Source of the DNA: Beijerinckiaceae bacterium
GTDB taxonomy: Bacteria > Pseudomonadota > Alphaproteobacteria > Rhizobiales > Beijerinckiaceae
Length of the DNA: 64,000 bases
Direction: 5' to 3'
Assembly (NCBI GenBank): GCA_027531565.1
Contig: JAPZSB010000002.1
Location: forward strand, 124,001-188,000
The translations under genes and the position numbers were made by a program. Positions within the stretch are counted from its first letter, which is position 1; every line of letters begins with the position of its first letter. This document shows positions 1 through 64,000 of this stretch, piece by piece. The notes below the pieces were generated by a model. It did not search any database. It saw only the letters and a list, made by a program, of their open reading frames with translations, and had not been told where the DNA came from.

Positions 1-174
1 CTGATCGATCTCGGGCCGGTCACCGGCGCCGAGGCGCGCGGTATCCTCCGCGACAGCCAGGTCGCCATTGATGGCGCCGATGGCTTCGCCCTGCTCGTCC
101 AGAGCGGCACACTGGAAGCGCCGGGCGTCGTGCTCGGTGCCGCCTATGCCGGGGTCGATGGCGTCAAGGCCTGA
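1..174 (+). CDS. C-terminal fragment of an unidentified protein
   Basis: An open frame enters from the left edge and ends with TGA at 172-174, giving 57 residues that finish in GVDGVKA. It uses the high-GC third positions of the flanking core genes, so it looks like the real end of a gene. The fragment is too short and too plain for me to name a family. It ends three bases before the stop codon of the convergent gamma-glutamyltransferase gene, so the two transcripts must meet here. Confidence 0.5.
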   Translation: MIDLGPVTGAEARGILRDSQVAIDGADGFALLVQSGTLEAPGVVLGAAYAGVDGVKA

Positions 175-177
175 CCC

Positions 178-1932
178 TCAATAACCGATCGCTGCCGTGC
201 CGCGCTGGCGCGGATCGGACGCGCCGGTTATCCCTTCTGCCGAAACCAGGATGGAATTGGCCGAGCCGCTCGTCGTGCCGGGCCGCACCGTATGCCCGCG
301 CTCGGCCAGCAGGCGGAGGGTATCCGGGGACAGGCCGTTCTCCACCGCCAGCGCATCCGGCCGCCATTGATGGTGGATGCGCGGGAAGGCGACGGCCTCG
401 GCGATGTTCATGCCATGGTCAATGACGTTGACGATGACCTGCAATACCGTGGTGATGATCCGGCTTCCCCCCGGCGAGCCGGTGATCAGGAACAGCTTGC
501 CGTTGCGGAACACGAAGGTCGGGGTCATTGACGAAAGCGGCCGTGCACCGGGCGCAACGGAGTTGGCATCGCTGCCGACAAGGCCATAGGCGTTCTGGGC
601 GCCGGCCCGGGCCGAGAAATCATCCATCTCGTTGTTGAGCAGTACGCCGGTTCCCTCGGCGACCATGGCCATGCCGTAGGAGAAATTCAGCGTGTAGGTA
701 TTCGACACCGCATTGCCCTCCGAATCGAGCACGGAGAAATGCGTGGTCTGGTCCGGCTCGTGCGGGAGCGGGTTGCCGGCGGCGATTTCCTCGGCCTTGC
801 GGGCCCGTTCGGGCAGGATCGCCTTGCGCTGCGTTTCGGCATAGGCCTTCGCCGTCAGGCCTCGGACCGGTACCTTCACCCGGTCCGGATCGCCAAGGAA
901 ACTCGCACGATCGGCATAGGCCGGCTTCATCGCCTCGGCCAGAAGATGGAGCGAGGCGGCGCTGCCCGGCCCGGTCGCCTTCAGGTCGAATCCTTCGAGA
1001 ATGTTGAGGATCTGGATCAGGTGGATGCCGCCGGAGGAGGGCGGCGGCATGGAGACGATTTCATGTCCGCGATAGCTCCCCCGGACCGGCGGGCGCAGGA
1101 CCGGCCGGTAGGCGGCGAGATCGGCCTCGGTCAGGATGCCACCCGCGGCCTGCGCGGAGCGGGCGATCGCGGCGGCGATGCGGCCGCTGTAGAAGGCGTC
1201 GGGCCCTTGCTGGCGGATCGCCTCGAGCGTGGTGGCGAGATCGGTCTGGACGAGGCGGTCACCGCGCTGGAGCGGCCTGCCGTCCTTCAGGAAGATCGCG
1301 GCGGAGGACGGGAAGCGGCCGAGCCGCGGCGCGGCGGCGGGCAGCGAATCGGCAAGGTCTTCCTCGACGGCAATGCCTTCGCGCGCCAGCCGGACCGCCG
1401 GGGCGACGAGATCGGCCAGGCTGAACCGCCCGGAGCCGTATTTCTCGTGGGCCAGAGCCAGCCCGCGCACGGTGCCCGGTACGCCGATGGACAGGCCGGA
1501 ATCCCGCGACTTCTTCGGGTCCGGCTCGCCCTTCGAATCGAGGAACATGTCGCGCGTGGCGGCGGCCGGCGCGGTCTCGCGGTAGTCGATCGCGATGGTC
1601 TCGCCCGATTTCGCGAGATGGACCAGCATGAAGCCGCCCCCGCCGAGATTGCCGGCGCGCGGCAGGGTCACGGCAAGGGCGAAGCCGGTGGCGACGGCCG
1701 CGTCGACTGCGTTGCCCCCGGCCTTCAGGATCTCGACTCCGACCTGGCTGGCCTGCCGCTCCTGGCTCGACACCATGCCGTTGCGGGCCAGAACCGGCAG
1801 CATCCGGCTCTGCGAGGACAGGATCGGCTGGCCGGGCGCGGGAACGTTGCTCTGGGCAAGTGCCAGGCCGGACAGGAGGGAGCCGGCCAGAAAAAGGCCG
1901 AAACGGAGCGCGTGCTGCATGGGTGACCTCAC
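178..1932 (-). CDS. ggt: Gamma-glutamyltransferase (glutathione hydrolase) precursor
   Basis: This periplasmic N-terminal nucleophile hydrolase cleaves or transfers the gamma-glutamyl group of glutathione and related amides. The 584-residue product starts with a signal peptide (hydrophobic core about 9-24, AxA-type cleavage near LALAQ). The self-processing site is visible as TTHFS at 396-400; Thr396 should become the nucleophile of the small subunit. The family signatures NNEMDDFS and PGGSRI follow. Length matches the family (about 580). Met5 is an alternative start. The gene is convergent with the fragment at the left edge and appears monocistronic. Identification is firm; the substrate in this organism is inferred. 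Confidence 0.95.
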   Translation of the reverse strand: MRSPMQHALRFGLFLAGSLLSGLALAQSNVPAPGQPILSSQSRMLPVLARNGMVSSQERQASQVGVEILKAGGNAVDAAVATGFALAVTLPRAGNLGGGGFMLVHLAKSGETIAIDYRETAPAAATRDMFLDSKGEPDPKKSRDSGLSIGVPGTVRGLALAHEKYGSGRFSLADLVAPAVRLAREGIAVEEDLADSLPAAAPRLGRFPSSAAIFLKDGRPLQRGDRLVQTDLATTLEAIRQQGPDAFYSGRIAAAIARSAQAAGGILTEADLAAYRPVLRPPVRGSYRGHEIVSMPPPSSGGIHLIQILNILEGFDLKATGPGSAASLHLLAEAMKPAYADRASFLGDPDRVKVPVRGLTAKAYAETQRKAILPERARKAEEIAAGNPLPHEPDQTTHFSVLDSEGNAVSNTYTLNFSYGMAMVAEGTGVLLNNEMDDFSARAGAQNAYGLVGSDANSVAPGARPLSSMTPTFVFRNGKLFLITGSPGGSRIITTVLQVIVNVIDHGMNIAEAVAFPRIHHQWRPDALAVENGLSPDTLRLLAERGHTVRPGTTSGSANSILVSAEGITGASDPRQRGTAAIGY

Positions 1933-2026
1933 CGGGACGATGCGCCCAGCCTAGGACGACTTTCCAAAAACCGGAACGGTTTTGATGGCTCTCGCCTGTC
2001 ACAAGGGCGGGACCCCGCCTGCGCGG

Positions 2027-2863
2027 TCAGGACCGGGCGGTGACCGGTACGGCCTGGCGCGCTGGCTGGCGGGTATGGGCTGGCGTTTCGACGATCTTGG
2101 CCGGGGCCACGGCGAAGCGCGGAGTCCAACGCAGGGCCTTGTAGTCGAACCCCGCTTCGATTGTCGGTTTTACCACCGCGAAATAGGGCGAGATGTCGAA
2201 ATCACGCGGCGCGTAGAGCGAATGGTGGTGGATGTGGAGGATTTCGCGCCGGGCATAGCGTGAACGGACCTTGCGGCGCTCTTCCGTGTTCTCGACCCGC
2301 GCGAGGATCGGGTAACGGACCGACTGGAACGCCTCGGCAATCAGCGTCGAGCAGATCGCGCGCGAAGGATCCCCCGAACCGAGCGCCAGCATCCGGCGGC
2401 GATAGCGGGTCGGGATCGGCAGCGGCACGAGGAAGCGCGCAAGGTCGAGCACGTTCTTGATATCGTATTCATGGCCGATCCGGGCCCTGAGAAACGCGAT
2501 CACCCGGTCCTGATCCTCGATCTTCAGCGCGACCGGGCGGCAGATCCGGATATGCCAGTCGCGGTATTTCGACAGCGGTGCCGTGATCACGCCCTGCGAC
2601 ATCTCGGCCTCGATCAGGACATGCGGTTCACCATCGGGCTCCGCCTTGCCGAGGCAATCGCCGACATAGATCGCGGAATGCGACCAGGTGGACTGGGTCA
2701 GGTACTTGATGACCGAGGACACGCGGTTGTTGCCCTCGACAAGCAGCACATCCGCCGGCTTCAGCACCGAGCGCAGCACGTCGAAATCGGGCGACGTGGC
2801 AGGCTTGTATCCAGCCAGAGGCTTTTCGAGGAACCTCGCGATCGCGCGGCCAAGCAGATTCAT
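2027..2863 (-). CDS. YiiX/YaeF-like permuted papain-fold amidase
   Basis: A 278-residue protein with the circularly permuted NlpC/P60-like cysteine peptidase layout: the catalytic His comes first in WSHSAIYVGD (His62) and the Cys later in RAICSTLIAEAF (Cys171). An early segment, ADVLLVEGNNRVSSVIKYLT, is typical of YiiX relatives, which are thought to hydrolyse amide bonds in lipids or cell-wall-linked substrates. There is no clear signal peptide, although residues 1-20 could be an amphipathic membrane-contacting helix. A GGGAGCG ribosome binding site precedes the ATG. The substrate is unknown. The fold call rests on the motif order and is fairly confident. Confidence 0.75.
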   Translation of the reverse strand: MNLLGRAIARFLEKPLAGYKPATSPDFDVLRSVLKPADVLLVEGNNRVSSVIKYLTQSTWSHSAIYVGDCLGKAEPDGEPHVLIEAEMSQGVITAPLSKYRDWHIRICRPVALKIEDQDRVIAFLRARIGHEYDIKNVLDLARFLVPLPIPTRYRRRMLALGSGDPSRAICSTLIAEAFQSVRYPILARVENTEERRKVRSRYARREILHIHHHSLYAPRDFDISPYFAVVKPTIEAGFDYKALRWTPRFAVAPAKIVETPAHTRQPARQAVPVTARS

Positions 2864-2999
2864 GACACGCTCCCACAGTCTTCTGTCGGGAGAAGGCTAC
2901 GTCACCAGTTTTCGCCAAATGCTTGCGATCCGCCGATTCCGGGCCGGGGATCCATGCCTAATTCGGATTAACTCTAAGGCTTGATGAAGCCCGATGCGT

Positions 3000-4232
3000 T
3001 CAATCCGTCCCGAGGGCAAGCTGTTCCTCGAGCATGAGGCGGGCCCGTGCACGCATCTTCTCGGTGTCGCTCTTGAGCTGGCCGCAGGCGGCGAGGATAT
3101 CGCGGCCGCGCGGCGTCCGGATGGGCGAGGCATAGCCGGCATCGAAGATCACTTCGGAAAACCGCTCGATCTGCGCCCAGTCAGAGCACTCATACTGCGT
3201 GCCCGGCCAGGGATTGAACGGGATCAGGTTGATCTTCGCATGGATGCCGCGCAGCATCCGCACCATGGCCCGCGCCTCGGCAAGGCTGTCATTCACGCCC
3301 TTCAGCATCACATATTCGAACGTGATGCGGCGGGCATTCGAGACGCCGGGATAGGTGCGGCACGCCTCCAGCAGCTCCGCGATCGGGTATTTCCGGTTGA
3401 TCGGAACCAGTTCGTCGCGCAGCGCGTCATTCGTCGCATGGAGCGAGATGGCGAGCATCGAGGCCGTTTCGGCGCCGAGCGGTGCGATTTCCGGCACGAC
3501 GCCCGAGGTCGAGACCGTCACCTTGCGCCTCGACAGCTGCAGGCCCTGCGGATCGGTCAGGACACCGATGGCCTCGCGGACATTGGCGTAGTTGTACAGC
3601 GGTTCGCCCATGCCCATGAAGACGATGTTCGAGACGAAGCGTCCGCCATCCGTCGGCACGAAGGCGCCTTCGGGGGGCGATTTGCCGGGGTAATCGCCGA
3701 GGCGGTCCCGCGCGACCATGACCTGCGCCACGATCTCCCAGGCCTCGAGATTCCGCACCAGCTTCTGCGTGCCGGTATGGCAGAACGAACAGTTGAGCGT
3801 GCAGCCGACCTGGCTGGATACGCAGAGCGTGCCGCGATCCCGCTCGGGGATGTACACGCATTCCACCTCGGCCCCGCGATCGGCAAGGCCGCGCGGCGGC
3901 AGTCGCAGGACCCATTTGCGCGTGCCGTCGGCCGAGACCTGTTCCCGCACGATTTCCGGCCGCGCCAGCGTGGCATGCTCCGCGAGCCGGGTCTGGAGCT
4001 GACGGGCGACATTGGTCATGTCGCCGAATTCCTCTGCGCCGCGCACATAGATCCAGTGCCAGAGCTGCGACAGGCGCATCCGGCGTTCCTTTTCCGGCAC
4101 GCCGGCCTGTTCGAGCAGGGCGGTCAGCCGCTCGCGCGACAGGCCGACAAGCGTCGGCCGTTCCCCGGGCGGGGACAGCACAGGCGCCGGGGCTGCCCCG
4201 GAATCCGGGAGGGTGGCCTCGATCACGGGCAT
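3000..4232 (-). CDS. rlmN: Dual-specificity 23S rRNA/tRNA (adenine-C2) methyltransferase RlmN
   Basis: This radical-SAM enzyme methylates C2 of A2503 in 23S rRNA and A37 in some tRNAs. The 410-residue protein carries the 4Fe-4S motif CxxxCxxC as Cys144, Cys148 and Cys151 (within [11 protein letters not shown]). The SAM-contact GMGEP segment follows ([11 protein letters not shown]). A C-terminal DILAACGQL contains the Cys that carries the methyl group in the family mechanism. The start overlaps the end of the upstream ialB-like gene by 10 bases, so the two are co-transcribed and probably translationally coupled. The N-terminal 30 residues are low-complexity and longer than in E. coli RlmN. Confidence 0.96.
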
Positions 4233-4849
4233 TCCTTCGCCACGGCTTCGATGGCCCGGGCGAAGCCGTTCATGGAATAGCGGTCTGTCGTTTCATTGCC
4301 GCGGGCCGAAGCGACCTTGATCGAGATGCTCTGCGCCCGCTTCATCTGCTCGATGAGCTGGGCTTCCTGGGCCGGGTTCTTCAGGAAGGCGCTCTCGCCC
4401 GAGGCCACGAGGGCGAAGCTGGCGGTCCCGATGGTCAGCGTACCATCCTGGCCGTTCTTGGCGGCGAAGCCGAGCTTGAACGCCACCTCGTTGCGGGCGC
4501 CATCGGCGGCCCGGGTCGAGATGAAGAGATAGCCGGGATCCCGTTTCAGGGTCTTGGGCAGGCGCTCCTTCGGCTCGGACAGGGCGTAGCACATCTTCTG
4601 CTTGTCCTTGCCGGTGGTCAGGGCCCGCCAGTCATTGAAGGTGCCGATCAGGAAGGTCTGGGCGCCGCCGGCCGGAGCCGCGTTCGCCGCAGGACGGTTG
4701 GCCGGTGCGGCTGCGGGGCGATTTGCCTGGGCCTGTGCCCCGGCGACGGCCATGCAGACCGCGAGGCCGGCCAGAGCTGCCACCGATCCTGCCCGGAATG
4801 CCGCCATCCGCGGTCCGAACCAACCCTGTCTCGAAACGAAGGTCTTCAT
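4223..4849 (-). CDS. Invasion associated locus B (IalB) family protein
   Basis: A 208-residue exported protein. It has an N-terminal signal segment (hydrophobic about 18-40, ending AGAQA), then an Ala/Pro/Asn-rich linker (about 41-62), then the IalB domain with the family-typical [10 protein letters not shown] and [10 protein letters not shown] segments. IalB relatives are periplasmic or outer-membrane-associated proteins widespread in Rhizobiales, first linked to erythrocyte invasion in Bartonella. The molecular function is not established, and no virulence role should be assumed here. It is the first gene of a pair with rlmN (10-base overlap) and is divergent from the ECF sigma gene. Met15 is an alternative start that keeps the signal peptide. 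Confidence 0.8.
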
Positions 4850-5159
4850 CGTTCGTGACGTCTCCCTCTACGTTTCGCCTGCGCCGGATCCCGCGCTCCG
4901 GAGGGCACGAGGCCGGGAGCGATTCCACGGTTCCGGTCGGCTAAATGCCTGATATGGCGTGAATAGGGCATGAACTTCAAAGCCCGATCCGGCTTCCCTT
5001 AGCGCATTGTCCGTAAGACGACAAACGTTCTCGCCTGCCGCAGCGCGGCAAAACGGCCCCGGATCGGGTAGTCGGCGCGAAACCCGGCCCTATGTGGTTG
5101 TTTGTTCGGCACCGGAGCGTTACACCGGTGCCCAGACCAAGGAGAATCGAGGATCCTGC
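4850..5159. other. Divergent intergenic region between ialB-like gene and ECF sigma gene
   Basis: This 310-base gap has no convincing gene. It must hold the divergent promoters of the IalB family gene and the sigma factor. I looked for an alphaproteobacterial general-stress or RpoE-type -35/-10 pair and saw none I could defend. The last 25 bases hold the purine-rich translation signals of the sigma gene. Confidence 0.5.
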
Positions 5160-5729
5160 GTGCCGGCCGCCGATCATTGGGCCTTGCTGATGCGTGCCGT
5201 TGCCGAACGGCGGGACAAGGCGGCCTTTACAGAGATCTTCGACTATTTCACGCCCCGTCTCGAGGCGTATCTCATCCGTCTGGGCCTCGATCCCGGTGCG
5301 GCGGAGGAGATTGCGCAAGATGTGATGATCACGCTCTGGCGCAAGGCCGAGCTGTTCGATGCCGAGAAATCCTCGCTGGCAACCTGGCTCTACCGGGTGG
5401 CGAGGAACCGCCGGATCGACCTGTCGCGCCGCAGCCGGACGGATTATGTCGATCCGCAATCCCCGGCCATTCTCGACATCCCCGAGGAGCGGCGGTTCGA
5501 ATCGGAAATCGACGGCCAGCAGCGCGACGATATTGTCCGGTCGCTGATTACCGGCCTCCCGGTCGAGCAGCGCGACCTTGTCCTGCTCGCTTTCTATGAA
5601 GGCCTGTCGCATTCGCAGATTGCCGAGCGCACCGGTCTGCCACTCGGCACCGTGAAGTCACGGCTGCGCCTTGCCTTCACGCGGCTGCGCCGCGCGCTCG
5701 AGGCCGGCGGCATTTCCGAATCCCGCTGA
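5160..5729 (+). CDS. ECF-type RNA polymerase sigma factor
   Basis: A 189-residue sigma-70 family factor of the extracytoplasmic-function class. It has region 2 at about 22-92 (with AEEIAQDVMITLW and SLATWLYRVARNRRIDLSRR) and region 4 at about 120-180 (LPVEQRDLVLLAFYEGLSHS, then a helix-turn-helix ending in GTVKSRLRLA). The GTG start at 5160 was chosen because AAGGAG (5139-5144) and GAGG (5149-5152) lie just upstream and the protein begins at the usual point before region 2. A longer in-frame opening back to 5007 shows no family similarity. No anti-sigma gene adjoins it; the next gene is a convergent DUF1232 protein. Confidence 0.9.
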   Translation: MPAADHWALLMRAVAERRDKAAFTEIFDYFTPRLEAYLIRLGLDPGAAEEIAQDVMITLWRKAELFDAEKSSLATWLYRVARNRRIDLSRRSRTDYVDPQSPAILDIPEERRFESEIDGQQRDDIVRSLITGLPVEQRDLVLLAFYEGLSHSQIAERTGLPLGTVKSRLRLAFTRLRRALEAGGISESR

Positions 5730-5751
5730 ACGCTCCCCGTCTGCCTTTCGT

Positions 5752-6132
5752 TCAGGCCTGTTCCCGGTCGAGAGTATCGCGGGCCCTGTCGCGGTGTTCG
5801 GGCTGCAGCGCGCCCCGCACCGAGGCGATGGCCGTAGCCAGCACGGCGGCATCGTCGGTGAAGCCGAGGACGGGCAGGACATCCGGCACCGTATCCACCG
5901 GCAGCACGAAATAGGCCAGGGCGAGCATCAGGATCCAGCGGACACGCGGCGGCGTGGCCGGATCCCGGACGCAGAAATAGGCTGCCAGAAGGTCCTCGGC
6001 GAACGGCAATTGCCGCGCCAGCCGGCGCAGTTTCTCGCGCATGCGCCGGAGCATGTCCTCCTCGTCGCGCAGGGCGCGGCGGGCCGCATCCATCTCGGCC
6101 TTGGAAAAAGGCCCCTGCCAGAAGCTGTCCAT
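5752..6132 (-). CDS. DUF1232 (YkvA-like) membrane protein
   Basis: A 126-residue protein. An amphipathic, charged N-terminal helix (about 10-45) precedes the DUF1232 hairpin (about 55-100), with the family signature LALAYFVLPVDTVPDVLP followed by GFTDDAAVL. Members are small membrane-associated proteins of unknown function. The ATG at 6132 is preceded by GAGGGAGG at a five-base spacing, which decides against the upstream in-frame ATG at 6180. The gene converges on the sigma factor, with 22 bases between the stops, and is divergent from the dehydrogenase at 6280. Confidence 0.85.
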   Translation of the reverse strand: MDSFWQGPFSKAEMDAARRALRDEEDMLRRMREKLRRLARQLPFAEDLLAAYFCVRDPATPPRVRWILMLALAYFVLPVDTVPDVLPVLGFTDDAAVLATAIASVRGALQPEHRDRARDTLDREQA

Positions 6133-6279
6133 TCCATCCTCCCTCGGATCCATCCTTCCCGCCGATTGCGGCGGGACCATGGAGGGCTCTCCGACCGGGA
6201 GGGAAGGCCATCCTCCGAGGAGACTTGCGCCCGGCCGAAAGGCGGCCTAATCCGCCCCGAACCAGGAAGGAATATCCCC

Positions 6280-7065
6280 ATGCGCCTCGATTCTTCAATC
6301 GCCGCCATCGTCACCGGCAGCGCCTCCGGCCTCGGCGAGGCGACGGCCCGCCATCTCGCCGGTTTCGGCGTCCGGGTGGGCGTGCTCGATCTCAATCCCG
6401 AGCGGGGCGAAAAGGTCGCGGCGGAAATCGGGGGCGTCTTTGCCCGGTGCGACGTGACGGATGATGCCTCGGTTGCCGAGGCGCTTGCCAAGGTCCGTGG
6501 CCGTCATGGTGTCGAGCGCATCCTCGTGAATTGCGCCGGGATCGTCGCCGGGCGCCGGACCGTGAGCAAGGATCGCGAGACGGGCGCCCTTCTCGCGCAT
6601 GATCTCGGCAGCTTCACCAAGGTGATCTCCATCAACCTGATCGGTACCTTCCGGATGATCGCCCAGTCCGCAGTGGCCATGGCGGCGCTCGATCCGCTCG
6701 ATGCCGATGGTGCGCGCGGCGTCATCGTCAACACCGCCTCGGTGGCTGCGGAGGACGGGCAGATCGGCCAGGCGGCCTATTCCGCCTCCAAGGGCGGCGT
6801 GGCGGGCATGACCCTGCCCATCGCGCGCGATCTCGCCTCGCATGGCATCCGCGTCATGTCGATCATGCCGGGCATCTTCCACACGCCGATGTTCGACCAG
6901 ATTTCCGAGGAATATCGCAAGTCGCTGGCGCAGCAGGTTCCATTCCCGCAGCGGCTCGGCAATCCGGCCGAATATGCCAGCCTCGTCGAGAGCATCTGCC
7001 GGAACGACTATCTCAACGGGACCGCGATCCGCCTCGACGGGACGATCCGCCTCGCGCCGAAATGA
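6280..7065 (+). CDS. SDR family dehydrogenase, 3-hydroxyacyl-CoA dehydrogenase type II-like
   Basis: A 261-residue short-chain dehydrogenase/reductase. The cofactor motif is TGSASGLG (12-19) with an acidic residue at the end of beta-2 (LDLNP), which favours NAD(H). The catalytic residues are Ser154, Tyr167 and Lys171 (YSASK). The overall pattern, including the insert before SINLIGTFRMI and the PGIFHTPM segment, is that of HSD17B10-like 3-hydroxyacyl-CoA dehydrogenases, which act in branched-chain acyl-CoA or fatty acid oxidation. Substrate assignment is by family only. The start is the ATG just after an AGGAAGGAA purine tract. It stands alone between a divergent and a convergent gene. Confidence 0.88.
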   Translation: MRLDSSIAAIVTGSASGLGEATARHLAGFGVRVGVLDLNPERGEKVAAEIGGVFARCDVTDDASVAEALAKVRGRHGVERILVNCAGIVAGRRTVSKDRETGALLAHDLGSFTKVISINLIGTFRMIAQSAVAMAALDPLDADGARGVIVNTASVAAEDGQIGQAAYSASKGGVAGMTLPIARDLASHGIRVMSIMPGIFHTPMFDQISEEYRKSLAQQVPFPQRLGNPAEYASLVESICRNDYLNGTAIRLDGTIRLAPK

Positions 7066-7072
7066 GCCCGCC

Positions 7073-7378
7073 TCAGGGGGCGAGGCGACCGGCGGCGATG
7101 GCCTCCATCTGCCGGGCCAGTTCCAGATCGAGTTCGGTCAGGCCGCCGGCATCATGCGTGGTGAGGCGGACCTTCACCTCGCGATAGACATTGGACCATT
7201 CGGGATGGTGATCGAGCTTCTCGGCCTCGATCGCCGCTTCCGCCATGAAGCCGAAGGCGGCGCGGAACCCGGGGAAGCGATAGATCCGGAGGATGGCCTT
7301 GCCGCTCTCCTCGAGCTGCCAGGAGGCCAGTCCGGCGAGGGCGCTCTCGCGCTCGGCATCGGTCAGGGTTCGGGCCAT
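7073..7378 (-). CDS. phhB: 4a-hydroxytetrahydrobiopterin dehydratase (pterin carbinolamine dehydratase)
   Basis: A 101-residue protein that dehydrates 4a-carbinolamine tetrahydropterin, recycling the cofactor of aromatic amino acid hydroxylases. The active-site segment EKLDHHPEWSNVY, with its paired histidines, and the following THDAGGLTELD are diagnostic. Length matches the family. No phenylalanine hydroxylase gene is visible in the window, so its partner reaction is not shown by context. It converges on the SDR gene with seven bases between them. Confidence 0.93.
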   Translation of the reverse strand: MARTLTDAERESALAGLASWQLEESGKAILRIYRFPGFRAAFGFMAEAAIEAEKLDHHPEWSNVYREVKVRLTTHDAGGLTELDLELARQMEAIAAGRLAP

Positions 7379-7411
7379 CGCACACGCTCCGTCTCGGCTG
7401 CCGGCCCGTCC

Positions 7412-7945
7412 CTACTGAAGCGGGTAGGCCGCCTCGACGATATAGGGCCCGCCGCCGAAGGTTTCACGGGCCGAGAAGAGCGAAAAATGCTCGGCGGTGA
7501 AACGGCAGGGCGGGAAGGGCGCATGCGAAGCCAGGTAATCCGCGACATCCAGCACCGAGGCCGCCCGGAGGCGCGCAAGCGTGACATGCGGCGTGAACTT
7601 GCGCGGTTCCGGCTTGAGGCCGAGGCGCCGCAGGCAGCGCTCGCTCTCGGCCTGAAGCTCGATCAGGGCCCGGTTCGGTGCAACGCTCGCATAGAGCGTG
7701 TGAGGTTTGTCCCCGCCGAACACGCCAAGGCCCGTCAGGGCGACGGGCACGGATTCCCGGCCGATCTCGGCCAGTTCGTCCTCGATGTCGCGGGCACAGC
7801 GCCGGTCGATATCGCCGATGAAACGGAGGGTGAGGTGATAATCCGAGGGGTCAACCCATCGGGCGCCCGGAAGCCCCCAGCGGAGCCCCGACAACAGGGA
7901 CGCAACATCTTCCGGCAACTCGAGACCGACAAAGAGACGAGGCAT
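7412..7945 (-). CDS. thpR: RNA 2',3'-cyclic phosphodiesterase (2H phosphoesterase)
   Basis: A 177-residue 2H-superfamily phosphoesterase. Both catalytic HxTL tetrads are present: His37 in YHLTLRFIG and His120 in HVTLARLR. Family members hydrolyse 2',3'-cyclic phosphate ends of RNA and can ligate tRNA halves in vitro. The start at 7945 has a GAGGGGG ribosome binding site and opens directly into the first beta strand (MPRLFVGLEL), as usual. An upstream in-frame start at 7999 would add 18 residues with no family match. It lies between phhB and a methyltransferase-like gene on the same strand. Confidence 0.92.
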   Translation of the reverse strand: MPRLFVGLELPEDVASLLSGLRWGLPGARWVDPSDYHLTLRFIGDIDRRCARDIEDELAEIGRESVPVALTGLGVFGGDKPHTLYASVAPNRALIELQAESERCLRRLGLKPEPRKFTPHVTLARLRAASVLDVADYLASHAPFPPCRFTAEHFSLFSARETFGGGPYIVEAAYPLQ

Positions 7946-8000
7946 GACCGTTCCCCCTCGAATCACGCATCCGAGGTCACGGTAACACGATTTCCGCAAA

Positions 8001-8030
8001 GAAAAGCCCCTTCGGGACGCTCGTCCCGTG
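8001..8030 (-). terminator. Possible terminator after the methyltransferase-like gene
   Basis: On the minus strand a CGGGAC/GTCCCG stem (8013-8028) lies just downstream of the gene ending at 8053 and is followed by AAGGGGCTTTTC. The T-run is short and interrupted, so this is a weak intrinsic terminator at best. Confidence 0.4.
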
Positions 8031-8052
8031 GGTCTTTATTTCGCCAGCGAAA

Positions 8053-8619
8053 TCATGCCTTTGGCTTGCGGAAAATCCGGAGGGTTTCGTAGCCGGGTTC
8101 TTCCTTGAAGCCCGTCCTCGCGGCCCAGTCCGGGATCAGCCGCGCGGCGGCGTCATAGGCGAAGGAACCGGTGTAGAAGAGCACGAGCCCGCCCGGCCGG
8201 ACGAGCGCGGTCATCGCATCAAGCACGCCGCGATCATCGAGCGCGGCGAATTCCGCATTGTTCTCCGACCAGAACTCGCAGAGGTGGAACAGCGTCACGA
8301 TATCGAATTCCGGCAGGAGCCGGGCGTTGATCTGGTAGATGTCGCTGAACAGCACCTTGTAGTACTTGCCGAGATGCGGGTTCTCGGTCACCAGCCGGAT
8401 ATAGGAGCGGTATTCCGGCTCGGTGGCGGTGATGCCGATCACCGCATGGTCGCTGGCCGGGGCCTGGAGCCCGACATGGTGGTGATCCCCGGTGCCGAAA
8501 TGGAAGATCGTCTGCCCGGTGAGGCCCTTCTCCCTGAGATAGGATGTGAAATGCACGTCACACGGGCATTGCTTCACATCGAGCGGCCACGGATCCTTCC
8601 AGAGTTCAAGGCGTGCCAT
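8053..8619 (-). CDS. SAM-methyltransferase-like protein of unknown substrate
   Basis: A 188-residue protein with a Rossmann-like layout. IFHFGTGDHHHVG (about 38-50) sits at the SAM-loop position, VIGITATEPEYRSYI follows as the second strand, FDIVTLFHLCEF as the fourth, and a LVRPGGLVLFYTGS segment typical of class I methyltransferases comes near residue 140. The first loop has GTGD followed by three histidines rather than a standard GxGxG. Either the protein is a divergent member or the site has lost SAM binding. I do not recognise a specific family. Confidence 0.55.
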   Translation of the reverse strand: MARLELWKDPWPLDVKQCPCDVHFTSYLREKGLTGQTIFHFGTGDHHHVGLQAPASDHAVIGITATEPEYRSYIRLVTENPHLGKYYKVLFSDIYQINARLLPEFDIVTLFHLCEFWSENNAEFAALDDRGVLDAMTALVRPGGLVLFYTGSFAYDAAARLIPDWAARTGFKEEPGYETLRIFRKPKA

Positions 8620-8702
8620 GTCAGTCTCCCCCGGCTGTTTTCCCTGCCGGTAGAGAAGCGGGATGCGCTTGGCAAGCCACTTGCCATCCGGAGCATGAAG
8701 AA

Positions 8703-9368
8703 TCAGCGCGCCGGCAGAGCTGCGAGTGTCTGCTCGACCACGGGCAGGATGCGCTCGACGATGGCGCGCACACCGGCCGGATTGGGATGGATGCCATCGG
8801 CGAGGTTGAGATCGGCCCGGCCCTGCACGCCGTCGAGGAAAAAGGGATAGAGCGGGATGCCGTGCCGGGCGGCAAGGCGCGGATAGATCGCGTCAAACGC
8901 GGCCACATAATCCGGGCCGTTGTTCCGGGGCGCCATCATGCCTGCAAGGAGGACCTGGATATTCCGCGACCGCAGCTTCGTGATGATCTCGTCCAGCGCC
9001 TGTTCGGTGATGCGCGGATCGATGCCCCGGAGGGCATCGTTGGCGCCGAGTTCGAGGATGACGAGATCGGTATCCTCCGCCACGCCCCAGTCGAGGCGTT
9101 CGAGCCCGCCGCTGGCCGTATCGCCCGAGACGCTCGCATTCTCGATCACCACATTGTGACCGCGCGCCTTCAGGGCCGTTTCCAGCACGGCGGGAAACGC
9201 ATCCTTCTGGGCCAGCTGGTAGCCGGCGGAAAGGCTGTCGCCAAAGGCCACAAGGCGCAGGGTGCGCGCTGCGGCTTCCGACGGCAGCGCCGAGACGCCG
9301 AAGGCAAGACCGACCGCGAGCAAACCCGCACGCCACAACCCGGAAAGAGAACCGAACGCCATTCTCAC
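8703..9368 (-). CDS. tesA: TesA-like arylesterase / thioesterase I (SGNH hydrolase), exported
   Basis: A 221-residue SGNH/GDSL hydrolase with a signal peptide (hydrophobic about 10-28, ending SEAAA). Block I is FGDSLSAGY with the nucleophile Ser, block III is GANDALRG, and block V is DGIHPNPAG with the catalytic Asp and His. E. coli TesA is a periplasmic esterase, acyl-CoA thioesterase and lysophospholipase. The GTG at 9368 fits AGGAG at a seven-base spacing; starts at 9404, 9392 and 9362 are also possible. It is divergent from an ABC ATPase/permease pair, the same arrangement as E. coli tesA with ybbA-ybbP. Confidence 0.9.
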   Translation of the reverse strand: MRMAFGSLSGLWRAGLLAVGLAFGVSALPSEAAARTLRLVAFGDSLSAGYQLAQKDAFPAVLETALKARGHNVVIENASVSGDTASGGLERLDWGVAEDTDLVILELGANDALRGIDPRITEQALDEIITKLRSRNIQVLLAGMMAPRNNGPDYVAAFDAIYPRLAARHGIPLYPFFLDGVQGRADLNLADGIHPNPAGVRAIVERILPVVEQTLAALPAR

Positions 9369-9442
9369 TGCGTATCTCCTGACAAAAGCCATGTTCCTTC
9401 CCACATTGGTCGCAACTTCCCTCGCAGGCGGACCCGTTCAAG

Positions 9443-10186
9443 ATGTTGTCTCCCCTCCTCCAGGACAAGCCCGACGCGCTTCCTCGCGTCACCCCGCCCT
9501 CGGCGATCGCCATGCGCGACGTGGATCTCAGCCTGGGCGAGGGCGCGTCGCGCGTGCACATCCTGCGCGGCGTGTCGCTCTCCGTGGCGCAGGGCGAGGC
9601 CATCGGGCTGGTTGGCCCGTCGGGCTCCGGCAAGTCGACGCTGCTGATGACGGCGGCCGGGCTCGAGCGACCGGATTCCGGCAGCGTCACGATCGCCGGC
9701 GAGGAGATCACCCGGCTCAGCGAGGACCGTCTGGCGCAGTTCCGCGGCCGGCGGATCGGTATCGTCTTCCAGGCCTTCCACCTGATCCCGACCATGACCG
9801 CGCTCGAGAATGTTGCCGTGCCGCTGGAACTGGCCGGCGACCGCGAGGCCTTCGACAAGGCGGCCGCCGAACTGGCCTCGGTCGGGCTGGGGCAGCGCCT
9901 CGACCATTATCCCGGCCAGCTCTCGGGCGGCGAACAGCAGCGCGTGGCCCTGGCGCGCGCCCTGGCGCCACGCCCGGCCATCCTTGTCGCCGACGAACCG
10001 ACCGGCAATCTCGACGAGGGGACAGGCCGAGAAATCGTCGACCTGCTCTTTTCGCTCAAGCGCGACAGGGGCACGACGCTCCTCCTCGTGACGCATGATC
10101 TCGGCCTTGCCGAACGCTGTGACCGGATCGTCCGGCTCAAGGCGGGCAAGATCGTCGAGGAACGCGCGCCGGCGGCGGCAGAGTGA
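9443..10186 (+). CDS. ybbA: ABC transporter ATP-binding protein, YbbA/LolD type
   Basis: A 247-residue ATPase of the MacB/LolD/YbbA group. It has Walker [10 protein letters not shown] at about 58-66, signature LSGGEQQR, Walker [13 protein letters not shown], and the H-loop [10 protein letters not shown]. The first 20 residues are a variable extension. It is the partner of the giant permease that follows with a GTGA overlap. Members of this class use ATP at the inner membrane to drive mechanotransmission or lipid/lipoprotein extraction rather than classical import. The substrate of YbbA-YbbP is not established. The divergent tesA may share its promoter region (74 bases). Confidence 0.9.
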
Positions 10187-12750
10187 TCATGTCCGGCTCG
10201 GCTCGCCTGATCCTGCGCCTCGTCGCGCGTGAAATCCCGCATTCCCTCCGCCATTTCGGCATCCTGATCGCGTGTATCGCGCTCGGGGTGGGTGCCATCG
10301 TTGCGGTTGTCTCCCTGTCACGCGCCCTCAATGAAGGGTTGTCGCGGGAAGGCCGCGTCATCCTCGGGGCCGATGCGGCCTTCACGCTGATCCAGCGGGA
10401 GGCGACGCCGGCCGAAAAGGCTGCGATCGCCCGGTTCGGCCGGGTGGCCGAACTGGCCCAGTCCCGCGCCATGGCCGTCAGCGACGCCGGCGAAAGCGCG
10501 CTGGTCGAGATCAAGGCGGTCGACGGTGCCTATCCTCTCGCCGGGCAGCTCCAGCTCGCCGGGCCGAACGGTCCGGAAAACCGGGCTTTGGACGCGTTGC
10601 TCGCTCCCGACGCTGCCGGTCTGCCGGGACTGGTTGCCGATCCGGTCCTGACAGGACGTCTGAACATCGCGCTCGGTGACCGGGTCCGTCTGGGCACCCA
10701 GACCTTCCGCATCGCTGCCCTGCTGACCAGCGAGCCGGACAAGCTTTCCGGCGGCCTTGGCTTCGGCCCCCGCGTCATCATGAGCCGGACCGCCCTGGAG
10801 AGCACCGGCCTGATCCAGCCCGGTTCCCTGACCCGCTTTTCTTACCGCCTCGATCTCGGACCCACCTCCAGCGAAGCCCAGTTGCAGGAGGCCGTCGACG
10901 GCATTGCTGCCGCCGTGCCGGATGCCGGCTGGCAGGTCGCGACCCGGCTGAGGGCTTCGCCGCAATTGCAGCGGCAGGTTGATCGATTCACCCAGTTCCT
11001 GACCCTTGTCGGACTGACGGCCCTGCTGATCGGCGGCGTCGGCGTCGCCAATGCCGCGCGGGCCTTTGCCGCCCGGCAGGTGATGCGGATCGCCACGCTG
11101 AAGAGCCTCGGCGCTACCCGCGCCTTCGTGTTCCTGTCCTCGCTGGCACAGGTCATGGCCTTCGCGCTGATCGGCACACTTCTCGGGCTGGTCATCGGCA
11201 CGGCCTTGCCGACCCTCGCGATTCTCGGCTTCGGCCATCTGCTGCCCTATCCGCTCGCGCCGGGTGTCTATGGCGAGGAATTGCTGCTCGGCCTGGCCTA
11301 CGGGCTGGTGGCCGCGCTGACCTTCTCGATCCTGCCGCTGGCGCGGGGCAAGGCCGTTGCGGCCTCGGCGCTGTTCCGGGATTCCCTAGGGATCGCACGG
11401 TTCCGGCCCAGCCTTGTCGATCTGGCGCTGCTGACGGCCGCCACGACGGGATTTGGCGCGCTGGCCATCCTCTTCGCTTCCGAGCGACGGATCGCAACGA
11501 TCTATCTCGTTGCCGCCGTTGCCTCCATCATCATGCTCCGGATCATCGCCTGGCTGGTGATGCGGCTGGCGCGCATGGCCCCGCGACCGAGAAATCCGAT
11601 CCTCCGGATGGCGCTCGCCAACCTGCACCGGCCCGGCAGCCTGACACCTTCCGTGCTGCTGTCATTGGGCCTCGGCCTGACGCTGCTGGTTGCGCTGACG
11701 CTGATCGACATCAATCTCGGCCGGCAGTTCCGGTCCACCCTGCCGGGAAGCTCGCCGTCCTTCTTCTTCATCGACATTCCCGCCCGGGACATGAACCGCT
11801 TCGCCGATTTCCTCGCGAAGGAGCAGCCCGGGGCGACGATCGAGCGCGTGCCGCAACTGCGGGGCCGCATCGTCGAGATCAACGGGACGCCGTCCTCCGA
11901 GTTCAAGGCTGCCGAACGCGTCTCCTGGGTGCTCGATGGCGACCGGGGCATCACCTATTCGGCCAAGCCGCCGGAAGGTTCGACCATCGTCTCGGGCAGC
12001 TGGTGGCCCGAGGATTATCGCGGTCCGCCGCTCGTCTCGTTCGGCCGTGATGTCGCAGAGGGCCTCGGGCTCAAGGTCGGGGACCGGATCACCGTCAATG
12101 TGCTGGGACGACGGATCACGGCGGAAATCGCGAATCTGAGGGAGATCCGCTGGCAGAGGCTGGGAATCAACTTCATCCTCGTCTTCTCCCCGAACACATT
12201 CCAGGGGGCGCCCTATACCTTCCTCTCGACATTGACGCCGGCGCAGGGCGCCGATCCGAAGGCGGAAATCGACCTGACCCGGAAGGTGGCCCAGAACTTC
12301 CCGGCCATCTCGTCGGTGCGGGTCCGGGATGCGATCAATGCCGTCGAGCAGATTGTCTCGCAGCTCGCGCTGGCCATCCGGGCCTCGTCGGGAATCGCTC
12401 TCGTGGCCAGCATTCTCGTGCTCGCCGGCGCGCTTGCCGCCACCGCCCGCACCCGCCAGCAGGAGGGTGTCATCCTCAAGACGCTGGGTGCGACACGCTC
12501 GACGCTGCTGAAAGCGCTGCTGGTCGAATACGCAGCCCTTGGCGCGATCGCGGCTGTTTTCGGCCTGTTATGCGGAGCAATCGGTGCCCGCTTCGTGGTT
12601 GTCGAGATCATGCGGCTCGATTTCATGGTTCCCTGGATGACAATCGTCTCGATTGCGATTTCTGCATTCGTTGTCACGATTATTTTGGGTCTGATCGGAA
12701 CCTGGCATCTTCTTGGACAAAAACCTGCGCCATACTTGCGACATGCCTAA
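10183..12750 (+). CDS. ybbP: FtsX/MacB-family ABC permease, YbbP-like
   Basis: An 855-residue inner-membrane permease with two FtsX-type domains. An N-terminal helix (about 20-40) is followed by a large periplasmic domain. A first set of helices spans about 270-400, a further pair lies near 410-460, and a helix sits near 485-505. A second periplasmic domain follows, then the last three helices (about 730-850). The conserved [15 protein letters not shown] coupling segment precedes the final helices, and [14 protein letters not shown] precedes the first set. The GTG start at 10183 overlaps the ATPase stop as GTGA; the ATG at 10189 is equally possible. Function is inferred from the YbbAP family. 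Confidence 0.88.
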
Positions 12751-12956
12751 GGTTTGGTTCAGGTTATCATTGCCGTTTTTCTGACAAACTTCTTGAAGCA
12801 GGGCCGCCTAGGCTGCCCTGCGACACCGCTTTGCTCGTTTCAACATGAAACCCCTTGAGAAATTCCGGGAAGCTTGCCATATTCAATGCAGCTTCGCATG
12901 TCGCGAGGTACCGTTTGTCGCCGGCCGGTGTGCCGGTCTGCACTCAAGAGGGTTCG

Positions 12957-13751
12957 ATGGCCGATTACGATCGCAACGCTTATGCCCCTTATGCCACGGG
13001 CATGGGCCGTTCCATGAGCGCTGCCCAATATGATCAGGGCCTGCGCTCCTATATGCTTGGCATCTACAACCACATGTCGATTGCGCTGGCCATTTCCGGC
13101 CTTGTCGCGATCGGCGCGTTCATGCTCGGCACCACCACAAATCCGGCCGGTGCTGCGGGCCGCGCGTTCGGCCAGCTGCTGACGCCGTTCGGTGCCGCCA
13201 TCTGGGCCAGCCCGCTGAAGTGGGTGATCATGCTCGCGCCGCTGGCGTTCGTGTTCCTGCTCTCGTTCCGCTGGGAGCGCATGAGCTACACCGCGCTGCT
13301 CGGCACCTTCTACGCCTTCTCGGCGGTGATGGGCCTGTCGCTGTCGTCGATCTTCGTGATCTACAAGCTCGGCTCGATCGGCCAGGTGTTCTTCATCACC
13401 GCGGCTTCGTTCGGCGCCCTGTCGCTGTTCGGCTACACCACCAAGAAGGACCTGTCCGGCATGGGCAAGTTCATGCTGATGGGCCTTTTCGGGCTGATCA
13501 TCGCCGGCATCGTCAACATCTTCATGAAGTCGTCCGCGCTCCAGTTCGCCATCAATGTGATCGGCGTCCTGGTCTTCGCTGGCCTGACCGCCTGGGATAC
13601 GCAGCGGCTGAAGGAAGAGTATGACGTCGTCGCCGGTGACGAGACGCTCATGCAGAAGTGGTCGCTGATGGGCGCGCTGACGCTGTACCTGAACTTCATC
13701 AACATGTTCCAGATGCTCATGCAGCTCATGGGCGTGCGGAACGAGGAATAA
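12957..13751 (+). CDS. Bax inhibitor-1 / YccA-YbhL family membrane protein
   Basis: A 264-residue protein with about seven transmembrane helices from residue 40 to the end, preceded by a soluble Tyr/Ala-rich N-terminus. The family features are LRSYMLGIYNHMSIALAISG at the first helix, a Ser-rich third segment (GLSLSSIFVIY) and the C-terminal INVIGVLVFAGLTAWDTQRLKEEY with its conserved acidic residue. Members act as pH-sensitive calcium leak channels or as modulators of FtsH proteolysis. The ATG at 12957 follows AAGAGGG; an in-frame extension upstream lacks a ribosome binding site. A strong terminator follows at 13775. Confidence 0.92.
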   Translation: MADYDRNAYAPYATGMGRSMSAAQYDQGLRSYMLGIYNHMSIALAISGLVAIGAFMLGTTTNPAGAAGRAFGQLLTPFGAAIWASPLKWVIMLAPLAFVFLLSFRWERMSYTALLGTFYAFSAVMGLSLSSIFVIYKLGSIGQVFFITAASFGALSLFGYTTKKDLSGMGKFMLMGLFGLIIAGIVNIFMKSSALQFAINVIGVLVFAGLTAWDTQRLKEEYDVVAGDETLMQKWSLMGALTLYLNFINMFQMLMQLMGVRNEE

Positions 13752-13774
13752 GCCAGTCCTTCGACGGATTGCGG

Positions 13775-13801
13775 AAGCCCCGGGAAACCGGGGCTTTTTT
13801 G
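13775..13801 (+). terminator. Intrinsic terminator after the Bax inhibitor-1 gene
   Basis: The stem AAGCCCCGG pairs with CCGGGGCTT across a GAAA tetraloop and is followed by a run of T residues (13795-13800). It is placed 24 bases after the Bax inhibitor-1 stop. On the opposite strand there is no T-run, so it serves the plus-strand gene only. Confidence 0.93.
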
Positions 13802-13804
13802 TGC

Positions 13805-14176
13805 CTATTCGCCGACGAGGCGTGCGGGCTTTTCAAGGACGCGCAGGACACGCTCGAGGTCGTGACCACGCTTGAGGACACGGCCGCCCTGCGCGATGAC
13901 GCAATAGGCACCCTGCTTCTCTGCCCGTTTCGGGTCCTTCTCGATCCGGTAGAGCGGGGCCTCGCCCGTCCGGCGCAGGATGGCGAAGATAGCCCGCTCC
14001 CGGCCGAACATGATGGCGTAATCGCGCCACTCGCCGGTGCCGACATGCCGTCCATAGACCATCAGGATGGCCGAAAGTTCCTTCCGGTCAAAGCGGACCA
14101 TTTCGGGTATCCGCGGCGGCGTGAAGGGTACGACCGTCGCGTCGCTGGCGGGCCTGCGCATTTCCGTCTGGTTCAT
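13805..14176 (-). CDS. DUF2794 family protein
   Basis: A 123-residue protein matching the alphaproteobacterial DUF2794 family. A short disordered N-terminus is followed by VRFDRKELSAILMVYGRHVG, WRDYAIMF and an LYRIEK.PK segment, ending in a basic helix. Function is unknown; the family is small, soluble and nearly confined to Alphaproteobacteria. The start at 14176 is the Met directly before the conserved domain. A longer in-frame opening back to 14686 runs through sequence that overlaps the next gene and is not credible. Confidence 0.8.
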   Translation of the reverse strand: MNQTEMRRPASDATVVPFTPPRIPEMVRFDRKELSAILMVYGRHVGTGEWRDYAIMFGRERAIFAILRRTGEAPLYRIEKDPKRAEKQGAYCVIAQGGRVLKRGHDLERVLRVLEKPARLVGE

Positions 14177-14279
14177 TCCGGACTCCCGAATCCCAGTCTT
14201 GAAGAAACCGCCGCGGCTGGCAAGCCGGCTTATTGCCGGAAAAGGCCTGTCCTCCACCGGCTCTTCGCTCACGCGCTGG

Positions 14280-14474
14280 TGATGGATTTCACATTTTGGC
14301 CCGATTTCCACCATGGGGCAGCCCCAACGACCGGGAAAACTGACATCAATGCCAAAGCGCAGTCCCGAGCAGGACCCTACGCCCCCCAGCCCCCCTGCTC
14401 CCGACCCTGACCGAAAGGTTGCGCCCAAGCTGGCATGGCGGCTCGAGCCCCCCGCGCGAGCCGCCTTTCTTTTT
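14280..14474 (+). ncRNA. Candidate small RNA ending in an orphan terminator
   Basis: A perfect nine-base stem plus T-run ends a stretch with no plus-strand gene for over 600 bases upstream (the previous plus gene is terminated at 13801). The transcribed segment would include a C-rich single-stranded-looking tract (about 14380-14400) of the kind that can pair with purine-rich ribosome binding sites. The 5' end is a guess: I could not find a convincing -35/-10 pair, and no known RNA family is recognised. Confidence 0.3.
14437..14474 (+). terminator. Orphan intrinsic terminator
   Basis: GGCGGCTCG (14437-14445) pairs perfectly with CGAGCCGCC (14457-14465) and is followed by TTTCTTTTT (14466-14474). 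It is a strong intrinsic terminator for plus-strand transcription, but both neighbouring genes are on the minus strand. In the minus direction there is no T-run after the hairpin. Confidence 0.8.
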
Positions 14475-14499
14475 GGCGAAAGCCCTTCCTTCTCCCTGA

Positions 14500-15117
14500 T
14501 CAGGTGCCCTGCCTGGCCTGCCCGTGATAGTCGGGGTTGGGCTGCATGCCTGTCGCCGAAGCCATCCGGTTCGACATCGCGTAGAAGGACGCTGTCGCGG
14601 CGAGATCCCAGATGTCCGCATCGGTGAGGCCGTGATCCCGCAGGGCCTGCCTGTCCGGCTCGCCGATCTCGGCCGAGGCCCGGCACATCTTCACCGCGAA
14701 ATCCAGCATCGCCCGCTGCCGCGGCGTGATCTCCGCCACCCGGTAATTGAAGGCGATCGCCTCACCCAGCTCCGGGCGTCCGGAGAGCTGGCGGACCGCT
14801 GCACCATGCGCGACGAGGCAGTACCAGCACCGGTTCTCGGCGGAGACGGCCACGGCGACCATCTCGCGTTCCAGCTTGGTCAGTCCCGACGGTGCCAGCA
14901 TCAGCTCGTTGTAGAGGCCGACAAAGGATTCAAGCTTCGGCATGGCATGCGCATAGGCCAGAAGAACGTTCGGAACGAATCCGAGCTTTTCGATGCATTT
15001 TTCGAAATATCCGGCCATCTGAGGGCTCAGTTCGGCCTGTTTCAGGTCCAAAGCGGTCACTTCCGACGGATTTTTGTGCCGGTTGTCGACTTTTTTTGTA
15101 TTTTTCATGTCTTGCAC
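14500..15117 (-). CDS. AhpD-like peroxidase-related protein (carboxymuconolactone decarboxylase family)
   Basis: A 205-residue all-helical protein of the AhpD/CMD superfamily. The redox motif is Cys97-Trp-Tyr-Cys100 followed by His104 (CWYCLVAHG), typical of the uncharacterised peroxidase-related subgroup. Members act as alkylhydroperoxidases or thiol-disulphide carriers. The GTG at 15117 is chosen because GGGAGG lies five bases upstream; the ATG nine bases further in has no well-placed site. It is divergent from gdhB, with 151 bases between. Confidence 0.85.
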   Translation of the reverse strand: MQDMKNTKKVDNRHKNPSEVTALDLKQAELSPQMAGYFEKCIEKLGFVPNVLLAYAHAMPKLESFVGLYNELMLAPSGLTKLEREMVAVAVSAENRCWYCLVAHGAAVRQLSGRPELGEAIAFNYRVAEITPRQRAMLDFAVKMCRASAEIGEPDRQALRDHGLTDADIWDLAATASFYAMSNRMASATGMQPNPDYHGQARQGT

Positions 15118-15268
15118 GCTTGCCTCCCAAAGCCGCCGGGCGCATTAGACGAAGGGCGTAGTCCAGCTCCGGCCAACACCATCACAATCAGAATGATCGC
15201 CCGAGAGTCTACCCGCAAGTCCGCAAGGATCGTTGCGCCTTCCCCTGCCCCCAGCGGAGCCCCTTCCC

Positions 15269-18200
15269 ATGTCTTCTGCTTCCAAGCCGGCGATTCCCGC
15301 GTCCGGCGCCTTGCCTGCGTCCAAGGATCTTGCCGCCCTGATTTTTGCGCGGGTTGATGCCGAGGATCTCGCCCCCCTGTCGCAGGAGGTCCGCGAGTCC
15401 CTCGCCGCCGGCACCCGGGCCTTCCTGGCGCATCGGCAAGTTGGCCAAGCCTCGATCCGGGTCGAGTCGCTCGATCTCCCCGCCGGCGCCGGCACGCTGA
15501 TCGAGGTCGTCAATGACGATATGCCGTTCCTGCTGGATTCGACGCTCGCCGACCTGACCGAGCGCGGCTACCCGCTCGCCCTCGTGGCGCATCCGGTACT
15601 CGCGGTCGAACGCAAGCCCGACGGGAACCTCGCCCGGCTGATCGGGCCCTCCTCCGGCCGGGAACTTGCGCCCGTGCAGCGCGAGAGCCTGCTCCATATC
15701 CATCTGGGCCTTGTGCTGGATGCCGCCGAGCGCCAGGCGCTGGCCGACAGCCTGGCCGTAATCTTCGCGGAAATCCGCGCCGCGGTGACGGACTGGATCC
15801 CGATGCGGACGCGGATCGCCGAGATCGCCACGCGCTACCGGGCAACGCCGCCGCTGCTGCCGGCCGACGAGATTGCCGAGGCTGTCCAGTTCCTCGACTG
15901 GCTGCTGGCCGAGAACTTCACCCTGCTGGGCGTGCGCGAATACCGGTTTTCGGACCCGGATATCTCGTCGGACCCGATCCCGACGGAAGGTCTCGGTATC
16001 CTGCGCGACCCGGATGTGAAGGTCCTGCGGCGCGGGCGGGAGCTCGTGGTGATGACCCCCGAGATCCGGACCTTCCTCAAGGAGCCGACGCCGCTTTTCG
16101 TGGCCAAGGCCAATGTGAAATCGCGCATCCATCGCCGGGTCTATCTCGACTATGTCGGCGTGAAGATCCTGAATGCCACCGGCGAGCTGGAAGGCGAGCT
16201 GCGCGTTGTCGGGCTTTTCACCTCGACGGCCTATACCGGTTCGGCCCGGACAATTCCCTATCTGCGCCACAAGGTTGCACGCGTGATCGAGCGGGCCGGT
16301 TTCGACCATGCCGGCCATTCGGGCAAGGCGTTGATCAACGTGCTCGAAAGCTACCCGCGCGACGAGCTGTTCCAGGTCGATCTCGATACGTTGTTCCGCT
16401 TCACGCTCGACGTGCTCGCCCTGTCGGAGCGACCGCGCCTCCGGGCGCTTGCGCGCGTCGACCGTTTCGATCGTTTCGTCTCCGTCATGGTCTATGTGCC
16501 GAAGGACCGCTACGACACCCAGGTGCGCCTGAGAATCGGCGAATTCCTCGCGCGGATCTATGAAGGCCGCGTCTCGGCCGCCTATCCGGCCTATCCCGAG
16601 GGGCCGCTCTCGCGCACGCATTACATCATCGGCCGTTTCGAGGGCAAAACGCCGGTCATCGACCGCGAGACTCTCGAAGCCGGAATCCTCGCCATCGTCC
16701 GGACCTGGGCGGATGATTTCCGGGACGCTCTGGCCCGTGAAGCGCCGGACGGCAAGGCCGGCGCCTGGGGCCGGATCTGGACCGGGGCGTTCAATGCGGC
16801 CTATCGCGAGGCCTTCAGCGCCAGCGAGGCGATCGCCGATATCGGCATGCTGGAGCGGCTCTCGCCGGCGCTGCCTTTCGCCTTCAATTTCCTCCGCCGC
16901 AGCGGCGAGCCGGAGTCGCGCGCCAATCTCAAGGTGTATTCGCATGGCAGCCCGATCCCGCTGTCGAAGCGGGTGCCGATCCTCGAGAATCTCGGATTCA
17001 CGGTGATCAACGAGCGGACCTACCGGGTCGTGCCCGAAGACGGCGCCACGCACTGGCTTCACGACATGACGCTGGAGCGGGCGCGCGGTGGATCGATCGA
17101 TCTTCCGCGGCTCGAGGCCAATCTCGAGGCGACCCTGTTCGGCATCTTCGCGGGCACGCTGGAATCCGACCGGTACAATGTGCTGGTCACCGAAGCGGGG
17201 CTGACGCCGCGCGAGGCGGACATCCTGCGGTCCTATGCCCGCTATCTCCGGCAGATCGGCGTTCCCTATGGCCAGATCTATATCGCGGATGCGCTGGCCC
17301 GCTATCCCGCTGCAACGCAGAGCCTGGCGCGGCTCTTCGCGCTGCGTTTCGACCCCGACCTCAAGGAAAAGCCGCAGGATCGCTCCCGCCTGGTCGAGGC
17401 GATGCAATCCGCGCTCCTTTCGGAGGTCGACAAGATCACCAGTCTCGACGATGACCGGATCTTCCGGCGGATGCTCAACCTGATCCAGGCGACCTTGCGG
17501 ACCAACGCCTATCAGGAAGGCCGGCCGACCATCGCCTTCAAATTTGCCTGCGACCAGATCGAGAGCCTGCCCCTGCCACGCCCGCTCTACGAGATCTTCG
17601 TGGCCTCGCCGCAGGTCGAGGGGCTGCATCTGCGTTTCGGCAAGGTGGCGCGCGGCGGCCTGCGCTGGTCCGACCGCCCGATGGATTTCCGCACCGAGAT
17701 CCTCGGCCTCGTCAAGGCCCAGCAGGTCAAGAACGCCGTCATCGTTCCCGTCGGGGCCAAGGGCGGTTTCGTGCCGAAGAACCTCCCGCCGGCATCCGAC
17801 CGCGATGCCTGGTTCGCGGAGGGAACGGCCTCGTACAAGACCTTCGTTTCGGCCCTTCTCGACCTCACCGACACGATCCGGGGCGACACGATCGTGCCCC
17901 CGGCCCGCACGATCCGGTATGACGGCGACGATCCCTATCTCGTTGTGGCGGCAGACAAGGGCACGGCCACGTTCTCGGATACGGCGAATGCCATTTCGGA
18001 GGCGCGCGGGCACTGGCTCTCCGATGCCTTCGCCTCGGGCGGCTCGGCCGGCTACGACCACAAGAAGATGGGCATTACCGCGCGCGGCGGCTGGGAAGCC
18101 GTTAAACGCCATTTCCGCGAGATCGACATCGATATCCAGACCATGCCGTTCACGGTGGCCGGCGTGGGCGACATGTCCGGCGACGTGTTCGGCAACGGCA

Positions 18201-20035
18201 TGCTGCTCTCGCCGCAGATCCGCCTTGTCGCGGCCTTCGACCATCGCGACATCTTCATCGATCCCGATCCGGATGCCGCGAAGGGGTTTGCCGAGCGGCA
18301 GCGGCTTTTCGACAAGCCGCGCTCGAGTTGGCAGGATTATGATCCGAAGCTGATCTCGAAGGGGGGCGGGGTTTTCTCGCGCTCGCTGAAGAAGATCCCG
18401 CTGACACCGGAAATCCGGAACCTGCTGGGCCTCGACGGTGTCGATGCCACCCCGCAGGCGGTGATGACGGCCATCCTGAAGGCCCGGGTCGACCTGCTCT
18501 GGTTCGGCGGGATCGGCACCTATATCCGGGCCAGCGCCGAGACCGATGCCGATGCCGGCGACCGCGCCAATGACACGATCCGGATCACGGCGGCGGAACT
18601 CGGGGCGCGGGTCATCGGGGAGGGCGCGAATCTCGGCATGACCCAGCTTGCCCGGATCGAGGCGGCCCGTCGCGGCGTGCAGATCAACACCGATGCGATC
18701 GACAATTCGGCCGGGGTGAATTCCTCGGATGTCGAGGTCAATCTGAAGATCGCCCTCTCGAAGCCCGAAGCGGATGGCCGGCTCGACCGGGAGGCGCGCA
18801 ATGTCCTGCTCGCCTCGATGACCGACGAAGTGGCCCGGCTGGTCCTCCGCAACAACTACCTGCAATCCCTCGCGCTCTCGCTGACGCAGAGGCTCGGTGC
18901 CGCGGCGAATGCCGAGCTGGTCGACCTGATGCGGGCGCTGGAAGCCGAGGGGAGACTTGACCGGAAGGTGGAGTTCCTGCCCAGCGATGCGGAAATCGAT
19001 GCGCGCTCCGCCCGGAACGAGGGGTTGACCCGGCCAGAGCTGGCGGTGCTGCTCGCCTATGCCAAACTGGCCCTTTACGACCAGCTTCTGGCCTCGAATG
19101 TCCCGGACGATTCGTATCTCGTCGAGGAAGCGCGGCGGTATTTCCCCAAGGAGGTACAGGAGCGCTTCCCCGATGCGATCGAGAGCCATCGACTGCGCCG
19201 GGAGATCGTGGCGACGCAGCTCTCCAACGCCGTCGTCAACCGCGGCGGGCCGGCAATCGTGACGCGGCTGGCCGCGCGGACCGGTCGACCCGTGCCGGAT
19301 ATCGCGCGGGCCTATGCTCTGGCGCGTGACGTGTTCGGCATTCTCGAGGTGAACCTCGCCATCGATGCCCTCGACACGAAGATCGGCGGTGCGGTGCAGC
19401 TGGGCCTCTACGCGGCGGCGCAGCAGCATGCCACCGAGCGGATGCTGTGGTTCCTCCGCAATGTCGACTTCACCCCCGGTCTTGCGGCCCTCGTGGCCCG
19501 CTTCCGCAAGGGCGTGCTCGAAGTGGAAAAGAAGCGCGATGCGCTCCTGTCCGATTCCACGAAGGCCCATCGCGAGCAGGCCCTCGCCGCCCTCGCCGCC
19601 GATGGCGTACCGGCGGCACTGGCGAGCCGGATCGTCGATATTCCGGTTGCTGCGGCGGCCCTCGACGCCACGCTGATTGCGGAGCGGACGGGCGTGGATG
19701 TGGTCTCGGCTGCCCGGACGATCTTCGCGCTGGCGGACCGGCTCGACCTGACCGGCATGCGGAGCGGCGCGCAGGCGGTCCAGACGACCGATCCCTACGA
19801 GCGCCTGGCGCTGGATCGCGCCCTGTCGGCCATCGAGGAGGCCTCGCGCAAGATCGCCGTCGAGGCCATCGCCAAGCATGGCCCCGGCGAAAAGGGCGTG
19901 GCGCTCTGGGCCAGTGCCAAGGGCGAATTGCTCGAGCGTACGCTCGCGACGATCCAGGGGCTGGTGACCGGCCCGCTCAACCAGGCCAAGCTGACCGTGC
20001 TCGGCGGGCTGCTGGGCGATCTTGTCCGGGAATGA
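15269..20035 (+). CDS. gdhB: NAD-specific glutamate dehydrogenase, large (180 kDa) class
   Basis: A 1588-residue enzyme of the L_180 class that oxidatively deaminates glutamate to 2-oxoglutarate with NAD+, used mainly for amino acid catabolism. The N-terminal third holds ACT-like regulatory segments (for example VNDDMPFLLDSTLADLTERG). The catalytic core lies around 790-1230, with GLRWSDRPMDFRTEILGLVK, the KGGFVPK segment, MSGDVFGNGML and WFGGIGTYI. A long helical C-terminal region follows. Length matches the family (about 1600). The ATG at 15269 has AGCGGAG upstream; a 12-residue upstream extension is unlikely. A bidirectional terminator follows at 20060. Confidence 0.96.
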   Translation: MSSASKPAIPASGALPASKDLAALIFARVDAEDLAPLSQEVRESLAAGTRAFLAHRQVGQASIRVESLDLPAGAGTLIEVVNDDMPFLLDSTLADLTERGYPLALVAHPVLAVERKPDGNLARLIGPSSGRELAPVQRESLLHIHLGLVLDAAERQALADSLAVIFAEIRAAVTDWIPMRTRIAEIATRYRATPPLLPADEIAEAVQFLDWLLAENFTLLGVREYRFSDPDISSDPIPTEGLGILRDPDVKVLRRGRELVVMTPEIRTFLKEPTPLFVAKANVKSRIHRRVYLDYVGVKILNATGELEGELRVVGLFTSTAYTGSARTIPYLRHKVARVIERAGFDHAGHSGKALINVLESYPRDELFQVDLDTLFRFTLDVLALSERPRLRALARVDRFDRFVSVMVYVPKDRYDTQVRLRIGEFLARIYEGRVSAAYPAYPEGPLSRTHYIIGRFEGKTPVIDRETLEAGILAIVRTWADDFRDALAREAPDGKAGAWGRIWTGAFNAAYREAFSASEAIADIGMLERLSPALPFAFNFLRRSGEPESRANLKVYSHGSPIPLSKRVPILENLGFTVINERTYRVVPEDGATHWLHDMTLERARGGSIDLPRLEANLEATLFGIFAGTLESDRYNVLVTEAGLTPREADILRSYARYLRQIGVPYGQIYIADALARYPAATQSLARLFALRFDPDLKEKPQDRSRLVEAMQSALLSEVDKITSLDDDRIFRRMLNLIQATLRTNAYQEGRPTIAFKFACDQIESLPLPRPLYEIFVASPQVEGLHLRFGKVARGGLRWSDRPMDFRTEILGLVKAQQVKNAVIVPVGAKGGFVPKNLPPASDRDAWFAEGTASYKTFVSALLDLTDTIRGDTIVPPARTIRYDGDDPYLVVAADKGTATFSDTANAISEARGHWLSDAFASGGSAGYDHKKMGITARGGWEAVKRHFREIDIDIQTMPFTVAGVGDMSGDVFGNGMLLSPQIRLVAAFDHRDIFIDPDPDAAKGFAERQRLFDKPRSSWQDYDPKLISKGGGVFSRSLKKIPLTPEIRNLLGLDGVDATPQAVMTAILKARVDLLWFGGIGTYIRASAETDADAGDRANDTIRITAAELGARVIGEGANLGMTQLARIEAARRGVQINTDAIDNSAGVNSSDVEVNLKIALSKPEADGRLDREARNVLLASMTDEVARLVLRNNYLQSLALSLTQRLGAAANAELVDLMRALEAEGRLDRKVEFLPSDAEIDARSARNEGLTRPELAVLLAYAKLALYDQLLASNVPDDSYLVEEARRYFPKEVQERFPDAIESHRLRREIVATQLSNAVVNRGGPAIVTRLAARTGRPVPDIARAYALARDVFGILEVNLAIDALDTKIGGAVQLGLYAAAQQHATERMLWFLRNVDFTPGLAALVARFRKGVLEVEKKRDALLSDSTKAHREQALAALAADGVPAALASRIVDIPVAAAALDATLIAERTGVDVVSAARTIFALADRLDLTGMRSGAQAVQTTDPYERLALDRALSAIEEASRKIAVEAIAKHGPGEKGVALWASAKGELLERTLATIQGLVTGPLNQAKLTVLGGLLGDLVRE

Positions 20036-20059
20036 CCCTGACAGGACCGGCTGAAACAG

Positions 20060-20084
20060 AAAGGGCGCCGAAAGGCGCCCTTTT
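20060..20084. terminator. Bidirectional terminator between gdhB and purH
   Basis: AAAGGGCGCC pairs with GGCGCCCTTT across a GAAA loop, with T residues on both strands. It sits between the convergent gdhB and purH stops and can serve both. Confidence 0.9.
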
Positions 20085-20122
20085 CGTTGCCATCCGGATC
20101 CGGCACCCGGCTCCGGAGGGGT

Positions 20123-21715
20123 TCAATGCCGGAAATGCCGCGTGCCGGTAAAGACCATCGCGAGACCGGCCTTGTTGGCCGCCTCGATCACCTCGTTGTC
20201 GCGCATCGAGCCACCCGGCTGGATCACGGCGGTGGCGCCGGCGGCAACCAATGCCTCGAGCCCGTCGGCAAAGGGGAAGAACGCATCCGAGGCTGCGACG
20301 GAGCCGATGGTCAGCGGCGTGTCGCTGCCGAGCGCCCGCGCGGCCTCGCCGGCCTTCCACGCCGCGATCCGCGCCGAATCCACCCGGCTCATCTGGCCAG
20401 CCCCGATGCCGACCGTGGCCCCGCCTTTGGCATAGACGATGGCGTTCGACTTCACGTGCTTGACCACGCGATAGGCGAAGCGGAGGTCCGAAAGCTCGGC
20501 CTCGGTCGGCTGGCGGTTCGTCACGACCCGCAATTCCATATCGTCGACCACGGCATTGTCCCGCGTCTGGACGAGGCGGCCGCCGGCGATCGAACGCAGG
20601 ACGATGTCGTCGGCCCGCGGATCAGGCAGGCCCTTTGTCAGCAGGAGCCGCAGGTTCTTCTTGGCGGCGACGATGGCGATGGCCTCGTCGCTGGCCTCGG
20701 GCGCGATGATCACTTCCGTGAAGATCTCGGTGATGGCCCGGGCCGATTCCGCATCGAGGGCGCGGTTGGTCGCGACGATCCCGCCGAAGGCCGAGACCGG
20801 ATCACAGGCCAGCGCGCGGCGGTAGGCCTCCTCGAGGCTCGCGCCTTCGGCAACGCCGCAGGGATTCGCGTGCTTGATGATGGCGACGGCGGCCGTACGG
20901 GCCGGATCGAACTCGGCAACGCATTCGAAAGCCGCATCGGCATCGTTGAGGTTGTTGTAGGACAGGGCCTTGCCCTGCACCTGCCGCGCGGTGGCGACAC
21001 CGGGCCGCGCCTGCTGCGGCTTGAGCACGAGCCAGGCCTTCTGGTGCGGGTTCTCGCCATAGCGAAGCTCGGTTGCGGCGGTATCGACCTCCCGGGCCAG
21101 TTGCGGACCGTCCCGCGTCTCGCCCGCGAACCATTCGGCGATGGCCCGGTCATAGGCGGCGGTATGGGCGAAGGCCTTGGCGGCGAGGGCCCGGCGGAAG
21201 CTGCCGCGCGTTTCCCCGCCATAGGTGTCGAGTTCGGCCAGCAGCGCCCCGTAATCCTTCGGGTCGACGACGACGCAGACGCCGTCATGGTTCTTGGCCG
21301 AGGAGCGGATCATGGCCGGCCCGCCGATATCGATATTCTCGATGATGGTCTCGAAATCGGCACCGCGCGCGAGGGTTTCGCGGAAGGGATAGAGATTGCC
21401 GACCAGCAGGTCGATCGGGGCGATGCCGTGGGCCAGCAGGGCCGCCTCGTGTTCCGGGTTGCCGCGCATGGCCAGCAGTCCGCCATGGACCTTGGGGTGC
21501 AGGGTCTTCACCCGGCCATCCATCATTTCCGGAAAGCCTGTCACCTCGGAAATGTCGAGGACCTCGATCCCCTCTGCCAGAAGCGCAGCGCGGGAGCCGC
21601 CCGTGGAGATCAGCGTGACATCGCGCGCCTTCAGCGCCCGGGCGAGTTCGACAAGTCCGGTCTTGTCGAATACCGAAAGCAGGGCGCGCTGGAGGGGGCG
21701 GGTCTTGTTGGTCAT
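20123..21715 (-). CDS. purH: Bifunctional AICAR formyltransferase / IMP cyclohydrolase
   Basis: This 530-residue enzyme catalyses the last two steps of IMP synthesis. The N-terminal cyclohydrolase (MGS-like fold, about 1-200) has [19 protein letters not shown] and the [20 protein letters not shown] signature. The C-terminal transformylase has [18 protein letters not shown] and the catalytic IIKHANPCG segment. Length matches the family (about 530). The start at 21715 begins just before the conserved fold; an in-frame extension to 21802 has no similarity. It lies downstream of rsmB and the heparinase-like gene on the same strand. Confidence 0.97.
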
Positions 21716-21810
21716 GGGGAACGGCTCCGGACAATGGTCCGCGCGCGATAGCACATGCGTTTGCACCGCACCATGCCGATTGCCGAAAAACTGTGCCGGC
21801 AACCGATCCG

Positions 21811-23559
21811 CTAGCCCTGATACGGCACGAGGCGCCAGTGAAGATCGAGGGAACCCGAGATCGGGACATCGAGGATGATCGCCTCGGTCTTCGGATTGAG
21901 GATTTCCTGGTCGTAGCAGCGGCTTTCCTCGAGATGCAGCGGTAGGCCTGGTGCCTCGAACAGCCAGAGATCCCGCCCCGGCTGCTGGTGGGGCAGCCTC
22001 AGCATCACGCCGTCCTGGCGCGAGAGCATGACGGGCAGGATCCGTGGATGGAGGTGGAAGGCCAGGGTGATCCGGCGGTTCTGGCCGCGGCCATCGGTCT
22101 GGATGATGCGGTCGAGGCCCTGGAGCCCACCGCCGCCAAGCAGGGTCAGGTGCCGTTCGACCCGGTAGCCGAGACTGTCCGCCAGCCCGTCATGGCGCAG
22201 CACGAGATATTGCATGCCCGGCGTCACCACCCGCTCGACCGGCCCGGCCTGTCCGGCAGAGGTCAGCCCGTAGGCGCGTCCTTCGAGAAGGGAGGTCTGC
22301 GGCGCGAGGCTGACGAAGGACTGGTCGTCGATCAGGAGCGTGGAATGGGCCGCGCCGACCCGGAAGGACCGCGCGACCTCGCCTTCGGCCCAGGCGGGCA
22401 TGCCGCAATTGACGATCAGCTTGTCGGCCTTGGTGGAGAACTCGAAGGAAAGGGCGCTCGCCGTCGCATTCTCGTCGAAGCCCGGCGGGGGCTGCCGCCC
22501 GGTATCGGCGATGACGATGCCGTTCTCGTCCTCAAGCCGCTCGAACCCGCTTTCGGTTGCGGAATCCAGCCGCGGGACGCGCCCGGATCCGAAGCGCGTG
22601 ACCTGCGAAACCAGATCGCGGACGGCAAGTCCGCCGCCGTTGAACAAGGCGAGGCCGCCATCGGGCTGCTGCATCATCCGGATGAAGCTGATGAGCCGCA
22701 GAAGATTCGGGCCCAGCATCTCGGGCGGGCCGGAATGGCGTGCCCGGTAGAGCGCCAGCAGCGGGATGAGGTTCGCCGCCAGCCGCACGGCCGTGGCGGG
22801 ATTGCGGTCGAGCGGCCCGCCGTCCCGGGCGAGACCTTGCTCCAGATTGTCCTGGAACAGCATTTCCGCCTGCCGCAGGGCCGAGGCCGGCCGGTCAAGC
22901 GCGAGGGCATGAAACAGCAGGGCGATGGCTGCCTCGAGAGCCAGCATGCCGATCTGACGTTGTGTCGCCAGCACGCGCGCCATGGCTGCATCCCGCTGCA
23001 GGTGCTTCAGCAGCGCCTGGTATTCGCTGAAATCGGCCTGGTCGGTCAGGAGCGCGGAATGGGTGACCCAGGCAATCAGGCGGCGCGGTACGGCCTCGGG
23101 ATCCTCGGCGGCAGGCCAGGCAGCCTGCTGCCGTTTCGCCATCCACCGACGCGCCAGCAGCCGCGCCCCCTTCCGGATCTCCGGATCGCCGCTGGCATCG
23201 AAATGGCGCAGCCATTCGAAGCCGTGCAGGCCAACCGAGAAGGACCGGCACGGTGGCGGAAGATCGAATGGCGAGCGGCCCCCGGTCAGCAAGGTGCGGC
23301 CGCCCAGGACGATCTGCCCCGACAGGAAATCACCCGCGATGCTCGGATCGGCGAGATGGAGATGGGGGGGGACGTAGAGGAAGCGCGTGGCGTGGAAACG
23401 GCGGCGCCCCAACCAGCTGCGCGCCGAGGCGAGGCGCCAGCCCAGCCGACGCTGCGGCAGGGTGACAAGCCGAGCGGATTTCCTCGGTCCGGCGTGGTTT
23501 TCCGGCGGATCCGTCAGGCTGGACTCGTCAGTCTCGGCAGGAACCTGTTCACGCATCAT
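21811..23559 (-). CDS. Heparinase II/III-family protein
   Basis: A 582-residue protein with an alpha/alpha-toroid N-terminal half. The family-typical [15 protein letters not shown] appears near residue 40, and FDWLRHF-like helices and [11 protein letters not shown] follow. The beta-sandwich C-terminal half is marked by [18 protein letters not shown] and [16 protein letters not shown]. Rhizobial homologues sit in this exact position next to rsmB and purH. The substrate is unknown; uronic-acid-containing polysaccharide is only a family guess, and there is no signal peptide. The start at 23559 forms an ATGA overlap with the rsmB stop, so translation is coupled; ATG at 23556 is the alternative. 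Confidence 0.82.
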
Positions 23560-24896
23560 GCCAAACGACGCAGCCTTGCGGCAAAAAACCCATCGACTCC
23601 GCCACTTCCCGCCATCGCAGACGGCAGCAGCCTTAAGCAACCATCAGGGTTAATTGCTTCAGAGGCAAGACCAAATTCCTGTCCATCGACAGGAATGGCG
23701 CGAAATTGTTCATGGCTGCCGAGGAAGCGGGCGATCTGGTGCTCGCCTTCCTCGGGTTCCAGCGAGCAGGTCGCGTAGACCAGCAGGCCGCCGGGGCGCA
23801 CGAGGCTTGCGGCATGGGCCAGAAGCCGCGTCTGCTGGGTGGCCAGGGCGAGGATATCCGCGAGGGTTTTCGTCCAGGCGATTTCGGGATGCCGGCGGAT
23901 GGTGCCGGTGGCCGAGCAGGGGGCATCGAGCAGGACGGCATCGTAGGGGCCGTCCGTCACGGCCAGCGCATCCATGACCCGGACCTCCGCCTGCATGTTC
24001 AGGCGATCAAGATTCTCGCGCAGCCGTCCGGCGCGTTGGGCGCTGCGTTCGACGGCCGTCACGGCCGCGCCGGCATGGATCAACTGGGCCGTCTTCCCCC
24101 CGGGCGCGGCGCAGAGATCGAGCACTCGCTTGCCCCGGAGGTCACCGAAAAGCCGGACCGGCATGGCGCTCGCCGCATCCTGCACCTGGAAATGCCCCTC
24201 CGCGAAGCCCGGCAGGCTGGTGACCGGGCGGTCCGACCGGAGCCGCCACGAACCGGTCGGGAGCGGTTCGACCATGCCGTCGAGCGCCTCGGCCGCTCCC
24301 GGAGCGAAGAGAGTGAGATCGATGCTCGGTGGCTGCGCATGCTGGGCGGCAATGGCCAGCGCTGCCGGGGCCCCATAGGCCTGACGCCAGCGTTCCAGCA
24401 GCCAGGGGGGGCTGTCCTCGCCCTCGACCGGATTGGCGAGGATGCCGTCCCGCTCCGATGCGACGCGGCGCAGGACGGCATTGGCCAGTTTGGCGAAATG
24501 CCGGGCCTGCGGATCCTGCTTGCAGAGTTCGATGGCGACATCGACGGCGGCGTGGTCGGGGATGTCAAGGAAGAGAATCTGGGCCGCCGCGGTCTGGACG
24601 GCCTCGCGCAGGAGGCCGGCATCGGGCCATTCACCCTGGCTCAGGCGTTCGGCCAGCACCCGCCGGATCGTGCCGAACCGCCGGAAGGTGACCATGGCGA
24701 TGGCGCGCGCGAGGCTGCGATCGGCATCGCCGAGGGCCGATTTCGGCGCGGAGAGCTGCAGCGCCTCGTCGAGCGACCGCCGTTCGCGCAGGGCCCGCCG
24801 CACGGCGCCTGCAGCCCAGAGACGGACCGCAAGGCCGGGATGGCGTTCGCGCCTGCGCTGGCTGCCCGGGGCAGATTCTCGATCGGATTGAGCCAC
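23556..24896 (-). CDS. rsmB: RsmB/NOP-family RNA m5C methyltransferase
   Basis: A 446-residue protein with an N-terminal NusB-like RNA-binding domain (about 20-160) and a C-terminal SAM-dependent m5C methyltransferase domain. The latter has motif I DLCAAPGGKT (260-269), the motif IV cysteine in DAPCSATG (Cys327) and the catalytic motif VI cysteine in YATCSLEPEEGE (Cys377). By family it modifies C967 of 16S rRNA. It is upstream of, and overlaps by four bases, the heparinase-like gene, a pairing seen across Rhizobiales. Confidence 0.93.
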   Translation of the reverse strand: MAQSDRESAPGSQRRRERHPGLAVRLWAAGAVRRALRERRSLDEALQLSAPKSALGDADRSLARAIAMVTFRRFGTIRRVLAERLSQGEWPDAGLLREAVQTAAAQILFLDIPDHAAVDVAIELCKQDPQARHFAKLANAVLRRVASERDGILANPVEGEDSPPWLLERWRQAYGAPAALAIAAQHAQPPSIDLTLFAPGAAEALDGMVEPLPTGSWRLRSDRPVTSLPGFAEGHFQVQDAASAMPVRLFGDLRGKRVLDLCAAPGGKTAQLIHAGAAVTAVERSAQRAGRLRENLDRLNMQAEVRVMDALAVTDGPYDAVLLDAPCSATGTIRRHPEIAWTKTLADILALATQQTRLLAHAASLVRPGGLLVYATCSLEPEEGEHQIARFLGSHEQFRAIPVDGQEFGLASEAINPDGCLRLLPSAMAGSGGVDGFFAARLRRLA

Positions 24897-24923
24897 GTCG
24901 GTCCTTTCGCCAAGGCGCCCGGG

Positions 24924-25697
24924 CTACAGGATATCGGGCAGGGTTTCCAGTACCGATTGATCGAAGTCCAGAGCGGCGAGGAAGGTCGCCATGGAAGCGG
25001 GGAGAGGCGCGGTCACCTGAAGCGGGTCCAGCGCAGGCGAATTCTGCCGGGGTGCCTTGTGCCCCGGTCTTGGCAGCCGGATGCGCCAGGCATGGAGAAG
25101 CAATGACGGGCTGGCCGCCATCGCGCGGTCTCCGCCATAGACCCTGTCGCCGGCCAGCGGCCAGCCCATCGCGGCGCAATGGACGCGGAGCTGGTGCGTG
25201 CGGCCCGTGACCGGCTGCAGCGCCAGCCAGGACAGGCCGTCGCGCGTCGCCAGCCGGCGCCAGCGTGTTTCGGAAGGCTGCCCGGAAGGGTCGACCTTCA
25301 TCCACCAGGAGCGGCGGTCATGCGAGCGCCGGGCGAGCGGCAGGTCGATCACGCCGGCGGTCTCGGCCGGCATGCCGCAGGCCAGGGCGAGATAGGTCTT
25401 GGTGACGCGGCCCTGCGCGAAGGCCTGCCCCAACTGGCGCAGCGCTGCGGCATTGCGCCCCAGCACGAGGCAGCCGGTCGTTTCGCGGTCAAGGCGATGC
25501 GCCAGTTGCGGCAGGATCGGGCCGTCAAGCCGGAGGTCGGGCAGGAAGTCGTCCAGTGTCTGGCCGCCTTTCGGCCCGCGATGGACCGCGAGGCCGGATG
25601 GCTTGTCCAGGACCAGACAATCGGCATCTCGATACAGGATGCGATCGAGCAGATCGCGCGAGGTCATGCGCATGAACGGTCCCTGCCCTCTGGCCAT
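24924..25697 (-). CDS. RluA-family pseudouridine synthase
   Basis: A 257-residue enzyme isomerising uridine to pseudouridine in rRNA or tRNA. The catalytic Asp is Asp70 in HRLDRETTG. Further family segments are LVLDKPSGLAVH, KTYLAL and TGRTHQLRVHCAAMGWPLAGD. No S4 domain is present, so it belongs to the short RluA/TruC-like group; the target base cannot be told from sequence. In-frame Met at 25673 or 25667 may be the true start. It is divergent from the DUF1674 gene, with 41 bases between the chosen starts. Confidence 0.9.
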   Translation of the reverse strand: MARGQGPFMRMTSRDLLDRILYRDADCLVLDKPSGLAVHRGPKGGQTLDDFLPDLRLDGPILPQLAHRLDRETTGCLVLGRNAAALRQLGQAFAQGRVTKTYLALACGMPAETAGVIDLPLARRSHDRRSWWMKVDPSGQPSETRWRRLATRDGLSWLALQPVTGRTHQLRVHCAAMGWPLAGDRVYGGDRAMAASPSLLLHAWRIRLPRPGHKAPRQNSPALDPLQVTAPLPASMATFLAALDFDQSVLETLPDIL

Positions 25698-25738
25698 CGG
25701 GCCGGCCCGGCGCTATGTCGGGCGAAGGTGGAATGAAG

Positions 25739-25945
25739 ATGGCCGAGGAAAACCAAAACCCGCCCCCCGTCAAGCTGCTCAGCCCGGCCGCGCAGCGCGC
25801 GCTGGCCGAAGCGGCCGAGCGCCGTGCCGCCCTCGAAGCGCGCGAGGCCGAACTGGCCCGGATCCGCGAGGTCAAGGGCCGCGGCGGCAAGGATCCCGTC
25901 CGCTACGAGGACTGGGAAGTGAAGGGCATCGCCAGCGACTTCTGA
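25739..25945 (+). CDS. DUF1674 / succinate dehydrogenase assembly factor 4-like protein
   Basis: A 68-residue protein ending in KDPVRYEDWEVKGIASDF, the conserved C-terminal signature of the SDHAF4 (DUF1674) family. In mitochondria this family helps FAD-loaded SdhA assemble into complex II. The Ala/Glu-rich middle is probably helical. The ATG at 25739 has AAGGTGG seven bases upstream; ATGs at 25733 and 25715 are less well placed. A role in succinate dehydrogenase assembly here is inferred from the family. Confidence 0.88.
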   Translation: MAEENQNPPPVKLLSPAAQRALAEAAERRAALEAREAELARIREVKGRGGKDPVRYEDWEVKGIASDF

Positions 25946-25953
25946 GCCGAGGC

Positions 25954-26487
25954 TCAGGGGATGACGTGGATCCGCGCGCCGACCCGCACGCGCGGCATCA
26001 GGTCGAGGATGTCCTCGTCCAGCATGCGGATGCAGCCATAGGATGCGAAGGAGCCGATCGAGGCGCGCATCGAGGCGGATGTGCCATGGATGGCATATTC
26101 GCCGGGCGCGATGGTGAGTGCCGCGGCGCCCATCGGATTGTTCGGCGCACCGCCGGGAATGACATCGGGCAGGCCCGGACGGTCCCGTCGTACCTCGGCT
26201 GGCGGCGACCAGGCCGGGCGGATATGCTTGCCGTCGATCACCCGGGTGCCGAACCATTGCTTGCCGGGTTTCCCGACCGCCACGCGATAGCGGATGGCGG
26301 TGCCGTCACCCTGGACAAAATACAGCTGGCGCTGGCGCGTCGAGACGACCACGGCGCCCGGTTCATACCCCCCTGGCATGACGACAAGCTCCCGCGACTG
26401 GGCCGGGAGCACCGATCCGGCCAGAAAGGCAAAGACCAGCGCCAGAGGCCTGAACGTGATTCGATCGAAAGGAAGGGTACCGGACAT
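25954..26487 (-). CDS. L,D-transpeptidase (YkuD domain), exported
   Basis: A 177-residue periplasmic enzyme that forms 3-3 peptidoglycan crosslinks or attaches proteins to peptidoglycan. It has a signal segment (about 13-30). The YkuD active site is His134 in HGTSASM followed 18 residues later by Cys152. The usual SHGC motif reads Ser-Tyr-Gly-Cys, with Tyr150 in place of the second, non-nucleophilic His. PGGAPNNPMGAAAL before the active site is typical of ErfK/YbiS-like members. It is convergent with the DUF1674 gene, with eight bases between stops. Confidence 0.9.
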   Translation of the reverse strand: MSGTLPFDRITFRPLALVFAFLAGSVLPAQSRELVVMPGGYEPGAVVVSTRQRQLYFVQGDGTAIRYRVAVGKPGKQWFGTRVIDGKHIRPAWSPPAEVRRDRPGLPDVIPGGAPNNPMGAAALTIAPGEYAIHGTSASMRASIGSFASYGCIRMLDEDILDLMPRVRVGARIHVIP

Positions 26488-26611
26488 TCCATTTACCTCG
26501 CGTTACGGAATGCTAGCCTCCCGAATGCTTTCCGGCTTCTTGCCAGCGACCGGAAACCCGTGCTCAACGTTAACGTGAACTAAACAATGGCTGGCGACGG
26601 AGAAATCGGAC

Positions 26612-27931
26612 GTGACGGATGCCAACAATCGGGCCCGGGCGGCCAACCTGGCGCTGCTGAACCTGCTGGGCGAGGCCTTCCCGCTGGGGATTCCGGTCGA
26701 GCTCTGGGATGGCAGCGAGGTCATGCTGGGGCCCGAGCCGCGCCATGCCTCGCTCCGGCTTCACTTGCGCGATCCGGGTTTCCTGCCGGGCCTTGTCCGC
26801 CGGCCCCGGCTTGACACCATCCTCCGTGGCCATGCGCGGGGGGCCATCGATTTGTCAGGCGGAACGGTGCTTGACCTCGCGGCCTTGCGCCCGTCCGAAA
26901 AGCCCGGCCGGATCCTGAAGCGGATCGGCCTTTTCCGGCTGGCGCGCGCGGCGCTGGGGCTGCTGCGGGTCAAGGGCTCCACGCATGCGGCGGGCTTTGA
27001 CGGGCAGGGCCGGCCTCTTGTGCGTGCCGAAGCGAAGGAAAACGCGGTCGACATTCCGTTCCACTACGATCTGTCGAACGAGTTCTACCAGCTCTTCCTC
27101 GACTCACGGATGGTCTATACCTGCGCCTATTTCGCCGAGTGGCACGACGATCTCGAACGCGCCCAGCTGGACAAGATCGAGATGATCTGCCGGAAGCTGC
27201 GGCTCCGGCCCGGCGACACGCTGCTCGATATCGGATGCGGCTGGGGGGCACTGCTGATCCACGCCGCCCGGCATCATGGTGTGCGGGGATACGGCGTCAC
27301 CTTGTCCCCGGCCCAGATCGAGGAAGGGCGCCGGCGCGTCGAGGAGGCGGGGCTGGCCGATCGTGTCACCCTCGATCTCAAGCCCTACGAGGCCGTGCAG
27401 GGGCAGTTCGACAAGATCGCGTCGATCGGCATGTACGAGCATGTCGGGTTCAAGGCGCATGATGCCTATTTCACCGCCGTGAACCGGCTCCTCAAGCCGG
27501 GCGGGCTCTACCTGCATCATGCGATCACCCGCCGGGGGCGACGGAGCGAGAAGGCCTTTCACCGGATGCGCCCGGAATATTCCGCGATGACGTCCTACAT
27601 TTTCCCGGGCGGCGAGGTCGACCATATCGGCCATTCCACGACCCAGCTCGAGGCCCATGGATTCGAGGTGCACGATATCGAGGGCTGGCGCCCGCATTAT
27701 GCCCGGACGACGGCGCTCTGGTGCCAGCGCCTGCATGCGCGGAGGGCGGAGGCGGAGGCGATGATCGGTCCGGAACGGACCCGGATCTGGCTGGCCTATC
27801 TCGGCGGGGTCAGCCTGGCCTTCTCCCGGGGGTCGCTGAACCTGTTCCAGACCCTGGCGTCAAAAAAGAAGCGCGAGGGGGATGCCCTCGCGCTCAATGT
27901 TCCGCCAAGCCGCGGTGATCTCTATCGCTGA
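26612..27931 (+). CDS. cfa: Cyclopropane-fatty-acyl-phospholipid synthase family protein
   Basis: This 439-residue enzyme transfers a methylene from SAM to cis double bonds of membrane phospholipid acyl chains. An N-terminal lipid-binding domain (about 1-140) is followed by the methyltransferase domain. Substrate and SAM contacts are seen in HYDLSNEFYQLFLD, LLDIGCGWGALL (about 204-215), GVTLSPAQ and SIGMYEHVG. The C-terminal RMWRLYLA-like region reads RTRIWLAYLGGVSLAF. The start is GTG at 26612 with GGAG ten bases upstream. It stands alone, divergent from the L,D-transpeptidase gene. Confidence 0.93.
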   Translation: MTDANNRARAANLALLNLLGEAFPLGIPVELWDGSEVMLGPEPRHASLRLHLRDPGFLPGLVRRPRLDTILRGHARGAIDLSGGTVLDLAALRPSEKPGRILKRIGLFRLARAALGLLRVKGSTHAAGFDGQGRPLVRAEAKENAVDIPFHYDLSNEFYQLFLDSRMVYTCAYFAEWHDDLERAQLDKIEMICRKLRLRPGDTLLDIGCGWGALLIHAARHHGVRGYGVTLSPAQIEEGRRRVEEAGLADRVTLDLKPYEAVQGQFDKIASIGMYEHVGFKAHDAYFTAVNRLLKPGGLYLHHAITRRGRRSEKAFHRMRPEYSAMTSYIFPGGEVDHIGHSTTQLEAHGFEVHDIEGWRPHYARTTALWCQRLHARRAEAEAMIGPERTRIWLAYLGGVSLAFSRGSLNLFQTLASKKKREGDALALNVPPSRGDLYR

Positions 27932-27966
27932 AGGGGCCTTCCGGTCCCCTCGGTGACGAATCCGGA

Positions 27967-29913
27967 TCAGGCCCGCTTGTTCTGCCGGTTGGCGATCAGA
28001 TCATCGACGACCGTCGGATCGGCCAGGGTCGAGGTATCGCCGAGGGCCCCGAAATCATCCTCGGCGATCTTGCGCAGGATGCGGCGCATGATCTTGCCGG
28101 AGCGGGTCTTCGGCAGGCCGGGGGCAAACTGGATCTTGTCCGGCGTGGCAATCGGGCCGATCTCGTTCCGGACGGTGACGACCAGTGCCTTGCGGAGATC
28201 CTCGCTGGGCTGGATACCGTTCATCAGCGTCACATAGGCATAGATGCCCTGACCCTTGATGTCGTGCGGATAGCCGACAACCGCGGCCTCGGAGACCGCC
28301 TCGTGCGCCACGAGCGCGCTTTCCACTTCCGCCGTACCCATCCGGTGGCCGGACACGTTGATGACGTCATCGACGCGGCCGGTGATCCAGTAATAGCCGT
28401 CGGCATCGCGGCGGCAGCCATCGCCGGTGAAGTACTTGTTCGGATAGGTGGAGAAATAGGTCTCCATGAAGCGCTTGTGATCGCCGTAGACCGTGCGCAT
28501 CTGGCCGGGCCAGCTGTCGGCGATGCAGAGATTGCCCTCGCAGGCGCCTTCGAGGACCTTGCCCTCGGCATCCACGATTTCCGGCTTCACGCCGAAGAAC
28601 GGACGGGTGGCCGAACCGGGCTTCAGCTTCGTGGCGCCCGGCAGAGGCGTGATCAGGATGCCACCGGTTTCCGTCTGCCACCAGGTGTCGACGATCGGGC
28701 AGCGGCCGTCACCCACGACATGGTAATACCATTCCCAGGCTTCCGGGTTGATCGGCTCGCCGACCGAGCCGAGCAGGCGCAGGCTCTGGCGCGAGGTCTT
28801 CTTCACGGCGTCCTCGCCGGCGCCCATCAGCGAGCGGATCGCGGTCGGGGCGGTGTAGAAGATGTTGACCTTGTGCTTGTCGATGACTTCCCAGAAGCGC
28901 GACACCGTCGGATAATTCGGCACGCCCTCGAACATCAGGGTCGTCGCGCCGTTCGAAAGCGGCCCGTAGACGATGTAGGAATGGCCGGTCACCCAGCCCA
29001 CATCGGCGGTGCACCAGTAGATGTCGCCATCGTGGTAGTCGAAGACGTATTGATGCGTCATCGAGGCGTAGACGAGGTAGCCGCCCGTGGTGTGCAGCAC
29101 GCCCTTCGGCTTGCCGGTCGAGCCCGAGGTGTAGAGGATGAAGAGCGGATCTTCCGCATTCATCGCCACCGGCTCGCAGGTATCGGCGACCTTCGCGGCT
29201 TCCTCATGGTACCAGACGTCGCGGCCGGCTTCCATGTGGACATTGCCGCCGGTGCGCTTGACCACGATGACCTTCTCGAGCGCCGGATGCACCTTGTTGG
29301 CGGCGACGTCGACATTCTTCTTCAGCGGGACGGACTTGCCGCCGCGCAGGCCTTCATCGGCGGTGATGACGACCTTGGAATCGCAATCCTCGATGCGGCC
29401 GGCCAGCGCGTCCGGCGAGAAGCCGCCGAACACGATCGAGTGGACGGCGCCGATGCGGGTGCAGGCCAGCATCGCATAGGCGGCTTCCGGGATCATCGGG
29501 AGATAGATCGTGACGCGATCGCCCTTCCTGACGCCGTGCGCCTTCAGGACATTCGCCATCCGGCAGGTCTCGCGGTGCAGTTCGGCATAAGTGATGAGCT
29601 TCGAATCGGCCGGATCATCGCCTTCCCAGATGATCGCGACCTGATCGGCGCGCTTGGCCAGGTGGCGGTCGATGCAATTGACCGAGACGTTCAGTTCGCC
29701 ATCCTCGAACCACTTGATCGAGACGTTGCCCGGCGCATAGGAGACGTTCTTGACCTTGGTATAGGGCTTCATCCAGTCGAGGCGCTTGCCTTCCTCGCGC
29801 CAGAACCCTTCCGGATCGCGCGCGGAGGCTTCGTATTTCGCCCGGTAGGCGGCGTCATTGAAGAACGCGCGGGACTGCCAGCTCGACGGAACGTCATAGA
29901 TCTTCTCGGACAT
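27967..29913 (-). CDS. acs: Acetyl-CoA synthetase (AMP-forming)
   Basis: A 648-residue adenylate-forming enzyme converting acetate, ATP and CoA to acetyl-CoA. Segments in order are [18 protein letters not shown], the phosphate-binding [16 protein letters not shown], the tunnel tryptophan region [10 protein letters not shown] that limits the acyl pocket to acetate, [10 protein letters not shown], and the C-terminal [14 protein letters not shown] with the lysine that is reversibly acetylated in the family. Length is exactly typical. The ATG at 29913 follows GGGAG and begins at the usual Acs N-terminus; an extension to 30003 is not supported. The gene stands alone. Confidence 0.97.
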
Positions 29914-30060
29914 TTCACTCTCCCAAACCGAAAGGCGCCCAGCAAACACCGATTTGCGCGGGTTGTTCTTGCTTGGACCTGTTCTTAGCCGATGATGCGG
30001 CATGGCGGAAGATTGCCGCGCCTCCGCAATTGGACCAAAGCGGAAGGTCGTAGAGCCTTC

Positions 30061-30477
30061 TCAAAGGCCTGCCATCTCGCAGAGGATCCGCCATTCCTCG
30101 TCCGTGACCGGCTGGACGGAGAGCCGCATCGAGGTGATCAGGCTCATGGCCGCGAGGGATGGCGTCGCCTTGACTTCCTTCAGCGAGACCGGGCGCGGCA
30201 GGGGCTTCACTGCCGCGAAATCCACCCAGACCCAGGGCTCGCCCGGCGCGGCGGTCGGGTCCGGATAGGCCTCGCGGATCACCTTGACGATGCCGACGAT
30301 CTCGAGCCCCTCGTTCGAATGGTAGAAGAACACCTCCTCGCCGAGCTTCATCTTCATCATGTTGAGCTTGGCGAGATGATTGCGCACGCCATCCCAATGC
30401 GTGCCCTTGGCCCCCGCAGCCACCTGCTGGTCCCAGGACCATTTGAACGGTTCGGATTTCACCAGCCAATGGGCCAA
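30061..30477 (-). CDS. EVE domain protein
   Basis: A 138-residue single-domain protein of the EVE/thymocyte nuclear protein 1 family, a PUA-like fold that binds modified bases in DNA or RNA. The signature segments are MAHWLVKSEPFKWSW, WDGVRNHLAKLNM, GEEVFFYHSNEG and EIVGIVKVIREAYPD. It starts three bases after the gpsA stop and is the last gene of the tsaD-gpsA-EVE unit. In many alphaproteobacteria a YciI-like gene sits between gpsA and the EVE gene; it is absent here. The ligand is not predictable. Confidence 0.9.
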   Translation of the reverse strand: MAHWLVKSEPFKWSWDQQVAAGAKGTHWDGVRNHLAKLNMMKMKLGEEVFFYHSNEGLEIVGIVKVIREAYPDPTAAPGEPWVWVDFAAVKPLPRPVSLKEVKATPSLAAMSLITSMRLSVQPVTDEEWRILCEMAGL

Positions 30478-30480
30478 GGT

Positions 30481-31470
30481 CTATTCTCCCTTCAACGGAC
30501 GCGCCATCAGATGGCGCACGGCATCGCCCACGGAAAGCCTCTCCTCGAGAATTGCCGAGACGGCATCGACGATCGGCATTTCGAGCCCGCGCGCTGTTGC
30601 GGATTCGGCAAGAATCGCAGCCGTGAAGGCGCCTTCCGCCAGTTTGCCGCTTCGGATTGCCTCGCGCGGGGAACGGCCCTGGCCAAGCAGGAGGCCGAGC
30701 CCGTAATTGCGCGATTGCGGCGAGGAGGCGGTGAGCACCAGATCGCCGAGGCCCGAAAGGCCCATCAGCGTTTCCGGGCGGGCACCGAATGCCCGGGCGA
30801 AGCGTTGCAGTTCCGCGAAGCCTCGGGTGATCATGGCGGCGCGGGCGCTGTCGCCGAGGTCGAGGCCGGCGACGATGCCGGCGGCAATCGCCAGAACGTT
30901 CTTCGCCGCGCCGCCGATCTCGACGCCGCGGATATCGGTGGTGTGGTAGAGGCGCAGCCCGGGCGAGGACAGGAAATGCGCCAGGGCCTCGGCATCGGGC
31001 GCCTCCGCCATCGCAAGGGAAATCGCGGTGGGCAGGCCGCGCGCGATATCCGCCGCGAAAGACGGGCCGGAGAGGATGCCGAAACGGTGTGCGCCGAGCG
31101 TTTCCGCGAGGATTTCCGTCGCGAAGGCGCCGGTGCGCTGTTCCATGCCCTTTGCGGCGGAGATCACGGCGCGGCCCTGTGGCAGGACCAGCGCAAGTGC
31201 CTCGCCGACCTGCCGCAGCGCCTGGGTCGGCACGGCCATCACGATCACCGCCGGAGCGGCCGCCTCGCCCAGATCGGCGGTTGCGCGGATCCCCGCCGGC
31301 AGGGCGGTTCCCGGAAACACCGTGTCGAGATCGCGCTGCACGTCCAGTACGGCCATTCTTTCGGCATCGCGGCCCCAGAGCGTGACGTCGCGGCCCGCCT
31401 GCCGGAAGGCCATGGCGAGTGCTGTCCCGAATGCCCCGGCGCCGATGACGGCAACGCTGTTGCCCTTCAC
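30481..31470 (-). CDS. gpsA: Glycerol-3-phosphate dehydrogenase [NAD(P)+]
   Basis: This 329-residue cytosolic enzyme reduces dihydroxyacetone phosphate to sn-glycerol 3-phosphate for phospholipid synthesis. The nucleotide-binding motif is [10 protein letters not shown] (about 10-19). The catalytic lysine lies in [14 protein letters not shown], and the substrate site in [23 protein letters not shown]. It overlaps tsaD by four bases (31467-31470) and is followed after three bases by the EVE gene, so the three form one operon. Confidence 0.96.
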
Positions 31471-32528
31471 GCGCGGGCCCCCGGCTTGGCGCGGCTCTCG
31501 TCCAGCGGCCAGCGGGGGCGGGCCGCCGCGTCGAGATCGTCGATCAGGCCGCGTTGCAGCCGCTCGATGCCGGCCCAGGCGATCATGGCGCCGTTATCGG
31601 TGCAGAGCGCCGGCGGCGGGATGACGAGCCGCAGGCCGGCTTCGGTGGCCGAGCGCTGGAGGGCATGGCGGATGGCACGGTTCGCACCGACGCCGCCGGC
31701 AATAACAAGGGCCGAGGGCTGGCCGATATCCTTGCGGAAATGCCGGATCCCGATCCGCGTCCGGTCAATGACGCAATCGACCACGGCCGCCTGGAAGGAA
31801 GCGCAGAGATCGGCGACATCCCGGTCGGTCAGCGGCTGGATCGCCTCGGCCGCGAGGCGGACCGCGGTTTTCAGGCCAGAGAGCGAGAAATCCGGCTCCG
31901 GCTTGCCGAAAAGCGGCCGCGGCAGCTGGAAACGCTCCGGATCGCCTTCCCGCGCGGCCTGTTCCACGGCGGGCCCGCCGGGAAAGCCAAGGCTGAGCAT
32001 CTTCGCCACCTTGTCGAAAGCTTCGCCGATCGCATCATCGATCGTGGTTCCGATCCGGACATAGTCCCCCACCTCGCGGACGGCGACGAGCTGGGTATGG
32101 CCGCCCGAGGCCAGCAGCAGCAGATAGGGAAAGTTGAGGTCATCCGTCAGACGCGGTGTGAGGGCATGGGCCTCGAGATGGTTGATGGCCAGCAGCGGCT
32201 TGCCGAGGCCGAGCGCGATGGCCTTGCCGGTGGTCAGGCCGACCAGCACGCCGCCGATCAGGCCCGGACCTGCGGCAGCGGCAACGGCATCAAGCGCGGA
32301 AAAGCCGAGTCCCGCCTCTTCCATCGCCTCGCGGATGAGGCGATCAAGAATTTCCACATGGGCCCGCGCCGCGATTTCGGGCACAACGCCGCCATAGGGG
32401 CGGTGCTCCACGATCTGCGAGCGGATCCGGTTCGAGAGGATCTTCCTCGTACCATCCCGCGCGTCGTGCTCGACGATTGCGGCCGATGTCTCGTCGCAGG
32501 TGGTTTCGATGCCGAGAACGCGAATCAT
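31467..32528 (-). CDS. tsaD: tRNA N6-adenosine threonylcarbamoyltransferase
   Basis: This 353-residue ASKHA-fold protein transfers the threonylcarbamoyl group to A37 of ANN-decoding tRNAs, with TsaB and TsaE as partners. The N-terminus [15 protein letters not shown] and the metal-binding His117 and His121 (INHLEAHAL) are diagnostic, as is [10 protein letters not shown]. It heads the tsaD-gpsA-EVE operon and is divergent from hemC over a 205-base gap, an arrangement common in Alphaproteobacteria. Confidence 0.97.
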
Positions 32529-32673
32529 GCGGAGATGCAGGTCCTGTTGCCCGTCCGGTGACGGATCCGGACAGAGATCACGGGATTCCGTCTCTACGAT
32601 GGCCGGCGAGGGATTGCAAAAGGATTGGGCGGCGGATTCGGATCCCCTCCTCGCCTAAAAGTGTTCCATTCAA

Positions 32674-32702
32674 TTGACACCGGCGCTCTGCTGGCCTTTG
32701 CT
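32674..32702 (+). promoter_or_regulatory. Possible hemC operon promoter
   Basis: A consensus -35 TTGACA (32674-32679) is followed after 17 bases by a poor -10, TTTGCT (32697-32702), 31 bases before the hemC start. Spacing is ideal but the -10 is weak, so this is a candidate only. Confidence 0.35.
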
Positions 32703-32733
32703 GGCCCCTCCTTGACCGCGTGGACCCTGTCTC

Positions 32734-33663
32734 ATGAGTGATCTCGACCACCCCTTCATCATCGGCACGCGCGGCTCGCCGCTGGCGCTTGCGCAGGCGC
32801 GCATGACGCGGGAGGCCCTGATCGGGGTGGCCGGCCTGGCGGGGGACGCGATCCTCACGGAGGTCATCTCCACGACAGGTGACCAGACGCAGGACCGCCC
32901 GCTCTCCGAGATCGGCGGGAAGGGGCTCTTCACGAAGGAGATCGACATCGCCCAGCTGGAAGGTCGGGTCGATATCGCGGTCCACTCGGCCAAGGACCTG
33001 CCGACGCTGCTGCCGGAGGGTCTCGAGATTGCCGGCTGCCTCCCGCGGGAGGATTGCCGCGATGCGGTGATCGCGCCGCGCCATGGCACGCTCGCCAACC
33101 TGCCACTGGGCGCCCGCGTCGGCACCGTTTCGCTGCGTCGGCAAGCCCTGATCCGGCGGATGCGACCGGACCTGCGTGTCGAGGCGTTGCGGGGCAATGT
33201 CGGCACGCGACTCGAAAAGGCCCGGACCGGAGAGTTCGACGCGGTGATCCTTGCCATGGCCGGGCTGAAACGGCTTGGCCTCGACGGTGCGGTGACGGAA
33301 GTGCTGCCCCGGGCGGAATTCATTCCCGCGGTCGGGCAGGGCGCCGTCGCGCTGGTCACCCGTGTCGGCGATGCCCGTATCCGTCGCGTTGTCGATGCCA
33401 TCACGCATGGCCAGACAGGGATCGAACTCGCTGCGGAGCGCGCCTTCCTGACCGTGCTGGACGGTTCCTGCCGGACCCCGATCGGAGGCAATGCCACGGT
33501 GGATGGCGGGCGTGTGATCTTCCGGGGCATCGTGCTGAGCCCGGACGGCATCTCCGCGCAATCCGTGATGGAAGAGGCGCCCTTGGCCGAAGCGGCCCGC
33601 CTCGGCGAACGCCTTGGCCATATCCTCAAGGGTCGCCAGCCCCAGGGCCTGGCTCTGGCCTGA
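32734..33663 (+). CDS. hemC: Hydroxymethylbilane synthase (porphobilinogen deaminase)
   Basis: This 309-residue enzyme joins four porphobilinogens into hydroxymethylbilane in haem synthesis. GTRGSPLALAQA opens the first domain, and VHSAKDLPT carries the catalytic Asp region. The dipyrromethane cofactor attaches to Cys246 in DGSCRTPIGG. The next gene, hemD, starts three bases after its stop codon. It is the first gene of hemC-hemD-mitofilin-hemY. Confidence 0.97.
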   Translation: MSDLDHPFIIGTRGSPLALAQARMTREALIGVAGLAGDAILTEVISTTGDQTQDRPLSEIGGKGLFTKEIDIAQLEGRVDIAVHSAKDLPTLLPEGLEIAGCLPREDCRDAVIAPRHGTLANLPLGARVGTVSLRRQALIRRMRPDLRVEALRGNVGTRLEKARTGEFDAVILAMAGLKRLGLDGAVTEVLPRAEFIPAVGQGAVALVTRVGDARIRRVVDAITHGQTGIELAAERAFLTVLDGSCRTPIGGNATVDGGRVIFRGIVLSPDGISAQSVMEEAPLAEAARLGERLGHILKGRQPQGLALA

Positions 33664-33665
33664 CC

Positions 33666-34382
33666 ATGGCGCGCGTACTGGTCACCCGCGCGGCGGACCA
33701 GGCCGAGGATACGGCGCGCCGGCTGCGCGAGCGGGGCCATGTGCCGTTGATCGCGCCGCTGCGGCGGGTGGAACGGCTGGCCGGTGGGCTCGATGGTGCC
33801 GCTCCGGCGAGGATTGTCGTGACCAGCGCCAATGCCCTCCGGGATGTTGCCGTCCCCGCGGTCTGGCTGGCTGCCGAGGTCATCGCCGTCGGCGAGGCGA
33901 CGGCCCGGGCGGCACGGCAGGCGGGTTTCCCGCGCGTCCAGGTGGCCGGCGGCGACGCCCGCTCTGCCGCGTCCTTGCTGCTGGCCGGCGGGGTGAACCC
34001 CGACCCGGTGGTGTTTCTTGCCGGCACCCCGCGCAAGCGGGATTTCGAGGCCATGCTCGACGCCGCCGGGCAACCCATCCTCGTGGTCGAGATCTACCGC
34101 ATGGTCGAGCATGCGGCCTTGCCAGCGGCGGTTCTCGATGAACTCATCGCCGGATCGGTCGACGCCGTGCTCCATTTCTCGTCGGAAAGTGCCACGACCT
34201 ATGTGAAGGCACTCGCCCTTGCCTGCCATCCGCTTCGGCTGGCAGGCCCCCGGCATCTTGTCCTGTCGGCGGATGTCGCCCGGCCGCTTCTCCAGGCGGG
34301 GCTCGCCGCCTCGGCGCTCGCTGTCGCGCCCCGCCCGACGCAAGAGGCCCTTCTGGACATGCTCGGCCCGCCGTCGCGCTGA
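33666..34382 (+). CDS. hemD: Uroporphyrinogen-III synthase
   Basis: A 238-residue protein with the two-domain HemD layout (VLVTRAADQAEDTARRLRERGH at the start, VTSANALRD near 55, LHFSSESATTY near 160-175). It closes and inverts ring D of hydroxymethylbilane. HemD proteins are poorly conserved; identification rests on these segments together with its place straight after hemC. The ATG at 33666 lies two bases after the hemC stop. Confidence 0.9.
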   Translation: MARVLVTRAADQAEDTARRLRERGHVPLIAPLRRVERLAGGLDGAAPARIVVTSANALRDVAVPAVWLAAEVIAVGEATARAARQAGFPRVQVAGGDARSAASLLLAGGVNPDPVVFLAGTPRKRDFEAMLDAAGQPILVVEIYRMVEHAALPAAVLDELIAGSVDAVLHFSSESATTYVKALALACHPLRLAGPRHLVLSADVARPLLQAGLAASALAVAPRPTQEALLDMLGPPSR

Positions 34383-34516
34383 TCCTGCGTCTATCCGTCT
34401 TTACAATTGACCTTGCCGGCAGTTTTCGGTTCATGGAACAAGGTTCGTCACCGTTCCGTCCATCCATGATGTGAAGGATGCTCCGGAGGGTGGAAACAGG
34501 ATCGGGAAGCCTTGCA

Positions 34517-35809
34517 ATGACCGACAGACCGGACGGGGAAACCACCAGCGGCACGACAGCGAAAGCCGGGAAGGGCCGCCAGAAGGCCCCTCCTGTCCTG
34601 GATCTTCCCGCCGACGCGGTCAACGAGGTCAAGCCGGAAGAACCGGCGCCGGCTCCTGCCCCGCCTTCCGAGCCGAATCCCGCCGCCGACGCGGCGTTGC
34701 CGGAACCGCAACCCGTGATCGAACCGCCTGCGGCCGCGCCGACAGAAGCAAGCCCGGCGCCGGCAGCACCACCCTCGCGGATCATGCCGGTTCTCGCCGG
34801 GCTCGTCGCCGGGCTTGTCGGCGGCGCGGCGGCATCGCAGTTCCTTCCCGCCCTGCCCGGCGCACAGCCGGCCACGGATGCCGCCCTGGCCGGGCGCGTG
34901 GCGCAACTGGAACAGCAGGCCCGGGCGGTGCGCCCCGCCGAAGCCGTTCCGCCCGCCATTGCCCAGAAGATCCAGCAACTCGATTCGCTTCTTGTCGAAC
35001 TCCCGAAGCGGGAAGCGGCGCTCAAGGCCGAAATCGCCGCGTTGCGGCAGGCGCTGGAAAGCCGTCCGGCGCCGGTTGCATCCCCGCCTTCCGGACCTTC
35101 GCCGGCTGTCGAGGCCCTGACGGAACGTCTCGGAGCCATCGAACAGGGGGTCCGGACCCTTCCGCAGGGCGTCAGCCAGCTTTCGGCCCGCGTCGATGCG
35201 CTCCAGCCTCGGCTCGAGACCGTCGCCCGGGATCTTCAGGGCCTGTCGAGCCGGATCGGCGGCCTCGGTGCCCGGGACGCCCTTTCGGGGGCCAATGCCC
35301 GGCTGGCAGCGGTGACGCTGGCCGAGGAAGCCTTTGCGGGGTCACGGCCGCTGGCCCCGGCGCTCGATCTTCTCAAGGGATTGCTGCCCGATACGGCCCC
35401 GCTGGCCGCGCTCCAGCCTTTCACCGAGCGCGGAGCGGATACACCGGCCGCTCTTGCCGCCGCGCTCAAGGCCGCCTTGCCGAAGCCGCCGGCGCCGGAG
35501 GAGGGCCAGCCGGTCTCCTGGTCCGAGCGCCTCCGGCAATCCGCGATGTCCTTTGTCGATATCCGGAAGACCGGCAATGTCACCGGTGTCGATGACCAAT
35601 CCGCCATCCGCCGTGCCGAACAGGCCGCCCTGCGTGGCGACCTCGCCGGCGCGCTTGCCGCGACCGCCCGGCTTTCTCCGGCCATGGCACCGGCGCTCGC
35701 CGAGTGGCGTGCCGCGCTCGAGCGGCAGCTCAAGGCCCGGGAAGCTCTTGTCCAGCTCCGGCGCGAGGCGCTGACGTTCCTCGCGCAGACAGCGCAGGCA
35801 GCGAAGTAA
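34517..35809 (+). CDS. Alphaproteobacterial mitofilin (Mic60-like) inner-membrane protein
   Basis: A 430-residue protein. A Pro/Ala-rich cytosolic N-terminus (1-88) precedes one transmembrane helix (about 89-110, MPVLAGLVAGLVGGAAAS). A long periplasmic Ala/Gln-rich coiled coil follows (about 115-265), and the conserved C-terminal mitofilin region (about 290-430) contains FTERGADTPAALAA and RRAEQAALRGDLAGALAA. Alphaproteobacterial Mic60 genes lie in the haem operon between hemD and hemY, as here. The family shapes intracytoplasmic membranes and is the bacterial relative of the mitochondrial crista-junction protein. The ATG at 34517 avoids a 13-residue extension without a ribosome binding site. 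Confidence 0.85.
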   Translation: MTDRPDGETTSGTTAKAGKGRQKAPPVLDLPADAVNEVKPEEPAPAPAPPSEPNPAADAALPEPQPVIEPPAAAPTEASPAPAAPPSRIMPVLAGLVAGLVGGAAASQFLPALPGAQPATDAALAGRVAQLEQQARAVRPAEAVPPAIAQKIQQLDSLLVELPKREAALKAEIAALRQALESRPAPVASPPSGPSPAVEALTERLGAIEQGVRTLPQGVSQLSARVDALQPRLETVARDLQGLSSRIGGLGARDALSGANARLAAVTLAEEAFAGSRPLAPALDLLKGLLPDTAPLAALQPFTERGADTPAALAAALKAALPKPPAPEEGQPVSWSERLRQSAMSFVDIRKTGNVTGVDDQSAIRRAEQAALRGDLAGALAATARLSPAMAPALAEWRAALERQLKAREALVQLRREALTFLAQTAQAAK

Positions 35810-35818
35810 GGACCGGCC

Positions 35819-37393
35819 ATGATCAAGTTCCTTGTCTTCCTGGTCCTCCTGGCCGGAATGGCCTTCGGGTTCAGCACGCTGGCCGACACGGAAGGCCATG
35901 TCCTGCTGCAGTTCGGGGATACCGAATACCGGGTCAGCCTTGTGACCGGGCTTGTCGGGTTGCTCGCGCTGACCGCCCTGCTGATGGTGCTCTGGACCGT
36001 GTTGCGGCTCGTTTTCCGGTTGCCGAGCCTGATCGGCCTGGCCAACCGCGTCCGGCGGCAGGCGAAGGGCCAGCAGGCCATCGCGCGCGGGTTGATCGCC
36101 GTCGGATCCGGTGATGCGCGGCTGGCACTCCGCCATGCGCAGGAATCACGCCGTTTGCTCGGCCAGGAGCCTCTGGCGCTCCTGCTTTCCGCGCAGGCAG
36201 CCCAGCTCTCCGGCGACCGGAAGAGCGCCGAGGACGCGTTCCGGGCCATGGCGGAACGCCCCGATACCCAGACCCTTGGCCTGCGGGGCCTGTTCATCGA
36301 GGCCGAGCGGCGCAACGACAGTGCCGCCGCGCTGGGCTATGCGGACGAGGCGCTGCGGCGCGCTCCTGATTCGCCCTGGGCCAATGATGCGATGCTCGGG
36401 TTCAGGGCGGCTGCGGGCGACTGGCGCGGCGCGATCGCCCTTGTCGACCAGGCGATTTCCCGGCGGCTCGTCGACCGTGAGGAGGGCCGGCGCCGGCGCG
36501 CCGTCCTGCTCGCAGCTGCGGCCATGCAGGCGCAGGAGAGCAATCCGGATGACGCGCTGTCTCTGGCGCTGGAATCGCTCCGCATGGCGCCGGGTCTTGT
36601 CCCCTCGGCGACGGTTGCCGCCCGGCGGCTCGCTGCCCGGGGTGATTATGCCAAGGCGACGCGGATCCTTGAGGCAGCCTGGAAGGAAGGGCCACATCCC
36701 GACCTCGCCGAGGCCTATCTCGGCGTAAGGCAGGGCGATTCGGCCCTCGATCGCCTCAAGCGGGCCCGCACCCTGGCCAAGCTGATGCCGCATGCCCGCG
36801 AATCCCGTTTCGCTGTGGCGCGTGCGGCCCTGGATGCCCGGGAATATGCCGCGGCCCGCGAGGCCCTCGATCGCCTCGTGCTTGAAAAGCCATCGGTCCG
36901 GGCCTGCCTGCTCATGGCTGAACTCGAGGAGGTCGAATCCGGCAACCAGGGCCTCGTCCGTTCCTGGCTGGCGCGGGCATCCCGGGCACCTCGCGATCCG
37001 GCCTGGGTGGCCGATGGCGTTGTTTCCGACGATTGGGCACCCGTTGCCCCGCTTTCCGGGCGGATCGGCGGCTGGGAATGGCGCGAGCCACCGCAGGCGC
37101 TCGAGACCCATGTCCGCGCGCGGATCGATGCCGACCGCTTCGAGCAGCCACCGGCTGCCGCCGAACCGGCTCCGATCGAGATCCTGCCGGCCAGCGTGGC
37201 GGAGCCTGAACCGCAGGCTGTTGCCGGGCCGATGGTCGTCGAGCCTGAACGAGCGGAGCCGCCCCCGGTCGAGCCTGCTCCCTCTCATGTCGGGGCCGAA
37301 CCTGTGCCCTTCCGCCCGATCGTCCCGGATGATCCGGGCCCCGAGCCCGGCGACCCTCCCCGGCGACAGGGTTTCCGGCTGTTTGGAAACTGA
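35819..37393 (+). CDS. hemY: HemY-like TPR membrane protein of the haem operon
   Basis: A 524-residue protein of the proteobacterial HemY_N family, unrelated to protoporphyrinogen oxidase. Two transmembrane helices (about 3-20 and 40-65) bracket a short DTEGHVLLQFGDTEYRVS loop. Helical TPR-like repeats (about 90-390) are followed by a Pro/Glu-rich disordered tail (about 420-515). The exact role is unsettled; members accompany hem genes and may organise late haem synthesis. It starts nine bases after the mitofilin stop and ends the operon. Confidence 0.88.
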   Translation: MIKFLVFLVLLAGMAFGFSTLADTEGHVLLQFGDTEYRVSLVTGLVGLLALTALLMVLWTVLRLVFRLPSLIGLANRVRRQAKGQQAIARGLIAVGSGDARLALRHAQESRRLLGQEPLALLLSAQAAQLSGDRKSAEDAFRAMAERPDTQTLGLRGLFIEAERRNDSAAALGYADEALRRAPDSPWANDAMLGFRAAAGDWRGAIALVDQAISRRLVDREEGRRRRAVLLAAAAMQAQESNPDDALSLALESLRMAPGLVPSATVAARRLAARGDYAKATRILEAAWKEGPHPDLAEAYLGVRQGDSALDRLKRARTLAKLMPHARESRFAVARAALDAREYAAAREALDRLVLEKPSVRACLLMAELEEVESGNQGLVRSWLARASRAPRDPAWVADGVVSDDWAPVAPLSGRIGGWEWREPPQALETHVRARIDADRFEQPPAAAEPAPIEILPASVAEPEPQAVAGPMVVEPERAEPPPVEPAPSHVGAEPVPFRPIVPDDPGPEPGDPPRRQGFRLFGN

Positions 37394-37422
37394 CGGATTT
37401 CACCGCGCGAACATCTGGAGGG

Positions 37423-37451
37423 TTGCAAGGGTGGCCGAGTAGGGCTATGTG
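37423..37451 (+). promoter_or_regulatory. Likely promoter of the tRNA-Thr gene
   Basis: TTGCAA (37423-37428) is followed after 17 bases by TATGTG (37446-37451), ending 10 bases before the mature tRNA 5' end. Both boxes deviate from consensus, but the placement fits a stable-RNA promoter. Confidence 0.45.
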
Positions 37452-37461
37452 CAGCCTCGTC

Positions 37462-37537
37462 GCCGCAATAGCTCAGTTGGTAGAGCACGTCATTCGTAAT
37501 GATGGGGTCGGGGGTTCGATTCCCTCTTGCGGCACCA
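37462..37537 (+). tRNA. tRNA-Thr (anticodon CGT)
   Basis: A complete 76-base cloverleaf. The acceptor stem GCCGCAA pairs with TTGCGGC; the D arm is GCTC/GAGC; the anticodon stem CGTCA/TGATG encloses the loop TTCGTAA with anticodon CGT at 37495-37497; and the T arm is GGGGG-TTCGATT-CCCTC. ACCA is encoded at the 3' end. It reads ACG threonine codons. Its last 18 bases (37520-37537) are the attachment core of the following island and are repeated at 49550 with one base missing, so integration leaves this tRNA intact. Confidence 0.97.
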
Positions 37538-37646
37538 CTTTCCCCTCCACAGGCGTCCACCTTCGTCCGTAAGCGTCTGAAAAATCAAGATAAATCGACG
37601 GTTATGTGTCCGCTGACGTCCCGCGACGTCCGCTTTCGTGCGCTTG
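37520..37646 (+). repeat. Left direct repeat (attL and flank)
   Basis: A 127-base segment starting in the tRNA 3' end and running into the integrase leader recurs at 49550-49675 with about ten differences. The first 18 bases are tRNA sequence and form the recombination core. The remaining 109 bases include TCTGAAAAATCAAGATAAAT and a cluster of GACGTCC-like motifs that could be integrase arm sites. Confidence 0.9.
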
Positions 37647-37648
37647 AA

Positions 37649-37714
37649 GCCAACAGATTTGTTGGCCATTCTGTTGGCCTTGAAGCGAAGCCAACAGATC
37701 CGAGGCCAACAGAT
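37649..37714. repeat. Inverted and direct GCCAACAGAT repeats in the integrase leader
   Basis: GCCAACAGAT occurs at 37649-37658, 37690-37699 and 37705-37714. The inverse, TCTGTTGGC, is at 37670-37678, and a partial TGTTGGCC is at 37660-37667. The last copy overlaps the integrase start codon (ATG at 37713). The set can form alternative hairpins that would hide the start, or serve as binding sites for integrase or a regulator. Confidence 0.75.
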
Positions 37715-38945
37715 GCCGCTGACAGACACCGCGATTCGGAATGCAAAGCCCGGCGAAAAGATCATCAAACTGTCGGATGGTGGCGGTTTGCAGCTTTGGG
37801 TGATGCCGAACGGGTCAAAACTCTGGAACCTCGCTTACCGTGATTTGCAGCGGAAACAGCGCAAGCTCTCATTCGGGATCTATCCCGGTGTGGGCCTTGC
37901 CGATGCCCGCAAGAAGCGCGACGAGGCCAAGGCGCTGTTGGCCTCGGGTGTTGACCCAAGCCAACAGAAGCGCATCGACAAGCTCACCAAGGCCATCAGC
38001 ATCGCGACCACCTTCCGGGCCGTGGCGGAGGAATATCTCGACAAGCAGAAGCGCGAGGGCCGCGCAGAGGCAACGGTTGCGAAAAACCGCTATCTGCTGG
38101 AGCAGGCTTATCCGGGAATTGGGGAACGTCCGATCTCTGAAATTCAGCCGGCGGAGATTCTGGCCATTCTAAAGAGCCTCGAAAGGCGCGGCATCCTTCA
38201 TGCCGCAAAGCGCGTTCGAGGCATTATTGGCGCTGTGTTTCGTCACGCGGTTACACATCAGAAAGCAGATTCTGATCCCAGCGGATTTCTGAAGGGCGCC
38301 ATTGTCGCGCCCAAGGTCAAGCATCGCGCGGCCATCCTTGATCCCTTGGCGCTAGGGGCCTTTATCCGGGCGGTTGAGGAATTCGACGGGCAGCTCACCA
38401 CCAAGGCCGCGCTGCGCCTGCTGCCTCTCGTGTTCACGAGGCCCGGCGAATTGCGCATGGCCGAATGGCGCGAATTCGATCTCGCCAACGCCTTGTGGGT
38501 TATCCCCGCTGCCCGCACCAAGATGCGCCGTGACCATGAGGTGCCCCTCGCGCGGCAGGCCGTAGCCATCCTGACCGAATTGCACACCCTCACCGGGCGG
38601 GGCCGGTTGGTCTTTCCGGGCCTTCGCACGGTGGAACGCCCAATCAGCGAAAACACCATGAACGCTTCGATGCGCCGCATGGGCTACAGCAACGACGACG
38701 TGACCGCCCACGGTTTCCGTGCCACCGCATCAACCTTGCTGAACCAATCTGGCAAATTCTCGCCCGATGCCATCGAACGCGCCTTGGCGCACCAAGACCC
38801 CGATGCCGTCCGCCGGGCCTACAATCGGGGGGCTTACTGGCAAGAGCGCGTGGATATGGCGCAATGGTGGGCGGATTATCTGGATATATTGCGGAAGGGC
38901 GGGGAGGTTATTCCCTTCGCATCCCCTCAACAGGGTAGCCGCTAA
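37713..38945 (+). CDS. int: Tyrosine-type integrase (DUF4102 arm-binding, P4-like family)
   Basis: This 410-residue integrase should insert and excise the island at tRNA-Thr. The N-terminal arm-binding domain (about 1-85) has the family opening LTDTAIRNAKPGEK, and SAM-like core-binding follows (about 100-190). The catalytic domain shows Arg243 (TRPGEL), Lys270, His333-Gly-Phe-Arg336, His360 (LAHQDPDAVRRAY) and the nucleophile Tyr370, so all active-site positions are filled. The ATG at 37713 starts at the usual family N-terminus; a 25-residue extension would be translated through the leader repeats. The gene starts 176 bases after the tRNA and reads away from it. Confidence 0.95.
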   Translation: MPLTDTAIRNAKPGEKIIKLSDGGGLQLWVMPNGSKLWNLAYRDLQRKQRKLSFGIYPGVGLADARKKRDEAKALLASGVDPSQQKRIDKLTKAISIATTFRAVAEEYLDKQKREGRAEATVAKNRYLLEQAYPGIGERPISEIQPAEILAILKSLERRGILHAAKRVRGIIGAVFRHAVTHQKADSDPSGFLKGAIVAPKVKHRAAILDPLALGAFIRAVEEFDGQLTTKAALRLLPLVFTRPGELRMAEWREFDLANALWVIPAARTKMRRDHEVPLARQAVAILTELHTLTGRGRLVFPGLRTVERPISENTMNASMRRMGYSNDDVTAHGFRATASTLLNQSGKFSPDAIERALAHQDPDAVRRAYNRGAYWQERVDMAQWWADYLDILRKGGEVIPFASPQQGSR

Positions 38946-38967
38946 GCAATAGAAAATGTCGGTGAAA

Positions 38968-38995
38968 AGCAGCCTGAGTTCGGGCTGCTGCTTTG
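38968..38995 (+). terminator. Probable terminator after the integrase
   Basis: AGCAGCC (38968-38974) pairs with GGCTGCT (38983-38989) across an eight-base loop and is followed by GCTTTG. The stem is good and the T-run short. It lies 23 bases past the integrase stop. Confidence 0.55.
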
Positions 38996-39047
38996 ATTGT
39001 CATGAATTGGCAGGCAACATCCGCGCAGGATGAACAGGAACCCTGTC

Positions 39048-39983
39048 ATGGCAATCACGTCATATCCTTGGAAAGACGATCCGATTGAATTTGTCATGCG
39101 CGTCAAGTTCCCGTTTGAGCGGGCTTACCGAGCGTCGTCGATTAACGTGAGATTGCCAGAACGGGCGCAGCACGACAGAGACTATCTCAAACGAGCATCC
39201 GACTACCGGCAGCAACTTGGTGCAATGCCTCGTGAAGAATTGCTGGCAATGGCTCAGGCGCTGGCCTTGGAGGAGGCACATAAGGCCCAAGCGAAGCGTG
39301 ATGCAGAGGAAAGCCAGCGCTTTTTCAATGATCCCCGCGCCGCGATGGATGCGCATTATTGGTCTCGAATGTCTGCATGGACAATCGACGAGGCCACTGC
39401 CCTGTCGTTTGGAAAAGACCCTCGCTACGTGAGTTGGGACAAGCTCAAAAGCCTTGTGCAGGTGTCACTGTTCGCGAAGGCCTATCGAGAGCAACAGGAG
39501 TTGTTCAATCGGGCGCGTCTTGCAGGCCAGCTTTGGGAATCAACCCTGCCGGGAATTTTCTTGGCTTGGGCAGAGCGAATGAAGGTTGAAATGCCCGCCG
39601 ATCTCGTCGTGGCAGTCAAGGATCTTGGAATTCAGATTGCGGACTGGAAATCGCTGCATGACCGCTTGCAGACGCGGGTCCAGGAATTGGAAGCGGCGCT
39701 CGCCAAGCAACCTGCCGCACCGGCTCCTTCGCCTCCAACTGCTGTCCCTTCAAAGGCCAAGGGTTTCAGTTCTTTGGAGAGGAACAGCCTGCTGACGTTG
39801 GTCATCGGAATGGCAACCGCTTGGTATGGCTATGATGCATCCAAGACGCGCAACTCCACAGCCAAGGAAATTTCCGACGAATTGCAGCGGGTTGGCCTTT
39901 CCCTCTCCGATGACACGATCCGGAAGTTTTTACAGGAAGCGCGCGACTTGCTGCCACCGCCTGAAACCGAACGAAAGCGCTGA
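39048..39983 (+). CDS. Unrecognised island protein with a C-terminal conserved helical domain
   Basis: A 311-residue protein I cannot assign. An N-terminal helical and charged part (about 50-110, rich in Arg, Gln, Ala and Glu) is followed by an aromatic segment YWSRMSAWTIDEATALSFGK near 115 that resembles the middle of other integrated-element proteins. A Pro/Ala linker lies near 225-240. The C-terminal domain starts LERNSLLTLVIGMATAWYGY and ends SDDTIRKFLQEARDL, which looks like a winged-helix or HTH-like domain. The ATG at 39048 has AGGAA seven bases upstream. No membrane segment or signal is seen. It may be a regulator or replication-linked protein of the island. Confidence 0.6.
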   Translation: MAITSYPWKDDPIEFVMRVKFPFERAYRASSINVRLPERAQHDRDYLKRASDYRQQLGAMPREELLAMAQALALEEAHKAQAKRDAEESQRFFNDPRAAMDAHYWSRMSAWTIDEATALSFGKDPRYVSWDKLKSLVQVSLFAKAYREQQELFNRARLAGQLWESTLPGIFLAWAERMKVEMPADLVVAVKDLGIQIADWKSLHDRLQTRVQELEAALAKQPAAPAPSPPTAVPSKAKGFSSLERNSLLTLVIGMATAWYGYDASKTRNSTAKEISDELQRVGLSLSDDTIRKFLQEARDLLPPPETERKR

Positions 39984-40018
39984 AACCGAATTCGGTTTCG
40001 GCCAAACCGAATTCGGCC
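39982..40018. repeat. Paired CCGAATTCGG palindromes
   Basis: GAAACCGAATTCGGTTTC (39982-39999) is a perfect 18-base palindrome overlapping the preceding stop codon. CCGAATTCGG recurs at 40007-40016 within a second, GGCC-flanked palindrome. The centres are 21 bases apart, two helical turns. A further half site, CTGAAACCGAA, is at 39961-39971. The position upstream of the AlpA-like gene suits an operator; a transcript hairpin is the alternative. Confidence 0.7.
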
Positions 40019-40075
40019 TCAAATCATTCCGGACGCCATAGACCTGCCCCGTCCTCAAATGCACGGAGCAGAATC

Positions 40076-40306
40076 ATGCCGGACAATCCCGAACAGCATC
40101 TCTCGCAACTGCCGATCAGCGGCTTTCTGCGGCTTCATTCCATCATCAAGCCTCATGGCCCGATCCCGGTCGGCAAATCGACATGGTGGGCGGGCGTCAA
40201 GGACGGGCGTTTCCCGAAGCCGGTCAAGCTGGGTGAGCGGATCACCGTTTGGCGCGTGGAAGATATCCGCGCCCTTGTCGCCAACGGGACCGGACAGAAT
40301 GGCTAA
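40076..40306 (+). CDS. AlpA-family DNA-binding regulator
   Basis: A 76-residue protein with the AlpA/Cox-like winged helix-turn-helix. GFLRLHSIIKPHGPIPVGKS is followed by TWWAGVKDGRFPKPVKLGER, with a final beta wing TVWRVEDIRALV. AlpA proteins of P4-like elements activate excision or integrase expression. GGAG lies about seven bases before the ATG. The palindromes just upstream could be its targets. The next gene overlaps its end by eight bases. Confidence 0.88.
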   Translation: MPDNPEQHLSQLPISGFLRLHSIIKPHGPIPVGKSTWWAGVKDGRFPKPVKLGERITVWRVEDIRALVANGTGQNG

Positions 40307-40763
40307 GCGCCTCAACTGGCGCTTGGTCAAGATCCACCGGAGCTACACGGTGGAAGAGGTGGCGCGGCTTCTTGGCGTGGCGAAGGGAAGCGTCCTGCGC
40401 TGGGTGAAGAGCGGCAACCTCCCGGCGCTGAAAGAGCAACGGCCCTTTCTGATCCTTGGGCGTGAATTGCAGGATTACCTGAAGGGCCGAAGGACGACGA
40501 AACAGACCTGCGGCCCGGCGCAATGCTACTGCTTCACCTGCCGGGCACCGCGTGACGCTGCGGAACGTATGGCCGATTTCTGGCCGCTCACCGCCAAGGT
40601 CGGCAATCTTCAGGCCCTTTGTGCGAGCTGTGGCGGGCTGATGCACAAGCGGGTGAGCTTGGCCAGACTGCCCGCCCTTCGCGCATGTCTCGACATCACA
40701 AACACGCAGGCACCGCCACGCATAGGGAAGTGCGATGCGCCCGGTCTGAATGATCACTTGTGA
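40299..40763 (+). CDS. HTH DNA-binding protein with C-terminal Cys-pair (zinc-ribbon-like) motif
   Basis: A 154-residue protein. The N-terminal MerR/excisionase-like helix-turn-helix (about 10-65) reads YTVEEVARLLGVAKGSVLRW, WVKSGNLPAL and the wing LILGRELQDYL. The second half has paired cysteines, CYCFTC near residue 75 and CASCGG near 108, spaced like a zinc ribbon. I do not recognise a named family. Its start overlaps the AlpA-like gene and its stop overlaps a GTGA ahead of the recombinase, so the three genes are probably translated together. Confidence 0.75.
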   Translation: MAKRLNWRLVKIHRSYTVEEVARLLGVAKGSVLRWVKSGNLPALKEQRPFLILGRELQDYLKGRRTTKQTCGPAQCYCFTCRAPRDAAERMADFWPLTAKVGNLQALCASCGGLMHKRVSLARLPALRACLDITNTQAPPRIGKCDAPGLNDHL

Positions 40764-40777
40764 GGGGAGAGGATTCC

Positions 40778-41887
40778 ATGCGGAAACACCATGCACAGAA
40801 TGAGCGCATCAAGCGCGAATATCTGATCTTTCTGGCCCAAGCGAAACGCCATTCGGAAAAATCGGTCGATCAGGCAGCGGCGGCTATTTCCGCCTTTGAA
40901 GCCTCCACCAGCTACCGTGATTTCCGGCTCTTCCGCATCGAACAGGCCAAGCGCTTCAAGGTGCTGTTGAGCGAGCAGATGAACCCGGCCACCGGCAAGC
41001 CTCTGGCGAAAGCCACGGCCCATGCGCGCCTGATGGCCCTGAAGGCGTTTTTCCAATGGCTGTGCCGGGAGCCGGGCTATCGGAAGATCAGCCATGGCGA
41101 TGCCGAGTATTTCAACCCCTCCGCCAATGACGGGCGGATCGCGGCGGCAGCCCGCGAGAAGCCCGCCCCCAGCCTTGAGCAGATTGCCCATGTGCTATCG
41201 GTGATGCCGCACGGAACCGATATCGAGAAGCGCAACCGGGCGCTTGTGGCGTGCGCCATCCTGACCGGTGCCCGGGATGATGCTCTCGCGTCCCTCTCGC
41301 TACGGCATATCGATTGCACAGCCCGCACTGTGTTTCAGGATGCACGTGAGGTGCGCACCAAGCGCCGCAAGACCTTCACGACTTGGTTCTTCCCGGTGGG
41401 TGACGAGGTGGAAGCGATTGTTGCGGAGTGGGTCGCGCATCTAAGGGGCCATTTGCTCTTCGGGCCGGATGACCCTCTTTTCCCGGCAACGCGGGTGGCG
41501 GTTGGTGAGAGCGGCAGCTTCGAAGCGATGGGGCTTGTCCGGCAGCACTGGAGCAACGCCACGCCGATCCGCACCATCTTCCGCGAGGCCTTCACGGCAG
41601 CCGGATTGCCCTACTTCAACCCGCACAGCTTCCGCACCACCCTCGTGCTTCTGGGCGAGAAGGTTTGCCGCAGCCCGGAGGAATTCAAGGCGTGGAGCCA
41701 GAACCTCGGGCATGAGAAGGTGCTCACCACCTTCACCAGCTACGGGAATGTTGCCAGCCACCGGCAGGCGGAGATTTTCGCGGGGATGCGGGGGAAGCTG
41801 GATAGTCACCTTGGGGATCACCCAAATGCCGATGAGCTGCGGCAAGCGATGGCCGTGATTCAAAGGGTGCTTCCTACGGTTCGTTAG
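40778..41887 (+). CDS. Second site-specific tyrosine recombinase
   Basis: A 369-residue Xer/phage-integrase-type recombinase without the DUF4102 arm domain. A SAM-like core-binding domain (about 10-100) precedes the catalytic domain. Arg166 lies in TGARDDALASL, Lys195 or Lys198 in the beta hairpin, His283-Ser-Phe-Arg286 follows, then His312 (LGHEKV) and the nucleophile Tyr322. All active-site positions are filled. The ATG at 40778 follows GAGGGGAGAGG; a GTG at 40760 overlapping the previous stop is the alternative. Its target site is unknown. It may act on the internal module rather than on the tRNA. Confidence 0.88.
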   Translation: MRKHHAQNERIKREYLIFLAQAKRHSEKSVDQAAAAISAFEASTSYRDFRLFRIEQAKRFKVLLSEQMNPATGKPLAKATAHARLMALKAFFQWLCREPGYRKISHGDAEYFNPSANDGRIAAAAREKPAPSLEQIAHVLSVMPHGTDIEKRNRALVACAILTGARDDALASLSLRHIDCTARTVFQDAREVRTKRRKTFTTWFFPVGDEVEAIVAEWVAHLRGHLLFGPDDPLFPATRVAVGESGSFEAMGLVRQHWSNATPIRTIFREAFTAAGLPYFNPHSFRTTLVLLGEKVCRSPEEFKAWSQNLGHEKVLTTFTSYGNVASHRQAEIFAGMRGKLDSHLGDHPNADELRQAMAVIQRVLPTVR

Positions 41888-42291
41888 CAAGCTCTCATTG
41901 CGCAAACGGCGAAAAGTTGCCTCTTGTTGGAAGTTTCGGGGACCCCGATCCTCAATCGGATCGGCACAAGCCGCCGCCATCCTCTCGCAGGGACAATTGC
42001 CCACGGAAAATAGAACACTAGAGAGACCCAATGATGTGTCTTTGGTCGCCCAATGACTCTTGCCGAATGCATTGGCGTTGAAATCTTGTAGCCGTTTGTC
42101 GTAGATCGATTGGCGATACACCGAACGGCGCTAGCTTAAGGATCAGCTTCCGGGATAATGCTTATCGAAGGTATCGGACGGGATTTTTGTTTGGCATGGG
42201 CGCTTCAGTTAATCCGTTCTTGTAAGCCAATGTAGCGTCCTCAAAAAGGCTTTTGCGTCGCTCCTATGAACTTCGGCATGGTGCTCGCTCA
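41888..42291. other. Intergenic region upstream of the hsd operon
   Basis: A 404-base gap with no credible gene. It must carry the promoter of the hsdR-hsdS-prrC-hsdM operon. AT-richer patches occur near 42005-42060 and 42180-42220. I saw no clear -35/-10 pair, no controller-protein gene and no obvious operator repeats. The length is notable in such compact DNA. Confidence 0.5.
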
Positions 42292-45200
42292 ATGAACACA
42301 GATGAACGCGTTCTCGAGGAAGCGCTGATCACAAAACTCCGCGACCTCAAATATGATTACCGTCCGGATATCCGGGATCGCGCCACGCTGGAACGAAACT
42401 TCCGTGAGAAGTTCGAAAGCCTGAACCGGGTCACCCTTACCGACGTCGAGTTTCAGAGGTTGACCGACGAGATTGTCACGCCAGACGTGTTCACAGCTGC
42501 CCGGACACTGCGGGAGCGCAATAGTTTCATTCGCGATGATGGCACGCCGCTCAACTACACGCTCGTCAACATCAAGGACTGGTGCAAGAACTCCTTCGAG
42601 GTGGTCAACCAGCTTCGCATCAACACGGACAACAGCCATCATCGGTATGATGTCATTCTGCTGATCAACGGCGTGCCAGTCGTTCAGATCGAACTGAAGA
42701 CCCTCGGCATAAGCCCGCGCCGTGCTATGGAGCAAATCGTCGAGTACAAGAACGATCCCGGCAACGGCTACACCAAGACAATCCTGTGCTTTCTTCAATT
42801 ATTCATCGTCAGCAATCGCGACCAGACATTCTACTTCGTAAACAACAACGCGCGCCACTTCGCCTTCAATGCCGACGAGCGCTTCCTGCCGGTCTACGAG
42901 TTCGCTGATGTAGACAACAAGAAGATTGTCCACCTCGATAGCTTCGCCGAGACCTTCCTCGTCAAGTGCACGCTCGGCCAGACAATTAGTCGCTATATGG
43001 TTCTGGTCGCAAGCGAGCAGAAGCTCCTGATGATGCGGCCCTATCAGGTCTACGCGGTGAAGGCCATCGTCGACTCCATCGCGCAAGACTGCGGCAATGG
43101 CTATATCTGGCACACCACTGGCAGCGGCAAGACGCTGACTTCCTTCAAGGCGTCAACGCTGCTGAAGGACAATCCGGACATTGAGAAGTGCCTCTTCGTC
43201 GTGGACCGCAAGGATCTCGATCGGCAGACGCGCGAGGAATTCAATAAGTTCCAGGAAGGTTGCGTCGAGGAAAACACCAACACCGCTTCGCTCGTGCGCC
43301 GTCTGCTTTCGGACGACTACGCCGACAAGGTCATCGTCTGCACGATCCAAAAGCTGGGCTTGGCACTCGACGAAAACAGCAAGCGCAACAAGCAGCAGAA
43401 AAAGGACGGCAAGAAGAGCTTCAAGGAGCAGCTCGAACCCCTGCGCGACAAGCGCATCGCCTTCATTTTCGATGAATGCCATCGCTCGCAGTTCGGCGAA
43501 AACCACAAAGCCATCAAGGAATTTTTCCCGCGCGCCCAACTCTTTGGCTTCACCGGCACGCCCATCTTCGACGAAAACGCGGCTCACCAGAAGATCGAAG
43601 ACGCGCAAGCCAGCATGAAGACGACGGAAGATCTCTTCCAGCAGCGTCTTCACACCTACACGATCACGCACGCCATCGAGGACGGGAACGTCCTCCGGTT
43701 TCACGTCGATTATTACAAACCCGAGGGCAAGAAGCCGCCGAAGCCGGGCGAGCCGCTGGCCAAGCGGGCCGTCATCGAGGCGATCCTGTCCAAGCATGAC
43801 GCGGCCACCGGTCAGCGCCGTTTCAACGCCCTGCTTGCCACGGCGTCGATCAATGACGCCATCGAGTATTATGCTCTGTTCAAGACGGTGCAGGCCGAAA
43901 AGCAGGCCGCCGATCCGAACTTCCGCCCGCTGAAAATCGCCTGCGTGTTCTCTCCGCCGGCCGACGGCGATCCCGACGTCAGGCAAATTCAGGAAGACCT
44001 GCCACAGGAGAAGGAAGACAACGCCGTCGAGCCGGAGAAGAAGAAGGAAGCCCTTAAGGCTATCCTTGAGGACTATAACGCCCAATTCGGCACCAACCAT
44101 AAGCTCGGCGAATTCGATCTCTATTATCAGGATGTCCAGAAGCGCATCAAAGACCAGCAATGGCCGGAAACCGACCTGCGCAAGGCATACCCCAACCAGC
44201 CACACCACAAGATCGACATCACGATCGTCGTCGATATGCTGCTGACCGGCTTTGACTCGAAGTTCTTGAACACTCTCTACGTCGACAAGAACCTGAAGCA
44301 TCACGGCCTGATCCAGGCCTTCTCGCGCACCAACCGCGTGCTGAACGCCACCAAGCCCTATGGCAATATTCTCGATTTCCGCCAGCAGCAGGGCGCGGTC
44401 GATGCCGCCATCGCCCTCTTTTCGGGCGAGGCCGCTGCCGCGAAGGCGCGGGAAATCTGGCTCGTCGACAAGGCCCCGGTGGTCATCCAGAAGCTGGAAA
44501 CTGCCGTCCAGAAGCTCGATGCTTTCATGAAGTCGCAGGGCCTCGACTGCGCGCCCGAAGCCGTGCCCAACCTTAAGGGCGATGCGGCCCGCGCCGCCTT
44601 CATCGAGCATTTCAAGGAAGTCCAGCGGCTCAAGACCCAGCTTGACCAATACACCGACCTGACGGACGAAAACCGCACCACCATCGAACAGGTGCTGCCG
44701 CGCGAGAACCTTCTAGGCTTCCGCGGCGCCTATCTGGAAACCGCCCAGCGCCTTCGGGCGCAGCAGGGCAAGGGTCATGACCAGGGTGACGGAAAGCCCA
44801 GTCAGGACGCCGACCAGCTTGATTTCGAGTTCGTCCTCTTCGCCTCGGCCGTCATCGACTATGACTACATCATGGGCCTGATCGCCCGTTATTCCGAGGC
44901 CACGCCCGGCAAGCAGAAGATGAGCCGCGAGGAGCTCATCGGCCTGATCCAGTCCGACGCCAAGTTCATGGACGAGCGGGAAGATATCGCAGCCTATATC
45001 AACACCCTCAAGGCGGGTGAAGGCCTCAGCGAGAAGGCCATCCGCGACGGCTACAGCCGTTTCAAGGCGGAGAAGAACGCGGCCGAGCTGACGGACATCG
45101 CGGGCAAGCACGGCCTTGCCGCCGAGGCGCTTCACGGCTTCGTCGATGGCATCCTGCAACGGATGATCTTTGATGGGGAGGCGTTGACCGACCTGATGGA

Positions 45201-45327
45201 ACCCCTTGGCCTGAACTGGAAGGCGCGACGGGTGAAGGAACTGGACCTGATGGCCGACCTGCTGCCGCTTCTGCTGAAGCGCGCCGGTGGCCGTGAAATT
45301 TCGGGGCTGAGCGCTTATGAGCAGTAA
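42292..45327 (+). CDS. hsdR: Type I restriction enzyme, R subunit
   Basis: This 1011-residue motor and nuclease subunit translocates and cleaves unmethylated DNA in the R2M2S complex. The N-terminal PD-(D/E)xK nuclease is visible as Asp120 and Glu134-x-Lys136 (IELKT). The helicase domain has Walker A TGSGKT (276-281), DECH at 394-397 and TGTPIF; the second RecA lobe has VVDMLLTGFDSKFLNTLYVDK and QAFSRTNRV. The C-terminal helical domain docks on the methylase. It is the first gene of the operon, unlike the usual final or separate position. The ATG at 42292 was preferred over an upstream in-frame start. Confidence 0.96.
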   Translation: MNTDERVLEEALITKLRDLKYDYRPDIRDRATLERNFREKFESLNRVTLTDVEFQRLTDEIVTPDVFTAARTLRERNSFIRDDGTPLNYTLVNIKDWCKNSFEVVNQLRINTDNSHHRYDVILLINGVPVVQIELKTLGISPRRAMEQIVEYKNDPGNGYTKTILCFLQLFIVSNRDQTFYFVNNNARHFAFNADERFLPVYEFADVDNKKIVHLDSFAETFLVKCTLGQTISRYMVLVASEQKLLMMRPYQVYAVKAIVDSIAQDCGNGYIWHTTGSGKTLTSFKASTLLKDNPDIEKCLFVVDRKDLDRQTREEFNKFQEGCVEENTNTASLVRRLLSDDYADKVIVCTIQKLGLALDENSKRNKQQKKDGKKSFKEQLEPLRDKRIAFIFDECHRSQFGENHKAIKEFFPRAQLFGFTGTPIFDENAAHQKIEDAQASMKTTEDLFQQRLHTYTITHAIEDGNVLRFHVDYYKPEGKKPPKPGEPLAKRAVIEAILSKHDAATGQRRFNALLATASINDAIEYYALFKTVQAEKQAADPNFRPLKIACVFSPPADGDPDVRQIQEDLPQEKEDNAVEPEKKKEALKAILEDYNAQFGTNHKLGEFDLYYQDVQKRIKDQQWPETDLRKAYPNQPHHKIDITIVVDMLLTGFDSKFLNTLYVDKNLKHHGLIQAFSRTNRVLNATKPYGNILDFRQQQGAVDAAIALFSGEAAAAKAREIWLVDKAPVVIQKLETAVQKLDAFMKSQGLDCAPEAVPNLKGDAARAAFIEHFKEVQRLKTQLDQYTDLTDENRTTIEQVLPRENLLGFRGAYLETAQRLRAQQGKGHDQGDGKPSQDADQLDFEFVLFASAVIDYDYIMGLIARYSEATPGKQKMSREELIGLIQSDAKFMDEREDIAAYINTLKAGEGLSEKAIRDGYSRFKAEKNAAELTDIAGKHGLAAEALHGFVDGILQRMIFDGEALTDLMEPLGLNWKARRVKELDLMADLLPLLLKRAGGREISGLSAYEQ

Positions 45328-46621
45328 GGGCAAAGCCATGACCGTAGCGGGCAGCGGGCCTGCCTTAGTGCCGAAGCGGCGCTTTCCCGAGTTTCAGGAC
45401 TCTCCAGCATGGGAGCCGGTAAGTTTGCGAAAAGCATCCGTTCCGGTTGATGGGCGTGTCGGCGAAAGAAAGCTCACCCCGGTCAGTATTTCGGCCGGTA
45501 TCGGATTTGTGCCCCAAGCCGAAAAATTCGGACGCGACATCTCGGGGAACCAGTATCAGCTCTACACCCTGGTTCGAGATGGCGACTTTGTATTCAACAA
45601 AGGCAATTCGCTGAAGTTTCCGCAAGGATGCATCTATCTCTTGCAAGGCTGGGGCGAGGTAGCTGCGCCTAACGTGTTTATCGCCTTCCGGCTCAAGCCC
45701 GGCTATTCGAACGGCTTCTTTCAGAATTGCTTTGAGCAAAACCAGCACGGAAAGCAACTCAAGAGGCACATTACCAGCGGTGCGCGCAGCAATGGATTGC
45801 TGAATATTAGCAAGGAGACCTTTTTCGGCGTCGAAATCCCGACACCGAGCCTGCCCGAGCAACAAAAAATCGCCGAGTGCCTGGGCTCTGCCGACGTGCT
45901 GATTGCCGCGCAGGGGCAGAAGGTGGAGGCGCTGAAGGCCCATAAGAAGGGCCTGATGCAGCAGCTTTTCCCCCAGGAAGGCGAAACCCAACCCCGCCTC
46001 CGCTTCCCCGAGTTCGAGGGGGCGGGTGATTGGGTGGAGCACCCATTTGAGGACTTTGTCGCGAGGTCCTTCTACGGGACATCAAGCTCGACTTTGCAGA
46101 CTGGCCGCTACCCAGTATTGCGAATGGGGAACATGGTTGAGGGCGAGATAGATTTTTCAAACCTAGTTTATATTGACTTGGATGATACAAGCTTTGCCTC
46201 ACTTCGGCTTGAGAACGGTGATGTTCTTTTAAACCGAACAAATAGCCCAGCGTTAGTTGGAAAGATTTCCCTCTTCCGGTCAGACAGGGAATGCATCACA
46301 GCTTCATACATCGTCACTTATCGATTGAAGAAGTCTCGGCTGAACCCTTCGTTTTGCAATGCAATTTTGAATACAGAAATGTATCAGGCAAGAATCAAGA
46401 AGCTCGCAAAGCCAAGTATCAGCCAAGCGAACATCAATCCAACCGCGTTCAAAAAAGAAGTGATGATTTCGACTCCTTCGTTGGCCGAACAACAGCGTAT
46501 CGCCGACTGCCTTACCTCTCTCGATGATCTCATCGCCGCTGAGGCCCGAAAGCTCTACACCCTCAAGACCCACAAGAAGGGGCTGATGCAGCAGCTCTTC
46601 CCCCAGCTCGGGGAGGACTGA
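45317..46621 (+). CDS. hsdS: Type I restriction-modification specificity subunit
   Basis: This 434-residue protein sets the recognition sequence. Two target-recognition domains (about 30-175 and 240-385) alternate with conserved helical regions whose repeated ends read PSLPEQQKIAECLGSAD with HKKGLMQQLFPQ, and PSLAEQQRIADCLTSLD with HKKGLMQQLFPQ. That internal duplication is typical of HsdS and gives a bipartite target. The second target domain (46060-46470) is clearly AT-richer than its surroundings, a sign of domain exchange. It overlaps hsdR by 11 bases; ATG at 45338 after AAGGGC is an alternative start. Confidence 0.94.
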   Translation: MSSKGKAMTVAGSGPALVPKRRFPEFQDSPAWEPVSLRKASVPVDGRVGERKLTPVSISAGIGFVPQAEKFGRDISGNQYQLYTLVRDGDFVFNKGNSLKFPQGCIYLLQGWGEVAAPNVFIAFRLKPGYSNGFFQNCFEQNQHGKQLKRHITSGARSNGLLNISKETFFGVEIPTPSLPEQQKIAECLGSADVLIAAQGQKVEALKAHKKGLMQQLFPQEGETQPRLRFPEFEGAGDWVEHPFEDFVARSFYGTSSSTLQTGRYPVLRMGNMVEGEIDFSNLVYIDLDDTSFASLRLENGDVLLNRTNSPALVGKISLFRSDRECITASYIVTYRLKKSRLNPSFCNAILNTEMYQARIKKLAKPSISQANINPTAFKKEVMISTPSLAEQQRIADCLTSLDDLIAAEARKLYTLKTHKKGLMQQLFPQLGED

Positions 46622-46624
46622 CCT

Positions 46625-47746
46625 GTGCCAGACGCCACCTTCGATGACCTGCCCGCGCTGGCGCAGCACCTGCGAGACGAGCTTGAGGCCAAGAGGTCCG
46701 TGCTGATCTATGCCTATAACGGCACGGGCAAGACCCGGCTTTCAACCGCCTTCAAGGACATCGGCAAGGTGGTGAATGCTGAGGGCGAGACGACTGCGCA
46801 GGACACGCTCTATTTCAACGCCTTCACCGAAGACCTGTTCTTCTGGGACAACGATCTGGCAAACGACGTTGCGCGCGTGCTGAGGATTAACAGCAATTCG
46901 CGCTTCTTCGCGGGGCTGGCCGAGTTGGAGATGGACAACCGCATCCGGCCTTTGCTGAACCGCTATGCCGATTTCGATTTCCGTATCGATACCACGGAAT
47001 GGACAGTCAGGTTCTCGCGTGTGGTGGAAACAGCCGGGACCACCACGACGGTCGACGACATCAAGATTTCACGCGGTGAGGAGAACGTCTTCATCTGGTG
47101 CTTTTTTCTCGCCATCGTCCAACTCGCTCTTGATGAGGCTGAGGCCTACAAGTGGGTGAAGTACGTCTACATCGACGACCCGATTTCCTCACTGGATGAG
47201 AGCAATGCGGTGATGGTGGCCCATCACCTTGCCCAGATGCTGAAGGACGCACCAAGCCGCATCCGGGTGGTTGTTTCGTCGCATCACGTGCTGTTCTTCA
47301 ACGTACTTTGCAATGAGATGAAGAAGCCGAGGGTGTATTTCATGACCCGGCAAAGGCAGGCAGGCGGACAGCTGTTTAGGGTCCAAGAGACGGATAGCAC
47401 GCCGTTCCTGTACCATCTGGCATCATTAGTCGAACTGCACGAAGCACGCAAATCTGGCGCGCTTTATACGCATCATTTCAATATGCTACGCCGGGTCATG
47501 GAGCAGACCGCTGCCTTCTTCGGCTACCCCAAATGGCATGACTGCATCAAGCCTGAGGCCGATGATCCAAACCAGACCATCTACAAGCGTATTATCGACC
47601 TGATGAGCCATGGCGACTATTCCTTGTATGAGCCCCGCGAGATGATGCCAGAGAACAAGGAACACTTTGGCAGGGTTTTGAAGCAGTTCATTACGCTGCA
47701 TCCCTTCAGCCCCGCGCTGTTTCCTGAGGAGGCCCCTGCCCAATGA
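46625..47746 (+). CDS. prrC: PrrC-like latent anticodon nuclease
   Basis: A 373-residue protein matching the layout of PrrC, the tRNA-Lys anticodon nuclease that a type I restriction enzyme keeps silent until phage proteins disable restriction. The NTPase part has Walker A YNGTGKT (31-37), the PrrC-typical NAFTEDLFFWDND (65-77), an ABC-like signature SRGEEN (149-154), Walker B YVYIDDPISSLD (180-191) and SSHHVLFFNVL (218-228). The nuclease part has Arg289-x3-Glu293 and, 36 residues on, His329 in LMSHGD. These correspond to PrrC Arg320, Glu324 and His356, and the shared FGYPKW lies between them. GTG start after GGGGAGGAC; ATGA overlap with hsdM. The target tRNA is not shown by sequence. Confidence 0.9.
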   Translation: MPDATFDDLPALAQHLRDELEAKRSVLIYAYNGTGKTRLSTAFKDIGKVVNAEGETTAQDTLYFNAFTEDLFFWDNDLANDVARVLRINSNSRFFAGLAELEMDNRIRPLLNRYADFDFRIDTTEWTVRFSRVVETAGTTTTVDDIKISRGEENVFIWCFFLAIVQLALDEAEAYKWVKYVYIDDPISSLDESNAVMVAHHLAQMLKDAPSRIRVVVSSHHVLFFNVLCNEMKKPRVYFMTRQRQAGGQLFRVQETDSTPFLYHLASLVELHEARKSGALYTHHFNMLRRVMEQTAAFFGYPKWHDCIKPEADDPNQTIYKRIIDLMSHGDYSLYEPREMMPENKEHFGRVLKQFITLHPFSPALFPEEAPAQ

Positions 47747-49398
47747 ACGACCACAACCAAAAACAGCTGGGCAAGACGCTTTGGAACATCGCCGACACGC
47801 TGCGCGGCGCGATGAACGCGGACGACTTCCGCGACTACATGCTGTCTTTCCTGTTCCTGCGCTACCTCTCCGACAATTACGAGGTGGCGGCGAAGAAGGA
47901 GCTCGGGCGGGACTATCCCGATCCCAACGCGATCGGCAATGGTGGGCGCTCGCCCCTGTCGGTCTGGTATACGCAGAACCCCGATGATGTCGCCGCGTTC
48001 GAGAAGCAGATGCGCCTCAAGGCGCACTACGTCATCAAGCCGGAACACCTTTGGACCAGCATCGCCTACATGGCGCGCACCCAGAACGACGAGCTTCTGA
48101 ACACTCTGCAAGCGGGTTTCAAGTACATCGAGAACGAGTCGTTCCAGAGCACATTCGGCGGCCTGTTCTCTGAGATCAATCTCGGCTCCGACAAGCTCGG
48201 GCGGACATACGCCGATCGCAACGCCAAACTCTGCGCCATCATCACCGAGATCGCCAAAGGGCTCGCCGACTTCTCCTCGGATGTGGATGCGCTTGGCGAC
48301 GCCTACGAATATCTCATCGGCCAATTCGCCGCCGGCTCCGGCAAGAAGGCCGGCGAGTTCTATACCCCGCAACAGGTGTCAGACATCCTCTCCGCTATCG
48401 TGACCCTCGACAGCCAGGAACCCGCAACCGGAAAGAAGGAAAGGCTCGCCAGCGTGCTCGACTTCGCGTGCGGTTCAGGCTCGTTGCTGCTGAACGTGCG
48501 CAAGCGCATGGGTCCGCACGGCATCGGCAGGATTTACGGGCAGGAAAAGAACATCACCACTTACAACCTTGCCCGCATGAACATGCTCTTGCACGGCGTT
48601 AAGGACACCGAGTTCGAAATCTACCACGGTGATACCCTCAACAATGACTGGGACATTCTGCGCGAGTTGAACCCCGCCAAGAAGCCCTCCTTCGATGCGA
48701 TCGTGGCCAACCCACCCTTCAGCTTGCGCTGGGATCCGACCGAGGCGATGGGCGATGATGTGCGGTTCAAGAACTACGGGCTGGCGCCAAAGTCGGCTGC
48801 GGACTTCGCCTTCCTGCTCCACGGGTTCCACTACCTGAAGGATGAGGGCGTGATGGCCATCATCCTGCCCCATGGGGTGCTGTTCAGGGGCGGGGCGGAA
48901 GAGCGCATCCGAACCAAGCTGCTGAAGGATGGGCATATCGATACGGTGATCGGCCTGCCCGCGAACCTGTTCTATTCCACCGGCATCCCGGTCTGCATCC
49001 TCGTGCTGAAGAAGTGCAAGAAGCCTGACGACGTGCTCTTCATCAACGCTGCCGAGCACTTTCTGAAGGATAAGCGTCAAAACAAATTGGGAGATGGCAA
49101 GAATGAGACGCCGGATCATATCGGCAAGATTGTCTCCACTTACCAATTCCGCACGGAAGAGGACCGCTATTCCAAGCGCGTGAGCATGGAGCGGATCGCT
49201 GAGGAAGGCTATAACCTTAACATCTCGCGCTACATCAGCACTGCGGTAGGCGAAGAGGAGATACGGCTAGAGACTGTACACCAACGACTGCTCGATATCG
49301 AAGGAGACATCCGGAAATCCACGGCGAAACACAACGGGTTCCTAAAGGAGCTTGGGCTGGATCTCTTGCCAACGGACATGGATGAGCGCGAGCATTGA
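47743..49398 (+). CDS. hsdM: Type I restriction-modification DNA methyltransferase, M subunit
   Basis: A 551-residue N6-adenine methyltransferase. The N-terminal helical HsdM domain (about 8-140, LWNIADTLRGAMNADDFRDY) is followed by the SAM site DFACGSG (240-246) and the catalytic NPPF (323-326). The C-terminal part contacts HsdS. GEFYTPQQV before motif I is typical. With HsdS it forms the protective methylase; with HsdR, the nuclease. It is the last gene of the operon and overlaps prrC by four bases, so anticodon nuclease and protective methylase are translationally coupled. Confidence 0.96.
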   Translation: MNDHNQKQLGKTLWNIADTLRGAMNADDFRDYMLSFLFLRYLSDNYEVAAKKELGRDYPDPNAIGNGGRSPLSVWYTQNPDDVAAFEKQMRLKAHYVIKPEHLWTSIAYMARTQNDELLNTLQAGFKYIENESFQSTFGGLFSEINLGSDKLGRTYADRNAKLCAIITEIAKGLADFSSDVDALGDAYEYLIGQFAAGSGKKAGEFYTPQQVSDILSAIVTLDSQEPATGKKERLASVLDFACGSGSLLLNVRKRMGPHGIGRIYGQEKNITTYNLARMNMLLHGVKDTEFEIYHGDTLNNDWDILRELNPAKKPSFDAIVANPPFSLRWDPTEAMGDDVRFKNYGLAPKSAADFAFLLHGFHYLKDEGVMAIILPHGVLFRGGAEERIRTKLLKDGHIDTVIGLPANLFYSTGIPVCILVLKKCKKPDDVLFINAAEHFLKDKRQNKLGDGKNETPDHIGKIVSTYQFRTEEDRYSKRVSMERIAEEGYNLNISRYISTAVGEEEIRLETVHQRLLDIEGDIRKSTAKHNGFLKELGLDLLPTDMDEREH

Positions 49399-50011
49399 GG
49401 CAAATTGTCCGAGGGGATTAGGGGCAATGCGCTCACCCATTGAAAGTCATCCACCCCCAGCCACAAAAATTGTTGGTCTTTTTGTTGGTCTTTTGAAAAT
49501 CCAATTAAATTTTTATATTGAAAAACAAATAGATAATCCGTTATCGCGGTTCCCTCTTGCGCACCATTTTCCCCTCCACAGACGTCCGCCTTCGTCCGTA
49601 AACGTCTGAAAAATCAAGATAAATCAGGGTCTATGTGTCCGCTGGCGTCTCGCGACGTCCGCTTTCGTGCGCTTGCATCCGCCTAAATTGTTGGGTTTCA
49701 TGTCGGGTATCGGGCAAAGCCAGACATCCCCGACCAACAGGCTGACCCGTGGATTCCGCCGCGATGCGGAACGGGCGGTGGCGGCCGCGTTCCGGTTTCC
49801 CTCGAGCTGCAAAGCGGAGGATTCCGGTTTGCCAGCAAGATAAAGGCCTTGACGCGGGAAGGCTCGATTCCGCACGCTGCGAATGCAGGGGTCGGAGCGG
49901 GAGTTCAGCCGTTGGCAGGATGCCGGCTTTCCGGGTTGTCGTCCGCGCGCCGGACCGGTGTCCGACGGGGCCGCCCTGTCCGGGGACCGAATTCAGAAGG
50001 AGAGTTTCGGG
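49399..50011. other. Island right junction and gene-free flank
   Basis: This 613-base stretch has no intact gene. It holds AT-rich island-end sequence (49440-49545), the right attachment copy and 110 bases of repeat (49550-49675). A 60-base stretch follows with TTGTTGG ... CCAACAG inverted motifs like those in the integrase leader (about 49687-49741). Then comes degenerate sequence whose translation from 49741 (LTRGFRRDAERA) faintly recalls the integrase opening LTDTAIRNAKPG. The last 20 bases hold the AGAAGGAGAG ribosome binding site of the next gene. Confidence 0.6.
49550..49675 (+). repeat. Right direct repeat (attR and flank)
   Basis: A copy of 37520-37646. The tRNA-derived core reads TTCCCTCTTGCGCACCA, one G fewer than in the tRNA, and the following 109 bases match the integrase leader with about ten changes. 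It is not a working tRNA: nothing upstream of the T-stem 3' half is repeated. Confidence 0.9.
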
Positions 50012-51082
50012 ATGAGCAGGGCCATGAACGCGATTGCCGGCAACGCCATAATCAGAAAATTCATCGGTCCGGTGGCCGGGGCGGCGCTCGTGATGCTGAC
50101 GGCGCAGGGGCCGGCCGTGGCGCAGCAGGTCAACATCCTCTGCGCGCCGGTGGCGGAATGGTGTGAGGCGATTGTCGCAGCGTTCCAGCGCGATACCGGG
50201 ATCAAGGTCAACATGGCGCGGAAATCGGGCGGTGAGATCCTGGCGCAGATCCGGGCGGAGGCGCAGAATCCGCGCACCGATATCTGGTTCGGCGGGTCGG
50301 TCGAGGCGCATATGGCGGCGGCGGAAGAAGGCCTGCTTGCCAAGTATGCATCGCCGAACATGAAGGACCTCCATCCCTGGGCGGTGCGGGCCCATGAGCA
50401 GGCCAATGGGTTTGCCGTCGGGGTCTCGTCCGGCATCATCGGGCTGGTGCATAACAGCGCCGTGGCCACGAAGAAGGGCTTCACACCGCCGAAGAGCTGG
50501 AATGACCTGCTGGATCCGAAACTCAAGGGCGAGATCCAGATGCCGAACCCGAATTCCTCCTCGACGGCCTATACGATCATTGCCGGGCTCGTGCAGCTGA
50601 TGGGCGAGGATCAGGCCTTCGCCTTCCTCGCCAGGATGCATCCGAACGTCAATTCCTACACGAGGTCGGGCTCCGCGCCGCAGAAGGCCGTGGCGCAGGG
50701 CGAGAGCGGCGTGTCGATCGGGTTCAATTTCGACATTCCCACGGACAAGGCGCGCGGCTTCCCGATCGATATCGTGTTCCCGGCCGAGGGCACGAGCTAC
50801 GAAGTGGCGGGGATGTCGCTCGTCAAGGGCAGCCGGAACGAGGCGGCGGCGAAGCGGTTCTATGACTGGTACCTGACGGCGGCAGCGCAGGATATCTCGG
50901 CCTCGATCGGGCAGTTCCATATTCCCGCGCACAAGGGTGCCAGGCCGGACGACCGGATCCCCGATACGGCGAAGCTCAAGCTGATCGATTACGATTTCAG
51001 GACTTTCGGGGCCGCGGCCAAGCGCAGGGAGATCCTCGCCCGCTGGGATCGCGAGATCGGGTCGCGCCCGGTCGGCCAGTAA
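50012..51082 (+). CDS. Periplasmic substrate-binding protein of an AfuA/Fbp-like ABC importer
   Basis: A 356-residue exported binding protein (signal core about 18-35, cleavage near AVAQQ). It has the type II periplasmic-binding fold of the ferric-iron/AfuA group: VNILCAPVAEWCEAIVAAFQ, GGEILAQIRAEAQNPRTDIWFGG, NSSSTAYTI and SYTRSGSAPQKAVAQGE. AfuA relatives bind either ferric iron or sugar phosphates, and the ligand cannot be fixed from sequence. The ATG at 50012 follows AGAAGGAGAG. The permease gene starts 12 bases after its stop. Confidence 0.85.
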   Translation: MSRAMNAIAGNAIIRKFIGPVAGAALVMLTAQGPAVAQQVNILCAPVAEWCEAIVAAFQRDTGIKVNMARKSGGEILAQIRAEAQNPRTDIWFGGSVEAHMAAAEEGLLAKYASPNMKDLHPWAVRAHEQANGFAVGVSSGIIGLVHNSAVATKKGFTPPKSWNDLLDPKLKGEIQMPNPNSSSTAYTIIAGLVQLMGEDQAFAFLARMHPNVNSYTRSGSAPQKAVAQGESGVSIGFNFDIPTDKARGFPIDIVFPAEGTSYEVAGMSLVKGSRNEAAAKRFYDWYLTAAAQDISASIGQFHIPAHKGARPDDRIPDTAKLKLIDYDFRTFGAAAKRREILARWDREIGSRPVGQ

Positions 51083-51094
51083 TCCCGCCGATTG

Positions 51095-53305
51095 ATGCGC
51101 CGGGGAGAGCGCGTTCCCGCGGGGTGGTGGCTGGTGCTGGCGGCGGGCCTTGTCGTGTGGCCCTGGCACATGGTGCAGGACGGATCGGGGCTTTTGCGCC
51201 CGGATGCCCTGTTCGAGGCGGACGCCGATTCCGCCAGTGCGCTGGCCCAGGCCACCCGTCATGGTCGCTTCTGGTTCTGGCCAATTCTTGCGGCAGCGCT
51301 GATGGCGCTGCCGGGGCTTTTCCCCGCGGGTGACCGGCGCCGGCGGGGTGCCTGGCTTGTCGGTGCCGGCGCGGCGGGGCTTGCCGCAATCCTGCTGCAG
51401 GGCTGGCTCATCGGCATCCGCGGCTGGACCTACCCGGTTCTCGGGGAGTGGTTCGGGCCGCTCGAGGCCCGGCAATTCGGAATGGGCTGGGGCGGGACGA
51501 TGGCCGGCCTCGCTTTCGGGGCCCTGCTCGCGCAGGGGCTCGCGCTGCGGGGCGCGTTCGGGGGCGACCGGTTCGTGGCCGGAGCGGTTCTCGGTCTTGC
51601 CGCCTGCATCCTGCTTTTCACCGTCTGGCCGGTCCTGACCATCTTCGGGCAGACCTTCACGTTGCCGGCGGGGCTGAGCGCCAGCCAGGCCATGGCCGAG
51701 CGCGTCTTCAGCCCCAAGATCTGGAGCCTCGCCTGCCTTGGCTCCGGCGGCAGCTGCGGCGTCGCCTGGAATACGCTCGCACTGGGCATCAGCACGGCGA
51801 CCGCCTGCACCCTGCTGGGCCTGTGCTTTGCGCTCGTCGTCACGCGGACCGGGTTCCGCTTCGGCAGGGCGCTGCGGCTGCTGACGATCCTGCCGATCAT
51901 CACACCGCCCTTCGTGATCGGCCTCGGGCTGATCCTGATCTTCGGCCGGGCGGGGCTTGTCAACCAGATCGTCGCGGCCGTCAGCGGCCTCGATCTCGGA
52001 CGCTGGATCTACGGGATGAACGGGGTGTGGCTGGCGCAGGTCTTCTCCTTCACGCCCACGGCCTTCCTCGTGCTGATCGGCGTGGTGCAGGGCCTTTCCC
52101 CGACGCTGGAGGAAGCGTCGCAGACCTTGCGTGCAAGACCAATGCAGACTTTCCGCTCGGTGACGCTGCCGCTGATGCGGCCGGGCCTCGCCAATGCCTG
52201 GCTGGTGGTGTTCGTCGAGAGCCTGGCCGATTTCGGCAATCCGATCCTGCTCGGTGGCTCCTTCGGCGTGCTCTCGACCGAGATCTTCTTTGCCGTGGTC
52301 GGGGCGCAGGCGGATTTCGGACGGGCCGGCATGCTGGCCATGATCCTGCTCGTCTTCGCTCTCGTGGCCTTCCTCGCACAGAGGCGGATCCTCGGCCGGG
52401 CGTCCTATGTCTCGATGACCGGGAAGGGGGATGCCGGGCTCCCCACCGCGCTGCCGGCCGGGATCCGCCGGCTGGCCTTCGCCATCGCGCTGCCCTGGGC
52501 GCTGCTTACAATCATCGTCTATTGCCTTGCGCTGGCGGGGGGATTCGTGAAGGTCTGGGGCCGGGACTGGACGCCGACGCTCTCGCATTTCGGCCGGGCC
52601 TTCGCGATCGAGCAGACGCCGAACGGCCTTCTGTTCACGGGCGGGGCGTGGAGTTCGCTCGTCACGACCCTCCAGCTGGCGCTGGTTGCCGCTCCGCTGA
52701 CGGCAGGCCTCGGCCTGCTGGCGGCCTGGCTGCTGTCGCGCCAGAGTTTCCGGGGCCGGACCCTGCTGGAATTCGCGCTGATGCTTACCTTCTGCGTGCC
52801 GGGAACGGTAATCGGCGTGGCCTATATCCTGACGTTCAACCTGCCGCCGGTGGAGATTACCGGCACGGCGATCATCCTCGTCATTTGCTTCATCTTCCGG
52901 AATCTGCCGGTCGGCGTGCGCTCCGGCATGGCGGCGATGAGCCAGCTCGACCGTTCGCTGGACGAAGCTTCCGCGACACTCCGGGCCAGCACGGTACAGA
53001 CCTTGTTCCGCGTTGTCCTGCCGCTGCTCAAGCCGGCCATCGTGACGGCTCTGGTCTATTCGTTCGTGCGGGCGATGACCACGGTTTCTGCCGTGATCTT
53101 CCTGACTTCGGCCCAATACGAAATGGCCACGGTCTTCATCATCAACCGGGCGATCAACGGTGATTACGGGATCGCCATTGCCTATTCGTCGGTGCTGATC
53201 GTGCTGATGGTCACCGCGATCGGCCTGATCCAGCTCGTGATCGGGGAAAGGCGGCTCGGGCGCCGGCGCGCCGGGGACGAGGCGGGTGAAACGGCACCGG
53301 CCTGA
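51095..53305 (+). CDS. Double-domain ABC permease, AfuB/FbpB-like
   Basis: A 736-residue inner-membrane protein with two fused BPD-type permease domains and an extra N-terminal group of about four helices (15-190). The ATPase-docking EAA loops are EEASQTLRARPMQTFRSVTLP (near 350) and DEASATLRASTVQTLFRVVLP (near 630). It should work with the upstream binding protein as a ferric iron or sugar-phosphate importer. No ATPase gene accompanies the pair in this window. The ATG at 51095 is adjacent to an in-frame TTG. Confidence 0.88.
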   Translation: MRRGERVPAGWWLVLAAGLVVWPWHMVQDGSGLLRPDALFEADADSASALAQATRHGRFWFWPILAAALMALPGLFPAGDRRRRGAWLVGAGAAGLAAILLQGWLIGIRGWTYPVLGEWFGPLEARQFGMGWGGTMAGLAFGALLAQGLALRGAFGGDRFVAGAVLGLAACILLFTVWPVLTIFGQTFTLPAGLSASQAMAERVFSPKIWSLACLGSGGSCGVAWNTLALGISTATACTLLGLCFALVVTRTGFRFGRALRLLTILPIITPPFVIGLGLILIFGRAGLVNQIVAAVSGLDLGRWIYGMNGVWLAQVFSFTPTAFLVLIGVVQGLSPTLEEASQTLRARPMQTFRSVTLPLMRPGLANAWLVVFVESLADFGNPILLGGSFGVLSTEIFFAVVGAQADFGRAGMLAMILLVFALVAFLAQRRILGRASYVSMTGKGDAGLPTALPAGIRRLAFAIALPWALLTIIVYCLALAGGFVKVWGRDWTPTLSHFGRAFAIEQTPNGLLFTGGAWSSLVTTLQLALVAAPLTAGLGLLAAWLLSRQSFRGRTLLEFALMLTFCVPGTVIGVAYILTFNLPPVEITGTAIILVICFIFRNLPVGVRSGMAAMSQLDRSLDEASATLRASTVQTLFRVVLPLLKPAIVTALVYSFVRAMTTVSAVIFLTSAQYEMATVFIINRAINGDYGIAIAYSSVLIVLMVTAIGLIQLVIGERRLGRRRAGDEAGETAPA

Positions 53306-53311
53306 CGGCTT

Positions 53312-53701
53312 TCAGTTGACCAGCAGCCAGATCATCGCGGCGCCGAGCGCCAGGTTCGTCACCTGGTGGAGGAACTGGTCGAAGCCGAACAGCCACCAAT
53401 AGGCCGGCGCCTCGGGTTCCAGCCGGAAATGCCGGCCGACCAGTGCCTTCATGCGGTCAATGGCGGTATGGATGACGAAATCCGCGAGGCCCAGCCACCA
53501 GCCCTCCGGCACGAAGGCGAGGGCGACGAGCCCGGTGCCGAGGCCATGCAGGCCGGCATGGCAGGCCAGAGGCAGGGTCCAGCCCGACGGAGCTTCCTTG
53601 CCCGAGGCCATCCAGCGGTTCTGCAGGACGAAATCGGCGAGGAAATGTTTCAGCGTCAGGGCCGCGATCAGCCAGAAGACGAGAGGGGTCAGAAGGGGCA
53701 T
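53312..53701 (-). CDS. DUF3307 membrane protein
   Basis: A 129-residue protein with about four hydrophobic helices. The DUF3307 features are the opening ALTLKHFLADFVLQNRWMAS, the histidines in LACHAGLHGLGTG, VIHTAIDRMK and the C-terminal FDQFLHQVTNLAL. Function is unknown; in other bacteria the gene often adjoins SatD-like genes, but not here. It is convergent with the permease, six bases apart, and follows the polyamine operon on the same strand. Confidence 0.85.
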   Translation of the reverse strand: MPLLTPLVFWLIAALTLKHFLADFVLQNRWMASGKEAPSGWTLPLACHAGLHGLGTGLVALAFVPEGWWLGLADFVIHTAIDRMKALVGRHFRLEPEAPAYWWLFGFDQFLHQVTNLALGAAMIWLLVN

Positions 53702-53742
53702 CCGGCTGCGCTTGTTGGCGAGGTGTCATCAGTGGACAAGTG

Positions 53743-54531
53743 TCATGGGCGGGCAAGAGCATCGCGCTTGATCAGCAGCGAGGCAAGCACCACCACAGTA
53801 GCGACCAGCCCGATCAGAAGCGTCGATGCGGCGTTGATCTCCGGTGTCACGCCCAGCCGGACCGAGGAATAGATCCGCATCGGCAGCGTCGTCGAGCCCG
53901 GCCCGGAGGTGAAGGAGGCGAGGACGAGATCATCGAGCGACAGCGTGAAGGCCAGCAGCCAGCCCGCGAGAATGGCCGGCGCGATCATCGGCAGGGTAAT
54001 CGCGAAGAACACACGGAGAGGCGTTGCGCCAAGATCCTGCGCGGCTTCCTCGAGGCTGCGGTCGAGCATGGCAAGCCGCGCCTGGATGACGATGGTGGCG
54101 AAGCAGGCGGTGAGCGTCACGTGGGCAATGGTCACGGTCCAGAAGCCGCGCTCGGCATCGATTCCGACGAAGAGCAGCAGCAGGGCAAGGCCGGTGATCA
54201 CCTCCGGCATGACCAGCGGTGCGGCGATCATGCCGGCGAAGAGGGTGCGCCCGGCAAAACGCCCGAACCGGGCCAGGGCCAAAGCCGAGAGCAGGCCGAG
54301 GATCGTGGCGACGCTTGCGGAGACGAGGGCCAGTTTCAGCGAGAGCCACGCCGCATCGAGGAGCGCCTGGTTCTGCAGCAGGGACGCATACCAGCGGGTC
54401 GAGAACCCGCCCCAAACCGTCACCAGCCGTGAAGCGTTGAAGGAATAGAGCACCAGGACGAGGATCGGCAGGTAGAGGAAGGCAATGCCGAAAACGAGGG
54501 CGAGGAGATGCGGGGCGCGCAGGCGGTTCAT
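53743..54531 (-). CDS. potI: Polyamine ABC transporter permease (PotI/PotC-like)
   Basis: A 262-residue permease with six predicted helices and the EAA loop EEAAQDLGATPLRVFFAITLP near residue 160. YSFNASRLVTVWGGFSTRWY after the first helix is typical of PotC/PotI. It overlaps the PotH-like gene by four bases and is the last gene of the potF-potG-potH-potI unit. The substrate class (putrescine or spermidine) is inferred from the whole operon. Confidence 0.93.
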   Translation of the reverse strand: MNRLRAPHLLALVFGIAFLYLPILVLVLYSFNASRLVTVWGGFSTRWYASLLQNQALLDAAWLSLKLALVSASVATILGLLSALALARFGRFAGRTLFAGMIAAPLVMPEVITGLALLLLFVGIDAERGFWTVTIAHVTLTACFATIVIQARLAMLDRSLEEAAQDLGATPLRVFFAITLPMIAPAILAGWLLAFTLSLDDLVLASFTSGPGSTTLPMRIYSSVRLGVTPEINAASTLLIGLVATVVVLASLLIKRDALARP

Positions 54532-55433
54532 GCGGCCTCCTTCCGCGCGAAACGCTGGTAGGCGAGCAGCGGCACGGCAAGGATGAGCAGGAGCAGGATC
54601 GCCACAGCCGAGGCGAGGGGCCAGTCCCGGTTCGAGAAGAATTCGGTCCAGAGCACCTTGCCGATCATCAGCGTTTCCGGGCCGCCGAGCAGGTCGGGGA
54701 TGACGAATTCCCCGATGGCCGGCACGAAGACGAGGAAGCAGCCGGCATAGATGCCCGGCCGGGCCAGCGGGATGACGATGGAGACGAAGCGACGGACCGG
54801 CGTGGCGCCGAGATCGGCAGCGGCCTCGAGCAGGCTGCGGTCAAGCCGTTCGAGGCTGGTATAGATCGGCAGGACCATGAAGGGCAGGTAGGAATAGACC
54901 ATCCCGATCAGGACGGCGGTCTCGGTATTCATCAGCGCCAGCGGCTCCTCGATCAGGCCAAGCCCGCGCAGCAGGGCATCGAGCACACCTTCCGGCCGCA
55001 GGATCGCCATCCATGCATAGACGCGGATCAGGAAGGAGGTCCAGAAAGGCAGGATGACGAGGATCAGCAGGGCCGGCTGCCAGCGGCGCGGCGCGGAAGC
55101 CATCGCATAGGCGAGCGGGAAGGCAATCAGCAGGGCGATCAGCGTTGCTGTGGCCGCGATCCGCAGGGAGGAGAGATAGGCGTCGAGATACAGGCTGTCG
55201 CCGACCAGCGTGGCGAAGCTTTCGAGGTCGAGCGCCTGCAGGAAGCTCCAGGCCTCGGCCCAGCCGGTCCAGTGCGGCGCATAGGGCGGCAGGGCGCGGG
55301 CCGTATCCGACAGGGCGATCCGCAGGACGATCAGGAAGGGCAGCAGGAAGAAGGCCAGAAGCCAGGCATAGGGCAAGGCCACGACAAGCCAGCGCGGCGC
55401 CGGCCAGCTGCGGGTTCCGGTGCCGGTTCGCAT
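54528..55433 (-). CDS. potH: Polyamine ABC transporter permease (PotH/PotB-like)
   Basis: A 301-residue permease with six helices. PYAWLLAFFLLPFLIVLRIALSD forms the first, and the EAA loop EAAADLGATPVRRFVSIVIP lies near 210. WTSFLIRVYAWMAILRPEG is characteristic of PotH. The start at 55433 lies just after the ATPase stop (55438); a longer in-frame opening would run back inside the ATPase gene. It pairs with PotI. Confidence 0.93.
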   Translation of the reverse strand: MRTGTGTRSWPAPRWLVVALPYAWLLAFFLLPFLIVLRIALSDTARALPPYAPHWTGWAEAWSFLQALDLESFATLVGDSLYLDAYLSSLRIAATATLIALLIAFPLAYAMASAPRRWQPALLILVILPFWTSFLIRVYAWMAILRPEGVLDALLRGLGLIEEPLALMNTETAVLIGMVYSYLPFMVLPIYTSLERLDRSLLEAAADLGATPVRRFVSIVIPLARPGIYAGCFLVFVPAIGEFVIPDLLGGPETLMIGKVLWTEFFSNRDWPLASAVAILLLLILAVPLLAYQRFARKEAA

Positions 55434-55437
55434 CGGG

Positions 55438-56589
55438 CTAGCCGCGCAGGAGGATGCCGGCCTCGACATCCCAGGAAAGCCAGACCCGGTCATCCCAGGC
55501 GATGGGGGTTTCGGTCTTGCGGCTGCGATTGGGCAGGGCGACCTTGACCAGCTGCCCGGCCTCGCCATCCAGCTTGACCTGAACCATTGTGAAATCACCG
55601 AGATAGCCGATATCCCAGATCTCGCCGGCCGCCTTGTTGCCCGGCCCGTCCGGCTCGACCGTCAGGATGTCGATCTTCTCCGGGCGCAGGGCGAGGCTGG
55701 CTTTCTGCCCGGGAGCGAGGCCGGGCGAGGGATCATCGAGGACCATCAGGCCGGCCGGGCTGTCGATCCTTATGACCTCGCCCTCGACGCTGGCGACGAT
55801 GCCTTCGAAGATATTGATATCACCCACGAACTCGGCAACATAACGGTTGGCCGGCATCTCGTAGATCTCTTCCGGTGCCCCGACCTGGGCGATGCGACCG
55901 CGCTCCATGACCGAGATCCGGTCGGCCATGGCCATCGCTTCGTCCTGGTCATGCGTGACCATCAGGAACGTCAGGCCAAGCTCGGCCTGCAGGTCCATCA
56001 GCTCATATTGCGTTTCCTCGCGCAGTTTCTTGTCCAGCGCGCCGAGCGGCTCGTCGAGCAGCAGGACCTTCGGCTGGCGCGCGAGCGCCCGCGCGAGGGC
56101 GACGCGCTGCTTCTGCCCGCCGGAAAGCTGGTCGGGCCGGCGGCCGGCAAACCCGTCGAGCTTCACGAGCGCCAGCATCTCGGCGACGCGGGCGGCGATC
56201 GCCTCCCGCGCGAGGCCCCCCTGCCGGAGGCCGAAGGCGATATTGTCGAAGACGCTCATATGCGGGAACAACGCATAGGACTGGAACATCATGTTGGTCG
56301 GCCGGAGATGGGGCGGGATGCCGGCCAGATCCTGCCCGTCCAGCAGGATCCGCCCGGAATCCGGCGCCTCGAAGCCGGCGAGCATGCGCATCAGCGTGGT
56401 CTTGCCGCAACCGGACGGGCCGAGCAGGGCGTGGAACTCGCCCGGATAGAGGCTGAGCGTGAGATCGCTCACGGCCGTGATGTCGCCGAAGCGCTTGGTG
56501 ACGCTCTCGAACCGCACCTGCGGGATCGCGGCCGGATCAGCCCAGGGCGCGAAGGAGCGCCGGATGTTGCCGAGCGATTTCCGCCCCAT
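55438..56589 (-). CDS. potG: Polyamine ABC transporter ATP-binding protein (PotG/PotA-like)
   Basis: A 383-residue ATPase. It has Walker A GPSGCGKTT near 57-65, Q-loop NMMFQSYALFPHM, signature [15 protein letters not shown], Walker B VLLLDEPLGALD and H-loop THDQDEAMAMADR. The C-terminal TOBE/OB regulatory domain (about 255-383) is present. It starts 10 bases after the binding-protein stop and precedes the two permease genes. Confidence 0.94.
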   Translation of the reverse strand: MGRKSLGNIRRSFAPWADPAAIPQVRFESVTKRFGDITAVSDLTLSLYPGEFHALLGPSGCGKTTLMRMLAGFEAPDSGRILLDGQDLAGIPPHLRPTNMMFQSYALFPHMSVFDNIAFGLRQGGLAREAIAARVAEMLALVKLDGFAGRRPDQLSGGQKQRVALARALARQPKVLLLDEPLGALDKKLREETQYELMDLQAELGLTFLMVTHDQDEAMAMADRISVMERGRIAQVGAPEEIYEMPANRYVAEFVGDINIFEGIVASVEGEVIRIDSPAGLMVLDDPSPGLAPGQKASLALRPEKIDILTVEPDGPGNKAAGEIWDIGYLGDFTMVQVKLDGEAGQLVKVALPNRSRKTETPIAWDDRVWLSWDVEAGILLRG

Positions 56590-56598
56590 GGCCGCCGC

Positions 56599-57696
56599 TC
56601 AGCGGCCGGTCTTCACGCGGGTCCAGAGCCGGTTGACCACCTTCTGCGTCTTCTCGTCATAGGGTGTGATCGTGTAGAGGCGCGAGAGGACGGCAGCCGG
56701 CGGGTAGATGCCCGGATCGTTGAGGATCTCGGCATCGAGATGCTTCTGCGCGGCGAGGTTGCCCGAAGCATACTGGATGAAGTTCGAGTTCTTCGCGGCG
56801 ATTTCCGGCCGGTTGACGAAATCGATGAATTTGTAGGCGGCATCCTTGTTGCCGGCATCATTGGGGATGACGAAGCTGTCGAACCACATCAGCGCGCCTT
56901 CCTTCGGGATGGCATAGGCCACCTCGACGCCGTTCTTGGCTTCCTTGGCGCGTTTGCGGGCCTGGAGGATGTCGCCCGAATAGCCGACGGCGAGGCAGAT
57001 ATCGCCATTCGCCAGGGCGTTGATGTATTCCGAGGAATGGAACTTGCGGATGCTCGGCTTGATCTTCGCGAGCAGGTCGGCGGCCTTGCGCAGGTCGGCT
57101 TCCTTCTTCGAGTCCGGGTCGAGACCGAGATAGCGCAGGGCGGCCGGGAACATTTCCTCGGTCGCGTCGAGCACATGGACGCCGCAGGGCGCCAGCTTCT
57201 TGAGCTTTTCCGGATCGAAGACGATCGACCAGCTGTCGATGACGGCATCGGCGCCGAGGCGTTCCTTGACCTTCTTCGTGTTGTAGCCGATCGCGGTGGT
57301 GCCCCACATGTAGTTCACCGCGTATTTGTTGCCGGCATCGTACTTGGCGAGGCGGTTCGTGATTTCCGGCCACATATGCTGGAGATTCTGCAGTTTCGAC
57401 CGGTCCAGCTCGGTATAGAGCTTCAGCGGGATGTGACGGGGCAGGAAGGAGGCCGTGACAACCACGAGGTCATAGCCGGTCTTGCCGGCCATCAGCTTGG
57501 TTTCCACCGCCTCCATCTGGTCGAACGTGTCGTAGACGACCTTGATCCCGGTTTCCTTGGTGAAGGCATCGAGCACTGCCGGATCGACATAATCCGACCA
57601 GTTGAAGATCTTCAGTTCCTGTTGGGCACGGGCCGCGAGCGGGGCGGCGAGGGCCAGGGCGCAGACGAGCGAGGCGCGAAGCCAGGAACGGATCAT
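56599..57696 (-). CDS. potF: Polyamine-binding periplasmic protein (PotF/PotD-like)
   Basis: A 365-residue exported binding protein with a signal peptide (about 1-23, ending ARA). The PotF opening LKIFNWSDYVDPAVLDAFTKETGIKVVYD follows, and later come YDLVVVTASFLPRHI, NYMWGTTAIGYN and LAVGYSGDILQARKRA. The Trp and Asp/Glu positions that hold diamines in this family are in place around NWSDY and WFDSFVIP. The ATG at 57696 opens the signal peptide; a longer reading frame upstream is not credible. It is the first gene of the operon and divergent from a GntR regulator. Confidence 0.93.
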   Translation of the reverse strand: MIRSWLRASLVCALALAAPLAARAQQELKIFNWSDYVDPAVLDAFTKETGIKVVYDTFDQMEAVETKLMAGKTGYDLVVVTASFLPRHIPLKLYTELDRSKLQNLQHMWPEITNRLAKYDAGNKYAVNYMWGTTAIGYNTKKVKERLGADAVIDSWSIVFDPEKLKKLAPCGVHVLDATEEMFPAALRYLGLDPDSKKEADLRKAADLLAKIKPSIRKFHSSEYINALANGDICLAVGYSGDILQARKRAKEAKNGVEVAYAIPKEGALMWFDSFVIPNDAGNKDAAYKFIDFVNRPEIAAKNSNFIQYASGNLAAQKHLDAEILNDPGIYPPAAVLSRLYTITPYDEKTQKVVNRLWTRVKTGR

Positions 57697-57890
57697 CTCA
57701 GGGGCTCCCGAAAGAAAGGCAGGATCGCAAGGGCACGGCAGCGGGGAACCTAGCAAACCCGACCCGGGATTCAAGGTCGGATCGTGGTCCGGAGGGGATC
57801 GGCATGCTGCACGCTTTTCCGCCGGGCCGATTGGTGGCATGGAAGGATCCAGCTGTCTCCCGGGCGGATCCCCTTTTCGAGAATGCGTTC

Positions 57891-58586
57891 ATGGCCACCT
57901 CCCTCAAGCATCGCACCCTGTCCTCCGCGATTGTCGAGCAATTGCGGCAATCCATCCTCGATGGCACCTATGAGGCGGGCACGCAGTTGCGGCAGGATTT
58001 CCTGGCCGAACAATACGGGGTCAGCCGCATTCCCGTGCGGGAGGCCCTGTTCCAGCTCGAGGCGGAGGGGCTGGTGCGGATCATCCCGCACAAGGGGGCG
58101 GTGGTTTCCGGGCTCTCGCTGGAGGAGATCAACGATGTGTTCGATCTCCGCCTCATGCTCGAGCCGCGGCTGCTGGCGCAATCCGGCCCGCGGCTGGACG
58201 CGAAGGATTTCGAGCGGGTGGACGAGGTGCATGCCGCGTTCTCGGCTGCGATCGCCGCGCGGGATACAAGCCAGTTCGGCGTGCTCAACGCGCGGTTCCA
58301 TCTCTCCCTCTATGCCCGCGCCGAATTGCCGCGGACCGAGGGCATCGTGGCCGGGCTGCTGCAGGTGAGCGAGCGCTATACCCGGCTGCAGCTGGCGACC
58401 CTGCAGGCCATGCGCCGGGCCGAAGCCGACCATGCCCATCTGCGCACCCTCTGCCGGGAGGGTGCCTTCACTGCGGCCTGCGATTTCCTGCGCGACCATA
58501 TCGAGGCCGTGCGCGGCGATCTCGTGCGGATGGTGGCCGAGAAACTCGGCATGGGCGGCGAGAAGGCCGAGGCGCCGGCCGGCTAG
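57891..58586 (+). CDS. GntR-family regulator with FCD ligand domain
   Basis: A 231-residue transcription factor. The N-terminal winged helix (about 8-75) contains QLRQDFLAEQYGVSRIPVREA and LEAEGLVRIIPHKGAVV. The C-terminal all-helical FCD domain (about 85-210) has DLRLMLEPRLL, FHLSLYA and the metal/ligand histidines in ADHAHLR and LRDHIEAVR. FCD regulators usually respond to small carboxylates or amines. It is divergent from potF over 194 bases, so control of the polyamine importer is a reasonable inference. The ATG at 57891 begins where the family begins; no clear ribosome binding site is seen. Confidence 0.9.
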   Translation: MATSLKHRTLSSAIVEQLRQSILDGTYEAGTQLRQDFLAEQYGVSRIPVREALFQLEAEGLVRIIPHKGAVVSGLSLEEINDVFDLRLMLEPRLLAQSGPRLDAKDFERVDEVHAAFSAAIAARDTSQFGVLNARFHLSLYARAELPRTEGIVAGLLQVSERYTRLQLATLQAMRRAEADHAHLRTLCREGAFTAACDFLRDHIEAVRGDLVRMVAEKLGMGGEKAEAPAG

Positions 58587-58643
58587 CTGTTTCCCCGTCG
58601 GACAGCATCTGTCTGCTTTGTCAGACAAGGCGTTCCGGATGGC

Positions 58644-58690
58644 TTGACTCGCCCGCATTCCCTGTTCTTATATTAGAACATAACGGGAAC
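58644..58690 (+). promoter_or_regulatory. LexA-controlled promoter of imuA-imuB-dnaE2
   Basis: The alphaproteobacterial LexA box GAAC-N7-GAAC is at 58676-58690, seven bases before the imuA start. A further GTTC at 58664-58667 makes an inverted pair with the first GAAC. A plausible promoter, TTGACT (58644-58649) with TTATAT (58668-58673), is partly covered by this element, so LexA binding would block transcription until DNA damage. Confidence 0.85.
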
Positions 58691-58696
58691 AGAATC

Positions 58697-59578
58697 ATGC
58701 CTGCCACGATGGCCGATCCCTCGGCGGATCTCGCATTCCGACGCGTCCGGCTGGCCCGGGCGCTGCTCTCCGACCGGGCTGCCCCGGCCGACCCGGCCCG
58801 GCTTCCGGCCCGGATCGCCTTCGGCCTGCCGGCGTTGGACAAGGCCCTGCAGGGTGGCCTCGCCCGCGGGGCCCTGCATGAATTCCACGCGATCGAGAGT
58901 GCGGATGCCGCGGCCGCGGGCGGGCTGATGCTCGCTTTGGCCCGCCGGGCCGCGGGAGCGAGGCCGACCGTGCTGGTGCGGCAGGATTTTCTCGAGCGCG
59001 AGACCGGGGCGCTGCATCCGGCGGGCCTGCCGGAACTCGGGCTCGACCCGTCCCGGCTCATCGTGGTGCGGGCGCGGGATGTCGCCAGCCTGCTGCAGGC
59101 CGGCGTGGAGGCCGCGCGCTGCCCGGCCCTCGGGGCGGTGCTGCTCGAATTCTGGGGCGATCATCGCGCCTTCGACCTGACAAGCAGCCGGCGGCTGGCG
59201 CTGGCCGCGCAGGAATCGGCACTGCCGATCCTGATGATGCGCGTGGCCGCACCCGTCGCGCCCGGTGCCGCGACGACGCGCTGGGAGGTGCGGCCGGGCC
59301 TGTCCCGCGCGCTGGAGGCGCGGGCGCCGGGGCCGCCCTGCTTCCGCCTCCGGCTGCTGAAGCATCGCCAGGGGCTCGATCTTCGTGAATGGTGCGTGGA
59401 GTGGAACCGTGACCGAGCCGTCTTCGAATCCCGGCATGCCGGGGACGCTGCCCAAGACCTCCTGCATGACCGCCTGCAACCCGGCGGGGCATCGCTATCT
59501 CGCGCTGTTCCTGCCCTTCCTGCCGACCGAGACCCTGCGGGCGAGCGGGCGGGTTCCGGTTTCCGCCGGGCCGGATAG
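58697..59578 (+). CDS. imuA: ImuA family mutagenesis accessory protein
   Basis: A 293-residue RecA/SulA-like protein of the ImuA family, the first component of the alphaproteobacterial translesion cassette. FGLPALDKALQGGLARGALHEF lies at the RecA-core start, LVRQDFLERETGALHPAGLPELG in the middle, and RLRLLKHRQGLDLREWCVEWNRDR near 255 is typical of the family end. About 45 residues follow that end and overlap imuB. Transcription is controlled by the LexA box directly upstream. Confidence 0.88.
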   Translation: MPATMADPSADLAFRRVRLARALLSDRAAPADPARLPARIAFGLPALDKALQGGLARGALHEFHAIESADAAAAGGLMLALARRAAGARPTVLVRQDFLERETGALHPAGLPELGLDPSRLIVVRARDVASLLQAGVEAARCPALGAVLLEFWGDHRAFDLTSSRRLALAAQESALPILMMRVAAPVAPGAATTRWEVRPGLSRALEARAPGPPCFRLRLLKHRQGLDLREWCVEWNRDRAVFESRHAGDAAQDLLHDRLQPGGASLSRAVPALPADRDPAGERAGSGFRRAG

Positions 59579-61022
59579 CCCGCCGCTGGTCCTGGTCGAG
59601 ATGCAGCGTGGCGCGATGCGGCTCGCCTCGGTGGATGCGCGCGGCCTCGCGCTCGGCCTCCATCCTGGCATGACCCTCGCCGATGCCCGGGCACGGCTGC
59701 CCGGATTGCCCGTCCATCCGGCCGATCCCGCCCGCGATGCAGCGGCGCTCGCGGTTCTCGCGGCGGAGAGCGAGATGTTCACCCCGATGGTGGCGATCGA
59801 CCTGCCCCATGGGCTGATGCTCGACATTACCGGATGCGCGCATCTTTTCGGCGGGGAAGCCGGGCTGATGCGCCGGATCCGCCAGCGCTTCCGCCAGCGG
59901 GGCTATTCGCCTGTCCTTGCCCTGGCCCCCACGCCCGATGCGGCGCGGGCCCTGGCCCGGTTCGGCGGCAGGGATTGCCTTTCGGCCGAGGCCGCGGAAA
60001 CGCGGGTCCTGCCGGTGGCGGCCCTCGAGGCCGGCGAGGAGACCCTGCTGGCACTCACCCGCGCCGGGCTGAAGGATCTCGCCGCGCTCGAGGCCTGCCC
60101 GCCCGGCGTGCTGGCGGCCCGGTTCGGGGCGGGGCTCGTCACGAAGCTGCGGCGCGTGCTCGGGCAGGACAATGCCCGGATCACCCCGTTGCGGCACCTG
60201 CCGGAATGCCTCGCCGAGCGGCATTTTCCCGAACCGGTTCTGGCGTTCGACGCGGTTCTTGCCCTCGTGCGGCGGCTGGCCGGCGATCTCGCGCGGATGC
60301 TCGAGGCGCGGGGCGAGGGCGGGCGCCGCTTCGAGCTCAGCCTGTTCCGCAGCGACGGGCAGGTGCGGCGCCTCGTGGTGGAGACCGGGCATCCCTGCCG
60401 TGATCCGGATGTGATCGAGCGGCTCCTCGCCCTGAGGATCGAGGCGCTGGCTGATCCGGTCGATCCCGGTTTCGGGTTCGATTCCGTCCGGCTGGCCGTG
60501 CTGGCCAGCGAGGCTTTCGGACAGGTCCAGCCGGATTTCGACGGGCATCGCCTCGAGGATCTGGCGCTGGAGGACCTGATCGACCGGCTCAGCACCCGGT
60601 TCGGCGCCGCCCGGGTGCTGCGGGCCGAGGCGGAGGATACGCATGATCCGGTGCGGGCGGCGCGGTTCGTGCCGGCCCAGAGCCAGACCGCGCCTTCGCT
60701 CTGGCCCGAACCGGAACCGGGGGAGGGGCCGCGCCGGCCGATCCGCCTGTTCGAGCCGCCGCAGGCGATCGAGGCCCTGGCCGAGGTGCCGGATGGCCCG
60801 CCCCTGCGCTTCCGCTGGCGCCGGGTGCTGCATGAAGTCGCCCGCGCCGAGGGGCCGGAGCGGATCGCACCCGAATGGTGGCGGGTGGAGCCGGGAACCC
60901 CCTCCCGGGATTATTACCGGATCGAGGATTCGCAAGGACGGCGGTTCTGGGTGTTCCGACAGGGCTTCTACGGGCAATCCGGCCAGCCGCCCCGCTGGTT
61001 CCTACACGGGCTGTTCGCATGA
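59466..61022 (+). CDS. imuB: ImuB, Y-family polymerase-like mutagenesis protein
   Basis: A 518-residue DinB-like protein lacking the catalytic acidic residues of true Y-family polymerases. ALFLPFLPTETL opens where a polymerase would have its first catalytic Asp. LDITGCAHLFGGEAGLMRRI and ALAPTPDAARALARF are ImuB hallmarks, and the C-terminus carries the WFLHGLFA ending. It bridges DnaE2 to the sliding clamp. ATG at 59466 was chosen (NPAGHRYLALF follows); in-frame starts at 59436 or 59409 are possible, and all lie inside imuA. It overlaps dnaE2 as ATGA. Confidence 0.9.
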   Translation: MTACNPAGHRYLALFLPFLPTETLRASGRVPVSAGPDSPPLVLVEMQRGAMRLASVDARGLALGLHPGMTLADARARLPGLPVHPADPARDAAALAVLAAESEMFTPMVAIDLPHGLMLDITGCAHLFGGEAGLMRRIRQRFRQRGYSPVLALAPTPDAARALARFGGRDCLSAEAAETRVLPVAALEAGEETLLALTRAGLKDLAALEACPPGVLAARFGAGLVTKLRRVLGQDNARITPLRHLPECLAERHFPEPVLAFDAVLALVRRLAGDLARMLEARGEGGRRFELSLFRSDGQVRRLVVETGHPCRDPDVIERLLALRIEALADPVDPGFGFDSVRLAVLASEAFGQVQPDFDGHRLEDLALEDLIDRLSTRFGAARVLRAEAEDTHDPVRAARFVPAQSQTAPSLWPEPEPGEGPRRPIRLFEPPQAIEALAEVPDGPPLRFRWRRVLHEVARAEGPERIAPEWWRVEPGTPSRDYYRIEDSQGRRFWVFRQGFYGQSGQPPRWFLHGLFA

Positions 61023-64000
61023 TCCCCGCTTATGCCGAACTGGCGGCGGCGACGAATTTCTCGTTCCTGCGCGGGGCCTCGCCGGCGGCGGAGCTGCTGT
61101 TGCAGGCGCTGCGGCTTGGCCATTCGGGCCTCGGGGTGGCGGATCGCAATACCGTGGCCGGCGTGGTGCGGGCGCATGCCGCCCTGCGCGACCTGAAGGA
61201 GGCGGGCGCGCTCTCGCCGCTCAAGCTGCGGGACGGGTCCTCGCCGGGGGATTACGTATTCCTGCCGCGCATGAACCCGGAGGATTCGCCGGAGGATCTC
61301 GTGGCGCGGGCCGCGGCTTTCCGGCTGGTGGTGGGGGCGCGGCTGGTCTTTGCCGATGGCACGCCGGATCTCCTCGCCTATCCGGAGAACCGGGCCGGCT
61401 GGGGGCGGCTCTGCCGGCTGCTGACCCTCGGCAAAAGGCGGGCAGGGAAAGGTGAGTGCCATCTCCTGCTGGCCGACCTGCTCGCCGATCCGCGCGATCT
61501 CCTGCTGGTTCTGATGCCGCCGGCCCGGCCCGACATGGTGATACCCGCGCTCGAGGCCCTGGCCGCCGCTGCCCCCGGGGCAATCTGGCTCGGGGCGTGC
61601 CAGCATCGCCGGGGCGATGACCGCCGCCGGCTTGCCCGCCTCAAGGCCATGGCCGGCAAGGCCGGGGTGCCGCTCCTGGCCACCAATGACGTTCTCTATG
61701 CGACGCCGGAGGATCGCGACCTGCAGGATGTGATGAGCTGCATCCGCGAGGGCGTCACGATCGAGCAGGCGGGGCGGCGGCTGGAGGTCAATGCCGAGCG
61801 CCATCTCAAGCCTCCGCAGGAAATGGCGCGGCTTTTCGCGGATTGCCCCGAAGCCCTGGCCGAGACGCAGCATCTGCTCGCCCGGATCGCGTTCTCCCTC
61901 GACCAGCTGACCTATGAATATCCGGACGAGCCCGTCCCGCCGGGCAAGGATGCGCAGGGCTGGCTGGAGGAACTCACCTGGCGGCATGCGGCGATCCGCT
62001 ATCCCGAGGGGGTTCCGGGGAAAGTCGAGGGCCAGCTCACGGCCGAGCTCGCCCTGATCGCCAAGCTGGATTACGCCCGCTATTTCCTGACGATCCACGA
62101 CATTGTCCGCGTCGCGCAGGACAAGGGCATTCTCTGCCAGGGCCGGGGCTCGGCGGCGAATTCGGCGGTCTGCTACGTGCTCGGCATCACGGCGGTCGAC
62201 CCGAACGAGCACAATCTCCTCTTCGCGCGGTTCATTTCCGAGGAGCGCCGCGAGCCGCCGGATATCGATGTCGATTTCGAGCATGAGCGGCGCGAGGAGG
62301 TGATTCAACATATCTACGAGCGCTATGGCCGTCATCGCGCCGGCATTGCCGCCACCGTCATCACCTACCGGCCGCGCAGCGCCATCCGCGAGGTGGGCAA
62401 GGCGCTCGGCCTGACGGAGGACGTGACGGCGCGGCTCGCCTCGACCCAGTGGGGGAGCTGGGGCACGGAGATCCGTCGCCAGCATATCCTCCAGGCCGGA
62501 CTCGACCCGGATAATCCGATGATCGCACGGGCGGTGCGGCTGGCCTTGCGCCTGCTCGGCTATCCGCGCCATCTCTCGCAGCATGTCGGCGGCTTCGTGC
62601 TGGCGCGGGACCGGCTCGACGAGCTGGTGCCGGTGGGCAATGCGGCGATGGAGGACCGGACCTTCATCGAATGGGACAAGGACGATATCGATGCCCTTGG
62701 CCTGATGAAGGTCGATGTGCTGGCCCTCGGCATGCTGACCTGCATCCGCAAGGCCCTCGATGAGCTCCGAACCCATGAGGGGATCGACTGGGGGCTGGCC
62801 GATGTCCCGCAGGACGACGCGGCCACCTACGCCATGCTCACCCGGGGCGATTCGATCGGCGTGTTCCAGGTCGAGAGCCGGGCCCAGATCAACATGCTCC
62901 CGCGGCTGAAGCCGAAGGTGTTCTACGATCTCGTCATCCAGGTGGCGATCGTCCGCCCCGGGCCTATTCAAGGCAACATGGTGCACCCCTACCTGCGCCG
63001 CCGCTCGGGGCTTGAACGGGTCAGCTTTCCCTCGCCTGCGCCCGGGCATGGCCCGCCGGACGAGCTGCACCAGGTGCTCGGCAAGACGATGGGCGTGCCG
63101 CTCTTCCAGGAACAGGCGATGCAGCTGGCCATGGTGGCGGCCAAATTCTCCGATGTGGAGGCGAACCAGCTCCGCCGGGCCATGGCGACGTTCCGCAATG
63201 TCGGGACGATCCATCTGTTCGAGGCCAAGATGGTCGAGCGCATGGTCGCGCGGGGCTATGACCGCGCCTTCGCGCAGAGCTGCTTCGAGCAGATCAAGGG
63301 CTTCGGCAGCTATGGCTTCCCGGAGAGCCATGCCGCCTCCTTCGCCAAGCTGGTCTATGTCTCCTCCTGGCTGAAATGCCACCATCCCGCGATCTTCGCC
63401 GCGGCCCTGCTCAATTCCCAGCCGATGGGTTTCTATGCGCCGGCGCAGATCGTCCGCGATGCGCGCGAGCACGGGGTCGAGATCCGCCCGGTCGATCTCA
63501 ACCACAGCTTCTGGGACAATACGCTGGAACGCGATGCGCATGGTGCCCTCGCGCTGCGGCTCGGCTTCCGGCAGGTGGACGGGCTACAGGAAGCCGAGGC
63601 TGGCCGGCTTGTCGCCGCGCGGGGAGCCGGCTATCCCGCAATCGAGGATATCGCCCGCCGCGTCCGGCTTCAGGCCCGCACCTTGCGCCTGCTCGCGGAT
63701 GCGGATGCGTTCAGCTCGCTCGGGCTCGATCGCCGCGCGGCCCTCTGGGCGATCCGCCGCCTGCCGGATGATGCGCCGCTGCCGCTTTTCCTTGCCGCCG
63801 ATGCGCCGGAACTTGCGCCCGAACCGGCGGTCATCCTGCCGGCCATGGCGCTCGGCGAGCAGGTGGCTGCGGATTACCAGACGATCCGTCTGTCATTGAA
63901 AGCGCATCCGATGGCGATCCTGCGCCCGGTTCTCGATGCCGAGCGGATCCTGACCTGCCGGGAGGCCAATGCCGCGCCAGATGCGCGGTTCGTCCGCAAT
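61019..64000 (+). CDS. dnaE2: Error-prone DNA polymerase DnaE2 (partial, runs off the right edge)
   Basis: An open frame of 994 codons starting at the ATGA overlap with imuB and still open at the window end. The PHP domain starts with AELAAATNFSFLRGASPAAEL. The polymerase core has CQGRGSAANSAVCY (about residue 375) and the catalytic PPDIDVDFEHERR (about 415), with GVFQVESRAQ and the FGSYGFPESHAASFAKLVY segment later. Family length is about 1080, so roughly 90 residues are missing. With ImuA and ImuB it performs damage-induced mutagenic synthesis. Confidence 0.95.
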   Translation, partial: MIPAYAELAAATNFSFLRGASPAAELLLQALRLGHSGLGVADRNTVAGVVRAHAALRDLKEAGALSPLKLRDGSSPGDYVFLPRMNPEDSPEDLVARAAAFRLVVGARLVFADGTPDLLAYPENRAGWGRLCRLLTLGKRRAGKGECHLLLADLLADPRDLLLVLMPPARPDMVIPALEALAAAAPGAIWLGACQHRRGDDRRRLARLKAMAGKAGVPLLATNDVLYATPEDRDLQDVMSCIREGVTIEQAGRRLEVNAERHLKPPQEMARLFADCPEALAETQHLLARIAFSLDQLTYEYPDEPVPPGKDAQGWLEELTWRHAAIRYPEGVPGKVEGQLTAELALIAKLDYARYFLTIHDIVRVAQDKGILCQGRGSAANSAVCYVLGITAVDPNEHNLLFARFISEERREPPDIDVDFEHERREEVIQHIYERYGRHRAGIAATVITYRPRSAIREVGKALGLTEDVTARLASTQWGSWGTEIRRQHILQAGLDPDNPMIARAVRLALRLLGYPRHLSQHVGGFVLARDRLDELVPVGNAAMEDRTFIEWDKDDIDALGLMKVDVLALGMLTCIRKALDELRTHEGIDWGLADVPQDDAATYAMLTRGDSIGVFQVESRAQINMLPRLKPKVFYDLVIQVAIVRPGPIQGNMVHPYLRRRSGLERVSFPSPAPGHGPPDELHQVLGKTMGVPLFQEQAMQLAMVAAKFSDVEANQLRRAMATFRNVGTIHLFEAKMVERMVARGYDRAFAQSCFEQIKGFGSYGFPESHAASFAKLVYVSSWLKCHHPAIFAAALLNSQPMGFYAPAQIVRDAREHGVEIRPVDLNHSFWDNTLERDAHGALALRLGFRQVDGLQEAEAGRLVAARGAGYPAIEDIARRVRLQARTLRLLADADAFSSLGLDRRAALWAIRRLPDDAPLPLFLAADAPELAPEPAVILPAMALGEQVAADYQTIRLSLKAHPMAILRPVLDAERILTCREANAAPDARFVRN

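What the first reader, a model, noticed from the sequence alone, without database searches (positions are those of the whole stretch)
46625..47746. PrrC-type anticodon nuclease inside an alphaproteobacterial type I R-M operon
The product between hsdS and hsdM has PrrC's distinctive NTPase segments (GTGKT at 33-37, NAFTEDLFFWDND, SRGEEN, IDDPISSLD) and the nuclease triad pattern Arg289-x3-Glu293 ... His329 around a shared FGYPKW. In E. coli, PrrC is silenced by EcoprrI and cleaves tRNA-Lys when phage T4 Stp disables restriction. Finding an intact-looking relative here, on a tRNA-borne island, suggests a two-tier phage defence. The E-to-H spacing (36) is slightly longer than in PrrC (32), so the substrate tRNA may differ.
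Basis: partly seen in the sequence, partly recalled or inferred. Interest (0 to 1): 0.88.

Follow-up and report, generated by a model that had tools for sequence, protein, structure and literature searches.

The report
Swapped-in PrrC tRNA-cutting restriction guard
A bacterial restriction operon carries an intact gene of the known PrrC family, a tRNA-cutting second line of defence against phages, and comparison with relatives suggests that this gene was swapped in while most of the operon stayed nearly the same.

Summary
Window 46625-47746 encodes an intact 373-aa PrrC-family protein between hsdS and hsdM. Arg289, Glu293 and His329 align with Arg320, Glu324 and His356 of a 396-aa E. coli relative and are invariant in 103 of 103 distinct members aligned. 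The Glu-His spacing of 36 is the usual one for this gene order (76 of 92), so it gives no reason to expect another tRNA. A system of the same order, PrrC170, targets tRNA-Lys and blocks phages (PMC11555353, passages). Added here: (1) PrrC splits into two deep clades matching two operon orders. (2) The window operon is a mosaic: its HsdM is 91-97% identical, over the parts held, to that of five operons, one in the same genus, whose PrrC is only 47-51% identical. (3) The genome also encodes Pnkp-Hen1 RNA repair; the Pnkp ligase was found in 1 of 59 PrrC genomes checked, this one, so no association is shown. The kind is known; module exchange and the repair neighbour add interest. Cleavage, silencing and activation are inferred.

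The parts
46625..47746 (+). prrC, 373 aa: ABC-ATPase head and C-terminal HEPN-type nuclease part (R289, E293, R322, H329)
42292..45327 (+). hsdR; ATG 42292 preferred (the same-genus copy starts at the aligned ATG); the longest ORF starts TTG 42253
45317..46621 (+). hsdS, 434 aa, with two repeat-related halves; overlaps the end of hsdR
47743..49398 (+). hsdM, 551 aa; its start overlaps the prrC stop
46600..47725 (.). segment with exchanged ancestry (prrC, perhaps with the second recognition region of hsdS upstream); edges approximate
37462..37537 (+). tRNA-Thr (CGT), integration site
37638..38945 (+). tyrosine integrase next to the tRNA
37517..37665 (+). direct repeat, left copy (tRNA 3' end and following DNA)
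49547..49694 (+). direct repeat, right copy; island end about 150 nt after hsdM
40760..41887 (+). second integrase-like ORF on the island

Best explanation
The gene encodes a latent anticodon nuclease of the PrrC family, made from the same operon as a type I restriction-modification enzyme. Inferred working: the enzyme complex holds PrrC silent; when a phage product disables restriction, the ABC-ATPase head lets the C-terminal HEPN-type site (Arg289, Glu293, Arg322, His329) cut the anticodon loop of tRNA-Lys, and translation stops. Shown here from sequence: family, intact motifs, operon linkage, purifying selection on prrC, the island. Also shown by sequence comparison: the hsdR/hsdM backbone and the prrC have different closest relatives, so the prrC segment was exchanged. 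Inferred from characterised relatives: silencing, activation, tRNA-Lys as substrate.
For: PADLOC PrrC 452.9 bits. Triad invariant in 103 of 103, R322 in 102 of 103. Uninterrupted head of 373 aa, within the 341-416 aa given for PrrC in PMC2610378 (section 5). hsdS is the nearest detected gene upstream in 106 of 109 loci, window included. Same gene order as PrrC170, which targets tRNA-Lys and blocks T1 and T7 (PMC11555353, passages); the K. quasipneumoniae relative L034 is 59-62% identical to the window. Host tRNA-Lys(UUU) is present with loop CTTTTAA, which I recall to be the E. coli loop. dN/dS 0.10 for prrC against L041 (synonymous changes near saturation). Modelled with mean pLDDT 84.1.
Against: No functional evidence in this organism. 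The residue that contacts the wobble base in E. coli PrrC, Asp287 (PMC3014915, passages), falls in a stretch whose register is uncertain: the window has an Asp (257) next to the aligned column, which itself holds Ser. The Hsd proteins are only 35-38% identical to those of the E. coli-order system, so its trigger need not be Stp. No solved PrrC was found by sequence or fold. A backbone with 74% identical HsdM exists without prrC (G602).
Confidence: 0.85

Rival explanations
1. An anticodon nuclease of the same make and control that cuts a tRNA other than tRNA-Lys.
For: Asp287 is not clearly conserved. Only two members are known to me to have a tested substrate, and the window is 34-36% (L035) and about 60% (L034) identical to proteins of those kinds.
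Against: The two tested kinds, from both deep clades, target tRNA-Lys (PMC3014915 and PMC11555353, passages). The spacing argument fails.
Confidence: 0.1
2. The protein is a HEPN RNase with another RNA target, or is not held silent by the Hsd enzyme, so that the operon linkage only reflects shared mobility.
For: HEPN domains include RNases with broad mRNA targets (PMC3710099, passages). prrC is exchanged between backbones and can be missing from one (G602).
Against: Linkage to hsdS holds in 106 of 109 loci across many phyla, and the protein matches PrrC over its whole length.
Confidence: 0.05
3. As to the mosaic only: prrC was not swapped but simply evolves much faster than hsdR and hsdM.
For: In 64 loci with all three genes, PrrC identity follows HsdM less closely than HsdR identity does (r 0.60 against 0.85), which fast evolution alone could also give.
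Against: The window's PrrC is 81% identical to L004/L040 and 75% to L041 but 47-51% to operons with 91-97% identical HsdM. The PrrC tree rejects window plus the five as one clade (p-AU 2.3e-127) and the HsdM tree rejects the five without the window (p-AU 0.0047) (the groups were named after identities were seen). Identity rises sharply at the prrC/hsdM junction.
Confidence: 0.05

Closest known systems
PrrC170 of Klebsiella quasipneumoniae (PMC11555353, passages)
   Same: Same gene order HsdR-HsdS-PrrC-HsdM; ABC-ATPase PrrC about 35% identical to E. coli PrrC. The plasmid relative L034, probably of this kind, is about 60% identical to the window and has spacing 36.
   Different: L034 has TrlF-like and SLFN_AlbA_2 genes between hsdR and hsdS; the window has none. 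PrrC170's own sequence was not seen by me, so identity with L034 is inferred.
E. coli PrrC with EcoprrI (PMC3014915, passages; relative L035 used here)
   Same: Triad R320/E324/H356, head motifs, place directly after hsdS, type I R-M operon.
   Different: Order hsdM-hsdS-prrC-hsdR, a separate deep clade; 34-36% identity; spacing 32.
RloC (PMC2610378, passages and section 5)
   Same: ABC head and Arg-x3-Glu ... His nuclease motif.
   Different: RloC is 658-897 aa with a zinc-hook coiled-coil insert and is mostly not linked to R-M; the window protein has 373 aa and no such insert.
PARIS (PMC9122126, passage; PMC12409363, listing only)
   Same: A second-line guard that answers anti-restriction and cuts tRNA.
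   Different: Toprim nuclease effector; senses the T7 Ocr protein; not described there as part of an hsd operon.

Membership tests
PrrC anticodon nuclease | Full-length match to a PrrC profile | tested here: met
   PADLOC PDLC02360, 452.9 bits, residues 6-362
PrrC anticodon nuclease | Catalytic triad Arg-Glu-His at R320/E324/H356 | tested here: met
   R289/E293/H329; invariant in 103 of 103
PrrC anticodon nuclease | Short uninterrupted ABC head (341-416 aa in all), no zinc hook | tested here: met
   373 aa, no long insert in the alignment (range from PMC2610378 section 5)
PrrC anticodon nuclease | Segment NAFTEDLFxWDND after the P-loop | tested here: met
   65-77; N76 and W74 in 103 of 103, D77 in 101 of 103
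PrrC anticodon nuclease | Gene embedded in a type I R-M operon next to hsdS | tested here: met
PrrC anticodon nuclease | Counterpart of Asp287 (wobble-base contact) | tested here: inconclusive
   Asp257 lies beside the aligned column; register uncertain
PrrC anticodon nuclease | Cleaves tRNA-Lys in the anticodon loop | not testable with these tools
   needs an assay
PrrC anticodon nuclease | Silenced by the linked Hsd enzyme and released by anti-restriction | not testable with these tools
   needs an assay
E. coli EcoprrI locus type | Order hsdM-hsdS-prrC-hsdR | tested here: not met
   order is hsdR-hsdS-prrC-hsdM; other clade
PrrC170 locus type | Order hsdR-hsdS-prrC-hsdM | tested here: met
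   order of PrrC170 from PMC11555353 passages
RloC | Zinc-hook coiled-coil insert, 658-897 aa | tested here: not met
   373 aa

The most novel reading that the evidence does not exclude
PrrC is an exchangeable guard module: near-identical restriction backbones trade very different anticodon nucleases, perhaps along with a DNA-recognition part. In this bacterium the guard also coexists with a chromosomal Pnkp-Hen1 repair system that could reseal and 2'-O-methylate the self-inflicted cut, turning a suicide switch into a reversible arrest with tRNA that resists recutting, so that PrrC damage would be a natural substrate of Pnkp-Hen1. The exchange alone has strong sequence support (I would put it at about 0.85); the repair link is the bold part and has only co-residence behind it.
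Probability: 0.15. Interest if true: 0.75.

Novelty: new member of a known kind. Interest (0 to 1): 0.45.

Why it matters
PrrC is the classic guard of restriction, known mainly from the E. coli order. The branch found here (R-S-prrC-M) turned up in many phyla, and PrrC170 is its only tested relative that I know of. Exchange of whole nucleases on a backbone that is about 93% identical means that the surfaces which keep the nuclease silent must be conserved or forgiving, and natural alleles now exist to test that. The in vivo substrates of Pnkp-Hen1 are called unknown in PMC4411300 (passages), and a host that carries both a tRNA cutter and this repair complex is a natural test bed.

Tried and rejected
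Phage records: no match in 50,697. Solved structures: no PrrC by sequence. Fold search: the 50 rows shown are SMC, Rad50, PtuA, retron-IA and transporter ATPases and the like, with TM-scores to the query of at most 0.36, so the nuclease part was not confirmed by fold.

Empty integration site: all 17 genus genomes match some of the tRNA flank, five besides the window's own over most of the query (G570, G571, G572, G569, G287). G570 and G571 have about 19 and 40 kb between the same flanks. G572 runs into a contig end. No clean empty site was found.

Association of PrrC with Pnkp: not found. Of 297 genomes of the order, 7 have a PrrC hit below 1e-120 (23 more are weak) and 14 have the Pnkp ligase over the cut-off; only the window's genome has both, against 0.33 expected by chance. 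None of 52 further PrrC genomes has it (49 of the 79 genome-contig loci other than L040, plus G572, G314, G811). Co-residence here may be chance. An earlier query with a neighbour of L035 annotated 3'-phosphatase found nothing, without a control.

Promoter and terminator scan: no more sites than in shuffles. Spacing as a sign of another tRNA: rejected.

Full report
OBSERVATION. The ORF at 46625-47746 (+) is 373 aa with a GTG start 3 nt after the hsdS stop, and its stop overlaps the hsdM start at 47743. PADLOC PrrC matches residues 6-362 with 452.9 bits, E=2e-136. Pfam gives AAA_13. NCBIfam gives no family at E 0.001 or better.

TRIAD. L035 is a 396-aa PrrC from an E. coli plasmid with phage genes; it has R320, E324 and H356 at exactly those numbers, and the window's R289, E293 and H329 align with them. 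I then aligned 103 distinct PrrC proteins, the window included (109 extracted; 5 duplicates and 1 fragment dropped; all from loci fetched as relatives of the window or of L035). R289, E293, H329, H284, F285, F298, S149, D184 and D185 do not vary; R322 is conserved in 102 of 103. R322-x6-H329 fits the Rx4-6H motif that PMC3710099 (passages) gives for HEPN RNases, among which it counts PrrC. In the AlphaFold2 model (33 sequences, mean pLDDT 84.1, pTM 0.72) R289 and E293 lie on one helix (283-299), R322 on another (318-327) and H329 just after it.

SPACING. The Glu-His distance is 36 in 76 of 92 members with the order R-S-prrC-M (the rest 33-37) and 32-40 in the 9 with the order M-S-prrC-R; 2 of the 103 are cut by contig ends and were not assigned. 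The Klebsiella quasipneumoniae relative L034 has 36. PMC11555353 (passages) reports that PrrC170 of K. quasipneumoniae, cloned as HsdR-HsdS-PrrC-HsdM and 35% identical to EcoPrrC, defends against T1 and T7, arrests growth and targets tRNA-Lys by tRNA sequencing. L034 is 35% identical to L035. That L034 is of PrrC170's kind is likely, not proven: I did not see the PrrC170 sequence. The spacing therefore does not point to another tRNA.

OPERON. HsdR, HsdS and HsdM are open and match their families, with motifs IELK, TGSGKT, DECH (HsdR) and NPPF, FACGSG (HsdM). Over 109 loci including the window (duplicates counted) the nearest detected gene upstream of prrC is hsdS in 106; downstream it is hsdM in 96, hsdR in 9, and another or none in 4 (only six kinds of gene were looked for, and gaps of up to about 4 kb occur). 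In a tree of 52 rows the two orders are the two sides of one branch with SH-aLRT 100 (43 against 9 rows, one change; quick tree, no bootstrap). Thus prrC keeps its place after hsdS while the order around it differs.

MOSAIC. Over the parts held, the window's HsdM is 91% (L006), 97% (L008), 93% (L039, Tistrella mobilis plasmid), 97% (L133) and 95% (L185, same genus) identical, whereas PrrC is 47, 49, 48, 51 and 49% identical. Complete HsdM gives 92-93% for three of them (L039, G314 for L133, G572 for L185). HsdR is 93% identical to L039 and 94.6% to the same-genus copy. Those five PrrC proteins are 82-90% identical to one another. The window's PrrC is instead 81% identical to L004/L040 and 75% to Rhodanobacter L041. 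DNA identity over hsdR is 85.8% to L039 and 87.0% to the same-genus copy. In 100-nt bins it falls in the recognition regions of hsdS, is 47-73% through prrC from 46.6 to 47.7 kb, and is back at mostly 82-95% in hsdM (one bin of L006 at 57%, and lower values near the hsdM end). Against L040 the prrC bins are 67-79% from 46.7 kb and are not set off so sharply from hsdR (69-80% at its end) and hsdM (58-88%). The HsdM tree places the window inside the five (holding the five apart from it: p-AU 0.0047); the PrrC tree rejects window plus five as a clade (p-AU 2.3e-127). The groups were named after identities were seen, which weakens the first value more than the second. As the window nests among the five by HsdM, it is the likelier recipient. 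On 64 loci with all three genes the identity matrices correlate 0.85 (HsdR-HsdM), 0.62 (HsdR-PrrC) and 0.60 (HsdM-PrrC), each above all 999 shuffles: PrrC partly travels with the backbone and partly does not. Whether prrC moved alone or with the second half of hsdS cannot be told, since recognition regions differ anyway.

OPTIONAL. Of 385 genomes of the class, 8 have an HsdM match at E 1e-100 or better. Four of the 8 have prrC next to hsdM (the window's, G314, G811, G590). G602 (74% identical) has hsdS 137 nt from hsdM and no prrC. G629 shows none in a partial stretch. G790 has the order M-S and its stretch ends soon after hsdS, and G885 is cut by a contig end, so these two cannot be told.

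ISLAND. tRNA-Thr(CGT), the integrase and the direct repeat bound about 12 kb. In G570 and G571 the same flanks lie about 19 and 40 kb apart. In G572, of the same genus, the operon with the other prrC ends about 1.7 kb before a segment like the window's repeat followed by a related integrase; no tRNA gene was found in that 20-kb stretch. PrrC occurs in 2 of 17 genomes of the genus.

HOST. Of 41 tRNA hits, 30 were given as loci and read: tRNA-Lys genes UUU and CUU are among them, the UUU gene with loop CTTTTAA. The genome also encodes Pnkp (kinase, phosphatase and ligase domains, 897-aa ORF) with Hen1 overlapping it and an RtcB-like gene near. PMC4411300 (passages) says that Pnkp-Hen1 repairs ribotoxin-cut RNA, that Hen1 methylates the 2'-OH so that repaired RNA resists recutting, and that in vivo substrates are unknown. 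Association with PrrC was tested and not found: 1 of 59 PrrC genomes has the ligase (7 of the order; 52 more).

PRINT. Seven papers were seen in passages: PMC2610378 (also its section 5), PMC3710099, PMC11555353, PMC3014915, PMC4411300, PMC12707154, PMC9122126. The listings (titles and abstract starts) show no report of prrC exchange on one R-M backbone or of the split by operon order. Most subscription papers are not held, among them three PrrC papers sought, so this is weak evidence of novelty.

VERDICT. A complete, ordinary-looking member of a known guard system, in the gene order of PrrC170, with a clear sign of module exchange and an unusual repair system in the same genome.

Noticed in passing
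G000 contig C3 162299-163429 and around (L204 4282-8228, minus strand): The window's genome carries a Pnkp-Hen1 RNA repair pair with an RtcB-like gene near; Pnkp ligase is over the cut-off in 14 of 297 genomes of the order.
   Followed up: partly
L041 6952-7950; L063 9179-10183; L052 9146-10345; L071 7123-7989: Slots beside prrC in related operons hold other genes: RhuM family in L041 and L063, a YhcG/DUF1016 nuclease in L052, a Bro-N protein in L071.
   Followed up: partly
L034 2961-6745; L036 2964-6751: Klebsiella plasmid operons have a TrlF-like ATPase and an SLFN_AlbA_2 protein between hsdR and hsdS.
   Followed up: partly
L035 4373-12231: An E. coli plasmid with phage genes and a Phd/Doc pair (P1-like by recall) carries hsdM-hsdS-prrC-hsdR.
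   Followed up: no
L092 343-9876: Two copies in tandem: S-prrC-M followed by R-S-prrC-M in a Rhodocyclaceae genome assembled from a metagenome.
   Followed up: no
window 37462-49694; G570 C13 178-197 kb; G571 C10 459-501 kb: The tRNA-Thr(CGT) site is a variable integration spot in this genus: 12, 19 and 40 kb between the same flanks.
   Followed up: partly
window 39030-39983: A 317-aa ORF on the island has no Pfam family at E 0.001 or better.
   Followed up: no
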